Positions 1 to 64,000 of a stretch of 64,000 bases of DNA are shown in pieces. Numbering within the stretch: the stretch's first letter is position 1; the number at the start of each line of letters is the position of its first letter. The notes below the pieces were generated by a model. That model was not told the origin of the DNA, did no database searches, and saw only the letters and a program-made list of their open reading frames with translations. Where the stretch lies: assembly GCA_030695565.1 (NCBI GenBank), contig JAUYRZ010000085.1:1-64000 (forward strand). The letters run 5' to 3'. Source of the stretch: Archangium sp. GTDB taxonomy: Bacteria > Myxococcota > Myxococcia > Myxococcales > Myxococcaceae. The position numbers and the translations under genes are program-made.

Positions 1-3000
1 GGCACGCTCGAGGTGCTGCTGCTGTGCGGAACGTTCTGGTTCGCGGACGAGGAGGCGGGCGCGCCACCGACGGCCAGGTAGCCGTACTGCGCCATGGCCA
101 CCGAGGTGAACTGGGTGTCGAAGAACGGCATGGGGAACGGCACCGTCAGCGACGCAGTGGCCGTGGTGACCGCTCCGTTGACCAGCGGCTGGTAGGCCAC
201 CGGGGTGGGGCCATCCACGATGTACAGTTGCGCCCGGGCCGCCATCGGCACCAGGGCGATCGCCGCGGTGAGGCCGAAGGCCCCCGCCGAGAAGCGGCGC
301 TTGCGCAAGAGCATGAAGCCCAGCGCCGCCAACAGTGCGAGGGGCGACCAGCTCGTCGAGGTGCTGCTGCAGCCCAGCGCCTTCGGCTCGCGCTCGACGC
401 GCAACGAGATCGCCGTGAGACCCGTCATGCCCGACGCATCACTGACCTCGACGACGAACGACCACAGGCCTTCTGAGCCGTCGGCCGCCACGGTGCCGGT
501 GATGGTGCCGGTGGGGTCGAGGGTGAGGCCCGGGGGCAACACGCCACTGGCCACTTCGTACTTCACGGTGCCGCTGGGAGAGACGCTCAAGGGCACGGAG
601 ACCTCAGCGCCCGGGCGGAGCACTTCAGGCAACATGCCGGTCACGCGGTATCGGGGGGGGTGAACAGTCATGGTGAACTCCAGCGTATCCGTGCGGCCGT
701 TGTTGTCTTCAACACTGATGTTGAAGCTGAAGGTGCCGGCCTGGGTGGCGCGGCCGCTCACGGTGATCAATTCAGCCTGAGGGGTGACGGCCAGCCCGTT
801 GGGCACCGCGCCCGTCACTCGCCAGCTCAGCGGCTTGGCCAGCATCGAGCCGTCCTGGTTGGCCACCGCGATGTCCTGCAGGTACTCCTGGCCAATCAGT
901 GCGTCGGGAATCGCCACGGTGCGGAAGGTGATCGCACCGGCGGCGATCAGGCGCAAGGACAGTGCACGGGTCGCCCGGCCGCCCACCGCGTCACGCACTT
1001 CGACGGTGATGGGGATGGCGCCGTTCGAGGCATTGCGCGGGGCTCCGAAGAGCACGCCGTCGGTGCCCAGCGCGAGGCCCATGGGCATGGTGCCACCGGC
1101 CAGACGCCAGCTGTACGGGCGCACGCCGCCCGCGGCTCCGAGGGCGAACTGGTACTGCGAGGTGGTGCTGTTGACCACGGCGGGCAGGCTGGCGGTGGTG
1201 ATGTCCACACCCGAGGTGGTGGGCAGCACGCGCAAGGCGAGCCGCACGGCCGACTGACGGCCACCGTTCTCGAGCACCACGGTCACGCCCACCACTTCGG
1301 CGCCGCCGGAACCCGTGGGGGTTCCTGACAGCAGGCCGTCGGTGGCCCTGATGGAGAGCCACGAGGGCGCGCCGCCCAGGGTGGGGTCGATGCGCCAGGT
1401 CGAAGCACCCTGCTCGCCCACCGCCGACAAGCGGAAGCTGTAGGGGCGGCCGATGACGGCGTCAGGCAACGCGGTGTTGACGACCCGGAGCGAAGACGGC
1501 GCGATCACCATGCTGCGCGAGGCGAGGGCGTTGTTGGTCACGTCGAGATCGCCGGCCACGGTGAGGCCGGGGTCGACGATGCAGCCCACGTAGTAGGTGC
1601 CGGCGGGCATGGTGCCCGGCAGCCGCACCAGCTCGGTGGCGGTGTCGCCGCTGTTGCGAAGCAGCGTCACCATGCCCTCGTCACGCAGGGCGCCGTTGTC
1701 GACGATCTGCAGCAGCACGTCGTCGGTGGTGATGATGTCGTTGGCCGAGGCATAGAACCGGTAGACCGAGGCCGGCGCGTCGACGTTGCCGATGTTGCGA
1801 ATGCTGCGCACCACGGGGACGATCTCACCCACGCCAGCCGAAGCCGGCGCGGTCACGCTGGTGACGGTCAGGTCGGCGCCCGGCTCGGTGATGCGAATGG
1901 GCCCGAGGATGAGGCTGTTGTTGGCCTTGTTGCTCTCGAACACCGCGCCCGTCGAGTCGACGATGCCGAACAGGAAGTACTGGCCGGTGCGGAAGGCGAC
2001 GTTGGCCGCGTTGCGCAGCGGGAGGTTGCAGTTGAGGGTGACCTCGGTCGACATGGTGCTGGGCGCGACCACCGGCACCACCTGATCGCAGACGTAGGTG
2101 TCGGAGAGCAGCGAGAGCGACGAGTCGTTCGAGAGCACGAACGCCACGCGGAAGTTGTTCGCGTTCGCGCCGCCGGTGTTGCGGAACTTCACCCTCATCT
2201 GGGTGGGCTCACCGAACTTCGCGTTGGTGGTCTCGAGGCCGGTCACGGTGTCGAGGAAGTTGACCGTCTCGATGAGCAGGTCGGCACGGCGAACGTCGAC
2301 CTTCGCGGTCGAAGCAGCCACGTTGTTGCCCTCGTTGGCCTCGAGCACCCCGCCGTCGGGGTCGACCTGGAGCAGGAAGTGGAACTGGCCGTTGGGCGCG
2401 TTGGCGGGGATCACCACCGGCAGCGCGGTCTGGGTGATCGTCTGGCCGCCGCTGACCGGGTACGAGCCGGTCGAGACGGTGAAGTCGCTGGGGTCGAGCA
2501 CCTGGTCGGCGCTCATCAAGATCCGGTAGCCGACGGGCGCCGCCGCCGCGGTGGTGCCGCGGTTGAAGAAGCTGAAGGCGAAGTTTTCGGTGTTGCCGCC
2601 ACCGGTGGTGGCCGGGCCCGAGATCGAGGTGGCGACGAGATCGATGCCCTGCACGAAGGCGGTGGCGGTCGAGCCCACGTTGTTGGCCTCGGAGGCCTCC
2701 ATCACCGCGCCGCTCGAGTCGACCTGCACCAGCACGTAGTACTCGCCGGTGGCGGGCGGCGTGGTGGTGGCCGCGCTGCCGCTCACATTCACGATGGCCT
2801 GGCCGCCGTCGAGGGTCACCCCGCCATCGACGCCAGGCAGGCTCTCCGGCCCCCCTTCGGCGACCTGAATGTCGGCGCCGCCATCGGTGGCGGAGACGTC
2901 GAGCAATTGATCGCGCGAGAGAAACGCGCGCCACATGAAGGGGCCCGCGGCCGTGCGGCCGAAGTTCCGCAAGGTGGAGTTGACCGTGAAGCTCAAGTTG

Positions 3001-3758
3001 CCGTCACCTCCGGTGACGAAGCTGGCGATGGTCACCTGGGTCACCGCGAGGTCGGCTTCGTTGGGCTCGCCGATGCGGAACTGGCGGTTGGGCACCCAGT
3101 TGGCCAGCCCGCACGAGGTGGTGCAGTTCGGGGTGCCGGAAATGCCGTTGATGAGGTTGGCGCCCAGGGTGCCGGTGCCGTTCTCGAAGCCCACCGAGCC
3201 GGTGAAGCTGCCGACCATGGGCCCGTGGTGAATCACGATGGAGCCCGAGGCGCTGAGCCGCATCTGGAAGCTCACCGTCGCGGTGGTGCTGCCCAGCGGC
3301 GAGACGTTCGAGAACTCGACGATCAACTCAGAGGGGCCGACGAGGTACTTCACCGAGCCCGGCGAGAGGATCTCGAGGTCTTCCCACAGGCCCGCGATCA
3401 CCGCGTTGGGCGCGCCGGACGAGGGGAAGGCCGCGGTCGTCCAGCAGCTCGAGGTGCAGGCGGTGCCCATCGAGATGAAGCCGTTGGTGTTGATGTGCGC
3501 GGTCGAATAGTTCAAACCGAAATGGGGGAACTGGAACGGCAGCGTCACCGCCAGGTTCCCTTCGTCTTCCGCGTCCCAGGTCGCGCTGTACGGCGAGAAC
3601 ACCACCGTCTGCACCCCGGCGCCCGTGAGCGGCGTGTAAGGCTGGTTGTCTGCGACGAGGATCGTCGGAACCTGGGCCCACGCAGGGCTCGAGACGAGCG
3701 CCAGGGCAAGGAGACTGCTGCTGAGCGCGGTCGAGGGGCTGAAAGAATTGAGCTTCAC
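1..3758 (-). CDS. Secreted CARDB/Ig-repeat surface protein with an internal MYXO-CTERM-like anchor (partial, runs off the left edge)
   Basis: I choose the GTG at 3758 because GGAG lies 6 nt upstream and the first 28 residues then make a Sec signal peptide ending AWA; an in-frame ATG at 3770 would add four residues. About 1252 residues are visible and I read the frame codon by codon from 3060 down to 420 without a stop. The order is a beta-rich N-terminal domain (about 30-225), four CARDB-like repeats (about 232-350, 371-472, 491-610, 627-742), three putative-Ig repeats (about 752-1110), then a MYXO-CTERM-like segment with C1130 in GCSS, a hydrophobic helix and RKRR at 1152-1155. Instead of stopping, the frame enters a second signal-peptide-like stretch ending ARA at 1176 and a new domain resembling the first N-terminal one. 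CARDB and Ig repeats suggest adhesion or display on the cell surface; the partner is unknown. The end is outside the window. Confidence 0.85.
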   Translation of the reverse strand, partial: MKLNSFSPSTALSSSLLALALVSSPAWAQVPTILVADNQPYTPLTGAGVQTVVFSPYSATWDAEDEGNLAVTLPFQFPHFGLNYSTAHINTNGFISMGTACTSSCWTTAAFPSSGAPNAVIAGLWEDLEILSPGSVKYLVGPSELIVEFSNVSPLGSTTATVSFQMRLSASGSIVIHHGPMVGSFTGSVGFENGTGTLGANLINGISGTPNCTTSCGLANWVPNRQFRIGEPNEADLAVTQVTIASFVTGGDGNLSFTVNSTLRNFGRTAAGPFMWRAFLSRDQLLDVSATDGGADIQVAEGGPESLPGVDGGVTLDGGQAIVNVSGSAATTTPPATGEYYVLVQVDSSGAVMEASEANNVGSTATAFVQGIDLVATSISGPATTGGGNTENFAFSFFNRGTTAAAAPVGYRILMSADQVLDPSDFTVSTGSYPVSGGQTITQTALPVVIPANAPNGQFHFLLQVDPDGGVLEANEGNNVAASTAKVDVRRADLLIETVNFLDTVTGLETTNAKFGEPTQMRVKFRNTGGANANNFRVAFVLSNDSSLSLLSDTYVCDQVVPVVAPSTMSTEVTLNCNLPLRNAANVAFRTGQYFLFGIVDSTGAVFESNKANNSLILGPIRITEPGADLTVTSVTAPASAGVGEIVPVVRSIRNIGNVDAPASVYRFYASANDIITTDDVLLQIVDNGALRDEGMVTLLRNSGDTATELVRLPGTMPAGTYYVGCIVDPGLTVAGDLDVTNNALASRSMVIAPSSLRVVNTALPDAVIGRPYSFRLSAVGEQGASTWRIDPTLGGAPSWLSIRATDGLLSGTPTGSGGAEVVGVTVVLENGGRQSAVRLALRVLPTTSGVDITTASLPAVVNSTTSQYQFALGAAGGVRPYSWRLAGGTMPMGLALGTDGVLFGAPRNASNGAIPITVEVRDAVGGRATRALSLRLIAAGAITFRTVAIPDALIGQEYLQDIAVANQDGSMLAKPLSWRVTGAVPNGLAVTPQAELITVSGRATQAGTFSFNISVEDNNGRTDTLEFTMTVHPPRYRVTGMLPEVLRPGAEVSVPLSVSPSGTVKYEVASGVLPPGLTLDPTGTITGTVAADGSEGLWSFVVEVSDASGMTGLTAISLRVEREPKALGCSSTSTSWSPLALLAALGFMLLRKRRFSAGAFGLTAAIALVPMAARAQLYIVDGPTPVAYQPLVNGAVTTATASLTVPFPMPFFDTQFTSVAMAQYGYLAVGGAPASSSANQNVPHSSSTSSV

Positions 3759-3770
3759 GTCGTTCTCCAT

Positions 3771-3803
3771 CAAAACAAAAGCGCCCGCGGCCAGAGGCTG
3801 GCC
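3771..3803 (-). terminator. Likely intrinsic terminator after the vWA lipoprotein gene
   Basis: Read on the minus strand, a 6-bp GGCCAG/CTGGCC stem with a 3-nt loop (3789-3803) is followed by a GC-rich spacer and the T-rich TTTTGTTTTG at 3780-3771. It lies between the stop at 3844 and the start of the next minus-strand gene at 3758. The stem is short and the T-tract is interrupted. Confidence 0.45.
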
Positions 3804-3843
3804 TGCGAGCAGTCAGTCGAAAGTCACCGCGAGATCACGGAAC

Positions 3844-6800
3844 TCAAGGAATGCAGGCGGCGGTGTACGTCACGGTCAGCGTCTTGCCCGGCTCAGGCAC
3901 GTACAGCGGCTCGAAGTTGATCGAGTTGTTGGTCGCGTCGTACTCCCAGATGCGCGAGGCCAGGGCGGGGTCGGGATCGACGGAGGGGATGGGCATGCCG
4001 TCGATGGCGACCTGAATGCCGGTGGTTGCCGCGAGGTCGGGCCGCGAGGTGAGGAAGAAGTTCGTGCGGTACCCGAACGCGTTCTTGCCGATGCGCTCCA
4101 GTGCGACGGCCCAGTTCGGGGTGCAGATCTCTTCTTTCACGCCGTTGGTCTGCGCGACCATGAAGTCGTGGCGGCCATCGTTGGCGTCGTCGTACGAGCA
4201 CCCCGAGGGGCTGCTCGGCAAGAACGGGCCGATCACGTTGTAGCTGAACTGACCCGAGCGCTGCGCGCCTTTGATGTTGATGAGCTGGTTCAAATAGAAC
4301 GACGGCGCCTGCGGGGCCTGGTCGCGCGCGTCGGTGACGCACACCACGGCGAGCACGGCCTCCTGGCGCAGAAAGCCCGCGTTCTTCGCGGGGTCGGTGA
4401 TGTTCGGCGCGGTGAGCGCTTTGGTCGCCGGCGCCATGCACGACTCGGAGTAGCCGCTGGTGCCCACGTTCACCAGGTCGGCGAACTCGGTCTGCAGGTT
4501 GGGCGTGGTGGGCCGGAGGATCTTGTTGCCCGCCGCGGTGGTGTGCAGCGTACCGGCGAGCGCCGCGCTGGTGCCGCTCAGCTCGGTGTTGGTCACGCCG
4601 AGGTGGAAGTCGACCTGGTTGCTGGTGGCGTACTGGAGGAACGAGGCCATGTTCTGCGCGAGCGCGGTCTGCTTGTCGCCCATCGAACAGGAGTCGTCGA
4701 TCACCAGGAGGATGTCGGCCTTGGGCTTGGTGTCCTGGCGGAAGGTGTCGGTGTTGAGGCCTTCCATGTCACCGCGGCCCTGGAGCGCGACCACGTAGTC
4801 GAGCGGCTGCCCACCCTGCGTCACGCCGATCACGAAGGCGCCGGTGTCAGGGCCGTAGTTGATGGGGCGGTACTTGAGCGAGAACGTCACGGGCGTCGAG
4901 GTGCCGGGGGCCACGCGGGTGCCACCGGTGATGCCGGAGACCACGAAGAACTCGGGGCACGGCGCGGCGCCGGGGCAGTTCGGGCCGCCGGGGCCTTCAC
5001 CGGCCGCAGAGCCCATCGCCGCCGAGTTGATCACCACCTCGGTGGAGCACGAGTTGTAGATCTGGAAGTTGCGGTTGGGCGAGTTGCAGTCCTTCTTCAC
5101 CGTGCCGAAGTCGAGCGTGCTCGGCGAGATGTTCAGGCAGCTGTTCGCGATGGTGGCCGTCAGCGCGACCTCACGCGAGGGCGAGACGGGGTCGGCGAGG
5201 TTGAACGACACGCGGCCGACGACCTGCGCGGGCACGGGGGGCAGCTGGCCCTGCGGCCAGGCGCGCACCATCACCTGCCGGGTCTCACCGGGCATCAGGT
5301 CGAGCTCATTGATCGGGCCGCCCGGCAACGAGAAGACGGCGGGCATGCCGGTGGGCGTGCCGGTCTCGGGCAGCAGTTGGAGGTTGCTGAGCAGGCAGAC
5401 GTCGTTGGCGCCGGTCAGCCGGTTGCGAATCGTGAAGCCGAGATCCTTGATGGCGGGCGGCGAGACGATGCCGAAGGCCAGCGCGATGGGGGTGATCTCC
5501 ACGTCGCAGGGGGGCAGAATCACCGAGTTGGCGATGACGTTGATGGTGGTCACCGGCTCGTCGGGGTCGTTCGAGAAGATCTTCACTTCGAACTCGCGCG
5601 TGCCCACGCCGTTGGGGGTGATGCGCACGGGGATGTCGAGGATGCTGGTCGACGAACCAGCCTCGAGCCCCTGAATGGGATCGTAGCGGCCGGCGCCCAC
5701 TGCGGGCAGGTCGTCGGTGCAGCCGTTGGTGGCGTCGTAGAAGCCCACGCAGATCTCCGAGGCGAGGGCGCCGTTCTTCGGCGTCACTTCCCAATAGGGG
5801 CGCACGAAACCGCCGGCGCCATCAGACTGGCCGAGCTTCAGGTTCGCGCGGGGGTCGACCGGCGTGGGCCGGGTGCCGACGTTCTGCACGGTGATCTTCC
5901 GGTTCGCGAACGAAGCGGGGTTCGCGCTGGCGAAGTACGCGATGCGGCCGAAGTTGAGCGTGGGTGCCGGGCGCGCATCGATGTCAGGCCCGCCGCCGAC
6001 GCCGCGCAGGTTGACGCTGACCATCGGCTGGCTGGTGAGCTCGGTGACGGCGGTGAGCTGACCTGCGCGCGGGCCGAGCACGGTGGGGCGGAAGGTGAGC
6101 TTGGCCACGGCGGTGCCGGGCGCGATGCCAATGGTGGTCGTCGCGTCACGTACGCCGGCGGGGACGACCAGCGTGGTGAGATCGGCGCTGTCGGTCTCGA
6201 CGACCTTGAAGACGTTGCTGGCGCTGGAGCCTTCGCGGGTGCTCAACATCGCGAGGCGCACGGGGCGCAGCGACAGGTTCGAGAAGGTGACCTGGCCGTT
6301 GACGGTGGTGCCGGGGGGCGCGTAGCCGAAGTCGACGGTGGGGGGTGTCCACGTGAGCACCGAGGCCACGCCGATGCCGAGCAGGCGCACCGGCTTCTCG
6401 GGGCAGCCTTCGGCGCGGCGCATGCGCACGGTGGCGACGTAATCGCGCGCTTCCGTCGGCTTGAAGGTGAACTTCGCGGTCTTCGAGCGCATCGCGGCGA
6501 GGAGAAACTCGCCCTTGGGCGAATCAGGCGAGATGACGAAGATGCCCTCGCCCTGCTGCGACTCGACGGCGCCGAGGTACGCGCGGGTCTCGAGAGGGCG
6601 CGGGTTCACGAAGTCGTATTCGAGCGTGTAGCTGTCGCCGCGGGCAACGGCGCCGAAGTCGATGCTGGCCGGCAGGTCGCACTCGCCAGAGACCGCGATG
6701 CCCTTGAGGGTGATGCTCGCGTTCTCTTTGCCGATCTCGGTGTCGCCCGAGGTCATGGTGAGCAGGGTCTCGTGCACCACCTGCGGCACGCCCTCGACGA

Positions 6801-7194
6801 CGGGGGGCGTGTAGTGGATGTCGAACTCGACCGACTCACCCGTGCCGACCACGGTCTCCTCGGCGAAGTTGATCGCGAAGACCGGTGAGGGCTCGTCGAC
6901 GAAGGTGCCGACCCTGGCCGGGGTGCCGCTCTCCTTGGTGAACTTCTGGATCACCAGGGTGCCGCGGCCGACGTTCTGAACGGTGAGCTTCTGCACGACG
7001 TCTTTGCCCATCGAGACGGTGCCGAAGTCGTAGATGCCGTTGTCGCCCGAGAGCTGCGTGTTGTCGGCGCCGGTGTAGATGATGCGCACTTCGCCACGGC
7101 CGCGCGGAAGCTCTCGGGTCCCGCAGTCCTTGCACCCCTGCAACACGGCAAGCACAGAGACGAACAGGAGCAGGTGGGTCGAAGAAGATTTCAT
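3844..7194 (-). CDS. Lipoprotein with choice-of-anchor D-like repeats and a C-terminal vWA domain
   Basis: The ATG at 7194 has GGAGAG just upstream and gives a lipoprotein signal with lipobox VLQGC (C21); longer in-frame starts have no such context. The protein is 1116 residues. At least six repeats of about 100 residues carry the 'DFG.V..G...L...N.G' pattern of the ASPM-SPD-2-Hydin/choice-of-anchor D family, seen for example as YDFGTVSMG, IDFGAVARG, VDFGYAPPG and LDFGTVKKD. A von Willebrand A domain follows, with the metal-site motif DxSxS at D833-S835-S837 (VIDDSCSMG) and a later CVTDARD strand. Known for the families: Ig-like scaffold repeats, and metal-dependent protein binding by vWA. 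Inferred: a membrane-tethered adhesion or scaffold protein, since no enzymatic residues are visible. It lies directly upstream of the CARDB surface protein on the same strand. Confidence 0.85.
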   Translation of the reverse strand: MKSSSTHLLLFVSVLAVLQGCKDCGTRELPRGRGEVRIIYTGADNTQLSGDNGIYDFGTVSMGKDVVQKLTVQNVGRGTLVIQKFTKESGTPARVGTFVDEPSPVFAINFAEETVVGTGESVEFDIHYTPPVVEGVPQVVHETLLTMTSGDTEIGKENASITLKGIAVSGECDLPASIDFGAVARGDSYTLEYDFVNPRPLETRAYLGAVESQQGEGIFVISPDSPKGEFLLAAMRSKTAKFTFKPTEARDYVATVRMRRAEGCPEKPVRLLGIGVASVLTWTPPTVDFGYAPPGTTVNGQVTFSNLSLRPVRLAMLSTREGSSASNVFKVVETDSADLTTLVVPAGVRDATTTIGIAPGTAVAKLTFRPTVLGPRAGQLTAVTELTSQPMVSVNLRGVGGGPDIDARPAPTLNFGRIAYFASANPASFANRKITVQNVGTRPTPVDPRANLKLGQSDGAGGFVRPYWEVTPKNGALASEICVGFYDATNGCTDDLPAVGAGRYDPIQGLEAGSSTSILDIPVRITPNGVGTREFEVKIFSNDPDEPVTTINVIANSVILPPCDVEITPIALAFGIVSPPAIKDLGFTIRNRLTGANDVCLLSNLQLLPETGTPTGMPAVFSLPGGPINELDLMPGETRQVMVRAWPQGQLPPVPAQVVGRVSFNLADPVSPSREVALTATIANSCLNISPSTLDFGTVKKDCNSPNRNFQIYNSCSTEVVINSAAMGSAAGEGPGGPNCPGAAPCPEFFVVSGITGGTRVAPGTSTPVTFSLKYRPINYGPDTGAFVIGVTQGGQPLDYVVALQGRGDMEGLNTDTFRQDTKPKADILLVIDDSCSMGDKQTALAQNMASFLQYATSNQVDFHLGVTNTELSGTSAALAGTLHTTAAGNKILRPTTPNLQTEFADLVNVGTSGYSESCMAPATKALTAPNITDPAKNAGFLRQEAVLAVVCVTDARDQAPQAPSFYLNQLINIKGAQRSGQFSYNVIGPFLPSSPSGCSYDDANDGRHDFMVAQTNGVKEEICTPNWAVALERIGKNAFGYRTNFFLTSRPDLAATTGIQVAIDGMPIPSVDPDPALASRIWEYDATNNSINFEPLYVPEPGKTLTVTYTAACIP

Positions 7195-7392
7195 CGGAGC
7201 TCTCCAGCGAGGCGCGAACGTTGTTGGAGGAACCCGGCGCGTCCCACCACGAACTCGAAACAATTCAATGCACTTGGCACAAACTCAAAGGAACGGTCAA
7301 CTGGTTGTCGCCTTTCGTTACGTTGCCTCCTGGCTCGATTTGTAAATGGCAGTGGCACTCCTCGACGCCTTCCACCAAAGAGCTGCTGACCC

Positions 7393-9195
7393 ATGGCAAC
7401 TGCACGAGCCGAGTACGAAACGCGCGTCACCCAGTTCCGCGCCGAGCTGGTCACGCTCGATCGCCAGGGCGGCCGGTTGGCCAACCTGCGCACCCTCACC
7501 TTCCTGGGCTTCATCGGGCTCGGGTTCGCGGTCGGCTTCGACAAGATTCCCCGCTGGGGGCTGCTGGGCGCGTTGGCGTGCCTGGCGGGGTACATCGCGC
7601 TCGCGGTGATCCACGCGGGGGTCATTCGGCGGGAAGACTTCGCGAAGATGCGGCTCTCGCTCAACGAGCGTGGGCTGCTCCGGCTGCAGGGCCGCTGGCA
7701 CGACTTTCCTTCGACGGGTGAAGGCCGAGTACCCGATGGGCATCTCTACGGCGGCGACCTCGACATCACCGGCCGCGGGAGCCTCTTTCAGCGCCTCGAC
7801 GACACGGGCACGGCGGCCGGAGAGCAACGGCTGCTCGACTGGTTGCTGACCCCCGCCCAGAGCGCCGAGGCGATCCACGCGCGGCAGGGCGCGGTGCGCG
7901 AGCTGGGGCCGCTGATCGATTTCCGCCAGACGCTGGTCGCCGAAGCGCGCATGGCCGGCAAGAAAGACAAAGCCGATCCGTCGCGGTTCCTGGCGTGGGC
8001 CGAGGCGCCTTCGACGTTGAACGCGATCCGCTGGGCCTGGCCGATCGCGCACGTGCTGCCGGTGTTCACCATCACCGCCGGGCTGCTCTCGGCCAACGAC
8101 GTGATCAACGCCCTGCCCTTCTGGATCGGCCTGGTGATCCAGATCGCGATCGTGGTGGCCACGCGCAAGCCGATCGGCGCGATGTGGGAAGCGCTCTCGA
8201 TGGGCGAGCACGGGTTCATAAGGTTCGAGCAGACCTTCGCCTCGATCGATGCGCAGAAGTTCGCAGGGCCGCGGTTGCTCGCGTTGCAGCAGGGCCTGAT
8301 GGAGGGCCCGCCGGTCTCGGCCCGCCTTCGCACGTTCGCGCGGCTGATGGGTTTCGCCGAGCTCAAACACTCGGGCCAGATGCACCCGATCATCAACGCG
8401 CTCACCTTGTGGGATCTGCTGGTGCTCTTCCGCATCGATCGTTGGCGCGAGACCCAGGGCAAAGGCGCGCGGCAGTGGTTCGAGGCGCTGGCTGAGTTCG
8501 AGGCGCTCTCCTCGTTCGCCACGTGGCACTTCGAGCGGCCTGAAGACGCGTTTCCCCAGGTCGACGACGGCGCTGTGCACCTCGAGGCGGTGGAGCTGGG
8601 TCACCCGCTGCTGGAGAAGCCGATTCGCAACGACGTGACGTTGAGCTCGCCGGGCACCGGGCTGGTGATCACCGGCTCGAACATGAGCGGCAAGACCACG
8701 CTGATGCGCGCGACCGGGCTCAACACGGTGATGGCGCTGGCGGGCCTGCCGGTGTGCGCGAACTCGATGAAGGTCTCCCGCGTGCAGGTGCTCACCAGCA
8801 TGCGCGTGAAGGATTCACTGGAGCGGGGCGTGTCGTATTTCTACGCCGAGGTGCAGCGCATCAAGACGGTGCTCGACACGGCGAAGGAGCACACAGATCG
8901 CTGCCTGTTCTTCCTCGACGAGCTCTTCATGGGCACCAACGCCAAGGAGCGGCAGATCGCTTCGCGGCAGCTGTTGTTGATGCTGCTCGATCTGGGCGCG
9001 GCGGGCGCGGTCACCACGCATGATCTGTCGATCTGCGAGTTGGCGAAGGAGCGACCAGAGAAGATCCGCAACGTGCACTTCAGGGATGAAGTGAAGGACG
9101 GAGAGATGACCTTCGACTACCGGCTGCGAGAGGGCGTGGTGCAGACCACCAACGCGCTCGAGGTGCTGCGGCGCGCGGGCGTTCAGGTCGGATAG
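7393..9195 (+). CDS. Membrane-anchored MutS-family ATPase
   Basis: A 600-residue protein whose last 200 residues are a clear MutS-type ABC ATPase: Walker A GSNMSGKTT near residue 428, Walker B CLFFLDE near 503, and a THD switch in the GAVTTHDLS segment. It lacks the mismatch-recognition and clamp domains of MutS (usually about 850 residues). Instead the N-terminus has two hydrophobic segments (about 34-65), and two more occur near 215-255, so it should sit in the inner membrane with the ATPase in the cytoplasm. Related membrane-bound MutS-like ATPases occur in other bacteria, but their role is not established. It is transcribed away from the vWA lipoprotein gene across about 200 nt. Family assignment is firm; a role in DNA repair should not be assumed. 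Confidence 0.85.
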   Translation: MATARAEYETRVTQFRAELVTLDRQGGRLANLRTLTFLGFIGLGFAVGFDKIPRWGLLGALACLAGYIALAVIHAGVIRREDFAKMRLSLNERGLLRLQGRWHDFPSTGEGRVPDGHLYGGDLDITGRGSLFQRLDDTGTAAGEQRLLDWLLTPAQSAEAIHARQGAVRELGPLIDFRQTLVAEARMAGKKDKADPSRFLAWAEAPSTLNAIRWAWPIAHVLPVFTITAGLLSANDVINALPFWIGLVIQIAIVVATRKPIGAMWEALSMGEHGFIRFEQTFASIDAQKFAGPRLLALQQGLMEGPPVSARLRTFARLMGFAELKHSGQMHPIINALTLWDLLVLFRIDRWRETQGKGARQWFEALAEFEALSSFATWHFERPEDAFPQVDDGAVHLEAVELGHPLLEKPIRNDVTLSSPGTGLVITGSNMSGKTTLMRATGLNTVMALAGLPVCANSMKVSRVQVLTSMRVKDSLERGVSYFYAEVQRIKTVLDTAKEHTDRCLFFLDELFMGTNAKERQIASRQLLLMLLDLGAAGAVTTHDLSICELAKERPEKIRNVHFRDEVKDGEMTFDYRLREGVVQTTNALEVLRRAGVQVG

Positions 9196-9200
9196 CGGTC

Positions 9201-9306
9201 TCCCTCTCCCTGCGACAGCGGGGAGAGGGTCGGGGTGAGGGGCCCGGCTCCGACCCCGAAAAGCCCCTCACCCCAGCCCTCTCCCCGCTCGCGCAGGGAG
9301 AGGGAG
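9201..9306. repeat. Inverted pair of REP-like palindromes
   Basis: Two copies of the window's dispersed repeat face each other. 9201-9242 has a TCCCTCTCCC arm, a GGGGAGAGGGT arm and a CGGGGTGAGGGG tail; 9265-9306 is its reverse complement. They fill the gap between two convergent genes, the BIME-like arrangement known for REP elements. The structure could also act as a bidirectional terminator. Confidence 0.85.
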
Positions 9307-9307
9307 A

Positions 9308-10657
9308 TCATTTCACGGGGTCGAGTGACGGCGCCGAGGGTGCCGGGGGCGCCACCACCCGCGGCTCGATGCGCACCGTCACCACGCGCGGGCCCTCGGT
9401 GCTCACCGTGACCACCCGGTAGTCATCCATCATCCACACGTCACCGGTGACCGGCACCCGGCCGAGCTTGGCCATCAAGAAGCCGGCGATGGTGGTGACC
9501 TGCGACTTGTCGACGTCGAACTCGACCTCGAGTGTGTGTTCGATGTCGTCGAGCTGCGCGGTACCGGGCAACTCGAGCTTGCCGCCGGGCAGCTTCTGCA
9601 TCGGCTCGACCTTCCGGCCCAGCTCGGCCACCTTGCCGACCAGCTCAGCCACCACGTCCGCCAGGGTGATCAAACCCGACGTGCCACCGTGTTCGTCGAC
9701 CACCACGGCGATCTGCTTGTTGCGCCGCTTGAACTCGTTGAGCAGCTGATCGAGCGTGATGTTCTCCGGCACGAACAACACCGGCCGCTGCACCTGGCTG
9801 AGCGACTTCAGCTCGTGCCGACCGTGCAGATAGAACAGGTCCTTCACGTTGATCAGCCCCTCGACGCGATCGAGCGAGCCGCGAATCACCGGCACCCAGG
9901 TGTGGCCCGCCGCGTACGCCGCCGCGAGGTTCTCCTCGAGGGTCAGCTCGAGATCGAGCGCCTTCATCTGAGAGCGCGGCACCAGCACCTGGCGCGCCGT
10001 CTTCTCCATCATCGACAACGCGCGTTGGAGCAGCTCGGCCTGCTGCTTCTGCAACCCGCCCGCCTCTGCCGACGAAGTGAAGATCATGCGCAGCTCGTCT
10101 TGAGAGAGCGCCTCTTCGTGTTCCGCGTTCGCGCCGTCGAGCCCCAGCAGCTTGAGCACCAGCTTGGTGCCGCCGTTGAGCAGCGCGATCACCGGGTAGA
10201 ACAGCACGTAGAAGACCCGCATCGGCCAGGCGAGGAACAACGCCGTGCCCTCCGCGCGCGTGATCGCCACCGTCTTGGGCACCTGCTCACCGACCACGAT
10301 GTGCAGGAAGGTGATGATGCCGAACGCGAACACCACGCCGACGGTGTGCGCGATGGCCTGCGCGGTCTGGGTCGACGGCGCGATGCGCAGCAGCAGCGGC
10401 TCGATCAACCCCGCGAACGCCGGCTCACCCACCCAGCCCAGCGCCAGCGACGCGAGCGTGATGCCCACCTGCGAGGCCGACAGCCAGATGTCGAGGTTCT
10501 TGCGCATGGTGAGCGCGAGCTCCGCGCCCGACTTGCCCTGCTCGACCAGCGATTCGAGCTGCGTCTGGCGCACCTTCACCAGCGCGAACTCGATCGCCAC
10601 GAAGAAACCGTTGGCGAACACGAGCGCCAACGCGAGGAACAACGCTCCGAGTTCCAT
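9308..10657 (-). CDS. CNNM/CBS-domain membrane protein (HlyC/CorC-type)
   Basis: A 449-residue protein with the classic three-part build of the hemolysin/CNNM family. An N-terminal DUF21/CNNM membrane domain (about 1-190) carries hydrophobic segments around 3-22, 55-85, 95-130 and 140-170. A pair of CBS domains follows (about 205-330, including VVVDEHGGTSGLITLADVV). A CorC_HlyC C-terminal domain lies at about 350-435, followed by an Ala-Pro tail. Family members are linked to magnesium or cobalt handling and are gated by nucleotide binding to the CBS pair; the transported ion here is inferred. The ATG lies directly after the stop of the upstream TPR gene (TAGATG), so the two are very likely cotranscribed and translationally linked. 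Length and domain order are normal. Confidence 0.9.
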   Translation of the reverse strand: MELGALFLALALVFANGFFVAIEFALVKVRQTQLESLVEQGKSGAELALTMRKNLDIWLSASQVGITLASLALGWVGEPAFAGLIEPLLLRIAPSTQTAQAIAHTVGVVFAFGIITFLHIVVGEQVPKTVAITRAEGTALFLAWPMRVFYVLFYPVIALLNGGTKLVLKLLGLDGANAEHEEALSQDELRMIFTSSAEAGGLQKQQAELLQRALSMMEKTARQVLVPRSQMKALDLELTLEENLAAAYAAGHTWVPVIRGSLDRVEGLINVKDLFYLHGRHELKSLSQVQRPVLFVPENITLDQLLNEFKRRNKQIAVVVDEHGGTSGLITLADVVAELVGKVAELGRKVEPMQKLPGGKLELPGTAQLDDIEHTLEVEFDVDKSQVTTIAGFLMAKLGRVPVTGDVWMMDDYRVVTVSTEGPRVVTVRIEPRVVAPPAPSAPSLDPVK

Positions 10658-11473
10658 CTAGCGGAGCGCCTCGAACTCGGCCTCGCCCTCGAGCGCCTCG
10701 AACATGGGGTCTGCCTTCAGCCAGCTGCTGACCTTGGTGCGATCGACCTGGAGAGCCATCTTCAGGTGCTCGATGGCGTCGGCCTTGCGGCCCCACTGCG
10801 CGTAGAGCGCGGCGAGGTTGTACACGAGCAGCAGGTCGTCACCCTTGAGCGCCCGGGCCTTCTCATACGATCGTTCGGCCTCTTCGTAGAAGCCCTTCTG
10901 GGCGTAGCAGATGCCCAAGTCGAGCCAGGCTTCGAAGTTGTCCGGCTCGAGCCGGGTGACGTCTTTGAGCTGGGTGATGGCTGAGCGGTAGTCGCCTTCG
11001 TCCATCTGCAGGCCCGCCAGCTCGTGCCGCGGAAACGGATCGGTCGGCTCGAGCTCGATGGCCGTGCGCAGCTCTTTGACCGCTTCTTCCGTGCGCCCCG
11101 CATCGGCGTAGGTGAGGCCCAGGTTCAAGTGCGCGTCGGGGTAATCGGGCTCGAGCTCGATGGCGGTCTGGTACTCGCTGATGGCGAAGTCGAGCGCGTG
11201 CGCCGAGAGGAAGCAGGCGAGGTTGTAGTGCGCGGTGGCGCTCTCCGGCTCGAGGCGCAACGAGACGAGGTACGCATCGAGCGCATCACGGAACTGCTTC
11301 TTTTCCGCGAAGACGGTGGCGAGGTTGTCGTGCGCGTGCGACGAGTTCGGATCGAGCTCGATGGCCTTCTTGAACTCCTTGAGGGCCTCGTCGAGCCACC
11401 CCCGATCGGCCAGTTCGATGCCGCGCGAGTTGTGCTCGTCGGATGAAGCGATGGAGTCCTTCTCTCGAGCCAT
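10658..11473 (-). CDS. TPR-repeat protein
   Basis: A 271-residue protein made almost entirely of tetratricopeptide repeats, about six 34-residue units. Each shows the W/Y-x-x-L/I/Y...G/A-x-x-x-A...A-x-P spacing, for example around 'A.YNLACFL', 'AHLNLGLTYAD' and 'AWLDLGICYAQ'. There is no signal peptide or membrane segment, so it is probably cytoplasmic and scaffolds protein contacts. The last residues (from 'VSSWLKADPMFEAL') match the terminal segment often seen in myxobacterial TPR proteins. Its stop codon abuts the ATG of the CNNM/CBS gene, suggesting the two work together, but the partner is not known. It is divergent from the CapA-type gene with only 21 nt between starts. No clear Shine-Dalgarno precedes the ATG, so the start is less certain than the family. 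Confidence 0.85.
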   Translation of the reverse strand: MAREKDSIASSDEHNSRGIELADRGWLDEALKEFKKAIELDPNSSHAHDNLATVFAEKKQFRDALDAYLVSLRLEPESATAHYNLACFLSAHALDFAISEYQTAIELEPDYPDAHLNLGLTYADAGRTEEAVKELRTAIELEPTDPFPRHELAGLQMDEGDYRSAITQLKDVTRLEPDNFEAWLDLGICYAQKGFYEEAERSYEKARALKGDDLLLVYNLAALYAQWGRKADAIEHLKMALQVDRTKVSSWLKADPMFEALEGEAEFEALR

Positions 11474-11494
11474 GCAGGATGCTCACTAACAAGA

Positions 11495-12604
11495 ATGATC
11501 GCCCTCGTCCTGCCACTGTTGATCTCCGCTGCTCCGCCGGAAGTTTCGGTGCTCGTCTCGGGCGACGTCACGCTCGGCTATCACTACGAGGAATACGTCG
11601 ACGAACAGGTCAAGAAGGGCAAGCCGAAGGACGACATGCTCGCCTGGGGCTTCGCCAAAGTACGGCCGCTCACCACGAAAGCAGACCTCTTCGTGGTCAA
11701 CCTGGAGTGCCCCTTCACCGAGCGGGGCGAGAAGATCGCCAAGAACTTCAACTTCCGCGCGCGGCCTGAGTTGGTGGCAGCGCTCATCTCGGGCGGCGTC
11801 GACGTGGTCAGCCTCGCGAACAACCACATGATCGATTACGGCCCCGAAGGCCTCTTCGACACCATCAGCACGCTCGACACGCACGGCATCGTGCACTTCG
11901 GCGCGGCCCGCACGCTGGTCGAAGCCCGCGCGCCGGCGATCGTAGAGAAGAAGGGCGTGACCATCGCCTTCCTGGGCTACTTCTTCTTAGGCGACCGCAA
12001 CATCGAGCCCGCGCAGGTGATCGCCACTGGTGATCAGCCCGGCGTGGCAGGGCACTTCAGCGATACCGCCGCGCTCAAGGAGATGCTGGCCGCCGACATT
12101 CGCGCCGCGAAGCTCAAGGCCGATCACGTGATCCCCTTCTTTCACTGGGGCCGGGAGAGCAAGGGCCAGCCCGAGCCGTACCAAATCGAAGTCGCGCACG
12201 CGGCCGTGGAGGCCGGCGCGTCGGCGGTGCTCGGCTCACACCCCCACGTGCTGCAGGGCATGGAGCTCTACAAAGGGGCGCCCATCGTCTACTCGCTGGG
12301 CAATTTCGTTTTTGGCGGCAACTGGGACCCGAAAGACAAACGCACCGCGCTGGTCGAGCTGAAGCTCACCAAGACGGCCGTGAAGGCGATCAAGGTGATC
12401 CCGGCCTACAGCGACGCGTTTCCAGAGGTGCCGGTGCAGCCGTATCTCGCTGAAGGTGAAAAGGCAGACGCCGTGCTGCAGCACCTCGCCAGACTCTCCA
12501 GCGGTTTTCCGGCCACCATTCCGCAGCTCAAAAGCATCAAGCCGGCCCCGGACGAAGTTCGTCCAGATGCCGGCTCGAGTCTTCCTGCCGACGCAGGGAA
12601 GTGA
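11495..12604 (+). CDS. CapA-family (PGA_cap) metallophosphatase-like protein
   Basis: A 369-residue protein with a short N-terminal hydrophobic signal (about 1-13), then the conserved blocks of the CapA/PgsA family: SGDVTLG (about 23), a VVNLECP strand, ANNHMIDYG (about 108-116), IPFFHWGRE and GSHPHVLQG (about 248-256). The Asp, Asn and His residues in these blocks form the two-metal site of the calcineurin-like fold. Family members include capsule poly-gamma-glutamate factors and many exported phosphoesterases. No cap genes are adjacent, so a role in poly-glutamate capsule is not implied. The C-terminal tail ends in an Asp-Ala-Gly-Ser linker. It converges on the small basic-protein gene, whose stop lies 4 nt away. 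Confidence 0.85.
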   Translation: MIALVLPLLISAAPPEVSVLVSGDVTLGYHYEEYVDEQVKKGKPKDDMLAWGFAKVRPLTTKADLFVVNLECPFTERGEKIAKNFNFRARPELVAALISGGVDVVSLANNHMIDYGPEGLFDTISTLDTHGIVHFGAARTLVEARAPAIVEKKGVTIAFLGYFFLGDRNIEPAQVIATGDQPGVAGHFSDTAALKEMLAADIRAAKLKADHVIPFFHWGRESKGQPEPYQIEVAHAAVEAGASAVLGSHPHVLQGMELYKGAPIVYSLGNFVFGGNWDPKDKRTALVELKLTKTAVKAIKVIPAYSDAFPEVPVQPYLAEGEKADAVLQHLARLSSGFPATIPQLKSIKPAPDEVRPDAGSSLPADAGK

Positions 12605-12608
12605 GGTC

Positions 12609-12725
12609 TTAGTACTTGCCCTTGGCCTTGCGCGCGCGCACGCGACGGCGCTTGAGGACGCCCTTCTTGACCTTGGCCCGGTTCTTCAGCTTCTTCTTGC
12701 TCCGGTTCGACTTGACTGCCGGCAT
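12609..12725 (-). CDS. 38-residue highly basic small protein
   Basis: A short gene with ATG at 12725 preceded by GGAGAA at a 4-nt spacing, and TAA at 12609. The product is 38 residues, of which 12 are Lys and 7 are Arg, with runs such as SKKKLKNR and LKRRRVRAR and a C-terminal GKY. This composition is typical of small ribosomal or other nucleic-acid-binding proteins, and it lies beside the release-factor gene prfA, transcribed in the opposite direction. I do not recognise it as a named ribosomal protein (it does not match L34, L36 or THX). The strong ribosome-binding site and the lack of any overlapping gene support it being real; the function is inferred from composition only. Confidence 0.7.
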   Translation of the reverse strand: MPAVKSNRSKKKLKNRAKVKKGVLKRRRVRARKAKGKY

Positions 12726-12860
12726 GGCGTTCTCCGTAGGGGTGCTGCGTTGAGTGAGAGGCGCTGACTACATGAGCGGGCCCCCAGCGGCAACACCGGA
12801 GCGCAGACCCAGCAATACAGGGTTGCTCGCCAAGGGGCCTGCGCGTACATCGCCCGCGCC

Positions 12861-13937
12861 TTGAACGAGAAGCTCGACGACGTCGAACAGCGCTTCGAGC
12901 GACTGACTGCCGACCTCTCCAACCCGGCCGTGATCGCCGATTCGACCCGGTTGCGGGCGTTGTCCCGCGAGCGCGCCAGCATCGAGAAGCTGGTCGAGTC
13001 GTACCGGGCCTACAAGAAGGTGCTGGAAGAGCTCAAGGGCAACGAAGAGCTGCTCGAGTCGGGCGACGCTGAGTTCAAGGCCATGGCGCGCGACGAGCTG
13101 CCTGCCCTCAAGGCCCGCCGGGCCGAGATGGAGGAAGAGCTCAAGCTGCTCCTGCTCCCCAAGGATCCCAACGACGAGAAGAACGTGATCGTCGAGTTCC
13201 GCTCGGCGGCCGGTGGTGACGAAGCCGCGCTGTTCGCTGAAGAGGTCATGCAGATGTACCTGCGCTACGCCCAGAAGCGCGGCTGGCAGGCCGAGATCAT
13301 GGACATCAGCCAGGGCAACCAGGGCGGCATCACCGGCGCCACCATCACCCTGTCGGGCGACTCCGTGTATTCCTCGATGAAGTGGGAGTCAGGCGTGCAC
13401 CGGGTGCAGCGCGTGCCCGCCACCGAGACACAGGGTCGCATTCACACCAGCACCATCACGGTGGCGGTAATGCCCGAGGCCGAAGAGGCCGACGTGACCA
13501 TCAACCCCGCCGACATCGAGCTGCAGGTGATGCGCTCGACGGGCGCGGGTGGGCAGAGCGTGAACACCACCGACTCCGCGGTGCGCCTGATTCACAAGCC
13601 CACCGGCATCGTCGTGAAGTGCCAGCAGGAGAAGAGCCAGCTCAAGAACCGGGTGATGGCCATGAAGATGCTGCGCACCCGGCTCTACGAAGCCGAGCAG
13701 GAAAAGATCCGCAGCGAGCGTGACGCCCTCCGCAAGGGTCACGTGGGCAGCGGCGATCGCAGCGAGAAGATCCGCACCTACAACTTCCCCCAGGATCGGC
13801 TGACCGATCACCGCATCGGCTACACCCGGCACAACCTGCCTGCGGTGATGGCCGGCGAGCTGGAAGAGATGGTCTCGGCGCTCCGCACCTACTTCCGCGC
13901 GGAAGCGCTCAAGCAGCAGGAAGAGAGCGGCCGTTGA
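12861..13937 (+). CDS. prfA: Peptide chain release factor 1
   Basis: A 358-residue class I release factor, the usual RF1 length, starting at TTG ([15 protein letters not shown]). It has the N-terminal helical domain, the [14 protein letters not shown] segment, and the invariant GGQ loop at residues 230-232 inside [16 protein letters not shown], which is placed in the peptidyl-transferase centre to trigger hydrolysis. The anticodon-like loop contains PATETQGR, the PxT-type tripeptide that distinguishes RF1 (UAA/UAG) from RF2 (SPF type). No clear Shine-Dalgarno precedes the TTG. The stop overlaps the TTG of prmC, whose product methylates the GGQ glutamine, so enzyme and substrate are coupled. 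Confidence 0.97.
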
Positions 13938-14803
13938 GCGACCAGGCGTGGACGATTCGCAAAGTGCTGGAGTGGACGCGCGGTCACTTCGACAAGCAGG
14001 ACATCGACGATCCGCGGCTGACCTCGGAGATCCTGCTGGGGCACGTGCTCTCGCTGCCCCGGGTGAAGCTGTACATGGATCTCGATCGGCCCCTCTCGAA
14101 AGACGAGCTGGCCACCTACCGCGCGCTCATTCAGCGCCGCCTGGCCTTCGAGCCCACGCAGTACCTGGTGGGCTTCAAGGAGTTCTACGGCCGCCGCTTC
14201 ACGGTCGACCAACGCGTGCTGATTCCGCGCAGTGAGACCGAGCTGCTGGTGGAAGCCGTGCTGCATGACGTGAAGAAAGACGCGCCCTCGCGGGTGCTCG
14301 ACGTGTGCACGGGTTCGGGCTGCATCGCGGTCACCATCGCGGCCGAACGGCCACAGGCTTCGGTGTGGGCGACCGACCTCATGCCGGGAGCGATCGCGGT
14401 CGCGAAGAGCAACGCGGAGACCCACCAGGTCGATGGCCGGGTGACCTTCTTCCAGGGCGATCTGCTGGCGGCGGTGCCTGCGGGCACGCGGTTCGACGTG
14501 ATCGTCTCCAACCCGCCGTACGTGAAGACGGGTGAACTCGCGACCTTGCAGAAGGAAGTGCGCCAGGAGCCGCGCGAGGCGCTCGATGGCGGCCCCGAAG
14601 GCGTGACGTTGATCGCCCGCCTGGTGACCGACGCCCTGCCCCTCCTCAAGCCCGGCGGCCTCCTTGCAATGGAGATCGGCGAGGACGAAGGCACCGCGGT
14701 CAGGGAGCTGTTGACGCGGGCGGGTTACCACGACGTGAAGATTGAGAAGGACCTCGCCCGGCATGAGCGGTTGGCGCTCGGGCGAGCCCCTTCGAAGGAG
14801 TGA
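13934..14803 (+). CDS. prmC: Release factor glutamine methyltransferase
   Basis: PrmC (HemK) N5-methylates the glutamine of the GGQ motif in release factors. The 289-residue protein has the N-terminal helical substrate-binding domain (about 1-75, with '[12 protein letters not shown]' and FEPTQYLVG) and a class I SAM-binding fold. Motif I is [13 protein letters not shown] and the catalytic NPPY motif is at 193-196, which holds the glutamine amide. A TTG start overlaps the prfA stop by 4 nt (TTGA), a translational-coupling arrangement that fits its substrate being the protein encoded just upstream. The murA start lies 1 nt after its stop. Confidence 0.96.
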
Positions 14804-14804
14804 A

Positions 14805-16076
14805 ATGGACGCGATTCTCATCAAGGGCAACGGGCCGCTGAAGGGCGAGACGTACGCCTCGGGCGCCAAGAACGCCGCGCTGCCGATTCTGGCCAGCTCG
14901 CTGCTCGCCGCGGGCGAACACACCTTCCGCAACGTGCCGGGCCTGGCCGACGTGAAGACCATGCTCCAGGTGCTCGACACCATGGGCTGCGAGACCGAGC
15001 GCCTGACGGGCAAGAAGTCAGACGTGGTCACCATCAAGGTGCCCAGCAAGGGCGTGACGCCCGAAGCGCCGTACGAGCTGGTCAAGACCATGCGCGCGTC
15101 GGTGCTGGTGCTCGGCCCCCTGCTCGCCCGCTACGGCCGCGCGCGCGTGTCGATGCCCGGCGGTTGTGCGATCGGCGCCCGCCCCATCGATCAACACTTG
15201 AAGGGCCTGGCGGCGCTCGGCGCGGAGATCGAGCTGCAAGAAGGCTACGTGGAAGCGCGGGCCAAGCGGCTCAAGGGCGGCACGGTCACCTTCGACATGA
15301 TCACCGTCACCGGCACCGAGAACGTGCTGATGGCCGCCGTGCTGGCGAAGGGCCGCAGCCTCATCGAGAACGCCGCGCGCGAACCGGAGATCGAAGAGCT
15401 GGCCCGGGTGCTCAACAAGATGGGCGCGCAGATCAGCGGCGCGGGCAGCGACATCATCACGGTCGACGGCGTCGACGAGCTGAAGGCCGTCGACCACGCG
15501 ATCATTCCCGACCGCATCGAAGCGGGCACGCTGTTGGTGGCGGCCGCGATCACCGGCGGCGACGTGCTGGTCAAACGCACCGCGCCCGAACACCTCGAGC
15601 CGGTGATCCACAAGCTGCGCGAAGCCGGCTGCCACATCACCGTCGAAGGTGACGGCGTGCGCTGCGTGGCCAAAGAGCGCCTGCGCGGGGTCGACATCAA
15701 GACCCGCGAGCACCCCGGCTTCCCCACCGACATGCAGGCGCAGCTGATGGCGCTGCTCTGCACGGCCCAGGGGACGTCGGTGATCACCGAGAACATCTTC
15801 GAGAACCGCTTCATGCACGTGGCCGAGCTGCGTCGGATGGGCGCCGACATCACGGTCGACGGACACACGGCCGTGGTTCGGGGCACCTCCCGGCTTTCGG
15901 GGGCCCCGGTGATGGCCACCGACCTGCGCGCCTCGGCTTCGTTGGTCCTCGCGGGGCTCTGCGCCGAGGGAAAGACCACCGTGGGCCGCGTGTACCACCT
16001 CGATCGTGGGTATGAACGGCTCGAGAAAAAGCTCCGGGGACTGGGCGCAGACATCCGCCGGGTGAAAGAGCATTGA
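14805..16076 (+). CDS. murA: UDP-N-acetylglucosamine 1-carboxyvinyltransferase
   Basis: MurA transfers enolpyruvate from PEP to UDP-GlcNAc, the first committed step of peptidoglycan synthesis, in the cytoplasm. The ATG at 14805 is chosen because AAGGAG is 5 nt upstream; an in-frame upstream start would reach into prmC. The 423-residue product begins [15 protein letters not shown] and has [14 protein letters not shown], the catalytic Cys at 121 in [13 protein letters not shown] (the residue attacked by fosfomycin in other MurA enzymes), and a late [12 protein letters not shown] motif. Length and motif order are normal. It is the third gene of a tight prfA-prmC-murA operon. Confidence 0.97.
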
Positions 16077-16105
16077 CACCCGGCCCATCGGTCAGCTGGA
16101 CGATT

Positions 16106-16142
16106 GAGCGACGACGCTCCTTGCGTTCGATGATCGTCGCTC
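16106..16142. repeat. 9-bp inverted repeat after murA
   Basis: GAGCGACGA at 16106-16114 is matched by TCGTCGCTC at 16134-16142 with a 19-nt loop. There is no T-tract, so it may be a weak terminator, an mRNA 3' stabiliser or an operator for the following zinc-ribbon gene; the sequence does not decide. Confidence 0.5.
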
Positions 16143-16185
16143 GCTACGCTTGTCTCTCCACTCAACACAGGAGCAGAGCAAAAAA

Positions 16186-16584
16186 ATGATGTGCCCGAGC
16201 TGCGGCGTCGACATGATCGATCTCGAAGGTGAAGATCAGACGTTCCGCAAGTGCAGTGAGTGCGGAGGCCTCTGGGTCGACGTCTCAGATCTGAACCGCA
16301 TGTTGCTGCACCACAACCTTCCCGGCCTCGAGAGCATTGGCGGGAAGGTAGAGCCTGACGCCATGTGCGGTCAGTGCGCCGATTGCCTCGTGGACCTCGT
16401 TCGAGTGGTGGGTGGCGAAAAGGCCAACCCGCTCAGCTACGACACCTGTGAGTCGTGCGGCGGGATCTTCCTCGAGTCGGAGTTCGCTGAAGCCAGCGAC
16501 TACGCCTCCGCCAAGAAGGAGATCATCGGGTTCTTCACCCGCTTCTCCTCGCGCGGGAAGAAGAAGGCCGCCGTTCACGCCTAG
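16186..16584 (+). CDS. Double zf-TFIIB-type zinc-ribbon protein
   Basis: I place the start at the ATG-ATG at 16186 (AGGAG 12 nt upstream); a TTG at 16150 would add 12 residues without family support. The 132-residue product begins MMCPSCGVDM and has two zinc-ribbon units. The first uses CPSC...CSECGGLWVD (about 3-30). The second uses CGQCADC...CESCGGIFLE (about 60-100). The CxECGGxWxD signature belongs to the zf-TFIIB family of small proteins of unknown function. The C-terminus is basic (RGKKKAAVHA). There is no signal peptide, so it is probably cytoplasmic. It faces the discoidin-like gene convergently across a strong hairpin. Confidence 0.8.
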   Translation: MMCPSCGVDMIDLEGEDQTFRKCSECGGLWVDVSDLNRMLLHHNLPGLESIGGKVEPDAMCGQCADCLVDLVRVVGGEKANPLSYDTCESCGGIFLESEFAEASDYASAKKEIIGFFTRFSSRGKKKAAVHA

Positions 16585-16588
16585 TTCT

Positions 16589-16658
16589 CCCTGAGGGCCT
16601 GAGGTCGACCCGTATTGCCGGTGATATCGCCAGCAATACGGGTGGTCTCCGCTCAGGG
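16589..16658. terminator. Bidirectional nested hairpin between convergent genes
   Basis: A perfect 10-bp stem CCCGTATTGC / GCAATACGGG (16609-16618 and 16633-16642) is flanked by an outer CCCTGAG / CTCAGGG pair (16589-16595 and 16652-16658). It lies between the stops of the convergent genes at 16584 and 16653. There is no long T-run on either side, so termination is inferred from symmetry and position. Confidence 0.55.
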
Positions 16659-17495
16659 CACGCTGCGCCAATCGCCCTTCAGATCCTCGGGCAACTCGCC
16701 CTCGAAGGTGAGCGTGTGCCCAGCCTTCTTGCCCGGGTCGCGGCTGAACTTCACGCCGTGCTTCTTGCCGCCGATCTCGAACACGATCCGCGAGCTCGAC
16801 GCGTCGTAGGTGCCCGTCACCACCTTCTCCTTGTTGCGGGTGGTGTCGAACGGCTCGTAGCTGTAGCGGAACGTGCCGTCGAAGTTGAGCGAGAGAAACC
16901 GATCAGGCGTGCCGGCGAAGCCCGCGTACCAGGTGCCCATCACCACCGCGGTGGCCTTGTCGTACTTGAGCTTGGTGGTGAGCCACGGGCCGTTGAGCGC
17001 CTTGCCCTCCGAGACGAACACGATGTCGGTCACGCACACCGACGCGTCGGGATCTTCTGCCGGGTAGTGATCGAGGATCTCGACGGTGAAGCGGCTGCCC
17101 AGCATCGGCGGGTTGAGGGGCACGCTCTGCGCCCCGCGCACGTCTTCGATCAACAGCGTCTGCGACTGCTTGCCGCTGCGAATGACGATCTTCCGGGCGC
17201 GCGAGTAGTCGTTCCACGTGTTCGCGTCGAAGTTGTTGCCCGAGTTGATGCGCAGCTCATCGAGGCGCACCGGGCCGTTGAAGCCGAAGGTGAGCAGCTC
17301 GTTGAGCGGATCCGATGTGGCGCTGCACCAGGCCGTGGCGTCACGCGCGTCGAGCAGGTTGAGCGGCTGATAGAGCGTCGGCCGGGAGTCCTTCTTGAAA
17401 TAGTTGGTGGCCTGCGCGTAGCCGATGCTCCCGGCGCTCACGGGGGCGGCGACGAGCGCGGCGATCGCTCCGGTGACCAGTCTGAGGGTCGACAT
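16653..17495 (-). CDS. Secreted F5/8 type C (discoidin)-like protein
   Basis: The ATG at 17495 gives a Sec signal peptide (MSTLRLVTGAIAALVAAPVSAG); an open upstream extension reads through the divergent gene's region and is unlikely. The mature part (about 22-165) resembles a discoidin/NADase-type glycan-binding jelly-roll. It has the Asn-aligned 'NLLDARDATAWCS' start, an internal 'RLDELRINSGNNFD' strand, and a closing 'VCVTDIVFVSEGK' with the Cys pair near both ends. Such domains bind carbohydrate or phospholipid. The C-terminal third (about 170-280) is a separate beta-rich domain resembling small lipocalin-like 'GTWYAGFAGTPDRFLSLNFDG' modules. It is divergent from the PPC-repeat lipoprotein gene, 67 nt apart. 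The binding target is unknown. Confidence 0.75.
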   Translation of the reverse strand: MSTLRLVTGAIAALVAAPVSAGSIGYAQATNYFKKDSRPTLYQPLNLLDARDATAWCSATSDPLNELLTFGFNGPVRLDELRINSGNNFDANTWNDYSRARKIVIRSGKQSQTLLIEDVRGAQSVPLNPPMLGSRFTVEILDHYPAEDPDASVCVTDIVFVSEGKALNGPWLTTKLKYDKATAVVMGTWYAGFAGTPDRFLSLNFDGTFRYSYEPFDTTRNKEKVVTGTYDASSSRIVFEIGGKKHGVKFSRDPGKKAGHTLTFEGELPEDLKGDWRSVP

Positions 17496-17562
17496 GCCGC
17501 CCACTATGCCACGGAACATTTCCGCCCTTGCGGTGTTCCGTCTGCGTGGCATGACGCCCCGC

Positions 17563-19290
17563 ATGAATCGACGAGCGCTGCTGTTCATCATCGCGTTGGC
17601 GTTCCCTGCCTGCCAGACGTGCGGCGGAGGGGAAACCGTGGACGCCGGCGTCGACGCCGGACCTCCGGTGCTCAGCGAAAAAGAGCCCAACGACTCCGCC
17701 ACCCAGGCGCTCGTGCTCGAGCGGACCTCGATGGTCGAAGCCAACCTCGGCGCCGACCCGCAGAAGCCCGACGTCGACTGGTACGTGCTCAAGACCGCCC
17801 TGCCCCGCACCGTGGACCTTCAGGCCACCTGCCCCAACGGCGGCGACATCAGCCTGGAAGTGGTCGACGAGAGCGGCGGCGTGCTCGCGCAAGTGAACGC
17901 GGGCGGCGTGGGAGCCAGTGAGCGGCTGCCCAACCTCGACGTCTCGTCGAAGACCTTCGTGCGCGTGGTGGCCCTCAAGAAGGGCGTCGGCGGCGCCTAC
18001 CAGGTGACCGCGAAGTTTGCCGAGCGCATGCCCGGTTACGAACTCGAACCCAACGAGCGCAAGGTCGACGCCACGCCGGTCGCGCTGGGCCAGGCCATCT
18101 CCGGTTCGATGGGCCACGGCGGTGACGTCGACTGGTTCCGCTACGAGCTGCCCGTCGACGAGTCGGCGCCGCCTGCGCCGCTGGAAGAGCTCGACGCCGG
18201 TGTGCCCGACGCGGGCGTCGATGCGGGCATGGTCGCCGAGAAGCGCCTCGCCCTGCGCGTCGACATCAGCGCGGTCGAAGGCGTCTCCACCGAGCTTCAG
18301 ATCCTCACCGAAGCCGAAGCGGTACTCTTCACCGCCAAGTCGAAAGAGAACGGTCCCCTCTCGCTGCGCAACGTGGGCGTGCGCGCGGCCGACCGGGTGA
18401 TCTACGTCGCGGTGCGCAGCGCCTCGATCGGCACGGGCAAAGACGTGAAGAAGGGCTCGAACGCAGAGGTCTCGTACACGCTGACCGTCGCCCCCGAAGA
18501 CACCTCGGGCAACGCGGAGTTCGAGCCCAACGACGAGGCCTCGCGCGCCACCGACCTTCCCGCGAACAGCTATCGCGACGGCTTCATCAGCCCCAAGGGC
18601 GACATCGATGTTTTCCGGCTCGTCACCGACGGGCCCTCGATCGCCAAGCTGCAGCTGTCGGGCGTCGACAAGGTCGACCTGGTGCTCTCGGTGGTGAAGG
18701 CGGTCGACGGCAAATCCGACGAGGTGTTGCTCAAGGCCAATGAAGGCGTGGCGCGTGAGCCGGAGCAGCTCAACAACGTCGCGTGTGACGGCGTGTGCTT
18801 CATCCGCGTGGAGGCCGCGAGCAAGAAGGTCGACGGCAAGTGGGTGCGCGAAGACGAGAACGCCGACCAGTCGTACCGGCTGACCGCGGTGGTGCTGCCC
18901 GACGACGGCACTGAGGAGAAGGAGAGCAACAACACCGCCGCCGCGGCCACTCCGGTGAAGCTGGGCAAGCCGATTCGCGGCACGGTGTACCCGAAAAAAG
19001 ACCTCGACTACTTCTCCATCGATCTGCGCGACCGGCCGGTGAAGACGGCCCTGCGCGCCACGGTGATCGGCGTGTTGAAGGTCGACGTGGGGCTCTACCT
19101 GCACCGGGTGGAAGAAGACGGAAAGCTGACCCTCGTGCAGACCAGCGACTCGGCCAGGGGTGACCGGCCAGAGACGGTGCGCTTCGCCGCTGAGCCGGGC
19201 CTGTATGTCATCGAAGTGCGCGACGCGAAGAACCGCGAGGCGAACTTCCAGGACAGCTACCAACTCAGCGTCGATGAAGGCGAAGAGTGA
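17563..19290 (+). CDS. Lipoprotein with four PPC-like (pre-peptidase C-terminal) repeats
   Basis: The ATG at 17563 yields a lipoprotein signal MNRRALLFIIALAFPAC with C17 as the lipidated residue; an in-frame ATG at 17551 is possible. After a 'VDAGVDAG' linker, four repeats carry the PPC signature 'E.EPND...A..L......G.....DVDWY'. They are seen as EKEPNDSATQA...DVDWYVL, ELEPNERKVDA...DVDWFRY, EFEPNDEASRA...DIDVFRL and EKESNNTAAAA...DLDYFSI. A second DAG linker lies in the second repeat ('DAGVPDAGVDAG'). PPC domains usually flank secreted peptidases; here there is no protease domain, so this is probably a surface binding or accessory protein. 575 residues. A close 34-nt gap separates it from nadA. 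Confidence 0.85.
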   Translation: MNRRALLFIIALAFPACQTCGGGETVDAGVDAGPPVLSEKEPNDSATQALVLERTSMVEANLGADPQKPDVDWYVLKTALPRTVDLQATCPNGGDISLEVVDESGGVLAQVNAGGVGASERLPNLDVSSKTFVRVVALKKGVGGAYQVTAKFAERMPGYELEPNERKVDATPVALGQAISGSMGHGGDVDWFRYELPVDESAPPAPLEELDAGVPDAGVDAGMVAEKRLALRVDISAVEGVSTELQILTEAEAVLFTAKSKENGPLSLRNVGVRAADRVIYVAVRSASIGTGKDVKKGSNAEVSYTLTVAPEDTSGNAEFEPNDEASRATDLPANSYRDGFISPKGDIDVFRLVTDGPSIAKLQLSGVDKVDLVLSVVKAVDGKSDEVLLKANEGVAREPEQLNNVACDGVCFIRVEAASKKVDGKWVREDENADQSYRLTAVVLPDDGTEEKESNNTAAAATPVKLGKPIRGTVYPKKDLDYFSIDLRDRPVKTALRATVIGVLKVDVGLYLHRVEEDGKLTLVQTSDSARGDRPETVRFAAEPGLYVIEVRDAKNREANFQDSYQLSVDEGEE

Positions 19291-19324
19291 ATTCTGCGCG
19301 TGGGGGCGCTACAGATAGGCTCCC

Positions 19325-20236
19325 ATGGAGCAGAAGATCGCCCAGCTGAAGAAGGACCTGAACGCCGTCATCCTGGCGCACTACTACCAGGAGAGTGAGA
19401 TCCAGGACGTCGCTGACTTCGTCGGCGATTCGCTCGCGCTCGCACAGGTGGCCGAGAAGACCACCGCCGACGTGATCGTGTTCTGCGGCGTTCACTTCAT
19501 GGCCGAGACCGCGAAGATCCTGAACCCGGACAAGCTGGTGCTGCTGCCCGATCTCGACGCAGGCTGTTCGCTGTCGGATCGTTGCCCGCCCGACAAGTTC
19601 AAGGCCTTCAAGGCGAAGTACCCCGATCACTTCGTGGCCACCTACGTGAACTCGTCGGCTGCCGTGAAGGCGATGAGCGACGTGATCGTCACCAGCTCGA
19701 ACGCGGTGAAGATCATCTCGAAGGTGCCCGCCGATCGGCAGATCATCTTCGCGCCCGATCAGCACCTGGGCCGCTGGGTCACCCAGAAGACCGGCCGCGA
19801 GATGGTGTTGTGGCCGGGCAGCTGCATGGTTCACGAGATCTTCAGCGAGAAGCTGATCGTTCAGCTCAAGGTGCAGCACCCCACCGCCAAGGTGATCGCG
19901 CACCCCGAGTGCGAAGCCTCGGTGCTGCGCCAGGCCGACTACATCGGCTCGACCAAGCAGCTGCTGGAGTTCAGCCAGAAAGACGACGCCACCCGCTTCA
20001 TCGTGGTGACCGAGGCCGGCATCATTCACCAGATGCAGAAGGCCTCGCCGAACAAGACCTTCATCCCCGCGCCCCCGGACAACGGCTGCGCGTGCAACGA
20101 GTGCCCGCACATGCGGCTCAACACGTTGGAGAAGTTGTACCGCTGCATGCGCGACAAGACGCCCCGCCTCGAGCTGCCCCCCGGGCTCGGAGAGGCCGCG
20201 CTCAAGCCTTTGAAGCTCATGTTGGAGTGGAGCTGA
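19325..20236 (+). CDS. nadA: Quinolinate synthase
   Basis: NadA condenses iminoaspartate (from aspartate) with dihydroxyacetone phosphate to quinolinate, feeding NAD synthesis. The 303-residue length matches the compact, Thermotoga-like form rather than the longer E. coli one. The three expected [4Fe-4S] ligands are C81 (DAGCSLSD), C167 (WPGSCMVHE) and C260 ([10 protein letters not shown]). The substrate-binding '[14 protein letters not shown]' at the N-terminus and 'HPECEA' are also present. The enzyme is cytoplasmic. nadB and nadC are not adjacent; instead a zinc-ribbon gene follows after 2 nt and then a methyltransferase, suggesting a three-gene operon. Confidence 0.96.
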
Positions 20237-20238
20237 CC

Positions 20239-20781
20239 TTGTTCAAATTCTACGCAGTGCCCGCCTGGAAGCTGCTCGACGAGAAGACCGCGCTGGCGAT
20301 GGGGGCGAACGCGCCCGAGGTCGAGCCGCTGAACTGCGCCGCGACGGATCCCAACCTGATCGAGCTCGCCCTGGCCCAGGTGGAGTACCGCGGCTTCAAG
20401 GCCCGTGACCGCGCGCTCGAGCTGCTGTCTGCGAAGAACCCGGCGGTGTTCGCCAGCTCGCCCAACGATCTCCCTGCGCTGCTGCGCACCGCCGATCAGC
20501 TGCTCACCATCGCCAAGATGGATGCAGGTGAACGCGCGCGCGTGTGGCGTTGCCAGTGCGGCACCCGCTACGCCGTGCCCGTCGCGTTGGTGCGCCCGGT
20601 CTCGCTGAGCTGCGATCGCTGTGGCTCGACCATCGAGCTCGATCCCACCAACTCGGTGGGTGAGACCAGCGTGGCCGACGCCAAGACGGCCAGCGTCAAC
20701 GCGACCCGCCACTCGCTCTCGGAGTTCTTCCGTGAAGCGATGGCCCGCGGCTGGCCCGTGCTCGTCACCAAAGCGGGATGA
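20239..20781 (+). CDS. Zinc-ribbon protein of unknown function
   Basis: I use the TTG at 20239 because GGAG lies 6 nt upstream and the nadA stop is only 2 nt before it. The 180-residue product begins MFKFYAVPAWKLLDEK and has no signal peptide. An N-terminal alpha-rich half (about 1-90, with 'AQVEYRGFKARDRALELL') precedes a zinc ribbon with C-x-C and C-x-x-C pairs (WRCQCGTRY ... LSCDRCGST, about 98-130). The C-terminal helical tail carries 'SLSEFFREAMARGWPVLV'. I do not recognise the family. The ATG of the methyltransferase overlaps its stop (ATGA), so it is translationally coupled to that gene. Confidence 0.7.
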   Translation: MFKFYAVPAWKLLDEKTALAMGANAPEVEPLNCAATDPNLIELALAQVEYRGFKARDRALELLSAKNPAVFASSPNDLPALLRTADQLLTIAKMDAGERARVWRCQCGTRYAVPVALVRPVSLSCDRCGSTIELDPTNSVGETSVADAKTASVNATRHSLSEFFREAMARGWPVLVTKAG

Positions 20782-21590
20782 GACGAGAGACGCTCGAGCT
20801 GCTCCGCTGCCCGAAGTGCGGCGTGGGCGGCCTGATCCCCGAAGCCGAGGTCGCGGGCGCCGCCATGGCCTTCGGTCCGGCACGCTGTGTCTCCTGCGGC
20901 GCGCGTTTCCCCGTGCACGACGGGCTCATCGACTTCGTGGGTGATCGCGCGAAGTTGAAGGCGCTGCAGCAGGCGATGGAGCTGCCCTGGGTGGCGAGAT
21001 CGTGGGAGCGCTACGTGCGGCCCGCGGTCGACACCGTGCTCACCCGCGGCCGGCTCGATCACGAGAGCGAATACACCGTGCTGCGAAACCTCATCGGCTC
21101 GCCGCCCGGGCCCATCGTCGATCTCGGCTGCGGCGCGGGCCTGGTGCTGCGAAGGCTCTCGCGCGACTTCAGCCAGGTGCCGGTGATCGGCGTCGACATG
21201 TCACGGCCCATGCTGGAAGAGGCGATGGCCCAGGTGCGCGAGAACGCGGAGGCCGCCGACTTCGTGCGCGCCCAGGTGCCCCTGATGCCCTTCAACGACG
21301 CCACCCTCGGCGCGGTGGTGGCGGTGGGCTTCATTCACTTCATCGACGAGCTCGACGAGCTGCTGCGCGAGGTGGCGCGTTCGCTGAAACCCGGCGGCCG
21401 CTTCGTGGCCACCACCTACGAGGCGGGGAAGATGCTCGAGCCCATGCACCGCACGGCAGGCCTGTCGCCGCGCAGTGAAGAGGCGTTGCGAGCGTCAACC
21501 GCCAAAGCAGGTCTGGTGGAGTTCGAGCGGGTGAGGGTCTCGCCCTTCCTGCTGTGGAAGGCCGAACGAGCGACTTCCAGCCCCGGCTGA
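20778..21590 (+). CDS. Class I SAM methyltransferase with N-terminal zinc ribbon
   Basis: A 270-residue protein. The N-terminus is a Trm112-like zinc ribbon (LRCPKCGVGGL...ARCVSCGARFPV, about 10-50). A Rossmann-fold methyltransferase follows: motif I VDLGCGAGLVLRRL (about 115-128), motif II 'VIGVDMSRPMLEEA', a 'VVAVGFIHFIDELDELLREV' motif IV/V, and 'SLKPGGRFVATTYE'. The layout matches UbiE/RlmA-like enzymes that use a ribbon to hold the substrate. The substrate is not identifiable. The start overlaps the previous gene's stop by 4 nt. It converges on the gluzincin gene with a 25-nt gap. Confidence 0.85.
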   Translation: MRRETLELLRCPKCGVGGLIPEAEVAGAAMAFGPARCVSCGARFPVHDGLIDFVGDRAKLKALQQAMELPWVARSWERYVRPAVDTVLTRGRLDHESEYTVLRNLIGSPPGPIVDLGCGAGLVLRRLSRDFSQVPVIGVDMSRPMLEEAMAQVRENAEAADFVRAQVPLMPFNDATLGAVVAVGFIHFIDELDELLREVARSLKPGGRFVATTYEAGKMLEPMHRTAGLSPRSEEALRASTAKAGLVEFERVRVSPFLLWKAERATSSPG

Positions 21591-21615
21591 AGCTCCGGCG
21601 ACGAAAACGAGGTGC

Positions 21616-22725
21616 TCACCTCGACTGCACGTAGCCACCCCACGCGCTCTCGAGCTGATCAGCCGTCAACCCAACGCCCTCACCAAGACTCGTCTGCGCG
21701 TTGAGCCGCCCCGAGACCAGCGCGTCGACGAACCACCCAAAGTCACTGCGCCCCGTGCGCGCCGCCAGGAAGCTCACCATCATGTAGCTCTGGTAGTACG
21801 CCGCCCCCGCGAACAGCTCATCGGCCGTATGCGGGAACGCCTCGACCAACGCAGGGAACGGCAGGTGCTTGGAGCGCAGCCACGTGGTGAGCCCGAGCCG
21901 CGGGTCTTCCCACCACCGCTCGTCAGCCGCGTACATCGCGAGCCCTTCGTGGAACCACATCGGCTTGCGCAGGCCCAGCGCGTTGAGCACGTGGTGCACA
22001 TGCTCGTGAACGACCGTCTTGTACGCATCGGGGTCACTGGCAGGCAGATGAATGGCGCCGTCGTAGTACCCGGCGGTCGCGGTGTTCACGCAGGCCACGT
22101 CGCGCATCTGCGCTGCGCTCGCGTACACGTAGATGACGGGCAGCGCGACGTCAGCTCGGGGACCCAGCAGACGAGTGACGATGACGCGCGCCTGGGCCAG
22201 TGAGTCTCCGACGAGGTCGACGACGGCGGGCGAGGCGTCGGGGTCACTGAAGATCAACGTGCCCGCGCGGCGAACCCCGATGAACGTCGCGAGCAGCGCA
22301 GCGCGGCGGCGGCTCATGCGTTCGAGCGGCTCGTCTCCGCACAGCCCGGCCTGCCCCCAACGAATGGTGAAGCGCGGGTCGTTGGGAGCCATCGCCCTCG
22401 CGTCGATCGCAAGAGGAGGCGGGGCGAGGAGCTCGGGTGCTGGTTCGATGAGCGCGGGGAGGGCCGCGGTGGAGCCGCCGTCGATGGGCTCGATGGAACT
22501 CACCACCGTTTCGGGAAGACCAGCGTCGATCGGGTCGAAGGCATCGCCTCGCGGTGCGGGCAAGTCGGTGCGCGCGATCGGAGCGACGACAGCGGGCAGC
22601 TCCTCACGCGGAGCGGGCGGTTGCGCATCGCGCTGAGGTGGCTGCTCTGGGGAGCCCCCACTCCACAAGGCGACGCCAGCGACCACGATGCCGAGCGCGG
22701 AGAGTGAGATGAGGCTGCGACGCAT
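21616..22725 (-). CDS. Secreted peptidase-MA-like zinc metalloprotease (gluzincin)
   Basis: A 369-residue protein with a single N-terminal hydrophobic segment (about 5-24, MRRSLISLSALGIVVAG) that works as a signal anchor, then a long Pro/Ala-rich low-complexity linker (about 25-115). The catalytic domain has HEHVH at 240-244 (VVHEHVHHVLNAL) and a downstream Glu in WFHEGLAMYAAD, the pattern of the peptidase MA family. 'GYYDGAIHLPA' precedes the active site, as in that family. The protein should act in the periplasm or outside, tethered to the inner membrane. No pro-peptide is recognised. The neighbour at 22762 is transcribed in the same direction 36 nt upstream; a shared promoter is likely. 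Confidence 0.85.
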   Translation of the reverse strand: MRRSLISLSALGIVVAGVALWSGGSPEQPPQRDAQPPAPREELPAVVAPIARTDLPAPRGDAFDPIDAGLPETVVSSIEPIDGGSTAALPALIEPAPELLAPPPLAIDARAMAPNDPRFTIRWGQAGLCGDEPLERMSRRRAALLATFIGVRRAGTLIFSDPDASPAVVDLVGDSLAQARVIVTRLLGPRADVALPVIYVYASAAQMRDVACVNTATAGYYDGAIHLPASDPDAYKTVVHEHVHHVLNALGLRKPMWFHEGLAMYAADERWWEDPRLGLTTWLRSKHLPFPALVEAFPHTADELFAGAAYYQSYMMVSFLAARTGRSDFGWFVDALVSGRLNAQTSLGEGVGLTADQLESAWGGYVQSR

Positions 22726-22761
22726 CTTCGGCGCTCCCGGTGTGGAGGCCGAACGAGCGAC

Positions 22762-23031
22762 TTAGATGAACACGCCGCCGCGCGCGTCGAGGCGAGCGGT
22801 GTCGGGGAGTTTGGTGGTCTCGTTGCTGCCCTTGAGCGCTTCGAAGACCTTGGCCTTGTTGCCGTTACCGCAGCTCTTGCACTTGCACTGGCCCTTGGCG
22901 CACGTGCAGTCGCCCTTGCCCTTGCAGGAGCAGGTGGCCTGGGTGCCGAAGAAGCTGCGTTCGACGGTGGCGGCGCCCGCCGTGGATGCGATGAAGAGAA
23001 GTCCAACCGCGAGGCTCTTGAGGGTCTGCAT
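22762..23031 (-). CDS. Secreted metallothionein-like Cys-rich small protein
   Basis: 89 residues. A clear signal peptide (MQTLKSLAVGLLFIASTAGA, cleavage near 20-21) is followed by a compact stretch with seven Cys in 22 residues, arranged CxC-x5-CxC-x4-CxC-xx-C (TCSCKGKGDCTC...CKCKSC), rich in Lys and Gly. The tail contains 'KVFEALKGSNETTKLP'. The repeated CxC pattern is the hallmark of metallothioneins, but a signal peptide is unusual because metallothioneins are normally cytoplasmic. A secreted or periplasmic metal-buffering role is inferred. It lies just upstream of the gluzincin gene on the same strand. There is no close family name I can give. Confidence 0.7.
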   Translation of the reverse strand: MQTLKSLAVGLLFIASTAGAATVERSFFGTQATCSCKGKGDCTCAKGQCKCKSCGNGNKAKVFEALKGSNETTKLPDTARLDARGGVFI

Positions 23032-23107
23032 GGTGTGGTCCTTTCTCCGACAACTGGCGCCGCACTAGCCCAGATGAGCGTTCTTGCCAAGCGAGCCCCG
23101 GGCCTTC

Positions 23108-24805
23108 ATGGTCCGCGCCCTCGTGAGCCGTCTTCCCCTGGAGCGCCTGGCCTGGATCTTCGCGTTGATCTGCGGGGTTGCGCCGCTCTGGGCCACCCAG
23201 GCGCTGCCCCTGGTCGACCTGCCCCAGCACCTTCATTTGATCTCGGTGTTGCACCGCCTGAACGACGCTTCGACCCTCTACCCCGAGATCTTCGCGCGCC
23301 GGCCCGAGCTCACGCCGTACCTCGGCTACTACTACGCGGTGAGCCTGCTGAACTGGCTGATGCCGCTCGAGCTGGCCAACCGGGTGTTCCTCTCGGCCTA
23401 CGTGATGGGGCTGCCGCTCTCGTTGGCGTTCCTGCTCAAAAGCCTGAAACGCCCGACGTGGCCTGCCTTGCTCGCCCTGCCCTTCGCGTACGGCGACAGC
23501 TTCGCGTGGGGCTTCATCAACTACTGCGCGTCGTTGCCGCTCGCGTTGATCACCTGCGGTTTTTTCGTGCGGGCCATCGAAGACACTCGACGCCGAAGAA
23601 CCTGGAGCATCGCGCTGGGCTTCAGCCTGGTGGCGGTGTTGCTCTTTCACGTGCAGGCCTTCGCGTGGCTCGGGGTGGCGTTGCCGTTTCTGCTGCTGAC
23701 CACGCCGGCGCCCGAGGGCAACTCATGGCGGCTCCGCGTGCCCGCGGTGGCGGGCGTGATGCCGGGCGTCGTGCTCTTCGTGCTGTGGATCGGCCTGCGC
23801 GTGGGACAGCCGCAGGAGATCGCTCCAGGTCAGCCGTGGCGCTCGTGGGGCCCCATGCTCTCGAAGGAGAACCTGGGCTGGAAGTCGCTCGAGCAGAACC
23901 TCGGCGAGTTCATCTCGATGCCGCGCGCGGCCGATGGCTCTGCGCAGGTGACGGAGATCAGCTTTCCGATTCTCGCCGGCATCACGCCGGATGGCTCTGA
24001 TCAGCGCGCGGTGAAGCTGGTCTTCCTGATCGCGCTCGGCGCGATGCTCTTCGGGTTCTCACGCGCAGTGGGCACCGCGGTGCTCAGCGCGCGCGCCGTG
24101 AAGGAGCAGGGCCTGGTGCCTCAGTTGCTCGCAGCCGGCCGCGGACTCTTCTCATTGCCCGGCGAAGAAGGCCCGATCGCCCGGTGGCGCATCGCAGGCC
24201 TCGCGGCGTTGGCGGTGATCCTCTTCCTCGCCCTGCCCTTCGATATCCGCGGGTACATGTATTACCTGAACACGCGCTACGCCCACCTCGCGGCGGCGTT
24301 GCTGGTGTGTTCGGTGCCCGCGCTCGCGGCGCCCTGGGACAAACGTTTGGTGTACCTGGCCGCGGCGGCGTCGTTGGTGTTGATGCTGCCGCTGCGTACG
24401 GCGTTTCAGGCGTTCGATGTCGAGTCGCGCGCGCTCACGGAGCTGGCGAAGAGCGCCGCTCCGAAGGCCCGGGTGATGGGGCTCACCTACGCGACCGGTT
24501 CACGCGCCGTGACCCACCCGGTCTACCTGCACGCGGGCTGCGTGGTGGCCCGCGAGGCGGGTGGGCTGACCAACTTCTCCTTCGCGCTCACCCCGCACAG
24601 TCCGTTGATGTACCGGGCGGCGCCGCCTCCGACGATGGCCAGCGAGTGGCGGCCTGATCAGATGCGGTGGGAAGAACACGGAAAGTTCTACGACCACTTC
24701 GTGGTGCGCGGCGTGCGCCCCGAGCAAATCTTCGGGCCGCGGCTGCAGTCGGAGCTCTTCATCGCCGCGCAGTCGGGTGACTTCTTCCTCGTGCGCAAGC
24801 GATGA
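23108..24805 (+). CDS. Polytopic membrane protein, GT-C-like architecture
   Basis: I start at ATG 23108 (a TTG at 23084 would add 8 residues). The 565-residue product has about ten to twelve hydrophobic segments, including 18-38, 85-105, 118-140, 155-180, 190-215, 305-325, 370-390 and 405-430. An early conserved 'ALPLVDLPQHLHLISVL' loop holds an Asp-leading motif of the sort found at the first loop of GT-C glycosyltransferases. The last 100 residues form a soluble globular domain ('GLTYATGSRAVTHPVYLHAG...'). I cannot name a substrate. Genes on both sides are unrelated, so context does not help. It is similar in shape to many proteins annotated only as hypothetical membrane proteins. Confidence 0.75.
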   Translation: MVRALVSRLPLERLAWIFALICGVAPLWATQALPLVDLPQHLHLISVLHRLNDASTLYPEIFARRPELTPYLGYYYAVSLLNWLMPLELANRVFLSAYVMGLPLSLAFLLKSLKRPTWPALLALPFAYGDSFAWGFINYCASLPLALITCGFFVRAIEDTRRRRTWSIALGFSLVAVLLFHVQAFAWLGVALPFLLLTTPAPEGNSWRLRVPAVAGVMPGVVLFVLWIGLRVGQPQEIAPGQPWRSWGPMLSKENLGWKSLEQNLGEFISMPRAADGSAQVTEISFPILAGITPDGSDQRAVKLVFLIALGAMLFGFSRAVGTAVLSARAVKEQGLVPQLLAAGRGLFSLPGEEGPIARWRIAGLAALAVILFLALPFDIRGYMYYLNTRYAHLAAALLVCSVPALAAPWDKRLVYLAAAASLVLMLPLRTAFQAFDVESRALTELAKSAAPKARVMGLTYATGSRAVTHPVYLHAGCVVAREAGGLTNFSFALTPHSPLMYRAAPPPTMASEWRPDQMRWEEHGKFYDHFVVRGVRPEQIFGPRLQSELFIAAQSGDFFLVRKR

Positions 24806-24826
24806 GGTTGGGCGAGAGTCCGCCGC

Positions 24827-25825
24827 ATGACGGACTTTCTCTCGATGACGGTGCAGCAGGTCGAAGGGCTCCCCGAAACGAAGGCGCAGGAGGTGCTCGA
24901 GGCCTGGGTGAAGGCGAAGAAGGCCGAGCTCCCGCAGGCCCTCGCGCAGTCGGCGTCGAAGGCGCACGTGAAGCTCGCGAAGAAGGCGCTCTACCGGCTG
25001 CAGTCGAGCGGCGTCGAAGTGGTGACCGAGTCGCCGAAGGGTTCCGCGCCGATCATCGATCTGACTCCGAAGAACGAGTTTCCTGCGGTGCTCTCGATGC
25101 AGTTGGGCACGGGTGAACGCGCGTTTCTGTTCGCCGTTCCCATTCGGGGCGGTGGTGGGCTCGAGGTCTTTCAGGGCATCGTCAGCGACGAGTTCGGGCT
25201 CGCGCAGTTCGGCAGCGAGCGGGCCAATCGCGCGCTCTACCGCAAGCGCATGGAGCAGCTGAAGACCGAGCTCACCACCCGCGCGATGCTGGTGCCCATG
25301 GAGCGGCTCCAGCTCGAGCTGGGCCGGGCCATCACGCTCAACGAGCGCACCAAGACGCCATACGGCGGTGAGATCGAGCAGGCGCTCAACAGCATCGGCG
25401 TGAGCAAGAAGGATCCGGACTTCCCCATTCCCGCGATGGAGCCGGGCGACTCGGAGAACCGCGAAGGCGGGGCGGCGCTGCACGCATTTCCCGAGGTGGA
25501 GCAGTGGCTGCCCTCAGAGAAAGATTTGGTCACCTTGAGCGCGCGCGTCGAAGCGATCCGCAATGGGCCGCTGCCGCTCAGCGATGAGCAGAAGGACGAG
25601 AAGGTGAAGAAGTTGGCGCACGAGTTGGCGGCGGAGGTGTTCACGCCGGAGCTGCGCATGCTCTACGCGCGGCGGCTCTGGTACTCGGCGGAAGTCATCG
25701 AGTTTCAGAAGCGCGATGCAGACGCCGCACTCGCCCGAGCAGAAGCGCGCCGCCTCGCGCATGAGACGACGGCCAGCCGTTTCCTCGAGCAGCTGTTCGT
25801 GAAGGCGCTGCCAGCGAAGAAGTAA
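24827..25825 (+). CDS. Conserved-looking cytoplasmic protein of unknown function
   Basis: 332 residues without signal peptide or membrane segments. It is mostly alpha-helical and charged, with two Ala/Lys/Glu-rich stretches at the start ('KAKKAELPQALAQSASKAHVKLAKKALYRL') and the end ('DADAALARAEARRLAHETTASRFLEQL'). A central beta-containing part has 'AVLSMQLGTGERAFLFAVPIRGGGGLEVFQGIVSDEFGL'. I recognise no family or catalytic motif. The ATG lies 21 nt after the preceding membrane-protein gene, with no visible ribosome-binding site of note, so it may be cotranscribed. A REP-like element follows its stop. Confidence 0.65.
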   Translation: MTDFLSMTVQQVEGLPETKAQEVLEAWVKAKKAELPQALAQSASKAHVKLAKKALYRLQSSGVEVVTESPKGSAPIIDLTPKNEFPAVLSMQLGTGERAFLFAVPIRGGGGLEVFQGIVSDEFGLAQFGSERANRALYRKRMEQLKTELTTRAMLVPMERLQLELGRAITLNERTKTPYGGEIEQALNSIGVSKKDPDFPIPAMEPGDSENREGGAALHAFPEVEQWLPSEKDLVTLSARVEAIRNGPLPLSDEQKDEKVKKLAHELAAEVFTPELRMLYARRLWYSAEVIEFQKRDADAALARAEARRLAHETTASRFLEQLFVKALPAKK

Positions 25826-25835
25826 GGCACGAGAT

Positions 25836-25880
25836 CCCCTCTCCCTTCGGGCCCTTCGGGAGAGGGTCAGGGTGAGGGCC
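25836..25880. repeat. REP-like palindrome copy
   Basis: CCCCTCTCCC at 25836-25845, an 11-nt loop and GGGAGAGGGT, followed by the CAGGGTGAGGG tail. It matches the repeat at 9201-9306 in arms and tail and sits between convergent genes. Confidence 0.75.
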
Positions 25881-25900
25881 GTTGCTTCTTCGGTCCTTGC

Positions 25901-26563
25901 TTATTCAGCGTTCCAGTCAGACGCGGGCAGGATCTTCCAGCCGCTGTCGACCTTCTGCGACTTGAAGCGCACCACGCGCAGCGGCCACTCCCGCGGCGTC
26001 TTCGCAGGCCCCTCCGTCGTCCCCACCGTCCACCGGTGCACCTCGATGGTGTACTTGCCCTGCGTGCCCGCCTTGGCGAGCACCGCGCGCATCGGGTTCT
26101 TCGGGTGCCAGTACACTTCTTTGCCAGTGCGCAGCGCGTACGAGAGCACCGCGTGATTTTTCTGGAAGGCGGCGACGCGCTCACGGGTCGGAGCGAGCAG
26201 CTTGGTCGCCTCCGTCTGGCTGACCTCGGTCATCTTGAGATCGTCACCGACCGCCTCGACGCCCATCAGCTTGGTGAGCGCGGTGCGGCCCGCCTTGTCG
26301 AGGTCGTTCATCATCTGCACGGCGTGCGCGAGATCGCCCTCTTCTTTCTTCACCGGATCCTTGCTCTTGAAGTTCCAGTTCTCCAGGCTGAAGAGCTGGG
26401 CGTTCATGGTCACGCCACCCAGCAGCAGATCCTTACCGGCCTCGTCACCGGTACCCGTCAGCGCGTTCAGATACGTCTCGGCGACCTTCTTCGCGTCGGA
26501 GTCATCCTGAGCGAAGGCGGGTACGGCCAACAGCGCGGCAGCGGCGAGCAGCAATCGTGACAT
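25901..26563 (-). CDS. Secreted protein of unknown function
   Basis: 220 residues with a clear signal peptide (MSRLLLAAAALLAVPAFAQ, cleavage after AFA). The mature part begins 'DDSDAKKVAETYLNALTG', the pattern of a small alpha+beta domain in which a helix ending in Asn-Ala is followed by beta strands, as in NTF2-like or DUF4878-type folds, and later has 'MRAVLAKAGTQGKYTIEVHRW' and 'FKSQKVDSGWKILPASDWNAE'. The order (helix, then strands, closing with 'GWKI') fits a lumazine- or NTF2-type fold, but this is a structural guess. It probably sits in the periplasm. It is convergent with the hypothetical gene across a REP-like element. Confidence 0.65.
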   Translation of the reverse strand: MSRLLLAAAALLAVPAFAQDDSDAKKVAETYLNALTGTGDEAGKDLLLGGVTMNAQLFSLENWNFKSKDPVKKEEGDLAHAVQMMNDLDKAGRTALTKLMGVEAVGDDLKMTEVSQTEATKLLAPTRERVAAFQKNHAVLSYALRTGKEVYWHPKNPMRAVLAKAGTQGKYTIEVHRWTVGTTEGPAKTPREWPLRVVRFKSQKVDSGWKILPASDWNAE

Positions 26564-26696
26564 GGGGTTCCTCGGGAGAAGACGCGGGCCTGACGCCCTT
26601 GCGGCGGGAAGAATTCACCAAAGCGCGCCCGGCGGCTACTGCGATTCACCTCCCGTTCGGTGGTGCCGATGGGCGCCTTGCGCTACACGCAAACCC

Positions 26697-27665
26697 ATGC
26701 GTCTTGCACTCGTCGTTTCGCTCATGCTGGTTGGACTCATCGTGGCCGGAGCGCCTGCCTGTGGCTCGAGCACCTGCTCGCCCCAGAACTGCCCCACCGG
26801 GTGCTGCAACGACACCGGGGTCTGCGTCGCGGGTGGTGAAAACGCGGCCTGCGGCAACGCGGGCAACTCGTGCGTCAACTGCATCGCGTCGACCCAGGTC
26901 TGTGGCGACGGCGTCTGCGTGTCCCTGGGCACCGGCGGCGGCGGAGGAGGTGGCGGCGCAACGATGGACGCGGGCACCGGCGGCGGCGCGGGCGGGGGCG
27001 CGTTCAGCTGCACGCGCACCGAGGTGGAGTGCTCCGATCAGGCCATTCAGCGGCTGGGCCTGTTGATGAACGTCGCCTCGGGTCTCATCACCACCACGCC
27101 CGACGGCGCGGACTTCAGGACCACCATCGACGCCACTGCCGGCGGTTCTTCGCCCACCGAGAGCTACGTCTACGCGCGCTTCACGGAGACGGGCCTCGAG
27201 AAGCTGCCCATCAGCGACATCACCGCGCTCGACTCGATGGATTGGGACATCGCCTTCCGCCGCTTCGTCATCCGCATCAACAGCGGCGACTCCGGGCCCT
27301 CGTGCGTGGCGGCCCAGGTGCTCGCGCCCGGCACGACGTACGACTCGGTCACCGCGATCCCCGCAAGCTTCGTTCCCGAAGGTGACGACTTCCTCACGCG
27401 CGCTCCGGCGTGTGGCTTCGTGGATGACGGCTCGGGCCTGGGCTCGTCGCCGCGCACCTACCTGTCGACCTTCTACCAGTACACCGGCTGCGTCTCGATG
27501 ACGGGCCGGGTCTACGTGCTGCGCACCCAGCTGGGCCGTCACGTGAAGTTGATCGTGAACACCTACTACGCGACCCAGACCGCGCAGCAGACCTGTCAGA
27601 CCACCGCCACCAGCGGCGGCGCGCTGGGCGGCACCATTCGCACCCGCTGGCAGTACCTGGACTGA
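26697..27665 (+). CDS. HmuY-like lipoprotein
   Basis: The ATG at 26697 yields a lipoprotein signal with lipobox GAPAC (C22), so the protein is membrane-attached; 322 residues. It has three zones. A Cys-rich region (about 22-75, with 'CSPQNCPTGCCNDTGVCV') comes first. A Gly-rich linker (about 80-105, including eight consecutive Gly) follows. A beta-sandwich-like domain (about 110-322) carries the HmuY-type landmarks: 'YVYARFTETGLEKLP', 'DSMDWDIAFRRFVIRINSG', and a final 'VYVLRTQLGRHVKLIVNTYY'. HmuY proteins of Bacteroidetes bind heme; here heme binding is inferred from family resemblance. The Cys motif is shared by myxobacterial surface lipoproteins. A metalloprotease gene begins 5 nt after its stop, a very tight pair. 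Confidence 0.8.
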   Translation: MRLALVVSLMLVGLIVAGAPACGSSTCSPQNCPTGCCNDTGVCVAGGENAACGNAGNSCVNCIASTQVCGDGVCVSLGTGGGGGGGGATMDAGTGGGAGGGAFSCTRTEVECSDQAIQRLGLLMNVASGLITTTPDGADFRTTIDATAGGSSPTESYVYARFTETGLEKLPISDITALDSMDWDIAFRRFVIRINSGDSGPSCVAAQVLAPGTTYDSVTAIPASFVPEGDDFLTRAPACGFVDDGSGLGSSPRTYLSTFYQYTGCVSMTGRVYVLRTQLGRHVKLIVNTYYATQTAQQTCQTTATSGGALGGTIRTRWQYLD

Positions 27666-27670
27666 GCCTG

Positions 27671-29218
27671 ATGCGCGCGACCGCTCTGCTCTGCATCGTG
27701 TCGTTGGGTTGCGGTGAAGAGGCCGTCAGCCGCAAGCCGACGGTCGTCTCGCAGACGGCCGAGCTGAGGCCGACCGACACCAACAGCAATCTGATGTGGC
27801 GCTACCTGGCCACCGACACCGTCGAGTCGACCAGCGTCGATGGGGGCGCCTTCAAGGTGCACTTCACCCGCGCGGGCCCCAACGCCGTGCCGATGGGTGA
27901 TGCCGATGACAGCGGCGTTCCCGACTTCGCCGAACGCGTCGAGGAGACCTACGAGGCGGTCGGCGCGCTCTACCACGGGCCGCTGGGCTACCGCCGACCC
28001 CTGTCTGACGCGACCCTCTCGGCCAACGGAGGTGACGGCCGCTTCGACGTCTACCTGCTCGACTTCGCCCGCTCCGCTGACGGTGCGTTCCGCGTCGATC
28101 AATGCCCCTCGGTCGATCGCTGCATCGGCTCGGTGGTGCAGGAAAACGACTTCGTGAGCTACGGCTACCCCAGCGCGCTCATCGCCACCCGCATCCTCGG
28201 CAGCCACGAGTACTTCCACGCGGTGCAGGCGGCCTACGACAACGGGCAGAACGTGGTGATCTCCGAGGGCACCGCGGTGTGGGCCACCGAACGTTTCGAT
28301 CCGAGCACGCGCGACTTCGAGAACTTCATCGGTGGCTATCTCACGCGGCCGGATCGTTCGATCGACTCCCCGCCCCCGGGCCCGGTGCCTGACTTCGCGT
28401 ACGGCTCGGCGATCTTCTTCAAGTTCCTCACCGAGCGGCATGACGACGCGCTGCTCCGCAAGCTGTGGGAGCACCTCGAGAATGGCCAGGGCGATCCGCT
28501 CGAGCCGGCCGATCAAGCGAACCCCACCTGGGTGATCCAGCTCGATGCGCTGCTCAAACGTGACTACCAGTCGAGCTTCGCCGAAGAGTTCGCCGAGTTC
28601 GCCCGGTGGAACCTCTATCTCGGCGACGCGGCGGATCCCGCGCAAGCCTGGGCTGACGCCCGCCTGTACCCGCAGGTCACCATGACCAGCGTGACCGCGC
28701 CGTATCGCCTCGAGGCCTCACGCGTGTTCTACGCCTCGACGCAGTACTACTTCGTGCCCGCCGCGGGCCGAGCCACCATGACCGCCGCGTTGGTCGACAG
28801 CGAGCTGACCACCGGCGACGATCTCGACGGCATGGTGCTCTGGGTGGCCGCGCGCAAAGGCAACCGGAACACCGAGGTCGTCAAGGTCACCGCGGGCCAG
28901 ACCGTCGACGTCACCAACGGCATCTTCATCGCCGCCGTCACCAACACCAACCGCGGGGCCAACGGGGCTTCGTTGAGCCAGCGACCCGGCCTCTGCATCG
29001 GGGCCCCTGATGAGGTGGCGGCCTGCGTGAGCGCGCTGGGCGGCGTGGTGGATGCGGGCGTCGACGCAGGTTCGAGGGCGCCGGTGGATGCAGGCATGGA
29101 GGTCGATGCCGGCGTGCTGGAGCCCACCCCTCCGGCCGGGTGCGGGTGTGGAATGGGCTCGGCGCCGATGCTGTTTTTTACCCTGGCCTTCGCCGTGGGG
29201 CGTCGCCGCAGAAGCTGA
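27671..29218 (+). CDS. MXAN_6640-like secreted metalloprotease with MYXO-CTERM anchor
   Basis: 515 residues. An N-terminal signal (about 1-14, GC at its end suggests a lipobox) is followed by a beta-rich region containing a calcium-type loop (GDADDSGVPDF). The catalytic HExxH is H179-E180-H183 in GSHEYFHAVQAAYD, with the downstream Glu in ISEGTAVWATERFD; the order matches the MXAN_6640 family of putative metalloproteases. A Pro/Asp/Ala/Gly linker ('VDAGVDAG', 'VDAGMEVDAG') precedes a C-terminal anchor: CGCGMGSAPMLFFTLAF then RRRRS, the MYXO-CTERM pattern recognised by the myxosortase system. It should be processed and surface-attached. It follows the HmuY-like gene by 5 nt and probably acts with it. 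Confidence 0.85.
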   Translation: MRATALLCIVSLGCGEEAVSRKPTVVSQTAELRPTDTNSNLMWRYLATDTVESTSVDGGAFKVHFTRAGPNAVPMGDADDSGVPDFAERVEETYEAVGALYHGPLGYRRPLSDATLSANGGDGRFDVYLLDFARSADGAFRVDQCPSVDRCIGSVVQENDFVSYGYPSALIATRILGSHEYFHAVQAAYDNGQNVVISEGTAVWATERFDPSTRDFENFIGGYLTRPDRSIDSPPPGPVPDFAYGSAIFFKFLTERHDDALLRKLWEHLENGQGDPLEPADQANPTWVIQLDALLKRDYQSSFAEEFAEFARWNLYLGDAADPAQAWADARLYPQVTMTSVTAPYRLEASRVFYASTQYYFVPAAGRATMTAALVDSELTTGDDLDGMVLWVAARKGNRNTEVVKVTAGQTVDVTNGIFIAAVTNTNRGANGASLSQRPGLCIGAPDEVAACVSALGGVVDAGVDAGSRAPVDAGMEVDAGVLEPTPPAGCGCGMGSAPMLFFTLAFAVGRRRRS

Positions 29219-29236
29219 AACAGGAGGGACTCGCAC

Positions 29237-30520
29237 ATGACGTCGTCGTTGCTGGTGGTCGCGCTTTCACTCGTGGCGGGAGACGTGAATTCCCGCCGGA
29301 GCCCGGTGGTGCAGGTGGTGGAGAAGGTCTCACCCGCGGTGGTCTACGTGGGCACCGTGCAGGTGGTGGAGACCCGCTTCAGGGGCCGCGGCTTCGACGA
29401 CTTCTTCTTCGGGCCGCAAGAAGAGCGGCGCGCGGTGGAGGGCCTGGGCTCGGGGGTGATCATCGATCCTTCGGGGATCATCGTGACGAACGATCACGTG
29501 ATCCGCGGCGCCTCACAGATCCACGTGGTGCTGGCCGATGGCCGCCAGCTCGACGCCGAGGTGATCGGCAGTGACGCCGACGCCGACCTCGCCGTGCTCA
29601 AGGTGACCACCAAGGCGCCGCTGCCTGCCGCCAAGCTGGGCACCTCGGCAGATCTGATGATCGGCGAGAGCGTGATCGCCATCGGCAGCCCGCTGGGCCT
29701 CAAGAAGACGGTGACGCTGGGTGTGGTCTCTGCGCTGGGCCGCACCATTCGCCACGAAGATCGCGTCTTCAACGACTTCATCCAGACCGATGCGTCGATC
29801 AACCCGGGCAACTCGGGGGGCCCGCTGCTCAACATCGACGGCGAGGTGATCGGCATCAACTCGGCGATCATCGCCGCCGCGCAGAACATCGGCTTCGCCA
29901 TTCCCGCCGACAAGGTGCGCCGCATCGTCGCGGAGCTCACCCAGTACGGGAAGGTGCGCCCCGCCTGGGTCGGGCTCGACGTGCAGCCGCTCACCCTCGA
30001 GCTGGCGCGCCGCCTCGGCTGGGATCGCACCTATGGCGCCCTGGTCACCGCGGTCGACGAGGCCAGCCCGGCCCTCGAGGCGGGCATTCAGAAGGGCGAC
30101 ATCGTGGTGCAGGTAGGTTCGACCCAGATCGAAGACGCCGACGACCTGCGCAGCCGCCTGCGGGGCGTGACCGCCAGGAGCAAGGTCGCCATGAAGATCT
30201 TCCGCGCCGGGGCCGAGGTGCTGATCGAGCTCAGCCCCATCGAGTTCCCCCAGAAGCTGGTCGACTCCACCGTGTGGGACCGCCTCGGCCTGCGGCTCAA
30301 GCCCGGGGCGGGCGGCATGAGCATCATCGCGGTGCGGCCGGGCACCGCCTCGGGGCGCATCGGTCTCGAGCCCGGTGACATCGTGCTGCGGGTCAACCAG
30401 CAGCCGGTGGCCACCGCAGAGGCCTTCAAGGAGGCGATCATTCAGGCACGGGGCAAGCCTTCCGTGCTCCTGCTCGTGAAGCGCGGCGCAAGGGGCTACT
30501 ACTTGACCCTTCCGTTCTGA
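29237..30520 (+). CDS. Do/HtrA-family periplasmic serine protease
   Basis: 427 residues. A short signal sequence at 1-16, then a chymotrypsin-like domain with triad H87 (VTNDHVI), D117 (DADLAVLKV) and S193 (NPGNSGGPLL). Two PDZ domains follow, about 240-325 (beginning near 'PAWVGLDVQ') and 330-427. HtrA proteases degrade or refold misfolded periplasmic proteins and can process specific substrates. The protease domain has the long conserved 'GSGVIIDPSGIIVTNDHV' segment. It lies 18 nt downstream of the MYXO-CTERM metalloprotease gene on the same strand, so the two could be cotranscribed. Family is certain; which Deg subtype is not. Confidence 0.92.
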   Translation: MTSSLLVVALSLVAGDVNSRRSPVVQVVEKVSPAVVYVGTVQVVETRFRGRGFDDFFFGPQEERRAVEGLGSGVIIDPSGIIVTNDHVIRGASQIHVVLADGRQLDAEVIGSDADADLAVLKVTTKAPLPAAKLGTSADLMIGESVIAIGSPLGLKKTVTLGVVSALGRTIRHEDRVFNDFIQTDASINPGNSGGPLLNIDGEVIGINSAIIAAAQNIGFAIPADKVRRIVAELTQYGKVRPAWVGLDVQPLTLELARRLGWDRTYGALVTAVDEASPALEAGIQKGDIVVQVGSTQIEDADDLRSRLRGVTARSKVAMKIFRAGAEVLIELSPIEFPQKLVDSTVWDRLGLRLKPGAGGMSIIAVRPGTASGRIGLEPGDIVLRVNQQPVATAEAFKEAIIQARGKPSVLLLVKRGARGYYLTLPF

Positions 30521-30574
30521 CCCTGCCCAAAGAGAAGAATTGGCGGCAAGGCAGAGGCCCCGTAGCCTGCCGCC

Positions 30575-32416
30575 ATGAGTTCGTACCGGTACCAGGCGCT
30601 GGGCCCCTTGCAGGCGGGTGAGGGCTCGCGCGCGTTTCTGGGGTTGGCCATCAGCGGCGACAACAAGGCGCGCCCCGTGGTCATCATCTGGGTGCCGGAA
30701 GCGGCCGAGAAAGACCCCGAGCTGCTGGCGAAGATCAAACGCGAGACGGAGCACGCCTCCCAGCTCGATCACCCTCACATCGTGACGGTGATGGGCTTTG
30801 GCAAGCTCGACGAAGGTCACGCGCGCGTCGTGGAGTTCGCCGACGGCGAGTCGCTTCGGAAGATCCTCGATACCTGCAAGAAGATGCCGCCCCGCGTCGC
30901 CGCCCGCGTCGTGCTCGATGCGTGCACCGCCGTTCACTACGCGCACGTCGCCGGCAACGATGACGGCGCGCCCCTGGTGCACGGCGATCTGCGCCCCGAG
31001 ACGATGCTCATCTCGTTTCAGGGCGTGACCAAGGTCACCGGCTACGGCGCGCTGGCGTTCGCCCCGCGTGAGCTGGGTGGCCAGCGCGTGAAGGGCCGCC
31101 GGGTTCACTCCGCGCCCGAGCAGATCATCGGAGGCCGCGACGCCGTCTCGATCCCCACCGACGTCTACCTGCTGGGCATCACGCTGTACGAGTGCCTCAC
31201 CGGCGCCGTGCCGTGGGCTGAGCAGGCGGAATACTTCGATCACGCGGTGCTGACGCTGCCGCTGCCTCCGGCCACGCCGGGCGATCTGCCGGAGAACTTC
31301 GAGCCGATCATTCAGAAGGCGTGCTCCAAGAAAGCGCTCGACCGCTACCCCACCCCGCTCGCCATGCGCGAAGCGTTGGAGGCAGCTGCCGGCTCGGAGG
31401 TCGCCACCGACGAAGAGCTGGCGAAGTTCCTCGAGACGTTGTTCCCGCAGAGCCATGAGCTGCGCGCGGCGCGCCGTCACACCATCGACGCGGGCATCGC
31501 CGACTTCGTGCGCCGGCAGTGGGCGGATCAGGAGCGCCGCGAGACGGTGCCGATGATGAAGGCCATCGACGTGCCGGCCGCGATGATTCCGCCCAGCGTG
31601 GTGGCGCCGATCCCGCCCCGCCCTGCTCCGGTCGCCGCGGCGAAAGCACCGCCGCCCGAACGCACGTGGACGCAGCCTGAAGAAGACGACGAGGCGCCGA
31701 AGAGCGACGACGGCAGCTCCTGGCCGTGGATCGTCGCGCTGGCGCTGTTCATCGCGGTGATTGCGGGCTGGTGGGCGTGGAAGAAGGCCAACGAGCCGAT
31801 TCCGGGCGTAGACATTCTGGATACGCCGCCGAAGGTGGTCGCGGCGGTGACCGATGCTGGCCCTCCGCCCGTGCTGGTGGTCGAGCCCACCCTCGTGGAT
31901 GCCGGTGAAGCAGCCGAGACCGACGCCGGAGCGACCGAGGAGGACGCAGGAATGATCGGCGCGGTGGAGCCCGGGGTCGTCGACGCTGGCGCACCCGCGG
32001 TCGTCGCAGCCGCTGAGGTCTCGATCAAGATCGACAGCTCGCCCGACGTGGAGCTGCTGCTCGAGGGCAAGTCACTCGGGCGGACGCCCTGGGCGGGCAA
32101 GCTGCCCCCGGGCCGGAAGGTCTTCACGCTGCAGAACAAGGCGTTGGCCATCTCCACCACGCGGGCGATCACGCTCACGGGTGAGCCGGTGACGCAGAGC
32201 TACACGTTCGAGAAGGGCTTCGTGTCGGTCAAGGCGCCCGAAGGTGCGGCGATCTTCATCGACGGCAACCGCGTGGGGACCGCGCCCATCAAGGGCGAGA
32301 TCCCCGTGTACGAAGGCAGCCACCGCATTCAGGTGACGGTGGGCAAGTCGAAGTGGGCCGAGCCGTTCACGCTCTACGGCGCCCAGCGGGTCTCGTTCAA
32401 CGTCGAGATCCAGTAG
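30575..32416 (+). CDS. Pseudokinase with PEGA repeats, membrane-spanning
   Basis: 613 residues: a Hanks-type kinase fold (about 5-275), a Pro/Ala linker, one transmembrane helix (about 387-405, WPWIVALALFIAVIAGWW), a DAG-rich linker and two PEGA domains (about 490-535 and 545-590). The kinase fold is catalytically altered. The beta-3 position reads 'VVIIWV' with W39 where the ATP-binding Lys belongs. The catalytic loop is HGDLRPET (136-143), with the Asp kept but K changed to R and the Asn to Thr. The DFG motif is replaced by GYG (156-158). Thus it probably does not phosphorylate; pseudokinases of this kind bind ligands or scaffold. PEGA domains are extracytoplasmic beta modules often found with such kinases. 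The partner is not visible. Confidence 0.85.
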   Translation: MSSYRYQALGPLQAGEGSRAFLGLAISGDNKARPVVIIWVPEAAEKDPELLAKIKRETEHASQLDHPHIVTVMGFGKLDEGHARVVEFADGESLRKILDTCKKMPPRVAARVVLDACTAVHYAHVAGNDDGAPLVHGDLRPETMLISFQGVTKVTGYGALAFAPRELGGQRVKGRRVHSAPEQIIGGRDAVSIPTDVYLLGITLYECLTGAVPWAEQAEYFDHAVLTLPLPPATPGDLPENFEPIIQKACSKKALDRYPTPLAMREALEAAAGSEVATDEELAKFLETLFPQSHELRAARRHTIDAGIADFVRRQWADQERRETVPMMKAIDVPAAMIPPSVVAPIPPRPAPVAAAKAPPPERTWTQPEEDDEAPKSDDGSSWPWIVALALFIAVIAGWWAWKKANEPIPGVDILDTPPKVVAAVTDAGPPPVLVVEPTLVDAGEAAETDAGATEEDAGMIGAVEPGVVDAGAPAVVAAAEVSIKIDSSPDVELLLEGKSLGRTPWAGKLPPGRKVFTLQNKALAISTTRAITLTGEPVTQSYTFEKGFVSVKAPEGAAIFIDGNRVGTAPIKGEIPVYEGSHRIQVTVGKSKWAEPFTLYGAQRVSFNVEIQ

Positions 32417-32530
32417 CGAATCGTGGTTCCCCTCTCCCTCGGAGCGAAGCCGTTCCAGCGGAACGCTGGGCGCGCGCAGCTGAAGCGAAGCGGAAGATGC
32501 GCCGAGGCGAAGCGACCCAGGAGGCGGGCC

Positions 32531-33700
32531 TCAGCTCGACATCGCCTTGCGAGCGCGAATGAGCGCCTCGTAGCTGCGAGTCACGCTCTGAGACAAGATC
32601 AACAACTCCCCGACGTCGGGGGGCGTGAGCTTGTCGGGCCCGTGATCCACATAGAGCAGGTGCACGAGCTTCCCGCGCACGAGCAACGGCAGAATCACCG
32701 CCGTCTGCGGGTACCCGCCCCCGAGCAGCTCGTAGAACACGTCCATGCCCGGCGTGCGCTTCATCGGCCCGATGAAGTGCGACTTCAGATCGCGCACGAG
32801 CTTGAACGTATTGGCCTCACGCAGCGTGACGCCGATGCGCCGCACCGCACGAACCGTGACGCCCTTGCCCATGCCCTTCCACCCGGTGACCAGATCACCC
32901 TGCACGTTGAGCAGCAGACTCCGGCGGAACTTGCTGCGAGCGAACTGCAGCACGGTGAGCGCGATGTCTTCGCGGTTGGTGCTGGTCAGCAGCTGCTTCT
33001 GGGCTTCGGGGAACGTGAGCGGCGGCGCCTGCACCTCGGCGCTCACCCCCGTGGGATGCGGCGCTGACGGCAGCGGAGCGGGGATCGAAGGCGCCACTTC
33101 GTCTTCGATCAACGCGCCGTCGATGATCTCTTCCTCTTCGCCCTGCGCCGAGTCGACCGCCTTCGCGTACAGCTTGGCGAAGTCATCCTCATTGATGAGC
33201 TCGGCGTCGCCGGGGTTGGGCGCTTCATCTTTCTTCTTCGAAGGCCGCAGCGCGTGCACGTCGATGGGCCGCATCGGCCGGAACGCCTTGCAGTGCGCGC
33301 GCAGCAACTGGTTCATGCGGAACTCGGGGATGACCACCGTCACCACGCGCTTGCCCGCCTTGAAGCCCAGCGCGTCGGTCGCCTTGAGCTGCGCGGGCCC
33401 GAGCACGGCCACGGTGATGCGCGTGGCATCGATGCGCATCGGGAGCACGTCTTCGTCGTCGTAGAACTGCCGGCTCACCAGCGCCAACGCCGTGGGATCG
33501 GGGACCATCTCGCCCGAGGCGAAGGGCAAGGCGTGCTGCTTGCCGAGCATGCGCGCGAGGTCGGCTTCTTTGAGAAACCCCAGCTCGACGAGGTTGGTGC
33601 CGAGCCGCCCGCCGTGCACGACCTGCGTCTCGAGGGCTTCCTCGAGCTGGTCCGGTTGGACCAGCTTCTCAGCCAGAAGCAGTTCACCCAGTCGCGGCAC
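32531..33700 (-). CDS. MshEN-domain (GspE N-terminal-like) protein
   Basis: 389 residues. The N-terminal part (about 1-145) has the two-helix plus beta pattern of MshEN/GspE-N domains: 'RLGELLLAEKLVQPDQLEEALETQVVHGGRLGTNLVELGFL...LARMLGKQHALPF'. In other proteins MshEN binds cyclic di-GMP and opens type II secretion or type IV pilus ATPases. Here the ATPase domain is missing; a central acidic, Pro-rich linker (about 175-235) leads to a C-terminal domain with alternating strands and helices ('TVRAVRRIGVTLREANTF', 'AVILPLLVRGKLVHLLYVDHG') of the GAF-like type. Cyclic di-GMP binding is possible but inferred. It is 12 nt upstream of the VOC gene stop in the opposite reading sense of order, sharing the strand. 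Confidence 0.75.
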   Translation of the reverse strand: MPRLGELLLAEKLVQPDQLEEALETQVVHGGRLGTNLVELGFLKEADLARMLGKQHALPFASGEMVPDPTALALVSRQFYDDEDVLPMRIDATRITVAVLGPAQLKATDALGFKAGKRVVTVVIPEFRMNQLLRAHCKAFRPMRPIDVHALRPSKKKDEAPNPGDAELINEDDFAKLYAKAVDSAQGEEEEIIDGALIEDEVAPSIPAPLPSAPHPTGVSAEVQAPPLTFPEAQKQLLTSTNREDIALTVLQFARSKFRRSLLLNVQGDLVTGWKGMGKGVTVRAVRRIGVTLREANTFKLVRDLKSHFIGPMKRTPGMDVFYELLGGGYPQTAVILPLLVRGKLVHLLYVDHGPDKLTPPDVGELLILSQSVTRSYEALIRARKAMSS

Positions 33701-33712
33701 GCGGACCTTCTA

Positions 33713-34114
33713 TTACGGCGTCGATGGGCTGTCGTCGGGATGATGCGAGAGGCCGACCAGGTTGCCCTCGGGATCCCGAACGTAGAGGGTCCACCCGGTC
33801 TCTCGCTCAAGGGGCAGGCCGCGCCGGGCGAGCTCTTCGACGATCGTGCGCCGCTGTGAAGCCTCGATGCGCAGCGCGACCATCGAAAAGCCGATCGCGC
33901 CCGACACGCCCGCCTCCGCGCCTTCGACGGCGATGAAGCCGCCCTGGGTCTGCGCCTGAGCCGTGCTGGTGCCCACCCAGATGCTACGCAACGAGCCATC
34001 GGGGCGATGAAAACGCTTCAGCTCAGGCAGCTGAAGCAGCTCGGTATAGAAAGCCGCGACGCGAGCGACGTCACGAACCTGCACCGCCACGTGATGAAAC
34101 CCGAGAACCTTCAT
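33713..34114 (-). CDS. VOC (glyoxalase/bleomycin-resistance) superfamily protein
   Basis: The ATG at 34114 overlaps the stop of the upstream gene by 4 nt (ATGA), which sets the start. The 133-residue product begins MKVLGFHHVAVQVRDVARVAAFYTELLQL, the first strand of the vicinal oxygen chelate fold, with the metal-ligand His at 7-8 and a second half ending 'WTLYVRDPEGNLVGLSHH', giving the usual Glu/His ligand near 118-124. The substrate cannot be told; the family covers glyoxalases, dioxygenases and antibiotic-binding proteins. It closes a five-gene surface-protein operon, which is an odd place for a soluble metabolic enzyme. Confidence 0.85.
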   Translation of the reverse strand: MKVLGFHHVAVQVRDVARVAAFYTELLQLPELKRFHRPDGSLRSIWVGTSTAQAQTQGGFIAVEGAEAGVSGAIGFSMVALRIEASQRRTIVEELARRGLPLERETGWTLYVRDPEGNLVGLSHHPDDSPSTP

Positions 34115-36966
34115 ATTGAGTCCCCCTCGCCCTGCGAAGCGGGGAGAGGGTCGGGGTGAGGGGCCGACCTGCGTCGCCGCCAGACCATCAGCACCGCCAA
34201 AACGAGCGCCGAAACCTCGACCTGAGAACAACCACAGCCGGTCGAAGGCGCTGCCGAAGGAGGCGCGATCGAAACCACGTACCCCCGCACCGAAGCGACG
34301 GGCGCAACGCTGGGCGATGAGAGCAAGCGCGAACGAACGCTGAGCCGAATCGTCGAGACGCCCGAAGCAGGCACCGTCACCCCATCGACGACCAATCCAT
34401 CCTCCGTCGAACGCGCCGTCGCCCGCACCCCATCGACGAGGATCGACTCGGAGATCGGCGTTCCGCCACTGAACGGCAACGCGACCGAGACGCCATCGAC
34501 CGCGCACTCCGTGGTATTGCGGAGCATCACGTCGAGCACCACCGCCTCTTCCTCTCTGCGCAGTGGCGGCCGCGCCTTCACGCTCACTTCGACGAAGGGC
34601 TGCACGCCCAGTTCGATCCGCCGCGTGGCCGTCACGCTGTTGCCAGCGCCTGCGTCGGCGGTCCATTCGAGCTCGACCTGTTCACCGACCACCGAGAAAT
34701 CGAGCGCCTCGGATTGCAGCTCGAGCGTCTCACCGCTGCCCGAGCTGATCGCGAGGGCGGGCCCGCTCACCGAGCGCCAGGAGAACGAAGCAGCCGCACA
34801 GGCATTCGGCTCGGGGAGCAGCGTCAGCGACGAGCGCGCCCCCACGCCGCAGCTCACGTCGACCCGCTCACTCGACAACGCTCCGATGCCCGCCTGCGTG
34901 AAGGGCAAGGTGATCGATCCCTGATCGGTCGCGCCGGTCGCAGCACCGTTCTCGAACAGTTGAGCCACCACCTCGTACGTGCCGCCCGAACACCCGCCCG
35001 GGATGGACAACGCCCAGCCGCCGTCCTTCACTGCAAAGTCGCCCTGGGCCACCGGCGCGCCCGCGCTCGACACCGTCACGTTGGCGAACGCATTGCGCTG
35101 GTCGAGGCACCCCGCATCCACCTTCAACAACCCGAAGAGCACCCCGGCGTCGCCTTGCACGCTGCCGAAGAACTCCGTCGAAGCGTCGAGTGCGGCGATG
35201 GGATCGACGTCGACCACCAGCGTGCCTGCGTCAGAAACGCGACCAGTCGAATCACCCCACACCCGCCGAACCGCACTGGCGGTGACCTGGCCAGGCACGA
35301 CCGCACACTCAGGCGCGATGACTCTCAGGCCGCCATCGAACCCGAGCACCTGCGAGGCACCCGCATCGATGGTCCACTCGAGGATCGTTCCGGGGAAGTC
35401 ACCGCTCGCGCTGCACACGTGCTCCACGTCGGTGGCGCGATAGTCGACCTGCGAACCACTGGCTTGCCTTGCGGGGCTCGAGAAGACAGGTGCGTTCGGC
35501 GCGCCCCACGGCGTGATGCTCACGTCGATCACCGACGTCGTCGGAGGACTGGCGCTCAACCACGTGGCGGTGACGGTGATCGCTCGCTGGCCGCCATCGG
35601 AATTGCACTCGGTGGCAGGCGGCGTCCAGGTGAAGGCAGGGCCAGACCCCATCTGTCCAGTTGCGGTCGACCACGACAGGCTCGCAGGGTCACAGCCACC
35701 ATCGATGAAGGCATTGAAGGTGACCGCGGGACCTCCCGCTGGCGCCACCTGGGCGTTCACGTTCGTCTGCAGGGCGCCGCGGGCGAGCACGGTCACCGGC
35801 ACCAGCACCGTGCGATCATGCTCGAGCAAGCCGTCCGTCACCGTGACTTCGAGCGCGAGGGGCACACAGCCGACCGCGGGCGCGGTGAAGTCGATCTGCG
35901 TTCCATCTGCGATGCCCGCCACCGAGGTGAGCACACCCGCATCGCTCGACCACGAGACGAACACGGGGTCGCCATCACCATCACCCGCATCGGCCATGAG
36001 TCGAACGGTCTGTCCCACGTCGACCGGCGGGACCACCACGGCCACGCCGGGAGCGACCTCGTTCTCCCAGAACCAGATCACGCCCGCGTCACTCGCCGCG
36101 GCGCAGTACCGATCGTCGATGCAGTTGATCCGTTCGAGCCCGAGCGGAGCCGGCCGCGTGACCCACGTCTCAGCAGGACGCGCGGGATCGGGGATCGGCG
36201 AGAGCATCACGTTCGTCGTCGTGGTGACCATGCCGAGCGCGCCGCTGATGCCCACGAACCGGGGAAAGAGCCCGGCGGGCATCACCGGCGTGAAGACGAC
36301 GGGCGTGCGGTAGTCGCGAATCAGCTGCAACGAACTGGTGGTGAGCCCCAGGATCGCCGGTGCGCCCTTGAGAGCGAAAGGCGCCGCATCTCGCCAGTTC
36401 GCGGGGCCCGTGATGGGGAATGGCGCGCCAGCGTCAACACTCACGCGAAGCCCCACGCCACTGTTCACCGCCGCGTAGTCGACTCCTCCAATCCGAGCCG
36501 TCTGAAGCGAGCGCGTGCTGCTACTCGACGCGGGCAGCCCCAGGGCGGACCACCCCGGCCCCGCACCAGGACCTGCCCAGAGCGTGTCGTTGTTCGTGCT
36601 GGTGACTACGGCGATGCCCAAAGGTGCATTTGACACCAACCGGAACCTGTTCCACGTGCCCGCGCCGAGTGGCGTCGGTGAGCCACAACCAGGGGAAGGA
36701 GTGATGACAGCGCCGGACAGGCCCAGAAGACAGTTGGCCCCGAAGTAGCCGGCGCCCACGAAAGTGCCTGCGAGCGAGTTGAGGGTCGTCACCCCCGCAT
36801 CCGTGACCTGGAGCGCCACCGCGCCGCTGATGGCCGACGTGGCGAGCACCACGCCAGCATCGACCATCTGCACGTCGCTCACCGGAGTCGTGACCGTGCC
36901 GATCTCTCGCCAGCCCGCGAACGCGAGCATCGGCAGCAGCACCAGCATCGCGCCCAACACTCTCAT
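34111..36966 (-). CDS. MYXO-CTERM surface protein with Ig-like repeats
   Basis: 951 residues. The ATG at 36966 lies in an ATGA overlap with the stop of the upstream barrel gene. A signal peptide (MRVLGAMLVLLPMLAFAG) leads into a possible beta-propeller or lectin-like N-terminal domain (about 20-340), then four or more Ig-like segments ('VGQTVRLMADAGDGDGDPVFVSWSSDAG', 'PVFSSPARQASGSQVDYRATD' and others, about 370-820) and a DUF11-like domain (about 825-905, 'VEVSVKARPPLRREEEAVVLDVMLRNTTECAV'). Near the C-terminus is a MYXO-CTERM segment: CGCSQVEVSALVLAVLMVWRRRR. After the Arg cluster the frame continues for 18 residues encoded by a REP-like element (see 34121-34164). Surface display is inferred from the anchor. 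Confidence 0.85.
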   Translation of the reverse strand: MRVLGAMLVLLPMLAFAGWREIGTVTTPVSDVQMVDAGVVLATSAISGAVALQVTDAGVTTLNSLAGTFVGAGYFGANCLLGLSGAVITPSPGCGSPTPLGAGTWNRFRLVSNAPLGIAVVTSTNNDTLWAGPGAGPGWSALGLPASSSSTRSLQTARIGGVDYAAVNSGVGLRVSVDAGAPFPITGPANWRDAAPFALKGAPAILGLTTSSLQLIRDYRTPVVFTPVMPAGLFPRFVGISGALGMVTTTTNVMLSPIPDPARPAETWVTRPAPLGLERINCIDDRYCAAASDAGVIWFWENEVAPGVAVVVPPVDVGQTVRLMADAGDGDGDPVFVSWSSDAGVLTSVAGIADGTQIDFTAPAVGCVPLALEVTVTDGLLEHDRTVLVPVTVLARGALQTNVNAQVAPAGGPAVTFNAFIDGGCDPASLSWSTATGQMGSGPAFTWTPPATECNSDGGQRAITVTATWLSASPPTTSVIDVSITPWGAPNAPVFSSPARQASGSQVDYRATDVEHVCSASGDFPGTILEWTIDAGASQVLGFDGGLRVIAPECAVVPGQVTASAVRRVWGDSTGRVSDAGTLVVDVDPIAALDASTEFFGSVQGDAGVLFGLLKVDAGCLDQRNAFANVTVSSAGAPVAQGDFAVKDGGWALSIPGGCSGGTYEVVAQLFENGAATGATDQGSITLPFTQAGIGALSSERVDVSCGVGARSSLTLLPEPNACAAASFSWRSVSGPALAISSGSGETLELQSEALDFSVVGEQVELEWTADAGAGNSVTATRRIELGVQPFVEVSVKARPPLRREEEAVVLDVMLRNTTECAVDGVSVALPFSGGTPISESILVDGVRATARSTEDGLVVDGVTVPASGVSTIRLSVRSRLLSSPSVAPVASVRGYVVSIAPPSAAPSTGCGCSQVEVSALVLAVLMVWRRRRSAPHPDPLPASQGEGDSI
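34121..34164. repeat. REP-like palindrome inside the 3' end of a coding region
   Basis: Carries the arm CCCTCGCCCTGCGAAGC followed by GGGGAGAGGGT and the CGGGGTGAGGGG tail, practically the same as the copy at 44542-44585. It is read in frame at the end of the 951-residue MYXO-CTERM protein, giving the tail 'APHPDPLPASQGEG'. Confidence 0.85.
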
Positions 36967-39900
36967 CAGTAGCTGATCTCCGTGCGCAGGTAGACGCGAT
37001 CTCGCGACGCGGTCGCGCCCGTGTCCAGCCCGGTTCCCGTAAATCCGAAGGCGTTGTAACCCCCGCCCACGAAGAAGCGGTGGTCGAAGCGGTATCCCAC
37101 CTCCGCGCGCAGCGACGCCCATGAGCCGCCGTCCGGTGCGACTGAACGCGCGACCGCCTCACCGGCGAGCTCCAGGCCCTCCCAGATGCGCACCGAGGGT
37201 CTGACCGACGCGGCGAGGATCGGCCCGACGGTGGTGAGCGCGAGATGGCCGCCTGCGCCGATCGCGAAACGATCTCCCAATCGAATCGTGGGCAGCAGCG
37301 AGATCACATGCACGCGCGTGTCGAGCGAGGCCGTCCAATTCTGCTGATAGGCGTAGCGCGCGAGCAGTGCCCCGCGTGAAAAGCGCCAGGCCACCGAGCC
37401 CGTCGCGTCGACGGTGCGGCCCACCAGGGCGTCGTTCTTCGTCGAGTGTGTCCACAACGCGCGCGCGGTGAGCGAGACATCACGGTGGGCCCGCCACTCG
37501 CCGCCACCCGAGGCCACGAACTGGCGCAGCGTGCTGGCGCCTTGTTCATCGCGCACTTCTCCCCGGGCGAAGAAGCGCAAGGCGTCGCGTTCGTAAGAGA
37601 GGGTCAAGCCGCCTGCGTTGCGGGCGACGTCTGGAGCAAGCCCATCGAGTGCCCGCGCGCCGTGTTCGTACCGCGCAGTCACCGTGAAGGCCTCATCGAC
37701 CCGCTGGGTGAGCCCGACCGCGCGCGCCAGCCGCAGCCCATCGACATCGGTGGCCGACACATCTTCCACGAAGACCGCCGTGTTCGAATCGACCTGCTGC
37801 CTCACGCCCGTCACGAGCCTGCGTTCACCCGCGCCGGGCGCATCGGCGTCGATCGAATGCACGCCGTACCAGGTCTCGGTGCCCACCGCGTACGAGACCG
37901 TGCCCCACACCTGGGGCCCGAGCGCCGGGCCCCAACCGCCGCGCAGGCCCAGCTCGAGCTTCTCGCTGGGCTTCAAGTCGACGCCGACGCTGGCGAAGGA
38001 GAGCTCCATGCCTCCGAGCGAGATGAGCTGCTGCCGATAGCCCGCGCGCAGCTGGAGCCACGGCGTCAGGCGGTACCGGGCGGCCAGCCCCAGCGTGAAG
38101 CCTCCCTTCGTTTCCCCCGACAGGGTCTGCTGGAACTCGCGCGCTTCGAGGCGCACGCCGAACTCGGTGCGCTCGTACCCCACGCCGCCGCCGAGGGTCC
38201 GCCCCTGCACGCGTGCGCCCGAAAAGGGATCACGCGGATCGGCCATGTCGCGGAAGTCGACCAACGCCGCCACCACGATGGGCCCCAGCGGTTGTTCGCC
38301 GCGCAGCGAGACCTGGTTCAACGCCCCCAGCTGAGCGGTGTCTTCGAAGCCTGCTTGCCGCCAGCGCCACGCGGCATCCCACGAGCCCTTGCCGAAGAGG
38401 CCCTTCGACCGCGCGCGCAAGGTGAGGGCCCAGCCTGAGGTGTCGAGCCTCGAAGGCGTGGCGAGCTGCTGCGTGAGACCACCATCGCGAGAGAACGCGA
38501 GGCCCTGCACCGGCCCGAAGCTGCGCGCCCCTTCGGCTGACAACCACACCGGGCCCAGCTTCGCTTCGGCCGACGCCCGCAGCAGGTTGTAGCTGCCGTC
38601 GCGGAAGGCGCTGCCGGTCACCTTCACCGGACCCAACCGCGCGCGCAGCTCACCGCCCAGCACGCCCTCGGTGGAGAGCCCCGACTCGAGGTACTCGTAG
38701 TCGGCCACCAACACGGCCACCACGCCGGCCGTGAGCGGGTCGGTCTGGAGCAACGACTCGCTGACCAGGAACGAGAGCGGGCGGGTCAACAAGACGCGGC
38801 CGGTGAACAGATCGATCGTGTAATCGCGCAGCCGCTGGAGCCGCAGCTCACGCACCGGCAGCTGGGTGACCGCGTCTCGCCACTCCACGCGGATGAGCTC
38901 GCTGCCTGCGACGACCGAGCTCTTCGAGAGGAAGAACAAGCTGCCACCGGTGCTCTCGAAACGATCGTGCATCGGCCGCCGGGTCAGCCCGCTCACGAAG
39001 TCGGCCTGCGCGGGGGCTGCGAGGGCCCGAAGCTCGACACCGAAGGCAGACTTCTGCGTCGGCGTCTTCACCTCGAGGAAAGCGCCCTGCACCGCTCGAT
39101 GCGCGCGGCCTGCGTCGGCGGCCGCCTGAAACCAGCGCGCGCTGCCATAGCCCAGACGACCCCACGCTTCGTGGGCCAGCTCCACCCGAAAACGCCCTTC
39201 CGACGGGTTGCTGGCGATGGTCGCGCTGTCATCGGCGAAGGCGAGCTGCGTGCGCATCGGATCGAGCTGCCGCTCGAACACGTCGACGCGCCGGGCATCG
39301 AGCAACGTGCGCGGCTGAAATGCAGACGCCCCCTCCACACCGCGTAAGTCGACGTCGCGCAGATCGAGCTCGAGGCCGAGCTTGAAGCCGCCGAACGACG
39401 CGCGCGCCGCCGCGGCGCCCCGGCCGAAGACGTTGAACGCACCGGTGCGCACGTCGAAGTTCGCTTCGACATCGAGCAGGCCGACCACGAACACGCCCGC
39501 GGCCCCCAGGCGCCGCACCGACTGCGTAAAGCGCAGCCCGCCCGAGCTGAACGAGAGCACCACCTCGTCGCCCGAGACGTTGCGCGCGCCGCGCCCCGAC
39601 GGATCGAGTTGCAGCGGTTCACCCTCGATCGAGATGGTGGTGCCGGGAGGAAGCTCGGCCGAGAGCACGCCCGACACGGGCCAGGCGATCTTCCCGAACG
39701 GCTCGATGCCGCGCGGAATGAGCAGCGTGCTGCCCTCGCGGCGCACCAGGTCGAGCTTGAACACCCAGAGCCTCAGCTGCCCGGGCCGCTGCAGCGCGAC
39801 GGGGATGGTGTTGGAGCCCTCCACCAGCCGCACCCACTGCTTGCCCTCGGGAGCGGGCGAACCCGCGATGCTGGCCTGCTCGCCTTCAGGCACCACGATC

Positions 39901-40364
39901 GCCAACTCGTACTCGAGGCCCGCGGCTTCCCGCCGGAGCGCCGCGGTGTCCCGGGTGAGTGAAGGCGCGGTCGATTCGCCCCTGCGCAACGCAAAGTCGA
40001 CGAAGAGCGCGGAGCCCGCGGAGACCTCGATGGTGCGCCCGCGCTCGGCGCCGGCCCAGCTGCCCAGCAACGAACCGGGATCGACCTTCACCCGATGACG
40101 GCCCGGCGCGAGCCGCCCTCCCCCGTAGACCTCGGCGGTGCGGCCCGAGACGCCCGCGAAATGGAACCGGCCGTCACGATCGCTGACCGCCTCGAGGCCG
40201 GTCTCCATCACCACGCGCGCGGCCTCGACCCCGGGCTCGTCGGAAGCGCAGCGTTCGTCGCCGTCGAGATCTTCACAGACGCGGCCGAGCACCACGCCCT
40301 CGTCGAACTGGCTCACCACCGGCGCTTGCGCGAGCACCCAGGCAGCCAGGCCGAGGGCGATCAC
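36966..40364 (-). CDS. Large outer-membrane beta-barrel with N-terminal SdrD-B-like domain
   Basis: 1132 residues, starting at ATG 40364 inside the stop of the upstream gene (ATGA). A signal peptide (MIALGLAAWVLAQA) leads to an SdrD B-like/Ca-loop domain (about 20-130: 'VLGRVCEDLDGDERCASDEPGVEAARVVME...SDRDGRFHFAGV'). Middle Ig-like parts span about 130-290. From about 290 to the end there is a long series of amphipathic strands alternating aromatic and small residues ('RWRQAGFEDTAQLGALNQVSL', 'GYGSARWFQAAADA'), ending in a terminal aromatic (RTEISY), the sign of an outer-membrane barrel. Such N-terminal Ca-loops with a barrel suggest surface export or anchoring. It is the third gene of the operon; the cargo or partner is not visible. 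Confidence 0.8.
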   Translation of the reverse strand: MIALGLAAWVLAQAPVVSQFDEGVVLGRVCEDLDGDERCASDEPGVEAARVVMETGLEAVSDRDGRFHFAGVSGRTAEVYGGGRLAPGRHRVKVDPGSLLGSWAGAERGRTIEVSAGSALFVDFALRRGESTAPSLTRDTAALRREAAGLEYELAIVVPEGEQASIAGSPAPEGKQWVRLVEGSNTIPVALQRPGQLRLWVFKLDLVRREGSTLLIPRGIEPFGKIAWPVSGVLSAELPPGTTISIEGEPLQLDPSGRGARNVSGDEVVLSFSSGGLRFTQSVRRLGAAGVFVVGLLDVEANFDVRTGAFNVFGRGAAAARASFGGFKLGLELDLRDVDLRGVEGASAFQPRTLLDARRVDVFERQLDPMRTQLAFADDSATIASNPSEGRFRVELAHEAWGRLGYGSARWFQAAADAGRAHRAVQGAFLEVKTPTQKSAFGVELRALAAPAQADFVSGLTRRPMHDRFESTGGSLFFLSKSSVVAGSELIRVEWRDAVTQLPVRELRLQRLRDYTIDLFTGRVLLTRPLSFLVSESLLQTDPLTAGVVAVLVADYEYLESGLSTEGVLGGELRARLGPVKVTGSAFRDGSYNLLRASAEAKLGPVWLSAEGARSFGPVQGLAFSRDGGLTQQLATPSRLDTSGWALTLRARSKGLFGKGSWDAAWRWRQAGFEDTAQLGALNQVSLRGEQPLGPIVVAALVDFRDMADPRDPFSGARVQGRTLGGGVGYERTEFGVRLEAREFQQTLSGETKGGFTLGLAARYRLTPWLQLRAGYRQQLISLGGMELSFASVGVDLKPSEKLELGLRGGWGPALGPQVWGTVSYAVGTETWYGVHSIDADAPGAGERRLVTGVRQQVDSNTAVFVEDVSATDVDGLRLARAVGLTQRVDEAFTVTARYEHGARALDGLAPDVARNAGGLTLSYERDALRFFARGEVRDEQGASTLRQFVASGGGEWRAHRDVSLTARALWTHSTKNDALVGRTVDATGSVAWRFSRGALLARYAYQQNWTASLDTRVHVISLLPTIRLGDRFAIGAGGHLALTTVGPILAASVRPSVRIWEGLELAGEAVARSVAPDGGSWASLRAEVGYRFDHRFFVGGGYNAFGFTGTGLDTGATASRDRVYLRTEISY

Positions 40365-41959
40365 CGGGTCGCCTCGATCACCGCGCAGACGCGGCTCTGA
40401 ACATCGGTGATCGACATCAGCCCCGACGGCAGGTCTTCACGGGTCTTGCCGTGGCTGACCACCCGCCGCACCCCGCCGCGCGAATCGCTGATGTCGACCG
40501 GGCGGCCATCGAGGATCTCGCCTTGGGGCGTCTCCACCCACCACTCCACCCCGCCGCTGCGCTGCAAGACCCTCACGTTCATCGGCAAGGGAGGGCCGAC
40601 CGCCACCGGCACCTCCGCGATCACCCCGGGCCTGACGCCGCCATCGGCGCCGAGCTGCAGCCGCAAGCCGGGCCACTCGGCGTGCACCAACTCACCCGTC
40701 GCGGCCAGCTCGGCGATGCCCTCAGCCGAGGTGGTCAGCTCGAGTTGCCCTACCCGCAGGCGCTGCGAAGGCACCGGCAGGCCGGCGAGATCCGTCACCG
40801 TCACGGTCACCCCGCCGTCGCTGGGCCAGGCCTGCAGCCGCGCCGGTTCCTTGCCCAGGGGGCCGTTCGCGCGCACCTGCACCGAACGCGTGCCCAGGAT
40901 CTCTTCGGGCGGGAGCGCCCAGGTGAGCCGCGCTTCACCCCGCTCGTCCGTCACCGCACGATCGGAGCCCGGGCCTTGAACCGCGACCCCCGCCAGCGGC
41001 CGGCCGAGCTGATCCTTCGTGATGGCCAGCGCGCGCCAGACCCCACCCGCGTGCGCGACCGTGTCTTCCGGCTTCACCGTCAACGAGCGCACCGGCCCTT
41101 GCGAAAGACCGACGACGATCTCTTCGCTCGAGTCGACCTTGCCCTGCTTCCAGATCGCGGTCATGCGCTCGACGCCGCTGCCCAGCTCGCGCGGGGCCGT
41201 CCACGTCCACTCGTGCACGCCGTCAGACAGATCGCGTGCCGCGCTCCAGGTGCCTCGGCCGCCCTTCCACTGAATCTTCGCGCCTCGGCTCGCCGCTCCG
41301 TAGCGATCAGACGACGCGCAGAGCACCCGCGCCCGCGACACACCGTCGGCCGGCAGCTTCGTGGGCGTCACCACGCACGCCAGCTGGTCGGTGGGCGGCA
41401 ACATGAGGTCGAGCGGCGACGTGCGCTTGTTGCCCACGCGATCGACCGTGATGGTCTTCGCCATGCCGATGCCCGGGGGGATCACCACGGGCAACCTGAA
41501 GGTGCCCCCCGCCTGCGCGGTCACCGGCCCGAAGGTCTCGTCACCGAGCGTGAGGCGCACCTCCGCGCCCGCTTCCGCCCGGCCGGGCACCTCGACCGCG
41601 CTGGAGATCGGCACGCGCAACACGCCGAACGCCCCTTCCACCGATTGAGGGTGAGGCCAGGGCGCGAAGGCCACGATGATGGCCACCTCGGGAAAACGAG
41701 TGGTGGGCAGCACGTAGCGCGCACGAAAACGCCCGGGCCCCACGCGCTCCACGGCCGCGAAGGTGCCCACGTTGGCGCGAAGCACCGGGGGCGCGGGCTG
41801 ATCGACGCCGCCGATGGCGATCTCCAGGGTGGCCTCGGCGTCACGGCCCTTCACGGGCGCCGTCGGCGCGAGGGTCAACGTCACGCTGGAAGCAGCGGGC
41901 GCCTGACCCCAGGCCGAGACGGCGATCAGCAGGCTGACGAGAGCGGCACCGCCACGCAT
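40361..41959 (-). CDS. Secreted Ig-like domain protein
   Basis: 532 residues with a signal peptide (MRGGAALVSLLIAVSAWGQ, cleavage after WGQ). The mature part is beta-rich, with several Ig-like domains: 'VEVPGRAEAGAEVRLTLGDETFGPVTAQAGGTFRLPVVIPPG' and 'RAVTDERGEARLTWALPP' (big-1-like pattern), 'VTVTVTDLAGLPVPSQRLRVGQLELTTSAEGIAELAATG' near 400. No anchor or enzyme motif is visible. The ATG at 41959 lies 1 nt after the stop of the upstream propeller protein, and its own stop overlaps the barrel gene's start by 4 nt, so three genes are translationally coupled. A role as a surface bridging or adhesive subunit delivered through or beside the barrel is inferred. Confidence 0.8.
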   Translation of the reverse strand: MRGGAALVSLLIAVSAWGQAPAASSVTLTLAPTAPVKGRDAEATLEIAIGGVDQPAPPVLRANVGTFAAVERVGPGRFRARYVLPTTRFPEVAIIVAFAPWPHPQSVEGAFGVLRVPISSAVEVPGRAEAGAEVRLTLGDETFGPVTAQAGGTFRLPVVIPPGIGMAKTITVDRVGNKRTSPLDLMLPPTDQLACVVTPTKLPADGVSRARVLCASSDRYGAASRGAKIQWKGGRGTWSAARDLSDGVHEWTWTAPRELGSGVERMTAIWKQGKVDSSEEIVVGLSQGPVRSLTVKPEDTVAHAGGVWRALAITKDQLGRPLAGVAVQGPGSDRAVTDERGEARLTWALPPEEILGTRSVQVRANGPLGKEPARLQAWPSDGGVTVTVTDLAGLPVPSQRLRVGQLELTTSAEGIAELAATGELVHAEWPGLRLQLGADGGVRPGVIAEVPVAVGPPLPMNVRVLQRSGGVEWWVETPQGEILDGRPVDISDSRGGVRRVVSHGKTREDLPSGLMSITDVQSRVCAVIEATR

Positions 41960-41960
41960 T

Positions 41961-43679
41961 TCAGCGCGGCAGTCTACGTTGCTCCCGTTGCGTCACGAGG
42001 CGAATCGAAGCCTGCCGACGCAGCAAGAGCGCGAGGAAGGCGAACGCGATCAGGAACGGCGTCAACGAGGCTCCCGAGCTGGAGCAACCAGCCGCCTGGG
42101 CACCATCGATGTCGTTGCTGGCTTCAAGAGGAGATGAAACGGTCGAGCTGCACACCTCGCCGAGCGTGAGGCGCACGCGGGTGAGGGGCTGGTGGGTGTC
42201 GCCGTTCTGAATGTGGAGCTCCGCCGAGATCGCGTTGACGACGGTGCCGGCCGTGTAGGTGGTGTTGCCGCTGCCACCGTGGCGGCAGCCGCCGTTGTGC
42301 ACCCGGCAACGATCCAGCACGTAGCTGCTGGCGAGCGCGAGCTGCGTGGGGCTGGTGGGGTGCGACTGGTTGGAGCGGCTGCGGTACTCGCACTCCACCG
42401 TGCGGTTGCCGAGGTTGATCGTGAGGTCAGCCTTCTTGTTGCCCGCGTTGCCGGCCACCACGGGGATCGCCGCGGGGATGGCGAAGGACATCGAAGGCGT
42501 GAAGTTGGCCTGGCCATCGACGCTGCGCGTGGGGCTGTAGAACCGCGTCGCTTCGATGGTGACGCTGCGGTTCAGACAAGCCGTACCGGCATCGGGCGTC
42601 CCCGCGTCGGGCGTGCCCGCATCGACCACCGGGGCCGCAGGCAGCGTGAAGGTCGCCGCGTAGATGTTGGCGTTGTTCGGGTCGGTCAGCGCCACCGACT
42701 GCCACACGAGGCGCACTTCGCCATTGGGGAGCACCGTCACGTCGTTGAGCGACTCGGCGAGATCGGGCGTGTTGGTGATCTGGAAGATGCGGTTGCTGGT
42801 CAGCTCGACCAGGAAGATGTCGGGGTTGCCGAAAGGCTCGCGGCTCTCGAAGGCCACCAGCTGGCCGCGGATCGACGGGTTGTACTGCTCACCGGGAATC
42901 TCCAGGACCGTCTCCGGGCCGCCGGTGACGGGCACCAGCACGATGTTGGTGCCCGTGGGCCCGGCCATGTTCTCGCGCTGGAAGACCACCAGGCTGCCGT
43001 TGGTGTCGGCGCTCAGCTCGTTGAGCACCTGCGAAGCGAGCGGCGCGATCAGCCACAAGCCACCCGAGCGATTGGCGCGGTAGACGTCGCAGTTGGCCGA
43101 GCTCGCGCAGCGCTCCCAGGTGATCACGTTGCCGTCGGGCGAGACCGCGGGGTTGGTATCGGACACCGCGTCGTTGGTCAGCCGGGTGACCACCGAGGTG
43201 GCGAGGTCGAGCACCATCAGCTCGCCGGGGCCGCTGGCGTAGTCGACGAAGGCCACCGTCTGCGAGCCGAGCGCGACGCCCATGCGGGTGGTGCTGGGCG
43301 CGGGCGCCAGCTCGGTGAGCGTCTGGGTGGTGATGTCGAACAACATGATGGCGCTGCGGTCTGGAAAGAGCCGGGTGAAGACGATGCGGCCCTGGTCGAC
43401 GTCGCTGAGCAGGTCGTTGGCCAGACCGCCACCCGCGAGCAGGTTGGAGATCGCCACGTCCTGGTTGGTGGGGAAGTCGTAGTAGCGAATCTGCTGCAGC
43501 AGGCCCGCCGCGCCCATGTCGACCGCGTTCGAGTACGCCGCCGTATCGGCGTCGACGTGGGGGTCGAACTGCTCACCTTGCTGATCGTTGATGGTGACCT
43601 GCGGGGGGGACAGCAGGCCGCCGTTCGTCGGCGTCACCGTCAGCGTCATCGCGAAGACCACTGCTGCCACTGTGCCCAT
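41961..43679 (-). CDS. MYXO-CTERM beta-propeller surface protein
   Basis: 572 residues; the ATG at 43679 has GGAGG 4 nt upstream. A signal peptide is present (about 1-20). The body (about 30-365) shows WD40/TolB-like strands: 'QIRYYDFPTNQDVAISNLL', 'RLTNDAVSDTNPAVSPDGNVITWERCASSANC', 'FESREPFGNPDIFLVELTSNRIFQIT'. 'SPDG' is typical of PD40/TolB propeller repeats. A 'DAGTPDAGTPDAGT' linker and a further domain (about 385-520, 'TIEATRFYSPTRSVDGQANF...') lead to a MYXO-CTERM anchor (AAGCSSSGASLTPFLIAFAFLALLLRRQ) with an Arg-rich tail. The stop is 1 nt before the next gene. First gene of the coupled operon, so its promoter should be in 43680-43983. Confidence 0.85.
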   Translation of the reverse strand: MGTVAAVVFAMTLTVTPTNGGLLSPPQVTINDQQGEQFDPHVDADTAAYSNAVDMGAAGLLQQIRYYDFPTNQDVAISNLLAGGGLANDLLSDVDQGRIVFTRLFPDRSAIMLFDITTQTLTELAPAPSTTRMGVALGSQTVAFVDYASGPGELMVLDLATSVVTRLTNDAVSDTNPAVSPDGNVITWERCASSANCDVYRANRSGGLWLIAPLASQVLNELSADTNGSLVVFQRENMAGPTGTNIVLVPVTGGPETVLEIPGEQYNPSIRGQLVAFESREPFGNPDIFLVELTSNRIFQITNTPDLAESLNDVTVLPNGEVRLVWQSVALTDPNNANIYAATFTLPAAPVVDAGTPDAGTPDAGTACLNRSVTIEATRFYSPTRSVDGQANFTPSMSFAIPAAIPVVAGNAGNKKADLTINLGNRTVECEYRSRSNQSHPTSPTQLALASSYVLDRCRVHNGGCRHGGSGNTTYTAGTVVNAISAELHIQNGDTHQPLTRVRLTLGEVCSSTVSSPLEASNDIDGAQAAGCSSSGASLTPFLIAFAFLALLLRRQASIRLVTQREQRRLPR

Positions 43680-43983
43680 CGTGCCTCCCAACCGGACAAC
43701 CTCGCCGGTACAGCGGGTCTGCCGATCAGGGCACGAGGGGCCTTCTGGGCCACTCGTCACGCCATGAAGCGGTTTCCCGCTTCACTCTCTCCCGGAGACC
43801 ACGGCCGACCGTTTCATCCAGACTGCGATGAAATGAGGCCCCGCGGCTTTGCGACCCCAGGGTTTCCCCGGGTGTGCCCTGATCAGGAGACGGTGTTGTC
43901 AGCAGAGTACGAGTGCTTCGTCACTCAGGTCAAACACACCTCTTGCGACACCGCGCGACCCCATGTAAGGCGCGCCCCTTCAC
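43680..43983. promoter_or_regulatory. 304-nt control region between the surface operon and tRNA-Met
   Basis: No gene was found here. Two dyads stand out: a 7-bp GAAGCGG/CCGCTTC hairpin (43766-43783), and a 10-bp inverted repeat GATCAGGGCA (43724-43733) with TGCCCTGATC (43875-43884). The right copy overlaps a palindromic CCTGATCAGG at 43878-43887. Promoters for the minus-strand operon and the plus-strand tRNA must lie here; I cannot assign -35/-10 elements firmly. Confidence 0.4.
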
Positions 43984-44057
43984 GGCCAAGTAGCTCAGCT
44001 GGTTAGAGCGGCGGTCTCATAATCCGCAGGTAGTCGGTTCGAGTCCGACCTTGGCCA
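43984..44057 (+). tRNA. tRNA-Met (CAT anticodon)
   Basis: A full cloverleaf folds: acceptor GGCCAAG/CTTGGCC, D arm GCTC/GAGC, anticodon stem with loop CTCATAA (anticodon CAT at 44018-44020; the innermost T-T pair is mismatched), T arm GTCGG/CCGAC with TTCGAGT. Discriminator A at 44057; CCA is not encoded. The sequence features favour elongator Met, but a CAT tRNA-Ile2 (lysidine-modified) is an alternative. Confidence 0.9.
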
Positions 44058-44061
44058 CTTC

Positions 44062-44097
44062 AGCTCTGGATGCTTCGGCATCCAGGGCTGTTTTTTT
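44062..44097 (+). terminator. Intrinsic terminator with a TTCG tetraloop
   Basis: A 12-bp stem (44062-44073 with 44078-44089, one G-T pair) with a TTCG loop is followed by G and a run of seven T (44091-44097). It sits 5 nt downstream of tRNA-Met. Confidence 0.93.
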
Positions 44098-44171
44098 GAC
44101 CTCTTGGCGAAGCGACGGTCTTCTCTGGGCTGCAGGTTGGTACCGACCTGTAGCGCCTGAGGGAGACCCGC

Positions 44172-44408
44172 ATGCAAGACACGACGATGCTTGGACGTAC
44201 GTTGGAGACCAGTGGTGTTCAGAGCCACACCTCCACCCACGTGGAGCCTGAGAAGACCGAGGTGGTGAGCACCCACGTGCTGGTCGAGCAGGAGAAGGTC
44301 GACGCGCTCCGTGAGCTCTCCCGCCGCACCCGCATCGCGCAGAGCGAGTACCTGCGTGAAGCGGTCGACGACCTGCTCAGCAAGTACGAGAAGAAGGAGC
44401 TGCCGTAA
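44172..44408 (+). CDS. Ribbon-helix-helix (CopG-like) protein
   Basis: 78 residues with a GGGAG ribosome-binding site 6 nt before the ATG. After an unstructured first third ('TSGVQSHTSTHVEPEKTE'), a typical ribbon-helix-helix follows: 'THVLVEQEKVDALRELSRRTRIAQSEYLREAVDDLLSKYE' (about 34-73), with the strand VLVEQ, then helices. This fold binds DNA as a dimer; short RHH proteins serve as antitoxins, plasmid regulators or local repressors. The stop and the ATG of a 43-residue ORF overlap as TAATG, so the two are translationally coupled. The regulated genes are not known. Confidence 0.8.
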   Translation: MQDTTMLGRTLETSGVQSHTSTHVEPEKTEVVSTHVLVEQEKVDALRELSRRTRIAQSEYLREAVDDLLSKYEKKELP

Positions 44409-44539
44409 TGCAGCCGCTGGCCATCGCGTGGCGACCGCGCGTGGTGTTCGCCTCGAAGGTGACGGAGCGGGTCGAGGCAGGAGAAGCGCCTTCACCGCTG
44501 CACGAGGCGATTCGCGCCTATCTCGAACACACGCGCTGA
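44408..44539 (+). CDS. 43-residue small protein coupled to the RHH gene
   Basis: The ATG at 44408 overlaps the RHH stop by 1 nt (TAATG), preceded by AAGGAG with 8-nt spacing. The 43-residue product reads MQPLAIAWRPRVVFASKV at its start and ends with 'LHEAIRAYLEHTR', an amphipathic helix. No family is recognised. A tight RHH-plus-short-ORF pair recalls a toxin-antitoxin or regulator-peptide unit, but it is much shorter than RelE or MazF toxins, so that is only a suggestion. A REP-like element follows immediately after its stop. Confidence 0.6.
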   Translation: MQPLAIAWRPRVVFASKVTERVEAGEAPSPLHEAIRAYLEHTR

Positions 44540-44541
44540 AG

Positions 44542-44585
44542 TCTCCCTCGCCCTGCGAAGCGGGGAGAGGGTCGGGGTGAGGGGC
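44542..44585. repeat. REP-like palindrome copy
   Basis: Practically the same as 34121-34164 across the arm and tail (CCCTGCGAAGC, GGGGAGAGGGT, CGGGGTGAGGGG). It lies between convergent genes, 2 nt after the small ORF's stop. Confidence 0.85.
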
Positions 44586-44588
44586 CAA

Positions 44589-45320
44589 CTAGGGAAGCTG
44601 CTGCCGCGAAGGCGGCGCTTCGACCTGGGTCTCGAGCGGCTCGATGGTGGCCTGAGCGACCAGCTGCTTACTCGAGGCCTCTGCGCTCTCCTTCTTGGCC
44701 TTGCGGTGCGCGCGCCAGCGATTGAAGAGAATGCTCGCCACCACCAGCGCGATCAGCACGCCGATCACCTTGCGTTCGCCCGCGGCGATGCGCGCGAGCA
44801 ACGACTCGATGTCTGAGCCGAAGTAGTAGCCCAGCAGCACGAAGATGGGCGCCGAAGCGAGCGCCGCGATCGAGTCGTAGAGCAGGAAGTGGGAGTAGCG
44901 CATGCCCACCGAGCCCGCCGTGAAGTACGTCACCGTGCGCACGCCGGGCAGAAACCGCGCGAGCATGACGATCTTCTCGCCGTGCTTCTTGAACATGCCT
45001 TCGACCTGCGCCCGCTTCTCGGGCGTGACGATGCGCGCGAAGAAACCAGGCGCGGTGCTGACCTGCGAGCCGACCTTGCGCCCGAAGCGGCCCCCCAGGG
45101 CGAACATGATCGAGTCGCCGATGATGATGCCCAGGTAGCCCACCAGCATCATCACCCAGAGGTTGGCCTGGCCGCGGTGCACCAGCACCCCGCCCATCAC
45201 GAGGGGAATGTCTTCAGGGAGCGGGAGGCCGAACCCGGCCGCCAGCAGCACCACGAAGATGAGCCCATAAGCGGTCAGCCCGGCAGCAGAGCCGAGGAGC
45301 GCGATCAGGAAGTCCTTCAC
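44589..45320 (-). CDS. DedA/SNARE-associated family membrane protein
   Basis: 243 residues of the DedA (VTT-domain) family. It has an N-terminal hydrophobic segment, then the reentrant loop with 'GFGLPLPEDIPLVMGGVLVHRG', the conserved 'ALGGRFGRK', and 'ARFLPGVRTVTYFTAGSVGM' near 120-140, matching the family's F/Y-x-x-R and R-x-x-P-x-x-R features. DedA proteins carry lipid flippase or proton-coupled functions for undecaprenyl phosphate and phosphatidylethanolamine. The C-terminus is a charged tail (KAKKESAEASSKQ). It is separated by only 3 nt from the secreted protein gene upstream, last in a minus-strand run. Confidence 0.92.
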   Translation of the reverse strand: MKDFLIALLGSAAGLTAYGLIFVVLLAAGFGLPLPEDIPLVMGGVLVHRGQANLWVMMLVGYLGIIIGDSIMFALGGRFGRKVGSQVSTAPGFFARIVTPEKRAQVEGMFKKHGEKIVMLARFLPGVRTVTYFTAGSVGMRYSHFLLYDSIAALASAPIFVLLGYYFGSDIESLLARIAAGERKVIGVLIALVVASILFNRWRAHRKAKKESAEASSKQLVAQATIEPLETQVEAPPSRQQLP

Positions 45321-45323
45321 GCG

Positions 45324-46319
45324 TCACTTCTTCGCAGGGCGGCGGGTCTCGATCTTCTGCATGGCATCCAGGACGAGGGTGTCGAGTGGTTTGCCTTCAT
45401 CGAACAGCTTCGAGATGTCCTTGATTCCGTAGTACCCACGGCCGGCCGCTGCCTCGAAGGCCGCGTCGTTCGCTTCGGTCGCGCGCAGGGCGATCGCCGT
45501 GGTGATGGTGGCGGTGGCGTAGTCCTGCAGGGACTGCTCGGTGGCGCCGGCCAGCTGCGCTTCCCGAAGCACGGCCACGCCCCCCGCCCACTTGCCGACC
45601 TGGCGAGAGACGGCGGGCTCCACCCAGAGACGGGAGAACTCGCGGATGACGCCTTCGACGTTCGGCTTGTCACTGGGGCCCACGATGATGAAGGCCTCGC
45701 CGGCTTCACCGAGCACGGCGCGAACCTGATCCTGCGAGTCGAGCAGGTTGACCACGATCAACGATTCGGTGGCTTCAGGCACCTTGAGCAAGGCGCGCGC
45801 GCGGCCCAGGGGGAAGTCGGTGCCGGTGAGGTACGACTTGAGCACCTTGCGGTAGTCGCCCTGCACCGTGCCCATCAGCTCCTCGAGCTTCCAGCCGGCC
45901 CACGCCTTGGCGAGCAGCTGCTCGAGGCCCTTGAGCTCCTGGAGATCCTTCGCTTTGGCGCCCGCGGCGAACGGCGGCTGATCGCTGCCCACCACGTAGG
46001 AGAGGTAGCGGCGCAGCCCCGTGGGGTGAGCGTCGAAGAAGGCGTCGGCCGCCTTGCGCACCTCGGGGTCGCCACCGATCACCCGCCCGCGGACCAGCTG
46101 GCGAACCGGGTGGTAGATCACCTTGGGGATCGGGTCACGCCGGGTGACCGGGCCCTGATCGAACCCCATCGCGTTGAACACCGCGAAGAGGGCGAAGACG
46201 CGCTCATCGTTGCGGAGCTCCACACCTTCCCCGGTGTAGAGACTGGCGAACCAGTCGCCCTTCGAGCCGGCAAAGGCAGGAGAGGCGAGGATCACGAGAA
46301 GCGCGAAGAGACGAGCCAT
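45324..46319 (-). CDS. Secreted protein of unknown function
   Basis: 331 residues with a signal peptide (MARLFALLVILASPAFAG, cleavage after AFA). The mature chain is largely alpha-helical, with 'DWFASLYTGEGVELRNDERVFALFAVFNAMGFD' at the start, 'DAHPTGLRRYLSYVVGSD' and 'EGVIREFSRLWVEPAVSR' in the middle. The order of helices recalls DUF4932-like putative metallopeptidases but I see no HExxH, so catalysis is not supported. It ends in a basic tail (RRPAKK). It lies 3 nt upstream of the DedA gene and is probably cotranscribed with it. A periplasmic location is expected. Confidence 0.7.
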   Translation of the reverse strand: MARLFALLVILASPAFAGSKGDWFASLYTGEGVELRNDERVFALFAVFNAMGFDQGPVTRRDPIPKVIYHPVRQLVRGRVIGGDPEVRKAADAFFDAHPTGLRRYLSYVVGSDQPPFAAGAKAKDLQELKGLEQLLAKAWAGWKLEELMGTVQGDYRKVLKSYLTGTDFPLGRARALLKVPEATESLIVVNLLDSQDQVRAVLGEAGEAFIIVGPSDKPNVEGVIREFSRLWVEPAVSRQVGKWAGGVAVLREAQLAGATEQSLQDYATATITTAIALRATEANDAAFEAAAGRGYYGIKDISKLFDEGKPLDTLVLDAMQKIETRRPAKK

Positions 46320-46385
46320 TGCGCCTCAGGTAGCCCACGGAAGCACCTGCATCAAGGGGCTTTCCGGTGAGACAGGCAGGTGGCG

Positions 46386-46838
46386 TCAGGTGCGCGCGAC
46401 GAGCGACCGCAAGGCGTCCTTGTTTGCGGCGACCTTGAGGCCGAACTGGGTGCAGATGGCCATGAGCAACTTCATGCAGGCCTGGGGCTTGGTGGCCACC
46501 AGCTTCTGAAAGTCGGCCTGGCGGATCTCGAAGGCGGTGACCGCCGTAGAGGCCGTGGCGGTGCACAGGCGCTGCCCGGGGGTGATCAACGAGAGCTCAC
46601 CCAGCCAATCGCCGGGGCCGAGTTCTCCGAGCGAAAGATCGCCGCGTTCACCGCGGGTGGAGAGCGCGACTTTTCCTTCGCCGACCACCAACATCGAGTC
46701 CGAGACCATGGTCTCCGCGAAGATGAGCGCGCCTGCGGGATAGCTCTTGGGGCTGCAGATGCCCGCGAGGATCTGAATGCCCGTGTCCGTAAAGCCTGAG
46801 AGCAATCCGCAGGCCCGGAGCCCTTCCGCTGCCGTCAT
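46386..46838 (-). CDS. Cyclic-nucleotide-binding domain protein
   Basis: 150 residues, a single cNMP-binding beta-barrel of the CRP family without an attached DNA-binding domain. It has the conserved 'PAGALIFAETMVSDSMLVVGEGKVALS' strands and the phosphate-binding cassette region 'LGPGDWLGELSLITPGQRLCTATA', then the closing helix. In this family the cassette normally ends with R and S/T contacts to the phosphate; 'GQRLCTA' keeps the Arg. A nucleotide sensor working by protein interaction is likely. It is encoded upstream of the secreted-protein/DedA pair in the same direction (66 nt gap). Confidence 0.85.
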   Translation of the reverse strand: MTAAEGLRACGLLSGFTDTGIQILAGICSPKSYPAGALIFAETMVSDSMLVVGEGKVALSTRGERGDLSLGELGPGDWLGELSLITPGQRLCTATASTAVTAFEIRQADFQKLVATKPQACMKLLMAICTQFGLKVAANKDALRSLVART

Positions 46839-46887
46839 GGGCGGAAAGGTACCACGGCAAGAGAGGGGCGGCGCATTTCCAACCAGC

Positions 46888-48075
46888 TCAGGGGCAAGTG
46901 ACGCCTGCGCTCTCCACCATCGACTTCGCCTTGCGGGAACCCAGCTTGACCGCCTTGCAGAGATCCTGAGCGGCGCCCGCTTTGTCGGCCTTCGCGTCTT
47001 TCAGCACCCCGCGCAGCATCCAGGCCACCGCGTCATCGGGCGCGGCAGCGATCAGCCCATCCACTTCTTTCCAGGCTTCTTCGGGCTGATTGGTGGTGAC
47101 CAGCAGCGCGGCGAGATCCTGCCGGTTGTCGAGCCAGTGGGGCGCGATGCGGCGGGCTTCTTCGTAGAACTTCTGCGCCTCGGGGAGCTTGCCTTCACGC
47201 ACGGCGACCAGCCCCGCCAGGTGCTGCGCGGCGGCGAACTGGGGGCAGGCCAGGGCCACGGCCAACGCCGGAGAGGTCTGCTTGAGGGTGGTGTTGGTGG
47301 CGCGGGCGAGCAGGTACGAGGCTTCGGGCGAGGGTTTCTCCACCAGGCCCAGCGCCTGAACGTCGTTGGCCACTTTGGCGAGCTGAGCGGCGTCGTCCGC
47401 GCGGCGGCAGGCGGCAGGGGGCACCGGCTCCCTCCAGGTCGAGTAGACCGTGTCGAGCGTGGCGAAGGGATCGCCCAGGGGCACCTTCACCTCGGTCAGC
47501 GTGCCACGGCTCAGGAAGACGCCTGCACCTCCCACCACCAGCAGCAGCGCCACGCCCCCCAGAATCATCGGCAGCTTCGAAGGGGGCCGCGCCACGACGG
47601 GCACCACCGCAGCCTGCGAAACCGGAGCGGCGGGGGGCGCGGTGAGCCCCTTCTTCTCGGAGTACCAGGCCAGAATGGTGACCATCGAGTTGAGGCTGGC
47701 CACCACCTCCTCGAGACCGACCTTCACGCCCGAGTCGCCCAGGCTTCCGGCGTGATCGTGGGCCGAGAGGTTTCCCCACGCCTGCACGGTGCTCATGTGA
47801 GCGAGCACGTTGGTGGGGATGATGCCGGCGTTGGCCTGCTGGCGGAACTTGGTGACGAGCTCGTCGAGCATCGCCTTGCCGGGCGTCTGCTTGAGCTCTT
47901 CGGTCACCAGGGAGCGCAAGATCGCCTCGAGCACCAGGCGGGCGTTCTGCATCACGCCTTTGTAATCTTGCGCCCTGCCCCGGGCGACCATGGTCTGGAG
48001 ATCTTCCTGCGCGCGGCCGAAGCGTGGCGCGAGGTCGGCCATCTTCTGCAGCAGCGGTTCGATGTCGACGGCCAT
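46888..48075 (-). CDS. Membrane protein with DUF4145-like N-terminus and C-terminal TPR-like repeats
   Basis: 395 residues. The first 140 residues look like the DUF4145/HEPN-related module: 'NARLVLEAILRSLVTEELKQTPGKAMLDELVTKFRQQ' and 'STVQAWGNLSAHDH'. This alpha fold is common near defence and restriction genes and also in general scaffold proteins. A transmembrane helix follows (about 168-188, 'LPMILGGVALLLVVGGAGVFL'), and the last 200 residues carry TPR-like units ('LAGLVAVREGKLPEAQKFYEEARRIAPHW', 'AWMLRGVLKDAKADKAGAAQDLCKAV'). The N-terminus is thus cytoplasmic and the TPR part periplasmic, or the reverse. The ATG is 3 nt after the stop of the CsgG-like gene, so the two are a linked pair. 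Confidence 0.75.
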   Translation of the reverse strand: MAVDIEPLLQKMADLAPRFGRAQEDLQTMVARGRAQDYKGVMQNARLVLEAILRSLVTEELKQTPGKAMLDELVTKFRQQANAGIIPTNVLAHMSTVQAWGNLSAHDHAGSLGDSGVKVGLEEVVASLNSMVTILAWYSEKKGLTAPPAAPVSQAAVVPVVARPPSKLPMILGGVALLLVVGGAGVFLSRGTLTEVKVPLGDPFATLDTVYSTWREPVPPAACRRADDAAQLAKVANDVQALGLVEKPSPEASYLLARATNTTLKQTSPALAVALACPQFAAAQHLAGLVAVREGKLPEAQKFYEEARRIAPHWLDNRQDLAALLVTTNQPEEAWKEVDGLIAAAPDDAVAWMLRGVLKDAKADKAGAAQDLCKAVKLGSRKAKSMVESAGVTCP

Positions 48076-48078
48076 GAC

Positions 48079-48756
48079 TCAGTCCCTCAAGGAGAGCAGG
48101 TCGAGCTGCGCGAGCTTGAAGCCGGGCTGCTCCTTGACCACTTCGGCCAGCAGCTTCTTCGCCGCGGCGGGGTCCTTCTTGTCCTTCGCGTCGAGGGCGC
48201 GGGCGTACTTCACGCCGGTCGAAAGCGTCAGCTTGTAGTTGCGCTTCTCGGGCGGCTCGTACGCGGCGATCGACCCGAGCGCGACCAGCTTCTGGCTCAG
48301 GTCTTCCACCAGCTTCTCTTCGGCCGCGTAGATGTCGTTGGGGTCGAGCATCACCTTGGCGCTCGTGACCTCGTCGAACTGCGGGTAGGCCATCACGCGC
48401 GAGACGATGCGGCACTGGCTCTTGCCCAGGCACACCAGGTTGCCGATCACGAGGTACTCCACGCCGAGGATCTTCCCCAGCCTGGCGAAGGTCGACTTGT
48501 CGGCGTACTTCGTCTGGCCGAGGTCGAGCTCCTTGATCGCGTCTTCCAGCTTCTCGCGCTCGAGTACCTTGAGGGCCGGGTTCGCGGTGAAGTCGGTGAT
48601 CAACAGCGCGGCGAGCCCCTTGGTGAACGCGGTCAGGTCGGCATCGGTGGTCGAGGCGTCGAAGTAGAGCACCGCGACCCGGGGTTTCACTCCGGCATCA
48701 GGCGTGGCGGCAAGAGCGGGAACCGCCAGGAGGAGCAGAGCAGCGAGTCTGAGCAT
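48079..48756 (-). CDS. CsgG-like secreted protein
   Basis: 225 residues with a signal peptide (MLRLAALLLLAVPALAATPDAG) and a core resembling the CsgG/HfaB fold: 'RVAVLYFDASTTDADLTAFTKGLAALLITDFTANPALKVLERE', then 'LGVEYLVIGNLVCLGKSQCRIVSRVMAYPQFDEV'. That opening strand plus 'LLITDFTANP..KVLER' is the landmark of the family, which includes the curli secretion channel but also many other periplasmic factors. The channel-forming residues are not visible here and there are no curli genes nearby, so a curli role is not claimed. The chain is cut short compared with CsgG (about 277 residues). It is translated just ahead of the DUF4145-like/TPR protein. Confidence 0.75.
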   Translation of the reverse strand: MLRLAALLLLAVPALAATPDAGVKPRVAVLYFDASTTDADLTAFTKGLAALLITDFTANPALKVLEREKLEDAIKELDLGQTKYADKSTFARLGKILGVEYLVIGNLVCLGKSQCRIVSRVMAYPQFDEVTSAKVMLDPNDIYAAEEKLVEDLSQKLVALGSIAAYEPPEKRNYKLTLSTGVKYARALDAKDKKDPAAAKKLLAEVVKEQPGFKLAQLDLLSLRD

Positions 48757-48793
48757 GGCGGGGGATTTCTAGCAGGTATGCTGGCCACCCCGC

Positions 48794-51070
48794 ATGGATG
48801 CCGCTCTCAGCCAGGCCCTCGACGCCCTGCTCGACCCGCAGCAGATCCGCTGGAGCCGCGAGCGCACTCAGCTCGGCCAGGAGCCCGCCGAGAACGAGTT
48901 TTTCCTGGGCGTGGGGAGCCGCGACGCCGAGCTGCCACCCCACCCGCGCATGCTCTCGTGGAAGCTGCCGCAGTGGCGCACCAGGAACCTGCGTTCGACC
49001 ACCGAAGCCGTGCTGCTGAGCGCCGACGTGCTCGACACGCTCTCCACGCCGCTCACCTTCCGGCAGCACGACGCCACCTTCGACTGTCTGACCGCCGCGG
49101 TCTTCGCCACCTACCGGGTGCTGCACAAACGCTGGCCTGACAACTCCGGCGCGTTGGTCGAGTACGTCAGCGAGTGGGAACAGGGCCGCACGGAGATCGC
49201 CGGCCATTACGCGCGCGCGTTCGCCTCGGTCTACTACGCGTCGATGCAGCTCTTCCGCACCACCGACGGGAGCCCCTCGCGAGAGCTGGTGGCGCTGATC
49301 ACCGGCGCGCTCGAGCTGCAGCTCGACCTGGGCGGCTTGCAGACGTTGCCCGAGCAGCTGGTGCCCAAGCGGGTGAGCCGGCGCCTCAAGGCCGACGCCG
49401 ACCTCTACCAGGCCGAGCTCTCACGTGGCTGGAAGGTGCAGGTCGACCTCCCGGTGGACAACCAGCCCGGTGCGTATCGCCGCATCGACGCGCTGTTCCT
49501 CTCCTCGCCGCAAGACGTCACGGTGCTCAAGCTGCTGGCAAGGCCCGATGCGCAGGCGTCTTCGTACGGCCGTGGCTTCGAGCTGATGGCGGTGCACGCG
49601 CCCAACGAGCTCAACGCGTGGGGCCGGCACACCATCACCATCGCGCCCGAGAGCCCGGGCACGCTCGACGATCTCGCCCTGCAGCTCGACCGGGTGGAAG
49701 GTGATCTGGCGATCGACGGCACGCCGCGGGTCAAAGGCAAACCGCGCTTCACCTATCAGCCCGAAGAACTGGGAGGCCTCGCCGACCCCTGGTACTCCGA
49801 CGGCTACGCGTGGACGAAGCGGCGCTGCACCATCGTCGCCCCGCCCTTCTCCGGTTCGCGGCTGTCGCGTGAGCAGATCTGGGAAGCGCTCTGGCGACGT
49901 TTTCACGTGGGCAGGAACGTGCACGTCACCTCGTCGCGCACGATCTTCTGCCGGGCATATCGCAGCAAGCAGCGGGTCAAACGAGAAAGCCTGATCGCCG
50001 AAGGCTGGGCGGTGATGGGCGCGCCCGACGTGGCGCACGCGTTTCTCCCTTCGGTGACCAGCTCGTTCGCGGGCGGCGACGTCACGCACTTCGAGCGCAA
50101 AGAAGGCAGCCGCACCCTGCACCTCTCGCTCTACCCGAACCAGCTGGCGCTCATCTGGGTGGAGTTCGTCGACACCCGACCCACCACCTTGCTCGAGCTG
50201 GCCACGCGCCAGGCCGCCCTCGCGTCGGGCGGATCCCTGGGGGAGCTCCCCGCGATCGCCGCGCTCCAGAGCCGCTTCGAGCCGGTGGAGAACTCGCGCT
50301 GGCTGGTGTTCGGCGCCTACCGGCTCAACCGCGCGCGCTCCACCATGCTCGACGGCTCACGCTCGGTGCAGGGGCTCTTTCATGCGCTGGCCAGCGCCGA
50401 GCCGCCCACGCTGGAGAACCTGCCTTCGGAAGCCGAAGACGCCGCCCGCCGCGTGCAGGCCATGCGCGACGTGGAGCACTGGTTCACCCCCAAAGGCGGC
50501 GCGCGCCTCGAGCTGCGGCTCGATGACAGCGCCGAGCCGCCTCCGCTCGATCAAGACTTCGCGCTGTTCCTGCTCGCCACGGGTCAACGGTACGTGGCCT
50601 TCGAGCTGACCCGGCGCATGGGCGCGGTGGAGCGCGCCTCACGCACCGAACGCTGGCAGAAGATGGCGCCCACCCGGCATCTGCGCGCCGACGTGATGCT
50701 CTTCACCAACTCGCTCTGGTACGCGCGCGTGTCCGACAGCCCCGAGCTCAACTGGCGCTATGACGCGTGGCGAGAGCTGCACGGCATGCAGGACACCGTG
50801 TCGGCCTTGCGCGATCAGACCACCGAGTTGGACGAGTACCGGAAGCAGCGGTTCGAGGCGATGGTGGGGGTGATGTTGTTCGTCTTCCTGCCCATCACCA
50901 TCGCGTCGGGCTTCTTCTCGGGCGCGCAGTTCAACGAGATGGATCTGCGGCTGGGTTTGCCGTGGACCACCGGCGGGTGGGTGCTCTTCGGGCTCTACAC
51001 CGCGTTCTTCTCAGTGCTCGTGTTCGGCACCGTGATCGTGCTGCGGCTGGTGTCGTCGAGGAAACGTTAG
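48794..51070 (+). CDS. Large membrane protein of CorA-like shape, unknown function
   Basis: 758 residues, starting MDAALSQALDALLDPQQIRWSRERTQ. Most of the chain (1-690) is soluble, alpha/beta, with many Arg, Glu and Trp residues and no recognised catalytic motif. Near the end is a helical stretch ('ELHGMQDTVSALRDQTTELDEYRKQRFEAMVGVMLF') running into two hydrophobic helices (about 690-712 and 725-752), finishing RLVSSRKR. This long-helix plus two-helix ending is the architecture of CorA-type magnesium channels, though the GMN signature between the helices is absent; I see 'GFFSGAQFNEMDLRLG' there instead. So it is CorA-like in shape only. It is divergent from the CsgG-like gene by 37 nt. Confidence 0.7.
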   Translation: MDAALSQALDALLDPQQIRWSRERTQLGQEPAENEFFLGVGSRDAELPPHPRMLSWKLPQWRTRNLRSTTEAVLLSADVLDTLSTPLTFRQHDATFDCLTAAVFATYRVLHKRWPDNSGALVEYVSEWEQGRTEIAGHYARAFASVYYASMQLFRTTDGSPSRELVALITGALELQLDLGGLQTLPEQLVPKRVSRRLKADADLYQAELSRGWKVQVDLPVDNQPGAYRRIDALFLSSPQDVTVLKLLARPDAQASSYGRGFELMAVHAPNELNAWGRHTITIAPESPGTLDDLALQLDRVEGDLAIDGTPRVKGKPRFTYQPEELGGLADPWYSDGYAWTKRRCTIVAPPFSGSRLSREQIWEALWRRFHVGRNVHVTSSRTIFCRAYRSKQRVKRESLIAEGWAVMGAPDVAHAFLPSVTSSFAGGDVTHFERKEGSRTLHLSLYPNQLALIWVEFVDTRPTTLLELATRQAALASGGSLGELPAIAALQSRFEPVENSRWLVFGAYRLNRARSTMLDGSRSVQGLFHALASAEPPTLENLPSEAEDAARRVQAMRDVEHWFTPKGGARLELRLDDSAEPPPLDQDFALFLLATGQRYVAFELTRRMGAVERASRTERWQKMAPTRHLRADVMLFTNSLWYARVSDSPELNWRYDAWRELHGMQDTVSALRDQTTELDEYRKQRFEAMVGVMLFVFLPITIASGFFSGAQFNEMDLRLGLPWTTGGWVLFGLYTAFFSVLVFGTVIVLRLVSSRKR

Positions 51071-51087
51071 AAAGCTCCCGCAGTTCA

Positions 51088-52221
51088 TCAAGGCGCTGCG
51101 AGGAGGCCGCACTCGCGGAGGATCTCTTCGGTTTGCTGACCAATGGCGGGCGGCGGAACGATCGGCACGTCACCAAAACGCAACGGCGTACGAAGCCAGA
51201 TCACCCCACCCTCTTTCGCGAACACCCCACGCGCCTGGAGCTGTGGATCGTTCAGGAGCTCGTCACCTTCCAGCACCGGCTCCACGCAGAGATCGAGCGG
51301 CTTGAAGAGCGAGGCCCACTCGGCCTGCGTGCGCGAGGTGAAGATCTCCTCCAACTCAGCGCGGACCTTCTTGCCCCCTTCCCCCACGTCGTACGCGCCC
51401 TCGAGCAAGTCGGGCCGCTCGATCGCCGCGCACACGCCGGCGAAGAACTTGGGCTCGAGCGAACCCACCGCGAGGTACCGATCGTCCTTCGTCTTGTAGA
51501 GCCCGTAGCAGGCGAACCCGCCATTGAGCGCCTCCCGGCCGCGCGCCAGCGGGGTGCCTTCCGCGCCCATCAACAGCCGCGCCGCCAGGTGCATGTGCAG
51601 GAACGCCATCGAGCCATCAGTCATCGACACGTCGACGAAGCGGCCCTGGCCCGTCGAGTGACGTTCATGCAGCGCCGCGAGAATGCCCACGATCGCGAAC
51701 AGGCTGCCCCCGCCGATGTCGGCCATCTGCACGCCGGGCATCGCTGGCGCACCACCGTCGAGGCCGCCGTACGCGAGCGCTCCGGACCGCGCGATGTAGT
51801 TGAGATCGTGCCCCGCCTTCAGCCGATCCGGCCCCGTGTTTCCGTAGCCGCTGATGGAGCAGAAGATCAGCCGCGGGTTCTCTCGCGAGAGCACCTCGTA
51901 CCCGGCGCCGAGTCGATCGAGCACGCCGGGGCGGAAGCTCTCCACCAGCACGTCGTAGTGCTTCACCAGACCCTTGAGCGTGGCCACACCCTCGGGGGAC
52001 TTCAGATCCACCCCGATCGATCTCTTGTTGCGGTTGAGCCCCAGGAACAGCGCCGAGGTGTCGTCCTTCATCGGCGGCGAGTGGCGGGTGTAGTCACCTG
52101 AGCCGGGCTCCTCGAGCTTGTCGACCTGCGCGCCCAGGTCCGCGAGCACCAGCGTCGCGTAGGGGCCGGGCAACAGCCGGGAGAGATCGAGCACCTTCAG
52201 ACCTGCGAGCGGGAGCGACAC
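51088..52221 (-). CDS. CaiB/BaiF-family CoA-transferase (class III)
   Basis: I choose the GTG at 52221 because GGAGGT lies 5 nt upstream; an ATG 21 codons earlier is less likely. The 377-residue product begins 'VSLPLAGLKVLDLSRLLPGPYATLVLADLGAQVDKLEEPGSGDYTR', the family's opening, and has 'GLNRNKRSIGVDLKSPEG', 'SISGYGNTGPDRLKAGHDLNY', 'MADIGGGSLFAIVGILAAL' (the Asp that forms the CoA intermediate lies here) and 'DVSMTDGSMAFLHMH'. Such enzymes transfer CoA between carboxylic acids, often in acyl-CoA or racemisation steps (for example alpha-methylacyl-CoA racemase). The acid is not known. It is preceded by a hairpin terminator belonging to the SCP2 gene. Confidence 0.9.
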   Translation of the reverse strand: MSLPLAGLKVLDLSRLLPGPYATLVLADLGAQVDKLEEPGSGDYTRHSPPMKDDTSALFLGLNRNKRSIGVDLKSPEGVATLKGLVKHYDVLVESFRPGVLDRLGAGYEVLSRENPRLIFCSISGYGNTGPDRLKAGHDLNYIARSGALAYGGLDGGAPAMPGVQMADIGGGSLFAIVGILAALHERHSTGQGRFVDVSMTDGSMAFLHMHLAARLLMGAEGTPLARGREALNGGFACYGLYKTKDDRYLAVGSLEPKFFAGVCAAIERPDLLEGAYDVGEGGKKVRAELEEIFTSRTQAEWASLFKPLDLCVEPVLEGDELLNDPQLQARGVFAKEGGVIWLRTPLRFGDVPIVPPPAIGQQTEEILRECGLLAAP

Positions 52222-52235
52222 GTGTGACCTCCAAA

Positions 52236-52272
52236 TGAAAACGGCGCCCTCCCCGGTTCGGGAAGGAGCGCC
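52236..52272 (-). terminator. Hairpin terminator after the SCP2 gene
   Basis: On the minus strand, GGCGCTCCTTCCC (52272-52260) pairs with GGGGAGGGCGCC (52254-52243) across a 5-nt loop, with mismatches, followed by GTTTTC. It lies between the SCP2-domain gene's stop at 52298 and the CoA-transferase start. Confidence 0.6.
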
Positions 52273-52297
52273 GGTGTGACTCACGAAGACGCGAGTC

Positions 52298-52624
52298 TCA
52301 GCCCATCAGCTTGGCGAGCTTCATCGCCAGGCCCATGTCCATCGGCTTGAACTTCAGCTTGCCGGTCATGGCCGCGGTCTGCGCGGAGAGCTGCTTGCTG
52401 ATGATCTTCTCGAAGTCGGCCGCGGTCGCGGTGATCGTCATCTTCGACTCGCCGTTCGTGCCGCTGGTGACCCAGCCTTCCGACTTGGTGCAGTCGAGGG
52501 TCCACGCGCCGCCGCCGTCGCCGGTGATGTTGAAGTGGATGACGGCGTTGATGTCCTTGCCAATCTCCGGCTTCGCCGTGAGGCGGCTCGGAATCTCGGT
52601 CTCCAGAATGTCCTTCACAGCCAT
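52298..52624 (-). CDS. SCP2 sterol-binding domain protein
   Basis: 108 residues; the ATG at 52624 has GAGG 5 nt upstream and the longer frame is unlikely. This is a stand-alone SCP2 domain: 'INAVIHFNITGDGGGAWTLDCTKSEGWVT' (core strands), 'ESKMTITATAADFEKIISKQLSAQTAAMTGKLKFKPMDMGLAMKLAKLMG'. Small SCP2 domains bind lipids, sterols or acyl-CoA in a hydrophobic tunnel. The neighbouring CoA-transferase suggests the ligand may be an acyl-CoA, but that is inference. No signal peptide, so cytoplasmic. Confidence 0.9.
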   Translation of the reverse strand: MAVKDILETEIPSRLTAKPEIGKDINAVIHFNITGDGGGAWTLDCTKSEGWVTSGTNGESKMTITATAADFEKIISKQLSAQTAAMTGKLKFKPMDMGLAMKLAKLMG

Positions 52625-52703
52625 GGTTGCCTCGCTTGAGAAAAGGTACTGCGTTGACTTGAAAATCAACCGGCGCGGACCGTAATGACGCGGTCCTCCC
52701 CGG

Positions 52704-54647
52704 TCAAGGTATGGCGGCTTCCTTCGCCAACAGCTCTGCAAAATCGCCGATGGGCATCGCCTTGAGCTCTTCACCACCATGACGGCGGGGAGAAACCGAG
52801 CCCGCTTCCATGTCGCGATCACCGATCACGAGAATGAAGGGCACCTTGCGCATCTCGGCCTCGCGGATCTTCTTCTGCATCGACATGCCGCGATCGTCGA
52901 ACTCGACCTTGAAGCCCTTTGCGTTCAGGTCGGCTTCGATCTTCTTGCCGTAGGGCTCCTGGCGATCCGTCACGTTGACGATCACCGCCTGCGTCGGGGC
53001 GAGCCACGTGGGGAACACACCGGCGAAGTGTTCGATCAAGATGGCGATGAAGCGCTCGAAGCTGCCGTAGATCGCGCGGTGCAGCACGACCGGGCGGTGC
53101 TCTTTGTTGTCATCGCCCACGTAGGTGAGGTCGAACCGTTCGGCGGCGATGTAGTCGAGCTGCATCGTGCCCAGCTGCCACTTGCGGCCGATGCTGTCGG
53201 ACACCACGAAGTCGATCTTCGGCCCGTAGAACGCGCCGTCGCCGGGCTTGAGCTCGTAGTTGACCTTCATCTGCTCGAGGCACGACTTGAGCGCACCTTC
53301 GGCGCGATCCCACAGCTCGTCTGAGCCCAGCTTCTTCTCGGGGCGCGTAGAGAGCTTCGCTTCGTATTTCAAACCCACCGCGGCGTAGACGCGATCGAGC
53401 AGCTTCACAAAGCGGCTCACCTCGTCGGCGATCTGATCTTCACGCGCGTAGATGTGACCGTCGTCCTGCGCGAACTGGCGCACGCGCGTCAGGCCGCCCA
53501 GCGCTCCGGCCGCTTCGTTGCGGTGCAGCACGTCTTGCGAATGAAGGCGCAGGGGCAGCTCGCGGTAGCTGTGTTTGCCGAAGCCGTAGAAGACGTGGTG
53601 CGAGGGGCAGTTCATCGGCTTGACGCCGAAGTCGAGCTCGGACGTGTCGCTGTCCTGCACGAGGAACATGTTCTCCTTGTACTTGTCCCAGTGGCCGCTC
53701 TTCATCCACAGCTGCTTGTTGAAGAGCAGCGGCGTCTTGATCTCCACGTAGCCGTCTTCGCGCGTGAGCTTCCGCATCCAGTCGGACAGCGTCTGGTAGA
53801 GCGCCGTGCCTTTGGGCGTCCAGAAGGCGGCGCCGGGCGCGACGGGGTGGAAGTGGAAGAGATCGAGCTCGCGGCCCAGGCGGCGGTGATCGCGCTTGGC
53901 GGCCTCTTCACGCTGCTTCGTCCACGCCTCGAGCGCCTTCTTGTCGAAGAACGAGATGCCGTAGATGCGCTGGAGCTGCTCGCGGTTCTGATCGGCGCGC
54001 CAGTAGGCGCCCGACGCCGAGAGGATCTTGATCACCCCGACCTTGCCCGTCGACGGGCCGTGGGGCCCGAGGCAGAAGTCGATCCACTCGCCGTGTTGGT
54101 AGAGCGTGAGCGTCTTGGCGCCCTTCGCGACGATGTCGTGAACGATCTCGACCTTGAACTTCTCGCCCTTGCTCTCGAAGAGCTTCACCGCGTCGGCGGC
54201 GAGCACCTCGCTGCGCACGAAGGGCACGTCTTTGGCGACGATCTCGTTGGCGCGCTTCTCGATCGCCTCGAGCTCGTCGGGCGAGAACGGCGCCGGCTTG
54301 CCGTCACGCTCGCGGTAGAAGTCGTAATAAAAGCCCTCGTCGATCACCGGGCCGATCGTGACCTGCGTGCCGGGGAAGAGCTGCTGCACGGCGTCGGCGA
54401 CGATGTGCGCGGCGTCGTGGCGAGAGACCTCGAGCGCTTCAGGCGCCTTCGTCGTGAAGATCTGCAGCGACGCGTCGGCGTCGATGGCGCGCGACAGATC
54501 GGCCTCAAGGCCGTTCACCTTCGCGAAGACGGCCGCCTTCGCGAGCCCGGGGCCAATGTGGTTCTTGACGAAATCAAAGACAGAGATGCCAGCGTCGGCT
54601 TCTTTTTTCGAGCCGTCGGGCAACGTGATCGTGACGAGAGCACCCAT
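52704..54647 (-). CDS. thrS: Threonyl-tRNA synthetase
   Basis: 647 residues, a full class II ThrRS. The N-terminal TGS domain lies at about 1-63 ('[20 protein letters not shown]'). The editing domain has the HxxxH motif 'RHDAAHI' near 76. The catalytic core has '[12 protein letters not shown]' (ATP/zinc-binding) and the zinc-ligand region, then '[18 protein letters not shown]' (motif 3). The C-terminal HGTP anticodon domain is '[24 protein letters not shown]'. The enzyme charges tRNA-Thr and edits Ser-tRNA-Thr. The leader (54648-54764) holds a long hairpin but no recognisable T-box (see the separate entry). Length is normal. Confidence 0.97.
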
Positions 54648-54714
54648 GATGGGGCCTCCTTAGCGTCTGCAAGGATGGAGAGCAGCGGGAAACACGCAGC
54701 GAGGAGAAGCAACT

Positions 54715-54759
54715 CAGCCGGAGGAGCAGCTCTTTTCTGAGAGCTGCTCACTCCGGCTG
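54715..54759. repeat. Long near-perfect inverted repeat between tRNA-Val and thrS
   Basis: CAGCCGGAGGAGCAGCTC (54715-54732) pairs with GAGCTGCTCACTCCGGCTG (54741-54759), an 18-bp stem with a single bulged base and an 8-nt loop (TTTTCTGA). On the minus strand it starts 5 nt after the 3' end of tRNA-Val and lies upstream of thrS. It could terminate or process the tRNA transcript, or fold in the thrS leader; no clean T-tract follows, which weakens the terminator reading. Confidence 0.8.
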
Positions 54760-54764
54760 ACGAG

Positions 54765-54836
54765 TGCGTCCTGCTGGTCTCGAACCAGCGACCCCCACCG
54801 TGTCAAGGTGGTGCTCTACCGCTGAGCTAAGGACGC
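54765..54836 (-). tRNA. tRNA-Val (GAC anticodon)
   Basis: On the minus strand: acceptor GCGTCCT/AGGACGC with discriminator A, D arm GCTC/GAGC, anticodon stem CCACC/GGTGG with loop TTGACAC (anticodon GAC), T arm GCTGG/CCAGC with TTCGAGA. 72 nt, CCA not encoded. Confidence 0.96.
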
Positions 54837-54908
54837 GAACCGCGGCGGCTTGTATCGATCGCCATCCGCAACTGTCAAGAACGCAGTACACGCAACGGCC
54901 GACTGATC

Positions 54909-55532
54909 ATGAGTCTCCTCCCTGACAGCGCCACGTTTCACGAGCGGGTTCAGGACTGCTTCGTCGCCTACCGGGGCCACGGCGTCAGTCTGTCCGCGGT
55001 CGATTTGCAGCTGCTCGACGCCTGGGCGGAGCTCGAAGTGCCCTTCGAGGTGATCGCCCGCGGCCTGCGCAAAGCCGCCGAAGCCGCCTTGTGGGACGCC
55101 GCCGAGGGGCAAGGGCGCCTGCGAAGCCTCAAGGCGGCCCGCCGTGACGTCGAGTCGGAGATCAGCAAGTTCGTGGCCAGAACGGCGGGTCGCACCGAAA
55201 GCCCCACCACGAAGGCGCCAGAGCCCTTCCACCTCACTCGCCACAAGAAGCTGGTGGCCACGGTCAAGAAGATCACGAAGCCCGGCGTGCCTGCCTGGGT
55301 GGAGCGGCTCCCGGTGCCCGACGACTTCGGCGGCGGCGATCGGCAGGAGCTGCTGGTCTTCAACCTCCTCTTGCGCGCCCTGCCCTTTCCCCGGCGTTCG
55401 AGTCTCTTGCGTGAAGCCCGCCTGGTGGTGGAGAAGGTCTCTGCGATGTCGGCGGCCACCAGGCGTGAGTCGTTGCGGTTTCATCGCGCCGCGCTGGTGC
55501 GGCAGGCGTGGTCGATGCCCGCCTTGTGGTGA
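54909..55532 (+). CDS. Protein of unknown function upstream of a DnaC-like loader
   Basis: 207 residues, no signal peptide. It is alpha-rich with many Arg and Lys. The first 75 residues have 'FHERVQDCFVAYRGHGVSLSAVDLQLLDAWAELEVPFEVIARGLRKAAEAALWDAAEGQGRLRSLKAARRD', which reads as a winged-helix or DnaD-like pattern of helices. The middle has 'ARTAGRTESPTTKAPEP' as a linker, and the end is 'RHKKLVATVKKITKPGVPAWVERL' and 'RRESLRFHRAALVRQAWSMPALW'. A replication-linked role (as DnaD/DnaB-type co-loaders are to DnaC-like ATPases) is suggested only by its neighbour, 11 nt downstream. The family itself is unrecognised. Confidence 0.65.
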   Translation: MSLLPDSATFHERVQDCFVAYRGHGVSLSAVDLQLLDAWAELEVPFEVIARGLRKAAEAALWDAAEGQGRLRSLKAARRDVESEISKFVARTAGRTESPTTKAPEPFHLTRHKKLVATVKKITKPGVPAWVERLPVPDDFGGGDRQELLVFNLLLRALPFPRRSSLLREARLVVEKVSAMSAATRRESLRFHRAALVRQAWSMPALW

Positions 55533-55543
55533 GGAGTTCGAAC

Positions 55544-56395
55544 GTGGCGAACGCGACTGACGCAGGCGGCATGACCTTCGAGCGCGTGGGCGACTACGCC
55601 GCCGCCCGCCCCACGCTCTCTCTCGCCGACTGCCCCGACTGCAACGGCACCGGCCTGATGCGCACCAAGACGCAGCAGAACGGCCGCGAGTACGAGATCG
55701 TCTCGCCCTGCCCGCGCGCGCTCTTGCAGCACCGGGCCAACAGCTTCAACGCGGCCCGCCTGCCCGCCGTGCAGTCAGGGGCCACCTTCGAGTCGTACAA
55801 GCCGTCGAACGCCGAGCAACACCGCGCGCTCCAGGTCGCCAAGGAGTTCGCCTTTCGCTGGCCCGCGCTGCGCGGCTTCGTGCTCAGCGGCCCGGTGGGC
55901 ACCGGCAAGACGCACCTGCTGAGCGCCACGCTCAAGCACCTGTCGATCGAGCTGGGCGTGAAGGTCACCTACGTCGAGATCAGCCTGCTCTACTCGCAGA
56001 TTCGCCGCGGCTTTCAGGACGGCAAGTCGGGCGGTGAGATCATCGGCCCGCTCTCGCAGGTCGACGTGCTGGCCCTCGATGAGCTGGGCAAAGGCCGCGG
56101 CAGCCAGTTCGAGCTGGAGACGCTCGATGAGCTGATCGCCCGCCGCTACAACGCCGGCAAGGTGACGCTCTTCGCCACCAACTACTCGCTCAAGCCGCCC
56201 GAAGAACGGGCGCAACGCGGCTACTTCGGCACGGAGACGGCGCTGGAGGCGGGGAAAGACTCGAAGCTGCTGTGCGATCGCGTGGGCGACCGCATCTACA
56301 GCCGCCTCTGCGAGATGTGCGACTTCGTCGAGTTCCCGGGCGCCACGCCCGACATGCGGCGCAGCCCGTCGATGGCCGGGCGCAAGCGCCCCTGA
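55544..56395 (+). CDS. DnaC/IstB-like AAA+ ATPase
   Basis: GTG at 55544 is used (AGGAG about 7 nt upstream, 11 nt after the preceding stop). 283 residues. The N-terminus has a small Cys motif 'LADCPDCNGTGL' (C30, C33). The ATPase domain has Walker A GPVGTGKT (116-123), Walker B 'VLALDELGKG' (about 183), sensor I 'VTLFATNYS' and 'LCDRVGDRIYSRLCEMC' (arginine-finger region). DnaC and IstB-like ATPases load replicative helicases or assist transposases. There is no transposase nearby, so helicase loading with the partner gene just upstream is more likely. It converges on the cytochrome gene, 1 nt apart. Confidence 0.85.
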   Translation: MANATDAGGMTFERVGDYAAARPTLSLADCPDCNGTGLMRTKTQQNGREYEIVSPCPRALLQHRANSFNAARLPAVQSGATFESYKPSNAEQHRALQVAKEFAFRWPALRGFVLSGPVGTGKTHLLSATLKHLSIELGVKVTYVEISLLYSQIRRGFQDGKSGGEIIGPLSQVDVLALDELGKGRGSQFELETLDELIARRYNAGKVTLFATNYSLKPPEERAQRGYFGTETALEAGKDSKLLCDRVGDRIYSRLCEMCDFVEFPGATPDMRRSPSMAGRKRP

Positions 56396-56396
56396 A

Positions 56397-56834
56397 TCAC
56401 TTCGCGCCGCTGCAGATCCAGTCCTTGAGGAGCTTCTTCTCTTCGGCGGTGAGCACCGTCGAGTCGTTGGGCATCTTGCCGTAGACGTTCTCGCCCTTGG
56501 GGCCGGTGCGGCCGGCCGTAGCGCCACCGATCACCTTGAGCCACAACGCGCTGTTCGAGAGCGACTTCGGCTCGACCACCAACAGCGTGGCGCCCGTGCC
56601 CGCGTAGAGCGACTTCTTGCCCACGATGGCCGCGGTCTTCTCGGCGGTCGTGTAGTCGCCGTAGCTGTAGTTCGCCTCGTGGCAGGTCTTGCACTTGGTA
56701 TCGAAGACCGCCTGGACGTTGGTGCCCAGCGTGGCCGCGGCCGGGCTCGCGTCACACGTGACTTCCGGGTCGCCCATGGGACCGCACGAGAGGAGACCAC
56801 CAACCACACCGATTCCGAGAATGAGCTTCTTCAT
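56397..56834 (-). CDS. Mono-heme cytochrome c-like lipoprotein
   Basis: 145 residues. ATG at 56834 gives a lipoprotein signal with lipobox LLSC (C17), followed by a cytochrome c-type core: the heme motif CKTCH at 48-52, then 'YGKMPND' (about 118-124), where the Met is a good axial ligand. One heme is predicted. An N-terminal Cys pair (C17 lipid, C27) flanks it. It would sit on the periplasmic side of a membrane and carry electrons; no partner enzyme is adjacent. The divergent gene at 56892 starts 57 nt away. Confidence 0.85.
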   Translation of the reverse strand: MKKLILGIGVVGGLLSCGPMGDPEVTCDASPAAATLGTNVQAVFDTKCKTCHEANYSYGDYTTAEKTAAIVGKKSLYAGTGATLLVVEPKSLSNSALWLKVIGGATAGRTGPKGENVYGKMPNDSTVLTAEEKKLLKDWICSGAK

Positions 56835-56891
56835 GAGGGCGGCGACCATACCCAATTCCGGGCGGCCGTCGAACCGGAGTAAGTCGCGGCC

Positions 56892-57539
56892 ATGCGATGG
56901 CGCGTGTTGGGCCCGGTGCTGGGGGTGATCCTTCTCGGGGCGATCGTCTTTTCGATGTGGCCCAGCGCGCCGGTGGTGGTGGCCGCTCCTGAAACGGATC
57001 CTCCGGTGGTGGTGGCCGCTGCGCCTGCGCCACGGGCGGCGGTCCCTTCCAACGCGGTGCCGGTGGTGGCGGCGTCCGCTCCCGTCACCCCGAAAGCGAT
57101 CGCTCCTGCCCCTTCCGGCACGGCCGAGGTCGGGCAGCTCGACCCCGAGCCCGATCCGTTTCAGCTCCAGGCGCTCGGGCTGGGGCCGGAGGACATCGAG
57201 CCCCTCGATGGGGGCGTGCTGCACGAGCTGACCCGCGACGGGATCAAGGGCGCCATCACCGCCGAGCTTCCGCAGATTCGCGAGTGCTACGGCGGCTGGC
57301 TGCAGCAGAACCCGAAGCTGAGCGGGAAGATGAAGGTGCAGTTCACCATCGCGGAGATCCCCGGGCGTGATCGCGCCAAAGTCATGCGCGTGGAGATTGC
57401 GGATGGCGGCATGGGCCACGTGGCGATGGAGGGCTGCGTGCGCAACGTGGTTAAGGCGATTCGGTTCGAGAAGCCCGCGGGTGGGGAGACTCGGGTGACG
57501 TATCCGCTCTCGTTCGAGGCGCCGGAGGACAGTCTGTAA
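56892..57539 (+). CDS. AgmX/PglI C-terminal domain protein (TonB-like)
   Basis: 215 residues. An N-terminal signal anchor (about 5-23, 'VLGPVLGVILLGAIVFSMW') is followed by a Pro/Ala/Val-rich periplasmic linker (about 24-85) and a C-terminal domain (about 110-210): 'IKGAITAELPQIRECYGGWLQQNPKLSGKMKVQFTIAEIPG...GCVRNVVKAIRFEKPAGGETRVTYPLSF'. The 'IRECY...' and '...C...V.F' landmarks are those of the AgmX/PglI domain, known in gliding-related myxobacterial proteins and in TonB-like linkers. The two Cys (RECY and EGCV) could pair. A role in energising or anchoring an envelope complex is inferred; no gliding operon is present. Confidence 0.8.
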   Translation: MRWRVLGPVLGVILLGAIVFSMWPSAPVVVAAPETDPPVVVAAAPAPRAAVPSNAVPVVAASAPVTPKAIAPAPSGTAEVGQLDPEPDPFQLQALGLGPEDIEPLDGGVLHELTRDGIKGAITAELPQIRECYGGWLQQNPKLSGKMKVQFTIAEIPGRDRAKVMRVEIADGGMGHVAMEGCVRNVVKAIRFEKPAGGETRVTYPLSFEAPEDSL

Positions 57540-57540
57540 G

Positions 57541-57575
57541 CCCTCTCCCCAACCCTCTCCCCCCGGGGAGAGGGA
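57541..57575. repeat. REP-like palindrome copy, partial
   Basis: CCCTCTCCCC repeated twice, then GGGGAGAGGGAG. It shares the arms of the dispersed repeat but lacks the CGGGGTGAGGGG tail. It lies between the AgmX-like gene and the groEL terminator. Confidence 0.6.
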
Positions 57576-57610
57576 GTTCGGTTCGGGGTCGGCGTTTGGC
57601 GTTTGGCGCT

Positions 57611-57651
57611 AAAAATGACGACGCCCCGCTCCAGTGAAGGAGCGAGGCGCC
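57611..57651 (-). terminator. Intrinsic terminator of groEL
   Basis: On the minus strand GCGCCTCGCTCC (57650-57639) pairs with GGAGCGGGGCGT (57632-57621) across a 6-nt loop, followed by CGTCATTTTTAG, with five T. It lies 26 nt after the groEL stop. Confidence 0.8.
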
Positions 57652-57676
57652 GGTTTACTGCCGTGAGCTCAGTGGC

Positions 57677-59414
<1,738 letters not shown>

Positions 59415-59422
59415 CCCGCCCC

Positions 59423-59827
59423 TCAATTGCTGGGAGGGGACGCCGTGGCGAAGCCGACGAGATCCAGCAGCTTGGAGAGTTCGAGGGGTTTGCTCAAGGT
59501 GAGCGCGACGCCCTGGCGCATGCCCTTGTCGAGCACCCTGTCGCTGCCGAACGCGGTCATCATGATCACCGGCACGTTCTTGTGCTTGTCGAGCTGGTGG
59601 ATCTGGCGGGTGAAGTCGATGCCATCGATGTGCGGCATCATCAGGTCGGTGATCACCAGGCGAATCTCGTCTTCGGCCTGGAGCAGCTCCAGCCCCCGTA
59701 CGGGGTTGCTCGCCGCGAGCACGCGATAGCCGTTTCGGCGCAGAAAGGTGCCGAGCAGGTTCAACGTCGCCTCGTCGTCATCAACCACGAGGATGCTGAT
59801 GACGGGCCGCCCGGCTTCCAGCGTCAT
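59423..59827 (-). CDS. Single-domain response regulator
   Basis: 134 residues, a receiver domain only. The acidic pair lies in 'ILVVDDDEATL' (D16-D18), the phospho-acceptor Asp is D61 in 'LVITDLMMPHIDG', the Thr is in 'VIMMTAFGSD', and the Lys is in 'LSKPLEL'. There is no output domain, as in CheY-type proteins, so it should act by binding a partner. The ATG at 59827 is divergent from the TPR-zincin gene (48 nt apart). No histidine kinase is adjacent, so it is an orphan. Confidence 0.92.
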   Translation of the reverse strand: MTLEAGRPVISILVVDDDEATLNLLGTFLRRNGYRVLAASNPVRGLELLQAEDEIRLVITDLMMPHIDGIDFTRQIHQLDKHKNVPVIMMTAFGSDRVLDKGMRQGVALTLSKPLELSKLLDLVGFATASPPSN

Positions 59828-59875
59828 GATTCGGGAGCGATAACACGGAAGCGTTCGGACTGGTATGAGCCCTTC

Positions 59876-60901
59876 ATGCCGAGCACGGTAGATCAGGCGC
59901 TGGAGATGGCTGAGCAGGCACTGGAAGACGGGGAGTTCGAAGACACCGTCACGCTCGCCGACAAGGCGCTCGAGCTGAGCCCCAACGATCCCGACGCGCT
60001 GCACCTCAAGGGTCTGGCGCTGGGCAGCCTGGGGGAGTTCGAGGCCGCCGATGAAGCGCTGGCCGCGGTGCTCGCGCAGGAGCCGCACAACGTCACCCTG
60101 CTGCTCGACGCCGCCGACGTGAAGATCCGCGAGCCGGGTGACGATCGGGAACGCATCGAAGAAGGCCTCGAGCTGCTCAAACGCGCCGAACGTCACGCGA
60201 AGAACGACGAGGCCGCGGCCATTCAGCTCGAGCTGCTGCGCGGCATCGCGATGAACCAGTTGGGCGAGTTCGAGGCGGCGCTCGATTCGTTCGCCCGCGT
60301 GCTCCACCTCGATCCCGAACACGGAGAAGCGCTGCTCGAGCGTGCGGTGGGCTTGTTCGAGCAGGGCCAGTTCCAGGAAGCGAAGAAGGGCTTCGAGAAG
60401 CTCAACAAGGAGTTCCCCGAAGAGCCCTGGTCGTTTCACTACCTGGGGCTGCTGGCCGAGCGGCGTGGGGAAGACCCCGAGCCGTGGTTCAAAAGAGCGC
60501 GCGCGCTCGACCCCGACGAGTTCCCCCCGCCGACGCACCTGTCGACCGCGGAGTTCGACGCCGCGGTGGCCGACGCGATCGCAGCGCTGCCCGATCACGC
60601 GCGGCCGCATCTGGGCAACGCGGTGATCTCCGTCGAGCCGTTGCCCACCGACGAAGAGATCAAAGAAGGCCTGTCACCGACCATCCTCGGGGTGTTCGCG
60701 GGCACCCCCATCGACGAGCGGCTCGACATGCACGCGGAGCATCAGCAGACCGTGCGCATCACCCTCTTCCAGAAGAACCTCGAGCGGTTTGCGCGCTCTC
60801 GTGAAGAGCTGCTCGAAGAGATCCGCATCACGGTGCTGCATGAAGTCGGTCACCTGCTGGGGCTCGATGAAGACGAGCTGTACGAGCGCGGCCTCGACTG
60901 A
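59876..60901 (+). CDS. TPR protein fused to a C-terminal zincin metallopeptidase domain
   Basis: 341 residues. The ATG at 59876 is chosen since the upstream frame runs antisense to the response regulator. The N-terminal 210 residues hold about five TPR units ('ALEMAEQALEDGEFEDTVTLADKALELSPNDPDALHLKGLALG' and others). The last 100 residues are a metallopeptidase of the minimal zincin type: 'PTILGVFAGTPIDERLD' precedes 'ITVLHEVGHLLGLDEDEL', giving HEVGH at 322-326 and an acidic residue near 331-332 as the third ligand. Such domains (MMP-like, TTHA0227 type) are usually 115-135 residues stand-alone; here one is tethered to TPRs. Cytoplasmic. It ends 28 nt before tRNA-Sec. Confidence 0.85.
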   Translation: MPSTVDQALEMAEQALEDGEFEDTVTLADKALELSPNDPDALHLKGLALGSLGEFEAADEALAAVLAQEPHNVTLLLDAADVKIREPGDDRERIEEGLELLKRAERHAKNDEAAAIQLELLRGIAMNQLGEFEAALDSFARVLHLDPEHGEALLERAVGLFEQGQFQEAKKGFEKLNKEFPEEPWSFHYLGLLAERRGEDPEPWFKRARALDPDEFPPPTHLSTAEFDAAVADAIAALPDHARPHLGNAVISVEPLPTDEEIKEGLSPTILGVFAGTPIDERLDMHAEHQQTVRITLFQKNLERFARSREELLEEIRITVLHEVGHLLGLDEDELYERGLD

Positions 60902-60929
60902 GCACCCGGTCCGGACTACGAGCGAAGGC

Positions 60930-61025
60930 GGCGAAGCGGCCGAGTCTGGTGACCGGTGCGGTCTTCAAAACCGTTGGGCTGGCGCGCGAGCGTCGGTCGG
61001 TGGGTTCGATTCCCATGCTTCGCCG
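60930..61025 (+). tRNA. selC: tRNA-Sec (selenocysteine, TCA anticodon)
   Basis: An unusually long tRNA of 96 nt with an 8-bp acceptor (GGCGAAGC 60930-60937 with GCTTCGCC 61017-61024), discriminator G, anticodon loop CTTCAAA with anticodon TCA (60965-60967), and a long variable arm (GGGCTGGCGCGCGAGCGTCGGTCG region). These are exactly the traits of bacterial selC. It implies UGA recoding as selenocysteine in this organism, with SelA, SelB and SelD encoded elsewhere. CCA is not encoded. Confidence 0.95.
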
Positions 61026-61081
61026 TTTTGCTTGGTCGCTCCGCCTCGGCCCATCTTCCGCTTCGCTTCAGCTGCGCTCGC

Positions 61082-61120
61082 CCAGCGTGCCGCTGGGGCT
61101 TTGCGCCGGTTTTGAGTGAT
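61082..61120 (+). terminator. Possible terminator after tRNA-Sec
   Basis: CCAGCG/CGCTGG stem with a TGC loop (61082-61096) followed by GGGCTTTGCGCCGGTTTTG. It is 57 nt from the tRNA end and the T-tracts are short. Confidence 0.35.
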
Positions 61121-61218
61121 TCAGGTCGGGGAAAAGAGTGTCGAATTCCCCTGTCAGATCATCGAGTTAACCCCTTATTCGTAGCGTTCAAAGTCATGAC
61201 CGACTATGGTCCGCGACC

Positions 61219-62043
61219 GTGAAAGAGCGGTTTCAGTCGATCGAAGAGAAGACCAAGAAGCTCCGGGAAGTGCTGCAGCTGAAGCGCCCGGAGGTGCAGG
61301 ACTTTTTGGACAAGCTGGAGATGGCCTGGGTGCACCACGACTGTGCGCTTGAAGGGTCTATCTACTCCCCACAGGAGTTGACGGCGGCGTTGCACCCGGG
61401 CGCGGTCGTGGCCGAGGCATCGCTGCTTCCCATCGTGTGGGAGATCAGGAACCACAAGGCCGCGGTCGACTTCATTCGCGAAGAGGCGAAGAACTCCAAG
61501 AAGCACGGCGCGCTCACGATGACCTTCGTGCGCCGGGTGCACGACCTGCTCTCGGGCAATACCACTGAAGCGCAGCAGGCCCGCGCTCAGGCCGAACGCC
61601 GCGAGCGCACCGAGAAGGAGCTGACCAAGGAGCGCGACAAGGCGGGTTTCCGCAAAGACATCCCGCTCCACAAGACGTACCTCCACGAGATCTCCCAGCC
61701 GGCGAAGGTGCAGCCGCAGCTGGAGAAGCTCCTCGATTGGACGGCGAGCTCGGAGTTCCGCGAATTCCACCCGCTGCTGCAGGCCGCGCGCGTTCAGCAC
61801 GAGTTCATCAAGATCTTCCCGTTCACGGAGACCTCCGGAAAAGTCGGTCGCATGCTGACCAACTTCATCCTGATCAGGAACGGGTTCTTGCCGGTGGTGA
61901 TCGTGTCGGTCGATCGCTCGAAGTACTACGAGACCTTTCGCTCGAGCTTCACCACCTTCTCGAACCTGATGATGGACTCGATGGAGAACTCGCTCGACAA
62001 CGGGCTCAAGTACTTCAAAGACCTCCAGCGTTTTTATCGGTGA
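61219..62043 (+). CDS. Fic-fold protein with a degenerate active site
   Basis: 274 residues from GTG 61219. It shows the Fic architecture: N-terminal helices, an 'LEGSIYSPQEL' segment near 45, helix 'FVRRVHDLLSGN', then the region where HxFx(D/E)GNGRxxR belongs. Here it reads 'KIFPFTETSGKVGRML': F200 takes the place of the catalytic His, and GNGR is changed to TSGK. AMPylation by the usual mechanism is therefore not expected. The C-terminal 'RNGFLPVVIVSVDRSKYYETFRSSF' follows family order. It may bind or scaffold, or use another activity. The first gene after tRNA-Sec, with a 193-nt leader, and 6 nt upstream of the DHH gene. Confidence 0.8.
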   Translation: MKERFQSIEEKTKKLREVLQLKRPEVQDFLDKLEMAWVHHDCALEGSIYSPQELTAALHPGAVVAEASLLPIVWEIRNHKAAVDFIREEAKNSKKHGALTMTFVRRVHDLLSGNTTEAQQARAQAERRERTEKELTKERDKAGFRKDIPLHKTYLHEISQPAKVQPQLEKLLDWTASSEFREFHPLLQAARVQHEFIKIFPFTETSGKVGRMLTNFILIRNGFLPVVIVSVDRSKYYETFRSSFTTFSNLMMDSMENSLDNGLKYFKDLQRFYR

Positions 62044-62049
62044 ACGACG

Positions 62050-63108
62050 GTGGCGCCCGCCTCCTTCGAAGTCGCGAGTCTGCCCGCCAAGGGGAAGGTC
62101 GAGCGGCTCACCAAGATGTTCCGGGGTCGGCAGCGCGCGCTCGTGCTGACCCACGACAACCCCGACCCCGACTCGATGGCGGCCGCCTGGGCGCTGGCCA
62201 CCGTGCTCAGCGATCGGGTGGGCGTGCCCGCAGACATCGCCTACGGCGGCATCATCGGGCGGGCGGAGAACGCAGCGTTCGTGAAGACGCTGAAGATTCC
62301 CATCAACCACGTCGAAGACGTGGACATGAGCGGCTACGACCTGTTCGCGATCGTCGACACCCAGCAGGGCGTGGGCAATCACGCGCTGCCCGAGTCGACC
62401 CTGGCCGACATCGTGGTCGACCATCACCCCGTGCGTGAAGAAGAGGGCACCAACCCCTTCGGTGACGTGGGCGGGGAGTACGGCGCCACCTCGACGATGC
62501 TCACCGAGTACGTGCGCGCCGCGCGCATCGAGCCTTCGCCGGAGCTGGCCACCGCGCTCTATTACGGCATCAAGGCCGACACGCGTGACCTGGGGCGGCA
62601 GACCAGCGACCCCGACGTCGACTGTTACCTGTGGTTGTTCCCGCGCATCGATCGCGAGCTGCTCTCGCAGATCGAACACCCCAAGCTGCCGGTGCGGTAC
62701 TTCAGGCTGTTCCACGCGGCGATCGAGAAGGCGCGCATCTACTCGCAGGCGGTGATCACCGACCTGGGCGATGTGTACTCGCCCGACCTGGTCGCGGAGG
62801 TGGCCGAGCGGTTGTCGTTCATCGAAGACACCAAGTGGTCGCTCGCGTTCGGCAGCTATCGCAGCCAGCTCTTTCTGTCGCTGCGGGTCAGCGATCGCCG
62901 GATGAATGCGGGCCGGTTGATCCGCGAGACCTGCGCTTCGTTCGGTGGTTCAGCGGGCGGGCACGGCAGCATGGCGGGCGCACGGTTGCCGCTGGCGGGC
63001 CGCAAAGCCCAGCGCGAAGCGTTCAAGCGAGAGCTGGTGCGCCGGTTCAAAGAAGCGTTCGGTGTCGAAGGTGAACGCGGCGCGTCGTTGTTATCCGATG
63101 AAGCCTGA
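62050..63108 (+). CDS. DHH-family phosphoesterase (NrnA/RecJ-like)
   Basis: 352 residues from GTG 62050. DHH landmarks: 'LVLTHDNPDPDSMAAAWAL' (residues 32-50, metal ligands), 'IVDTQQG' (Asp 103), the DHH triad at 124-126 (IVVDHHPV), 'YYGIKADTRDLGRQ', and the DHHA1 'GGSAGGHGSMAGARLPL' near 297. This pattern matches oligoribonuclease/pAp phosphatase-type enzymes that degrade nanoRNA or cyclic dinucleotide products. The substrate is inferred from the family. It starts 6 nt after the Fic-like gene, so the two may be cotranscribed. Confidence 0.9.
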   Translation: MAPASFEVASLPAKGKVERLTKMFRGRQRALVLTHDNPDPDSMAAAWALATVLSDRVGVPADIAYGGIIGRAENAAFVKTLKIPINHVEDVDMSGYDLFAIVDTQQGVGNHALPESTLADIVVDHHPVREEEGTNPFGDVGGEYGATSTMLTEYVRAARIEPSPELATALYYGIKADTRDLGRQTSDPDVDCYLWLFPRIDRELLSQIEHPKLPVRYFRLFHAAIEKARIYSQAVITDLGDVYSPDLVAEVAERLSFIEDTKWSLAFGSYRSQLFLSLRVSDRRMNAGRLIRETCASFGGSAGGHGSMAGARLPLAGRKAQREAFKRELVRRFKEAFGVEGERGASLLSDEA

Positions 63109-63143
63109 CCACCGACTGATCGATCCTCCAACTCCTCCAGCAG

Positions 63144-63181
63144 CTCCCTCTCCCCGAGGGGGAGAGGGTCGGGGAGAGGGC
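63144..63181. repeat. REP-like palindrome copy
   Basis: CTCCCTCTCCCC with GGGGGAGAGGGT and a CGGGGAGAGGG tail. The arms match the dispersed repeat and the tail has one change (GGGGAG for GGGGTG). It lies between the DHH and cysteine desulfurase genes on the same strand. Confidence 0.75.
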
Positions 63182-63188
63182 TGACCCA

Positions 63189-64000
63189 TTGCTCTACTGG
63201 GATCACAACGCAGGCGCCCCGCTTCTCCCGGAGATCGCGAGACACCTCTCGACCGCCTTCGCGCAAGCGGCCGGCAACCCCTCGAGCGTGCACCAGGCCG
63301 GTCGCAACGCCCGCCGTCATCTCGATCAAGCAAGAGAACGCGTCGCCAAGGTCCTCGGCTGCACGCCGCGAGAGATCGTCTTCACGGGCTCAGGCAGTGA
63401 AGCGGCGGCGATCGCCGTGCTGGGTGCCTACCGGGCGCGCAAGGACAAGTCGAAGCGCCGGGTGGTCACCACGGCGATCGAACATCCCTGCGTGCTCGGC
63501 GCAGTGACGGCGCTCGAAGAAGAAGGCGCCGAAGTGATCCGCGTCGCGCCGAACTCCGACGGCGCAGTTCCGGCCCAGGCGCTCATCGACGCGCTGAACG
63601 ATCAAACCGCGCTCTGCTCGGTGCAGTGGGTGAACAACGAGACGGGCGTCATTCAGCCCGCAGGTGAACTGGCGCGCGTCTGTGCTCAGCGGAAGATCGT
63701 CTTCCACTCAGACGCGGTGCAGGCGTTCGGGCGACTCCCTGCATCGTTGCGCGAGGTGCCGGCGGATCTGCTCTCGCTCTCGGCGCACAAGCTGGGCGGG
63801 CCCGCGGGCGTCGGCGTGTTGTTCGGCCGGCGCGGCGTGAACGTCGCGGGCCTCACGCCGGGTCATCAGGAAAACGGGCGACGCGGTGGAACGCAGGCGG
63901 TCGCGATGTCGGAAGCGATGGCGATGGCGCTTGAACACGCGGTCGCATCTCAGGAGGTCACTTCAGTGAAGGTGGCTTCGCTGCGTGATCAGTTCGAGCG
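63189..64000 (+). CDS. Cysteine desulfurase / aminotransferase class V (partial at the right edge)
   Basis: TTG at 63189 begins 'LLYWDHNAGAPLLPEIARHLSTAF', the NifS/IscS opening. About 270 residues are visible: 'GNPSSVHQAGRNARRHLDQARERVAKVLG', 'IVFTGSGSEAAAIAV', 'TTAIEHPCVLGA', 'VQWVNNETGVIQPAGEL', 'FHSDAVQAFGRLP' and the PLP Lys K201 in 'SLSAHKLGGPAG'. The enzyme takes sulfur from cysteine for Fe-S clusters, tRNA thiolation or (in selenium users) selenium handling. The catalytic Cys loop is past the window edge, so the subclass is not decided. It is downstream of tRNA-Sec in the same direction, but no link is shown. Confidence 0.88.
   Translation, partial: MLYWDHNAGAPLLPEIARHLSTAFAQAAGNPSSVHQAGRNARRHLDQARERVAKVLGCTPREIVFTGSGSEAAAIAVLGAYRARKDKSKRRVVTTAIEHPCVLGAVTALEEEGAEVIRVAPNSDGAVPAQALIDALNDQTALCSVQWVNNETGVIQPAGELARVCAQRKIVFHSDAVQAFGRLPASLREVPADLLSLSAHKLGGPAGVGVLFGRRGVNVAGLTPGHQENGRRGGTQAVAMSEAMAMALEHAVASQEVTSVKVASLRDQFE

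Follow-up and report, generated by a model that had tools for sequence, protein, structure and literature searches.

A reading frame on the minus strand at the left edge of the window (here the whole 64,000-nucleotide stretch of Archangium sp. contig JAUYRZ010000085.1) encodes an adhesin with a MYXO-CTERM surface anchor and, instead of stopping there, reads on into a second signal peptide. This raises the question of whether 2 surface proteins are encoded by a single gene, and if so, how they come apart. Bacteria normally hold partner proteins in ratio by means of operons and not polyproteins, and the two-in-one polyprotein format has, to our knowledge, rarely been described in them.

The fused reading frame and its parts

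The frame covered positions 3..3773 on the minus strand, as do all features described in this section unless otherwise stated, and contained no stop codon up to base 3, base 1 of the window being the end of its contig (C112). It encodes a complete adhesin (adhesin 1), an internal MYXO-CTERM anchor, an internal signal peptide and about 76 amino acids of a second adhesin (adhesin 2). The candidate start codons were TTG 3773, ATG 3770 or a later one, and the residue numbering depends on this choice; counted from TTG 3773, the cysteine of the internal anchor is residue 1135, while the numbers in the first-pass annotation were about 5 lower. Adhesin 1 starts with a signal peptide (3675..3773) that ends in SSPAWA/QVPT, where the slash marks the predicted cleavage, and the same A/Q ending was seen in the internal signal peptide. 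Its domains are a nidogen-like head, CARDB repeats and He_PIG Ig repeats.

The internal MYXO-CTERM anchor (GCSSTSTSWSPLALLAALGFMLLRKRR; 294..374) was matched by the curated model TIGR03901 with 21.3 bits against a cut-off of 20. It contains the codon of an invariant cysteine (369..371), the expected site of both lipidation and myxosortase cleavage, which was present in 25 of 25 orthologous junctions. This is followed by a first hydrophobic helix (306..347), a putative stop-transfer segment with a mean hydropathy of 1.95 over 15 residues, and by an RKRR cluster (294..305), which would serve as the cytoplasmic tail of the first anchor and as the n-region of the second signal peptide together. 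The h- and c-regions of the internal signal peptide (231..293), with a helix-breaking proline at position -6 and the end ARA/Q, were identified by motif, charge, hydropathy and conservation. The ARA motif ends at nucleotide 231, cleavage is predicted between nucleotides 231 and 230, and adhesin 2 starts with the segment 3..230.

The anchor shows the signature with its cysteine and a hydrophobic helix followed by an Arg-rich cluster, but it is not located at a C-terminus, the frame continuing for about 900 amino acids in the orthologues. The signal peptide has the positive n-region, the hydrophobic h-region and the small residues at -3 and -1 of a Sec type I signal peptide, but the translated protein does not begin with it: about 1150 amino acids precede it in frame. 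The first-pass annotation had described a frame that meets no stop codon as it passes through the anchor and on into a second signal peptide, and the TIGR03901 match above the cut-off and the open frame to base 3 bear this out. Among 30 TIGR03901 matches checked in the source genome, 27 were followed by a stop codon 24 to 53 amino acids after the match start, whereas 3 were internal, one of which was the joint studied here; this speaks against a chance occurrence. Two further matches in the window, at 42015-42092 (minus strand) and 29135-29212 (plus strand), were below the cut-off, with 19.2 and 15.3 bits, respectively.

The second half of the gene

The end of the second protein, which lies beyond the window edge, was located at the end of another contig, C132. 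The gene fragment on this contig (L026) encodes 794 amino acids with CARDB and He_PIG domains and ends with ...GLDPSLLALALAGFALRRRRR and a stop codon; its own terminal MYXO-CTERM scored 25.0 bits. A comparison with the unbroken orthologue L027 indicated that the 2 contigs abut, with about 2 codons missing between them, and the expected downstream neighbor gene follows adhesin 2 on C132. The gene is also split over 2 contigs in a sister species (G005), in which the contig ends overlap by 141 exact bases and the frame continues. It was noted that contigs of 3 genomes (that of the window; G005:C148/C47; G010:C909) end about 55 to 130 codons past the cysteine of the joint.

The first-pass annotation had also pointed to a resemblance between the N-terminal parts of the 2 proteins. 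The E-values for the alignment of the halves of L027 were 2e-40 in the Ig/CARDB part and 1.5e-15 in the N-terminal part, in agreement with this suggestion.

Conservation of the fusion across myxobacteria

All 25 distinct orthologous junctions, which were taken from independent assemblies, were fused in one frame. A search of 40 relatives gave matches that covered the joint from both sides within one open frame each; many of these frames extended over about 2000 to 2500 amino acids without a stop. A scan of named genomes was done with a closer sequence set, the first alignment being too divergent, and yielded 20 loci in Archangium, Myxococcus, Myxococcaceae, Archangiaceae and Myxococcales metagenome-assembled genomes from many separate projects, as well as one weak match in Solibacter. 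Four more loci of the adhesin family, 3 of them in genomes outside the set of 25, were recovered in the wider survey of joints described below and were also fused. In a census covering 147 genomes of this class, the second half was identified in 31 genomes, representing 20 genera and at least 6 families; at the census threshold, several well-sampled genera, whose genomes are large and complete, did not have it in any of the members listed.

A separate 2-gene arrangement was sought in the orthologues, and none was found wherever the joint was covered. The only unfused relatives were a stand-alone paralog in the source genome (G000:C13) and a set of tandem genes in genome G028. Furthermore, the Ka/Ks ratio through the joint was below 1 in all 10 pairs examined (for example 0.025/0.517 and 0.099/0.924), so the joint is translated, and under selection, in the fused frame. 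Many soil and groundwater myxobacteria keep 2 surface proteins, and 3 in some lineages, in one gene. Of the explanations offered in the first-pass annotation, the fusion of 2 tandem paralogs by loss of a stop codon is the one that stood: the 2 halves are paralogs, and every orthologous junction seen has kept the fusion.

Origin of the fusion and its unfused relatives

To one side of a tree inferred from both halves were the first halves, together with one duplicated stand-alone copy, and to the other were the second halves, together with the stand-alone genes of G028, with matching internal branching on the 2 sides. The split between the sides was weakly supported (64), and the labels required 3 changes, as compared with 18.2 in shuffles. 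The congruence of the trees of the 2 halves indicates that the fusion is ancient, and the simplest reading of the sequences would be a single tandem duplication and fusion long ago, followed by vertical inheritance.

The duplicate of the first half in the source genome (G000:C13) is encoded on its own and ends shortly after the same MYXO-CTERM tag, so that the first half works alone. In the complete genome G028 (C1:4239400-4247100; L175), 3 unfused relatives are arranged in tandem, each with its own MYXO-CTERM and stop codon. This is an example of a tandem arrangement before, or without, fusion.

Neighbor genes and a triple fusion

Upstream of the fused gene is a gene for a lipoprotein (3844..7263, minus strand) with HYDIN-type Ig domains, as assigned by Pfam, and an apparent vWA-like region, as judged from the sequence only. 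Of the fused loci, 21 had the HYDIN-Ig/vWA lipoprotein upstream and 19 had a Cys-rich lipoprotein, which lay directly downstream in nearly all of the 19; the gene order is conserved. The gene for the Cys-rich lipoprotein is separate in the source genome, where it starts at a codon of its own behind a purine-rich leader.

In genomes G024 and G026, by contrast, the Cys-rich lipoprotein forms a third module of the same frame and has its own lipobox (LGTGC and VAAGC, respectively). The order of the modules is adhesin 1, MYXO-CTERM, signal peptide, adhesin 2, MYXO-CTERM, Arg cluster, lipobox and Cys-rich lipoprotein. All 3 proteins are contained in one frame of 2534 amino acids in G024 (C105; L040), while the triple fusion in G026 (C107; L042) includes an assembly gap of unknown bases in adhesin 2.

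Anatomy of the joint

An alignment of 17 rows from the cysteine to the cleavage site contained only a few invariant columns: the cysteine, 2 adjacent arginines, alanine at -1 and glutamine at +1. Proline was found at -6 in 16 of the 17 rows, and position -3 was occupied only by alanine, glycine or serine. In the wider set of 25 joints, 3 distant rows had a residue other than glutamine at +1. The Arg loop between the helices carried a net charge of +3 to +7 in all 25 junctions and varied in length; the distance from the arginine pair to the AxA motif ranged from 18 to 33 residues, and the lengths of the hydrophobic segments varied as well. This is the pattern expected for 2 protease sites on either side of a cytoplasmic loop. 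An alanine-rich hydrophobic end often yields an AxA motif by chance, but not an invariant A/Q, and the N-terminal signal peptides of the fused proteins mostly share the A/Q ending with the internal one.

An AlphaFold2 model of the joint added little; it contained a confident cadherin/Rib-like Ig domain, followed by a weakly predicted hairpin with pLDDT values of about 45 to 75, in which a helix at model residues 120-133 corresponds to the first hydrophobic helix.

Proposed processing of the fused product

Taken together, we consider it likely that the gene encodes a surface polyprotein, in which one exported chain would be cut after the cysteine by myxosortase and after AxA by signal peptidase I to give 2 lipid-anchored adhesins in equal amounts. 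The cell would thus probably make one long chain and cut it apart in the membrane. A single mRNA and frame would specify signal peptide 1, adhesin 1, MYXO-CTERM 1, the Arg loop, signal peptide 2, adhesin 2 and MYXO-CTERM 2. Adhesin 1 would be exported by Sec until the helix of MYXO-CTERM 1 halts transfer, with the Arg loop staying on the cytoplasmic side, and the next hydrophobic segment would restart transfer as a signal peptide. Cleavage by signal peptidase I after AxA and by the myxosortase MrtX after the lipidated cysteine would free a short helical hairpin and leave 2 separately lipid-anchored, surface-bound adhesins in a 1:1 ratio. The adhesins are probably partners of each other and of the adjacent HYDIN/vWA and Cys-rich lipoproteins. 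MrtX is known to cleave MYXO-CTERM and to require its cysteine (PMC11980579), and it is encoded in the source genome (NF040593, 318.9 bits; cut-off 180). Because the Arg cluster serves both signals, the loss of a stop codon between 2 such genes would be easily tolerated.

It seems rather unlikely that only one of the sites is cut, by signal peptidase or by myxosortase, with one product keeping an odd hairpin as a tail or leader. Either enzyme alone would suffice to separate the adhesins, and cleavage at AxA alone would give adhesin 1 a tail made of the MYXO-CTERM and the second helix; the 2 sites are, however, equally conserved.

We think it quite improbable that the chain stays intact as a two-headed protein, in which the hydrophobic segments would remain permanently in the inner membrane as a helical hairpin that holds both adhesins in the periplasm. 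The frame is continuous and the structure model places 2 short helices at the joint, as this explanation would have it, but the invariant residues fit 2 protease sites and not a pair of helices, and neither the hydrophobic segments nor the loop are constant in length. Moreover, adhesin 2 bears a surface-sorting tag of its own, and the first half also occurs alone with the same tag.

A third explanation, proposed in the first-pass annotation, is that one stretch encodes both the end of the first protein and the start of the second, with a second ribosome start at the ATG of MLLRKRR (312..314, minus strand). This codon does precede RKRR in the source genome, and 6 of the 25 orthologues have an ATG nearby. 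It is not conserved, however: when the stretch from the middle of the first helix to the end of the Arg loop was taken as usable for a start, and ATG, GTG and TTG were counted, 10 of the 25 orthologues had no start codon. No Shine-Dalgarno-like sequence preceded the candidate starts in any of the 25 joints. Similarly, among the 40 other joints described below, 9 had no start codon at all and one had a Shine-Dalgarno-like motif. The joints thus show no conserved start with a ribosome-binding site of the kind found in overlapping or nested genes, and internal initiation would leave the constant absence of a stop codon unexplained. It was therefore rejected as a conserved mechanism on the basis of the 25 and 40 joints, the ATG at 312..314 was judged to be unused, and we regard a second start at this codon as very unlikely.

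Finally, an error of sequencing or assembly that removed a stop codon, or a chimeric contig end, also raised in the first pass, has a negligible probability: the window does start at a contig end, the usual site of such errors, but the same fused frame was found in independent assemblies from many studies, on contigs of up to 573 kb, and the G005 contigs overlap exactly and continue in frame.

Relation to known systems

A search of the literature for bacterial polyproteins gave no matching case, and conserved double or triple polyproteins were not found. A membrane polyprotein in bacteria is the cytochrome b/c1 precursor encoded by fbcH in Bradyrhizobium, in which an internal signal sequence is cut by signal peptidase; it differs in that it gives rise to respiratory proteins, with no sorting tag and no surface anchoring. 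In the envelope polyproteins of flaviviruses and pestiviruses, a stop-transfer helix is followed by the signal-sequence helix of the next protein, and the chain is cut by signal peptidase. This is an analogy only, since these are eukaryotic viruses that use the endoplasmic reticulum and there is no relation by descent.

A precedent for the cutting of an internal tag is HVO_0405 of Haloferax volcanii, likewise a fused protein that carries its sorting tag mid-chain; cleavage of this tripartite tag by ArtA has been shown, according to the account in PMC7157517 (Abdul Halim 2017, cited therein). That protein is archaeal, with another tag and enzyme, and the same account describes it as a strain-specific fusion, whereas the fusion in the window is conserved. 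In Myxococcus xanthus, TraA and TraB represent a MYXO-CTERM surface protein and an envelope partner from adjacent, translationally linked genes, but the stop and start codons of these genes are separate, with an overlap of 4 bases (PMC3325183).

The closest case is MXAN_5598 of M. xanthus, in which a large adhesin, an internal MYXO-CTERM and a second protein are encoded in one frame (Guo, Haft and Wall 2025, PMC11980579). The authors noted this single case of an internal MYXO-CTERM in M. xanthus, which they called rare, and proposed that the N-terminal part undergoes processing and is anchored at the surface, and that 2 genes may have fused here (PMC11980579). The protein has been detected in outer-membrane vesicles (PMC4158809). 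The signal peptide in the MXAN_5598-like gene of the source genome follows right after the Arg cluster, as in the joint of the window. However, the second part of MXAN_5598 forms an outer-membrane barrel that carries an OmpA domain, whereas the second half in the window family is a paralogous adhesin that contains only CARDB and He_PIG domains and ends in a MYXO-CTERM. Also unlike MXAN_5598, a third lipoprotein follows in 2 lineages of the window family. What is new relative to this isolated internal MYXO-CTERM is the second MYXO-CTERM, the conservation across families and the triple form.

Recurrence in other genes of the Myxococcota

When the phylum was searched with a profile of the joint, in-frame matches turned up in many other genes, unrelated ones among them. 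We examined 40 of these, all of which were single frames. The downstream parts of 32 clustered together and had mostly an OmpA-like end (PF00691 in the one that was scanned), corresponding to the MXAN_5598 type; 4 belonged to the adhesin family of the window, and the remaining 4 were singletons, including an amidase fusion. The representative of the MXAN_5598 type in the source genome (G000:C64:30637; L050/L076) encodes an adhesin, a MYXO-CTERM, a signal peptide and a barrel/OmpA protein in 2656 amino acids, and related fusions were common in the phylum, with up to several per genome (e.g. G005). A second type of putative polyprotein in the source genome (G000:C131:64713; L066/L077) joins 16 MopE repeats in one frame to a MYXO-CTERM, which is followed by a lipoprotein signal (LLSGC) and then by a vWA protein; this joint was unbroken in 3 relatives (G005, G006 and G010).

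We lean towards the view that polyproteins are a regular export format in the Myxococcota, in which the Arg cluster of a MYXO-CTERM anchor is also the n-region of the signal peptide that follows, of type I or lipoprotein type, and 2 to 3 proteins in a fixed ratio are cut apart by myxosortase and signal peptidases I/II. The format would have had several unrelated origins and been kept for very long. If the conserved surface polyprotein is real, it would show that one cluster of charges can belong to a stop-transfer anchor and to a signal peptide at once. It would also provide a ready assay for myxosortase with a large substrate, about 100 kDa separating the precursor from the 2 products. Gene callers and surveys of MYXO-CTERM that consider only the C-terminus would then miss part of the myxobacterial surface proteome.

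Two individual fusions were also noted. In one (L143; G182:C28), an N-acetylmuramoyl-L-alanine amidase with a MYXO-CTERM continues in frame into a second exported protein, which has about 280 amino acids. The other (L169; G023:C394) is a further, unrelated MopE-type protein, which contains an internal MYXO-CTERM and a second, terminal one.

Follow-up and report, generated by a model that had tools for sequence, protein, structure and literature searches.

A candidate outer-membrane surface complex of Myxococcota encoded by a run of four genes

An undescribed complex of the cell envelope appears to be the product of a four-gene run that recurs across Myxococcota, a large group of soil bacteria that live socially and by predation. 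In the copy analysed here, which lies in a stretch of 64,000 nucleotides of an Archangium sp. contig (JAUYRZ010000085.1, positions 1 to 64,000; hereafter the window), the genes are called g1 to g4 (Table 1). The original prediction of an envelope or surface unit is well supported; the "assembly or export unit" with a "secreted bridge" of which it also spoke remains an inference. Our tentative reading is that the four products plausibly form one outer-membrane surface complex of Myxococcota, in which the g3 barrel exports or holds the Ig rod of g2 and in which g1 and g4 are surface-anchored partners. Contact, predation and development of myxobacteria are driven by surface complexes, few of which are known to our knowledge. 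Since its conservation extends well outside a single family, the gene unit is open to tests in members that are genetically tractable. If g3 really forms so large a barrel, it would widen the range of sizes known for single-chain outer-membrane barrels and raise the question of what the barrel lets through or holds.

Table 1. Genes and related features of the cluster in the window.
Feature	Position	Strand	Description
g1	41961..43679	minus	572 aa; signal sequence, TolB-like (PD40) beta-propeller, MYXO-CTERM-like tail (GCSS...hydrophobic...RR)
g2	40361..41959	minus	532 aa; signal peptide; predicted Ig-like rod (Big_1/invasin-D3 type); no membrane anchor seen
g2 stop/g3 start overlap (GTGA)	40361..40364	minus	kept as NTGA in 30 of 34 relatives
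g3	36966..40364	minus	1132 aa; signal sequence, Ca-loop SdrD/Cna-like domain, two Ig-like domains (to approximately residue 286)
g3 C-terminal part			large predicted outer-membrane beta-barrel up to the C-terminus; terminal Tyr/Trp
g4	34111..36966	minus	951 aa; signal sequence, possible N-terminal propeller, PKD/Ig-like middle, GCGC MYXO-CTERM-like tail
Copy of dispersed repeat at g4 3' end	34140..34162	minus	source of the ATGA overlap between g4 and the VOC gene
g5	33713..34114	minus	133 aa; VOC/glyoxalase-fold protein; probable neighbour, not a member

Five minus-strand genes running from 43679 to 33713 and joined by four coupled junctions had been proposed, and direct reading of the sequence confirmed the genes as well as all four junctions. 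One base separates g1 from g2 (TGA-A-ATG), g2 and g3 overlap by four bases (GTGA, with GTG as the start codon of g3), g3 and g4 overlap by one base (TGATG), and g4 and g5 by four (ATGA). A sixth gene, which encodes an MshEN domain (32531-33700), lies 12 bases past g5. On the other side, a DedA family gene precedes g1, and a tRNA-Met gene (43984-44058) is found upstream of g1 on the opposite strand. A promoter scan found none.

The core of the unit is narrower than had been suggested, namely g2 and g3, and its distribution is wider. Of 195 Myxococcota genomes, 116 have a match to g3 at 1e-5, where the weak matches include giant paralogues, and 130 have a match to g2 at 1e-10, paralogues included. 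Within the family of the window (f1), 78 of 96 genomes have g3 by a hand count of the listed rows; the system is therefore not essential, given the 18 genomes that have no g3 match. The proposed check for a conserved gene order in Myxococcota was borne out for this pair: in 93 of 99 genomes, g2 precedes g3 on the same strand. The set of 99 leaves out the other 17 of the 116 genomes, whose g3 rows are weak (short matches and giant paralogues). Distances of up to 7 kb between g2 and g3 were accepted, since g3 matches are partial in distant genomes, and the distance is at most 600 bases in 88 of the 93. Among the six exceptions, three genomes carry g2 solely on other contigs (G082, G139 and G004), one has the end of g2 just ahead of g3 at the start of a contig (G007), one has g3 at the end of a contig and a weaker g2-like match on another (G146), and one has no g2 among the matches listed (G193). 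The same arrangement is seen in 34 of the 35 genomes whose neighbourhoods were analysed.

At the boundary of the pair, the in-frame NTGA overlap is present in 30 of 34 relatives, down to approximately 30% protein identity, a count that comes without a control rate from unrelated gene pairs. By family, the overlap is found in 16 of 18 loci in f1, 4 of 4 in f3, 2 of 2 in f8, 1 of 1 in f10, 6 of 7 in f11, 1 of 1 in f25 and 0 of 1 in f27. It persists far beyond the reach of the flanking DedA, DUF_b and cNMP genes; these and a TPR gene adjoin the cluster on its upstream side only in near relatives. Because the pairing is near-invariable, it suggests that g2 and g3 act together. The coupled junctions had further been taken to mean that the products are made in fixed ratio. 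This is not supported, since an overlap says nothing firm about stoichiometry and since conservation is confined to the overlap of g2 with g3, the contacts of g1 with g2 and of g3 with g4 varying outside near relatives; fixed stoichiometry was rejected. No natural fusion of g2 and g3 was noticed among the loci, and the long open frames of L049 and L050 overlap in other frames.

The product of g2 is predicted to be an Ig rod resembling invasin-type adhesins. It matches Big_1 at 35.8 bits (cut-off 34.9), and Big_1 and invasin-D3 are each matched by 22 of 23 aligned orthologues. The AlphaFold model (pLDDT 88.5) is all strand, and structural alignment places it close to InvD (Z 12.1, rmsd 4.3, 182 aligned), InvE (Z 11.7) and FdeC (Z 11.3); complement C3 and GH2 enzymes match at about the same Z as the adhesins (11-12), and families absent from the rows of this alignment are not counted as excluded. 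The source genome has a second g2-like match (two in total), and paralogues of g2 with 600-800 residues occur commonly across the phylum.

For g3, a single-copy gene in the source genome, the window's protein by itself has no family match above cut-off. Its orthologues are more informative: of 32, 16 match Glucodextran_B, 8 match SdrD_B and 6 match OMP_b-brl. A Ca-loop (DxDGDGxC...EPG) is conserved, and all 31 sequences compared end in Tyr or Trp; a C-terminal Tyr or Trp is usual for barrels inserted by BAM. The barrel gene might have predicted as a soluble protein, and AlphaFold gives instead a barrel with a very large number of strands (pLDDT 80.9, pTM 0.74), with residues 290-1131 mostly strand. 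After residue 285, the model contains 44 segments of strand, each seven or more residues long, counted from its reported secondary structure and not from barrel closure. Several of these segments, at 460-526, fall in the most conserved inner segment (approximately residues 455-545, among the best-kept stretches of the protein) and may not be part of the barrel wall, which is why the wall is estimated at 36-42 strands.

Fold matches of the g3 model in Foldseek and structural alignment are mostly outer-membrane barrels and are not specific. FimD is the top row by a narrow margin (Z 13.3, rmsd 16.0, 352 aligned), with AlgE, porins and TonB-type barrels within 1-2 Z units and most rmsd values at 12-21 Å. 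Foldseek also matches the Deinococcus SlpA barrel (8agd) and SprA (8gl6, E 1.9e-6, with low TM-scores of 0.13 and 0.09). A sequence search of the PDB with the g3 profile gave a best E of 0.64.

The product of g1 satisfies the profile for a TolB-like propeller, matching PD40 at 25.3 bits (cut-off 20.9) and the TolB-like propeller profile at 2e-10; 17 of the 18 orthologues match a TolB propeller, with scores that stay far below the cut-off of the TolB equivalog. The gene is present at 26 of the 35 loci analysed and was not found in three of 18 f1 loci (G074, G086 and G101), so it is dispensable. Both g1 and g4 had been read as MYXO-CTERM proteins. In favour of this assignment are the architecture of Cys, hydrophobic stretch and Arg, which is present and conserved in both, and the orthologues that match: TIGR03901 is matched by 2 of 18 g1 and 4 of 18 g4 orthologues, and TIGR03382 by 4 of 18 and 7 of 18, respectively. 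The tails in the window, however, stay below the NCBI cut-offs: that of g1 scores 12.7 bits against TIGR03382 (cut-off 15.85), that of g4 has no match to NCBI MYXO-CTERM profiles, and these profiles at curated cut-offs match nothing on this contig. The C-terminal pattern of g1 is kept in 24 of the 26 relatives with g1, as scored by a loose regular expression with no shuffled control, and a profile comparison of g1 with g4 found only the C-terminal tail in common. An ORF with a MYXO-CTERM-like tail follows g3 in 18 of 18 f1 loci (by way of the g4 profile in G060 and G092) and in four of the 17 other loci (G033, G006, G007 and G183), some of the 35 loci ending too near g3 or g2 to show a following ORF. 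Starts of orthologues were set by a simple rule, and some N-termini of g1, g2 and g4 orthologues are approximate. MYXO-CTERM proteins are sorted to the surface via myxosortase and the T2SS, according to the available part of the source (PMC11980579), and g1 and g4 would thus be placed at the surface if their putative tails, which miss the cut-offs in the window, are functional.

The description of g4 as an Ig protein may hold only in part. PKD/Ig-like matches are found in a few g4 orthologues, many cysteines of g4 are invariant, and g4 is perhaps more than a simple Ig protein, judging from its relatives: the gene at the place of g4 in two distant relatives begins with a YCF48/BNR propeller (PF14870, 9.3e-15 and 4.1e-20). 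A profile comparison of g4 with these two relatives aligned the tail only, and the propeller was not seen in the g4 of the window. The last approximately 16 residues of g4 are encoded by a dispersed repeat, CCCTCACCCCGACCCTCTCCCCG, which has seven copies in the window at no more than three mismatches (0 expected; positions 9219-9287, 25856, 34140, 44561, 57541 and 63158) and which at 34140 and 44561 reads PHPDPLPASQGEG. At this junction, the three nearest relatives that were read have a g4 that ends ahead of the VOC gene without overlap, and one of them carries a related element in the gap. Because the repeat made it, the g4/VOC overlap is recent and uninformative on co-function, and the VOC gene is probably a bystander. 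The product of g5 does match Glyoxalase (35.2 bits, cut-off 20.6), and the gene is near the cluster in 14 of 18 f1 and 4 of 4 f3 loci, often at least 1 kb away. The five-gene unit that included the VOC gene was thus rejected, given the repeat-made overlap and the spacing of at least 1 kb in many relatives. The MshEN protein, of the c-di-GMP-binding type, stays beside the VOC gene in many relatives.

If the four products do form one surface complex, the domains of g3 ahead of the barrel would lie in the periplasm and receive g2, and the barrel, with its conserved inner segment, would export the rod or hold it at the surface. The rod would then be outside rather than periplasmic, carried there by the barrel. 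Reaching the surface by the MYXO-CTERM/type II route, g1 and g4 could dock, lipid-anchored, on the barrel or the rod, and the outcome would be an adhesive or receptor-like assembly, comparable to a split invasin with surface lipoprotein partners. A bolder version, which we consider unlikely, would make this an undescribed outer-membrane translocation system of Myxococcota: one of the largest single-chain barrels, with a predicted 36-42 or so strands, would export and hold the Ig rod of the upstream gene to which it is obligately coupled, and two lipid-anchored surface proteins, one or both of them propellers, would cap it, with giant paralogues of at least 4000 residues as one-chain versions bearing long N-terminal repeats.

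The same barrel could instead be the channel of an export system whose main cargo is encoded elsewhere, with g2 as a periplasmic plug or chaperone-like subunit and g1 and g4 as surface caps. Translocons (FimD, LptD and SprA) are among the very large single-chain barrels in the g3 fold results, and the inner segment is well kept and common to the giant paralogues, as might be expected of a plug. In the cluster, however, neither an inner-membrane component for energy supply nor a recurrent cargo gene was identified, and SlpA illustrates that a very large barrel can be structural. We regard such a channel as somewhat unlikely. The SlpA match speaks in turn for a structural scaffold or sensor in which g3 links the surface layer with the periplasm, across which g2 extends, with no export. 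What precedes g1 in other families is a gene for a membrane-anchored protein whose Glucodextran_B Ig domain resembles that of g3, and in L062 a sensor kinase adjoins it; yet in the window a DedA family gene takes this place, and the top structural rows of g2 are adhesin rods. We hold a scaffold or sensor to be unlikely. That there is no complex at all, and that independent envelope genes stay together by operon inertia, would agree with the variable g1/g2 and g3/g4 spacing outside near relatives. It is hard to reconcile with an adjacency in 93 of 99 genomes and a 4-base overlap kept at approximately 30% protein identity while flanking genes drift away, and it has very little probability in our view.

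The original prediction knew no named system with this order, and none of the named systems tested fits. Inverse autotransporters (intimin, invasin, InvD/InvE and FdeC) likewise combine a Big_1/invasin-D3 Ig rod with an outer-membrane barrel, but theirs is small, with 12 strands, and forms one chain with the rod, whereas here there are two chains and a far larger barrel. Type Ve was rejected, as barrel and rod have an ORF each, both in the window and at the loci examined. FimD/PapC ushers share a large barrel with adjacent Ig-like domains, and FimD is the top row of g3, tied with other barrels; usher membership was rejected, with no usher Pfam match in 32 g3 orthologues and no match to a chaperone family in the eight window genes scanned. 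SprA, the type IX translocon, is a giant single-chain barrel of 36 strands that resembles g3 at the level of structure alone, with no sequence match in the PDB from the g3 profile. A surface-anchored propeller beside an outer-membrane barrel recalls the BtuB-BtuG type, in which barrels are capped by propeller lipoproteins (8bmx, which we take to be of this type, ranks 48 among the g3 structural rows), but g3 has no match to a TonB plug or receptor domain. A TonB-dependent transporter was rejected likewise, with no plug or TonB_dep_Rec match in 32 g3 orthologues. Anti-phage defence was also rejected, as PADLOC gave no match at 1e-3.

Two further comparisons are with myxobacterial systems. Oar, a Myxococcus TonB-type transporter needed for PopC secretion, is a barrel implicated in protein export; it differs in its plug domain, which carries a TonB box, and in the 22-strand barrel of a TBDT, features unmatched in g3 (PMC6434023, from the available part of the article). 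A 4-base gene overlap that joins a MYXO-CTERM surface protein to an envelope partner has its nearest precedent in TraA/TraB, the outer-membrane exchange receptor of Myxococcus xanthus (PMC3325183, likewise in part). In that account, PA14 and Cys-repeat domains belong to TraA and an OmpA domain to TraB; the present cluster has an Ig rod, and its barrel is much larger. Membership was rejected, with no PA14, Cys-repeat or OmpA match from Pfam or NCBIfam in g1, g3 and g4. No description of the cluster came to light in the literature searched, where most subscription journals were missing, or in the available portions of PMC3222651 and PMC4158809.

Relatives of g3 reach giant size in other Myxococcota families, with open frames of up to 5351 residues. 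At four such loci (L069-L072), the frames span 3297-4236 residues within the fetched stretch; the C-terminal part of the giant ORFs matches the g3 profile at 1e-57 to 1e-69, and no g1, g2 or g4 profile match was found within that stretch. The inner segment at approximately 455-545 is common to g3 and these paralogues. At eight loci outside f1 (L049, L050, L055, L056, L060, L062, L063 and L066), a membrane-anchored protein precedes g1, and its Glucodextran_B-like Ig domain is C-terminal. Elsewhere in the window, a selenocysteine tRNA gene is located at 60930-61025.
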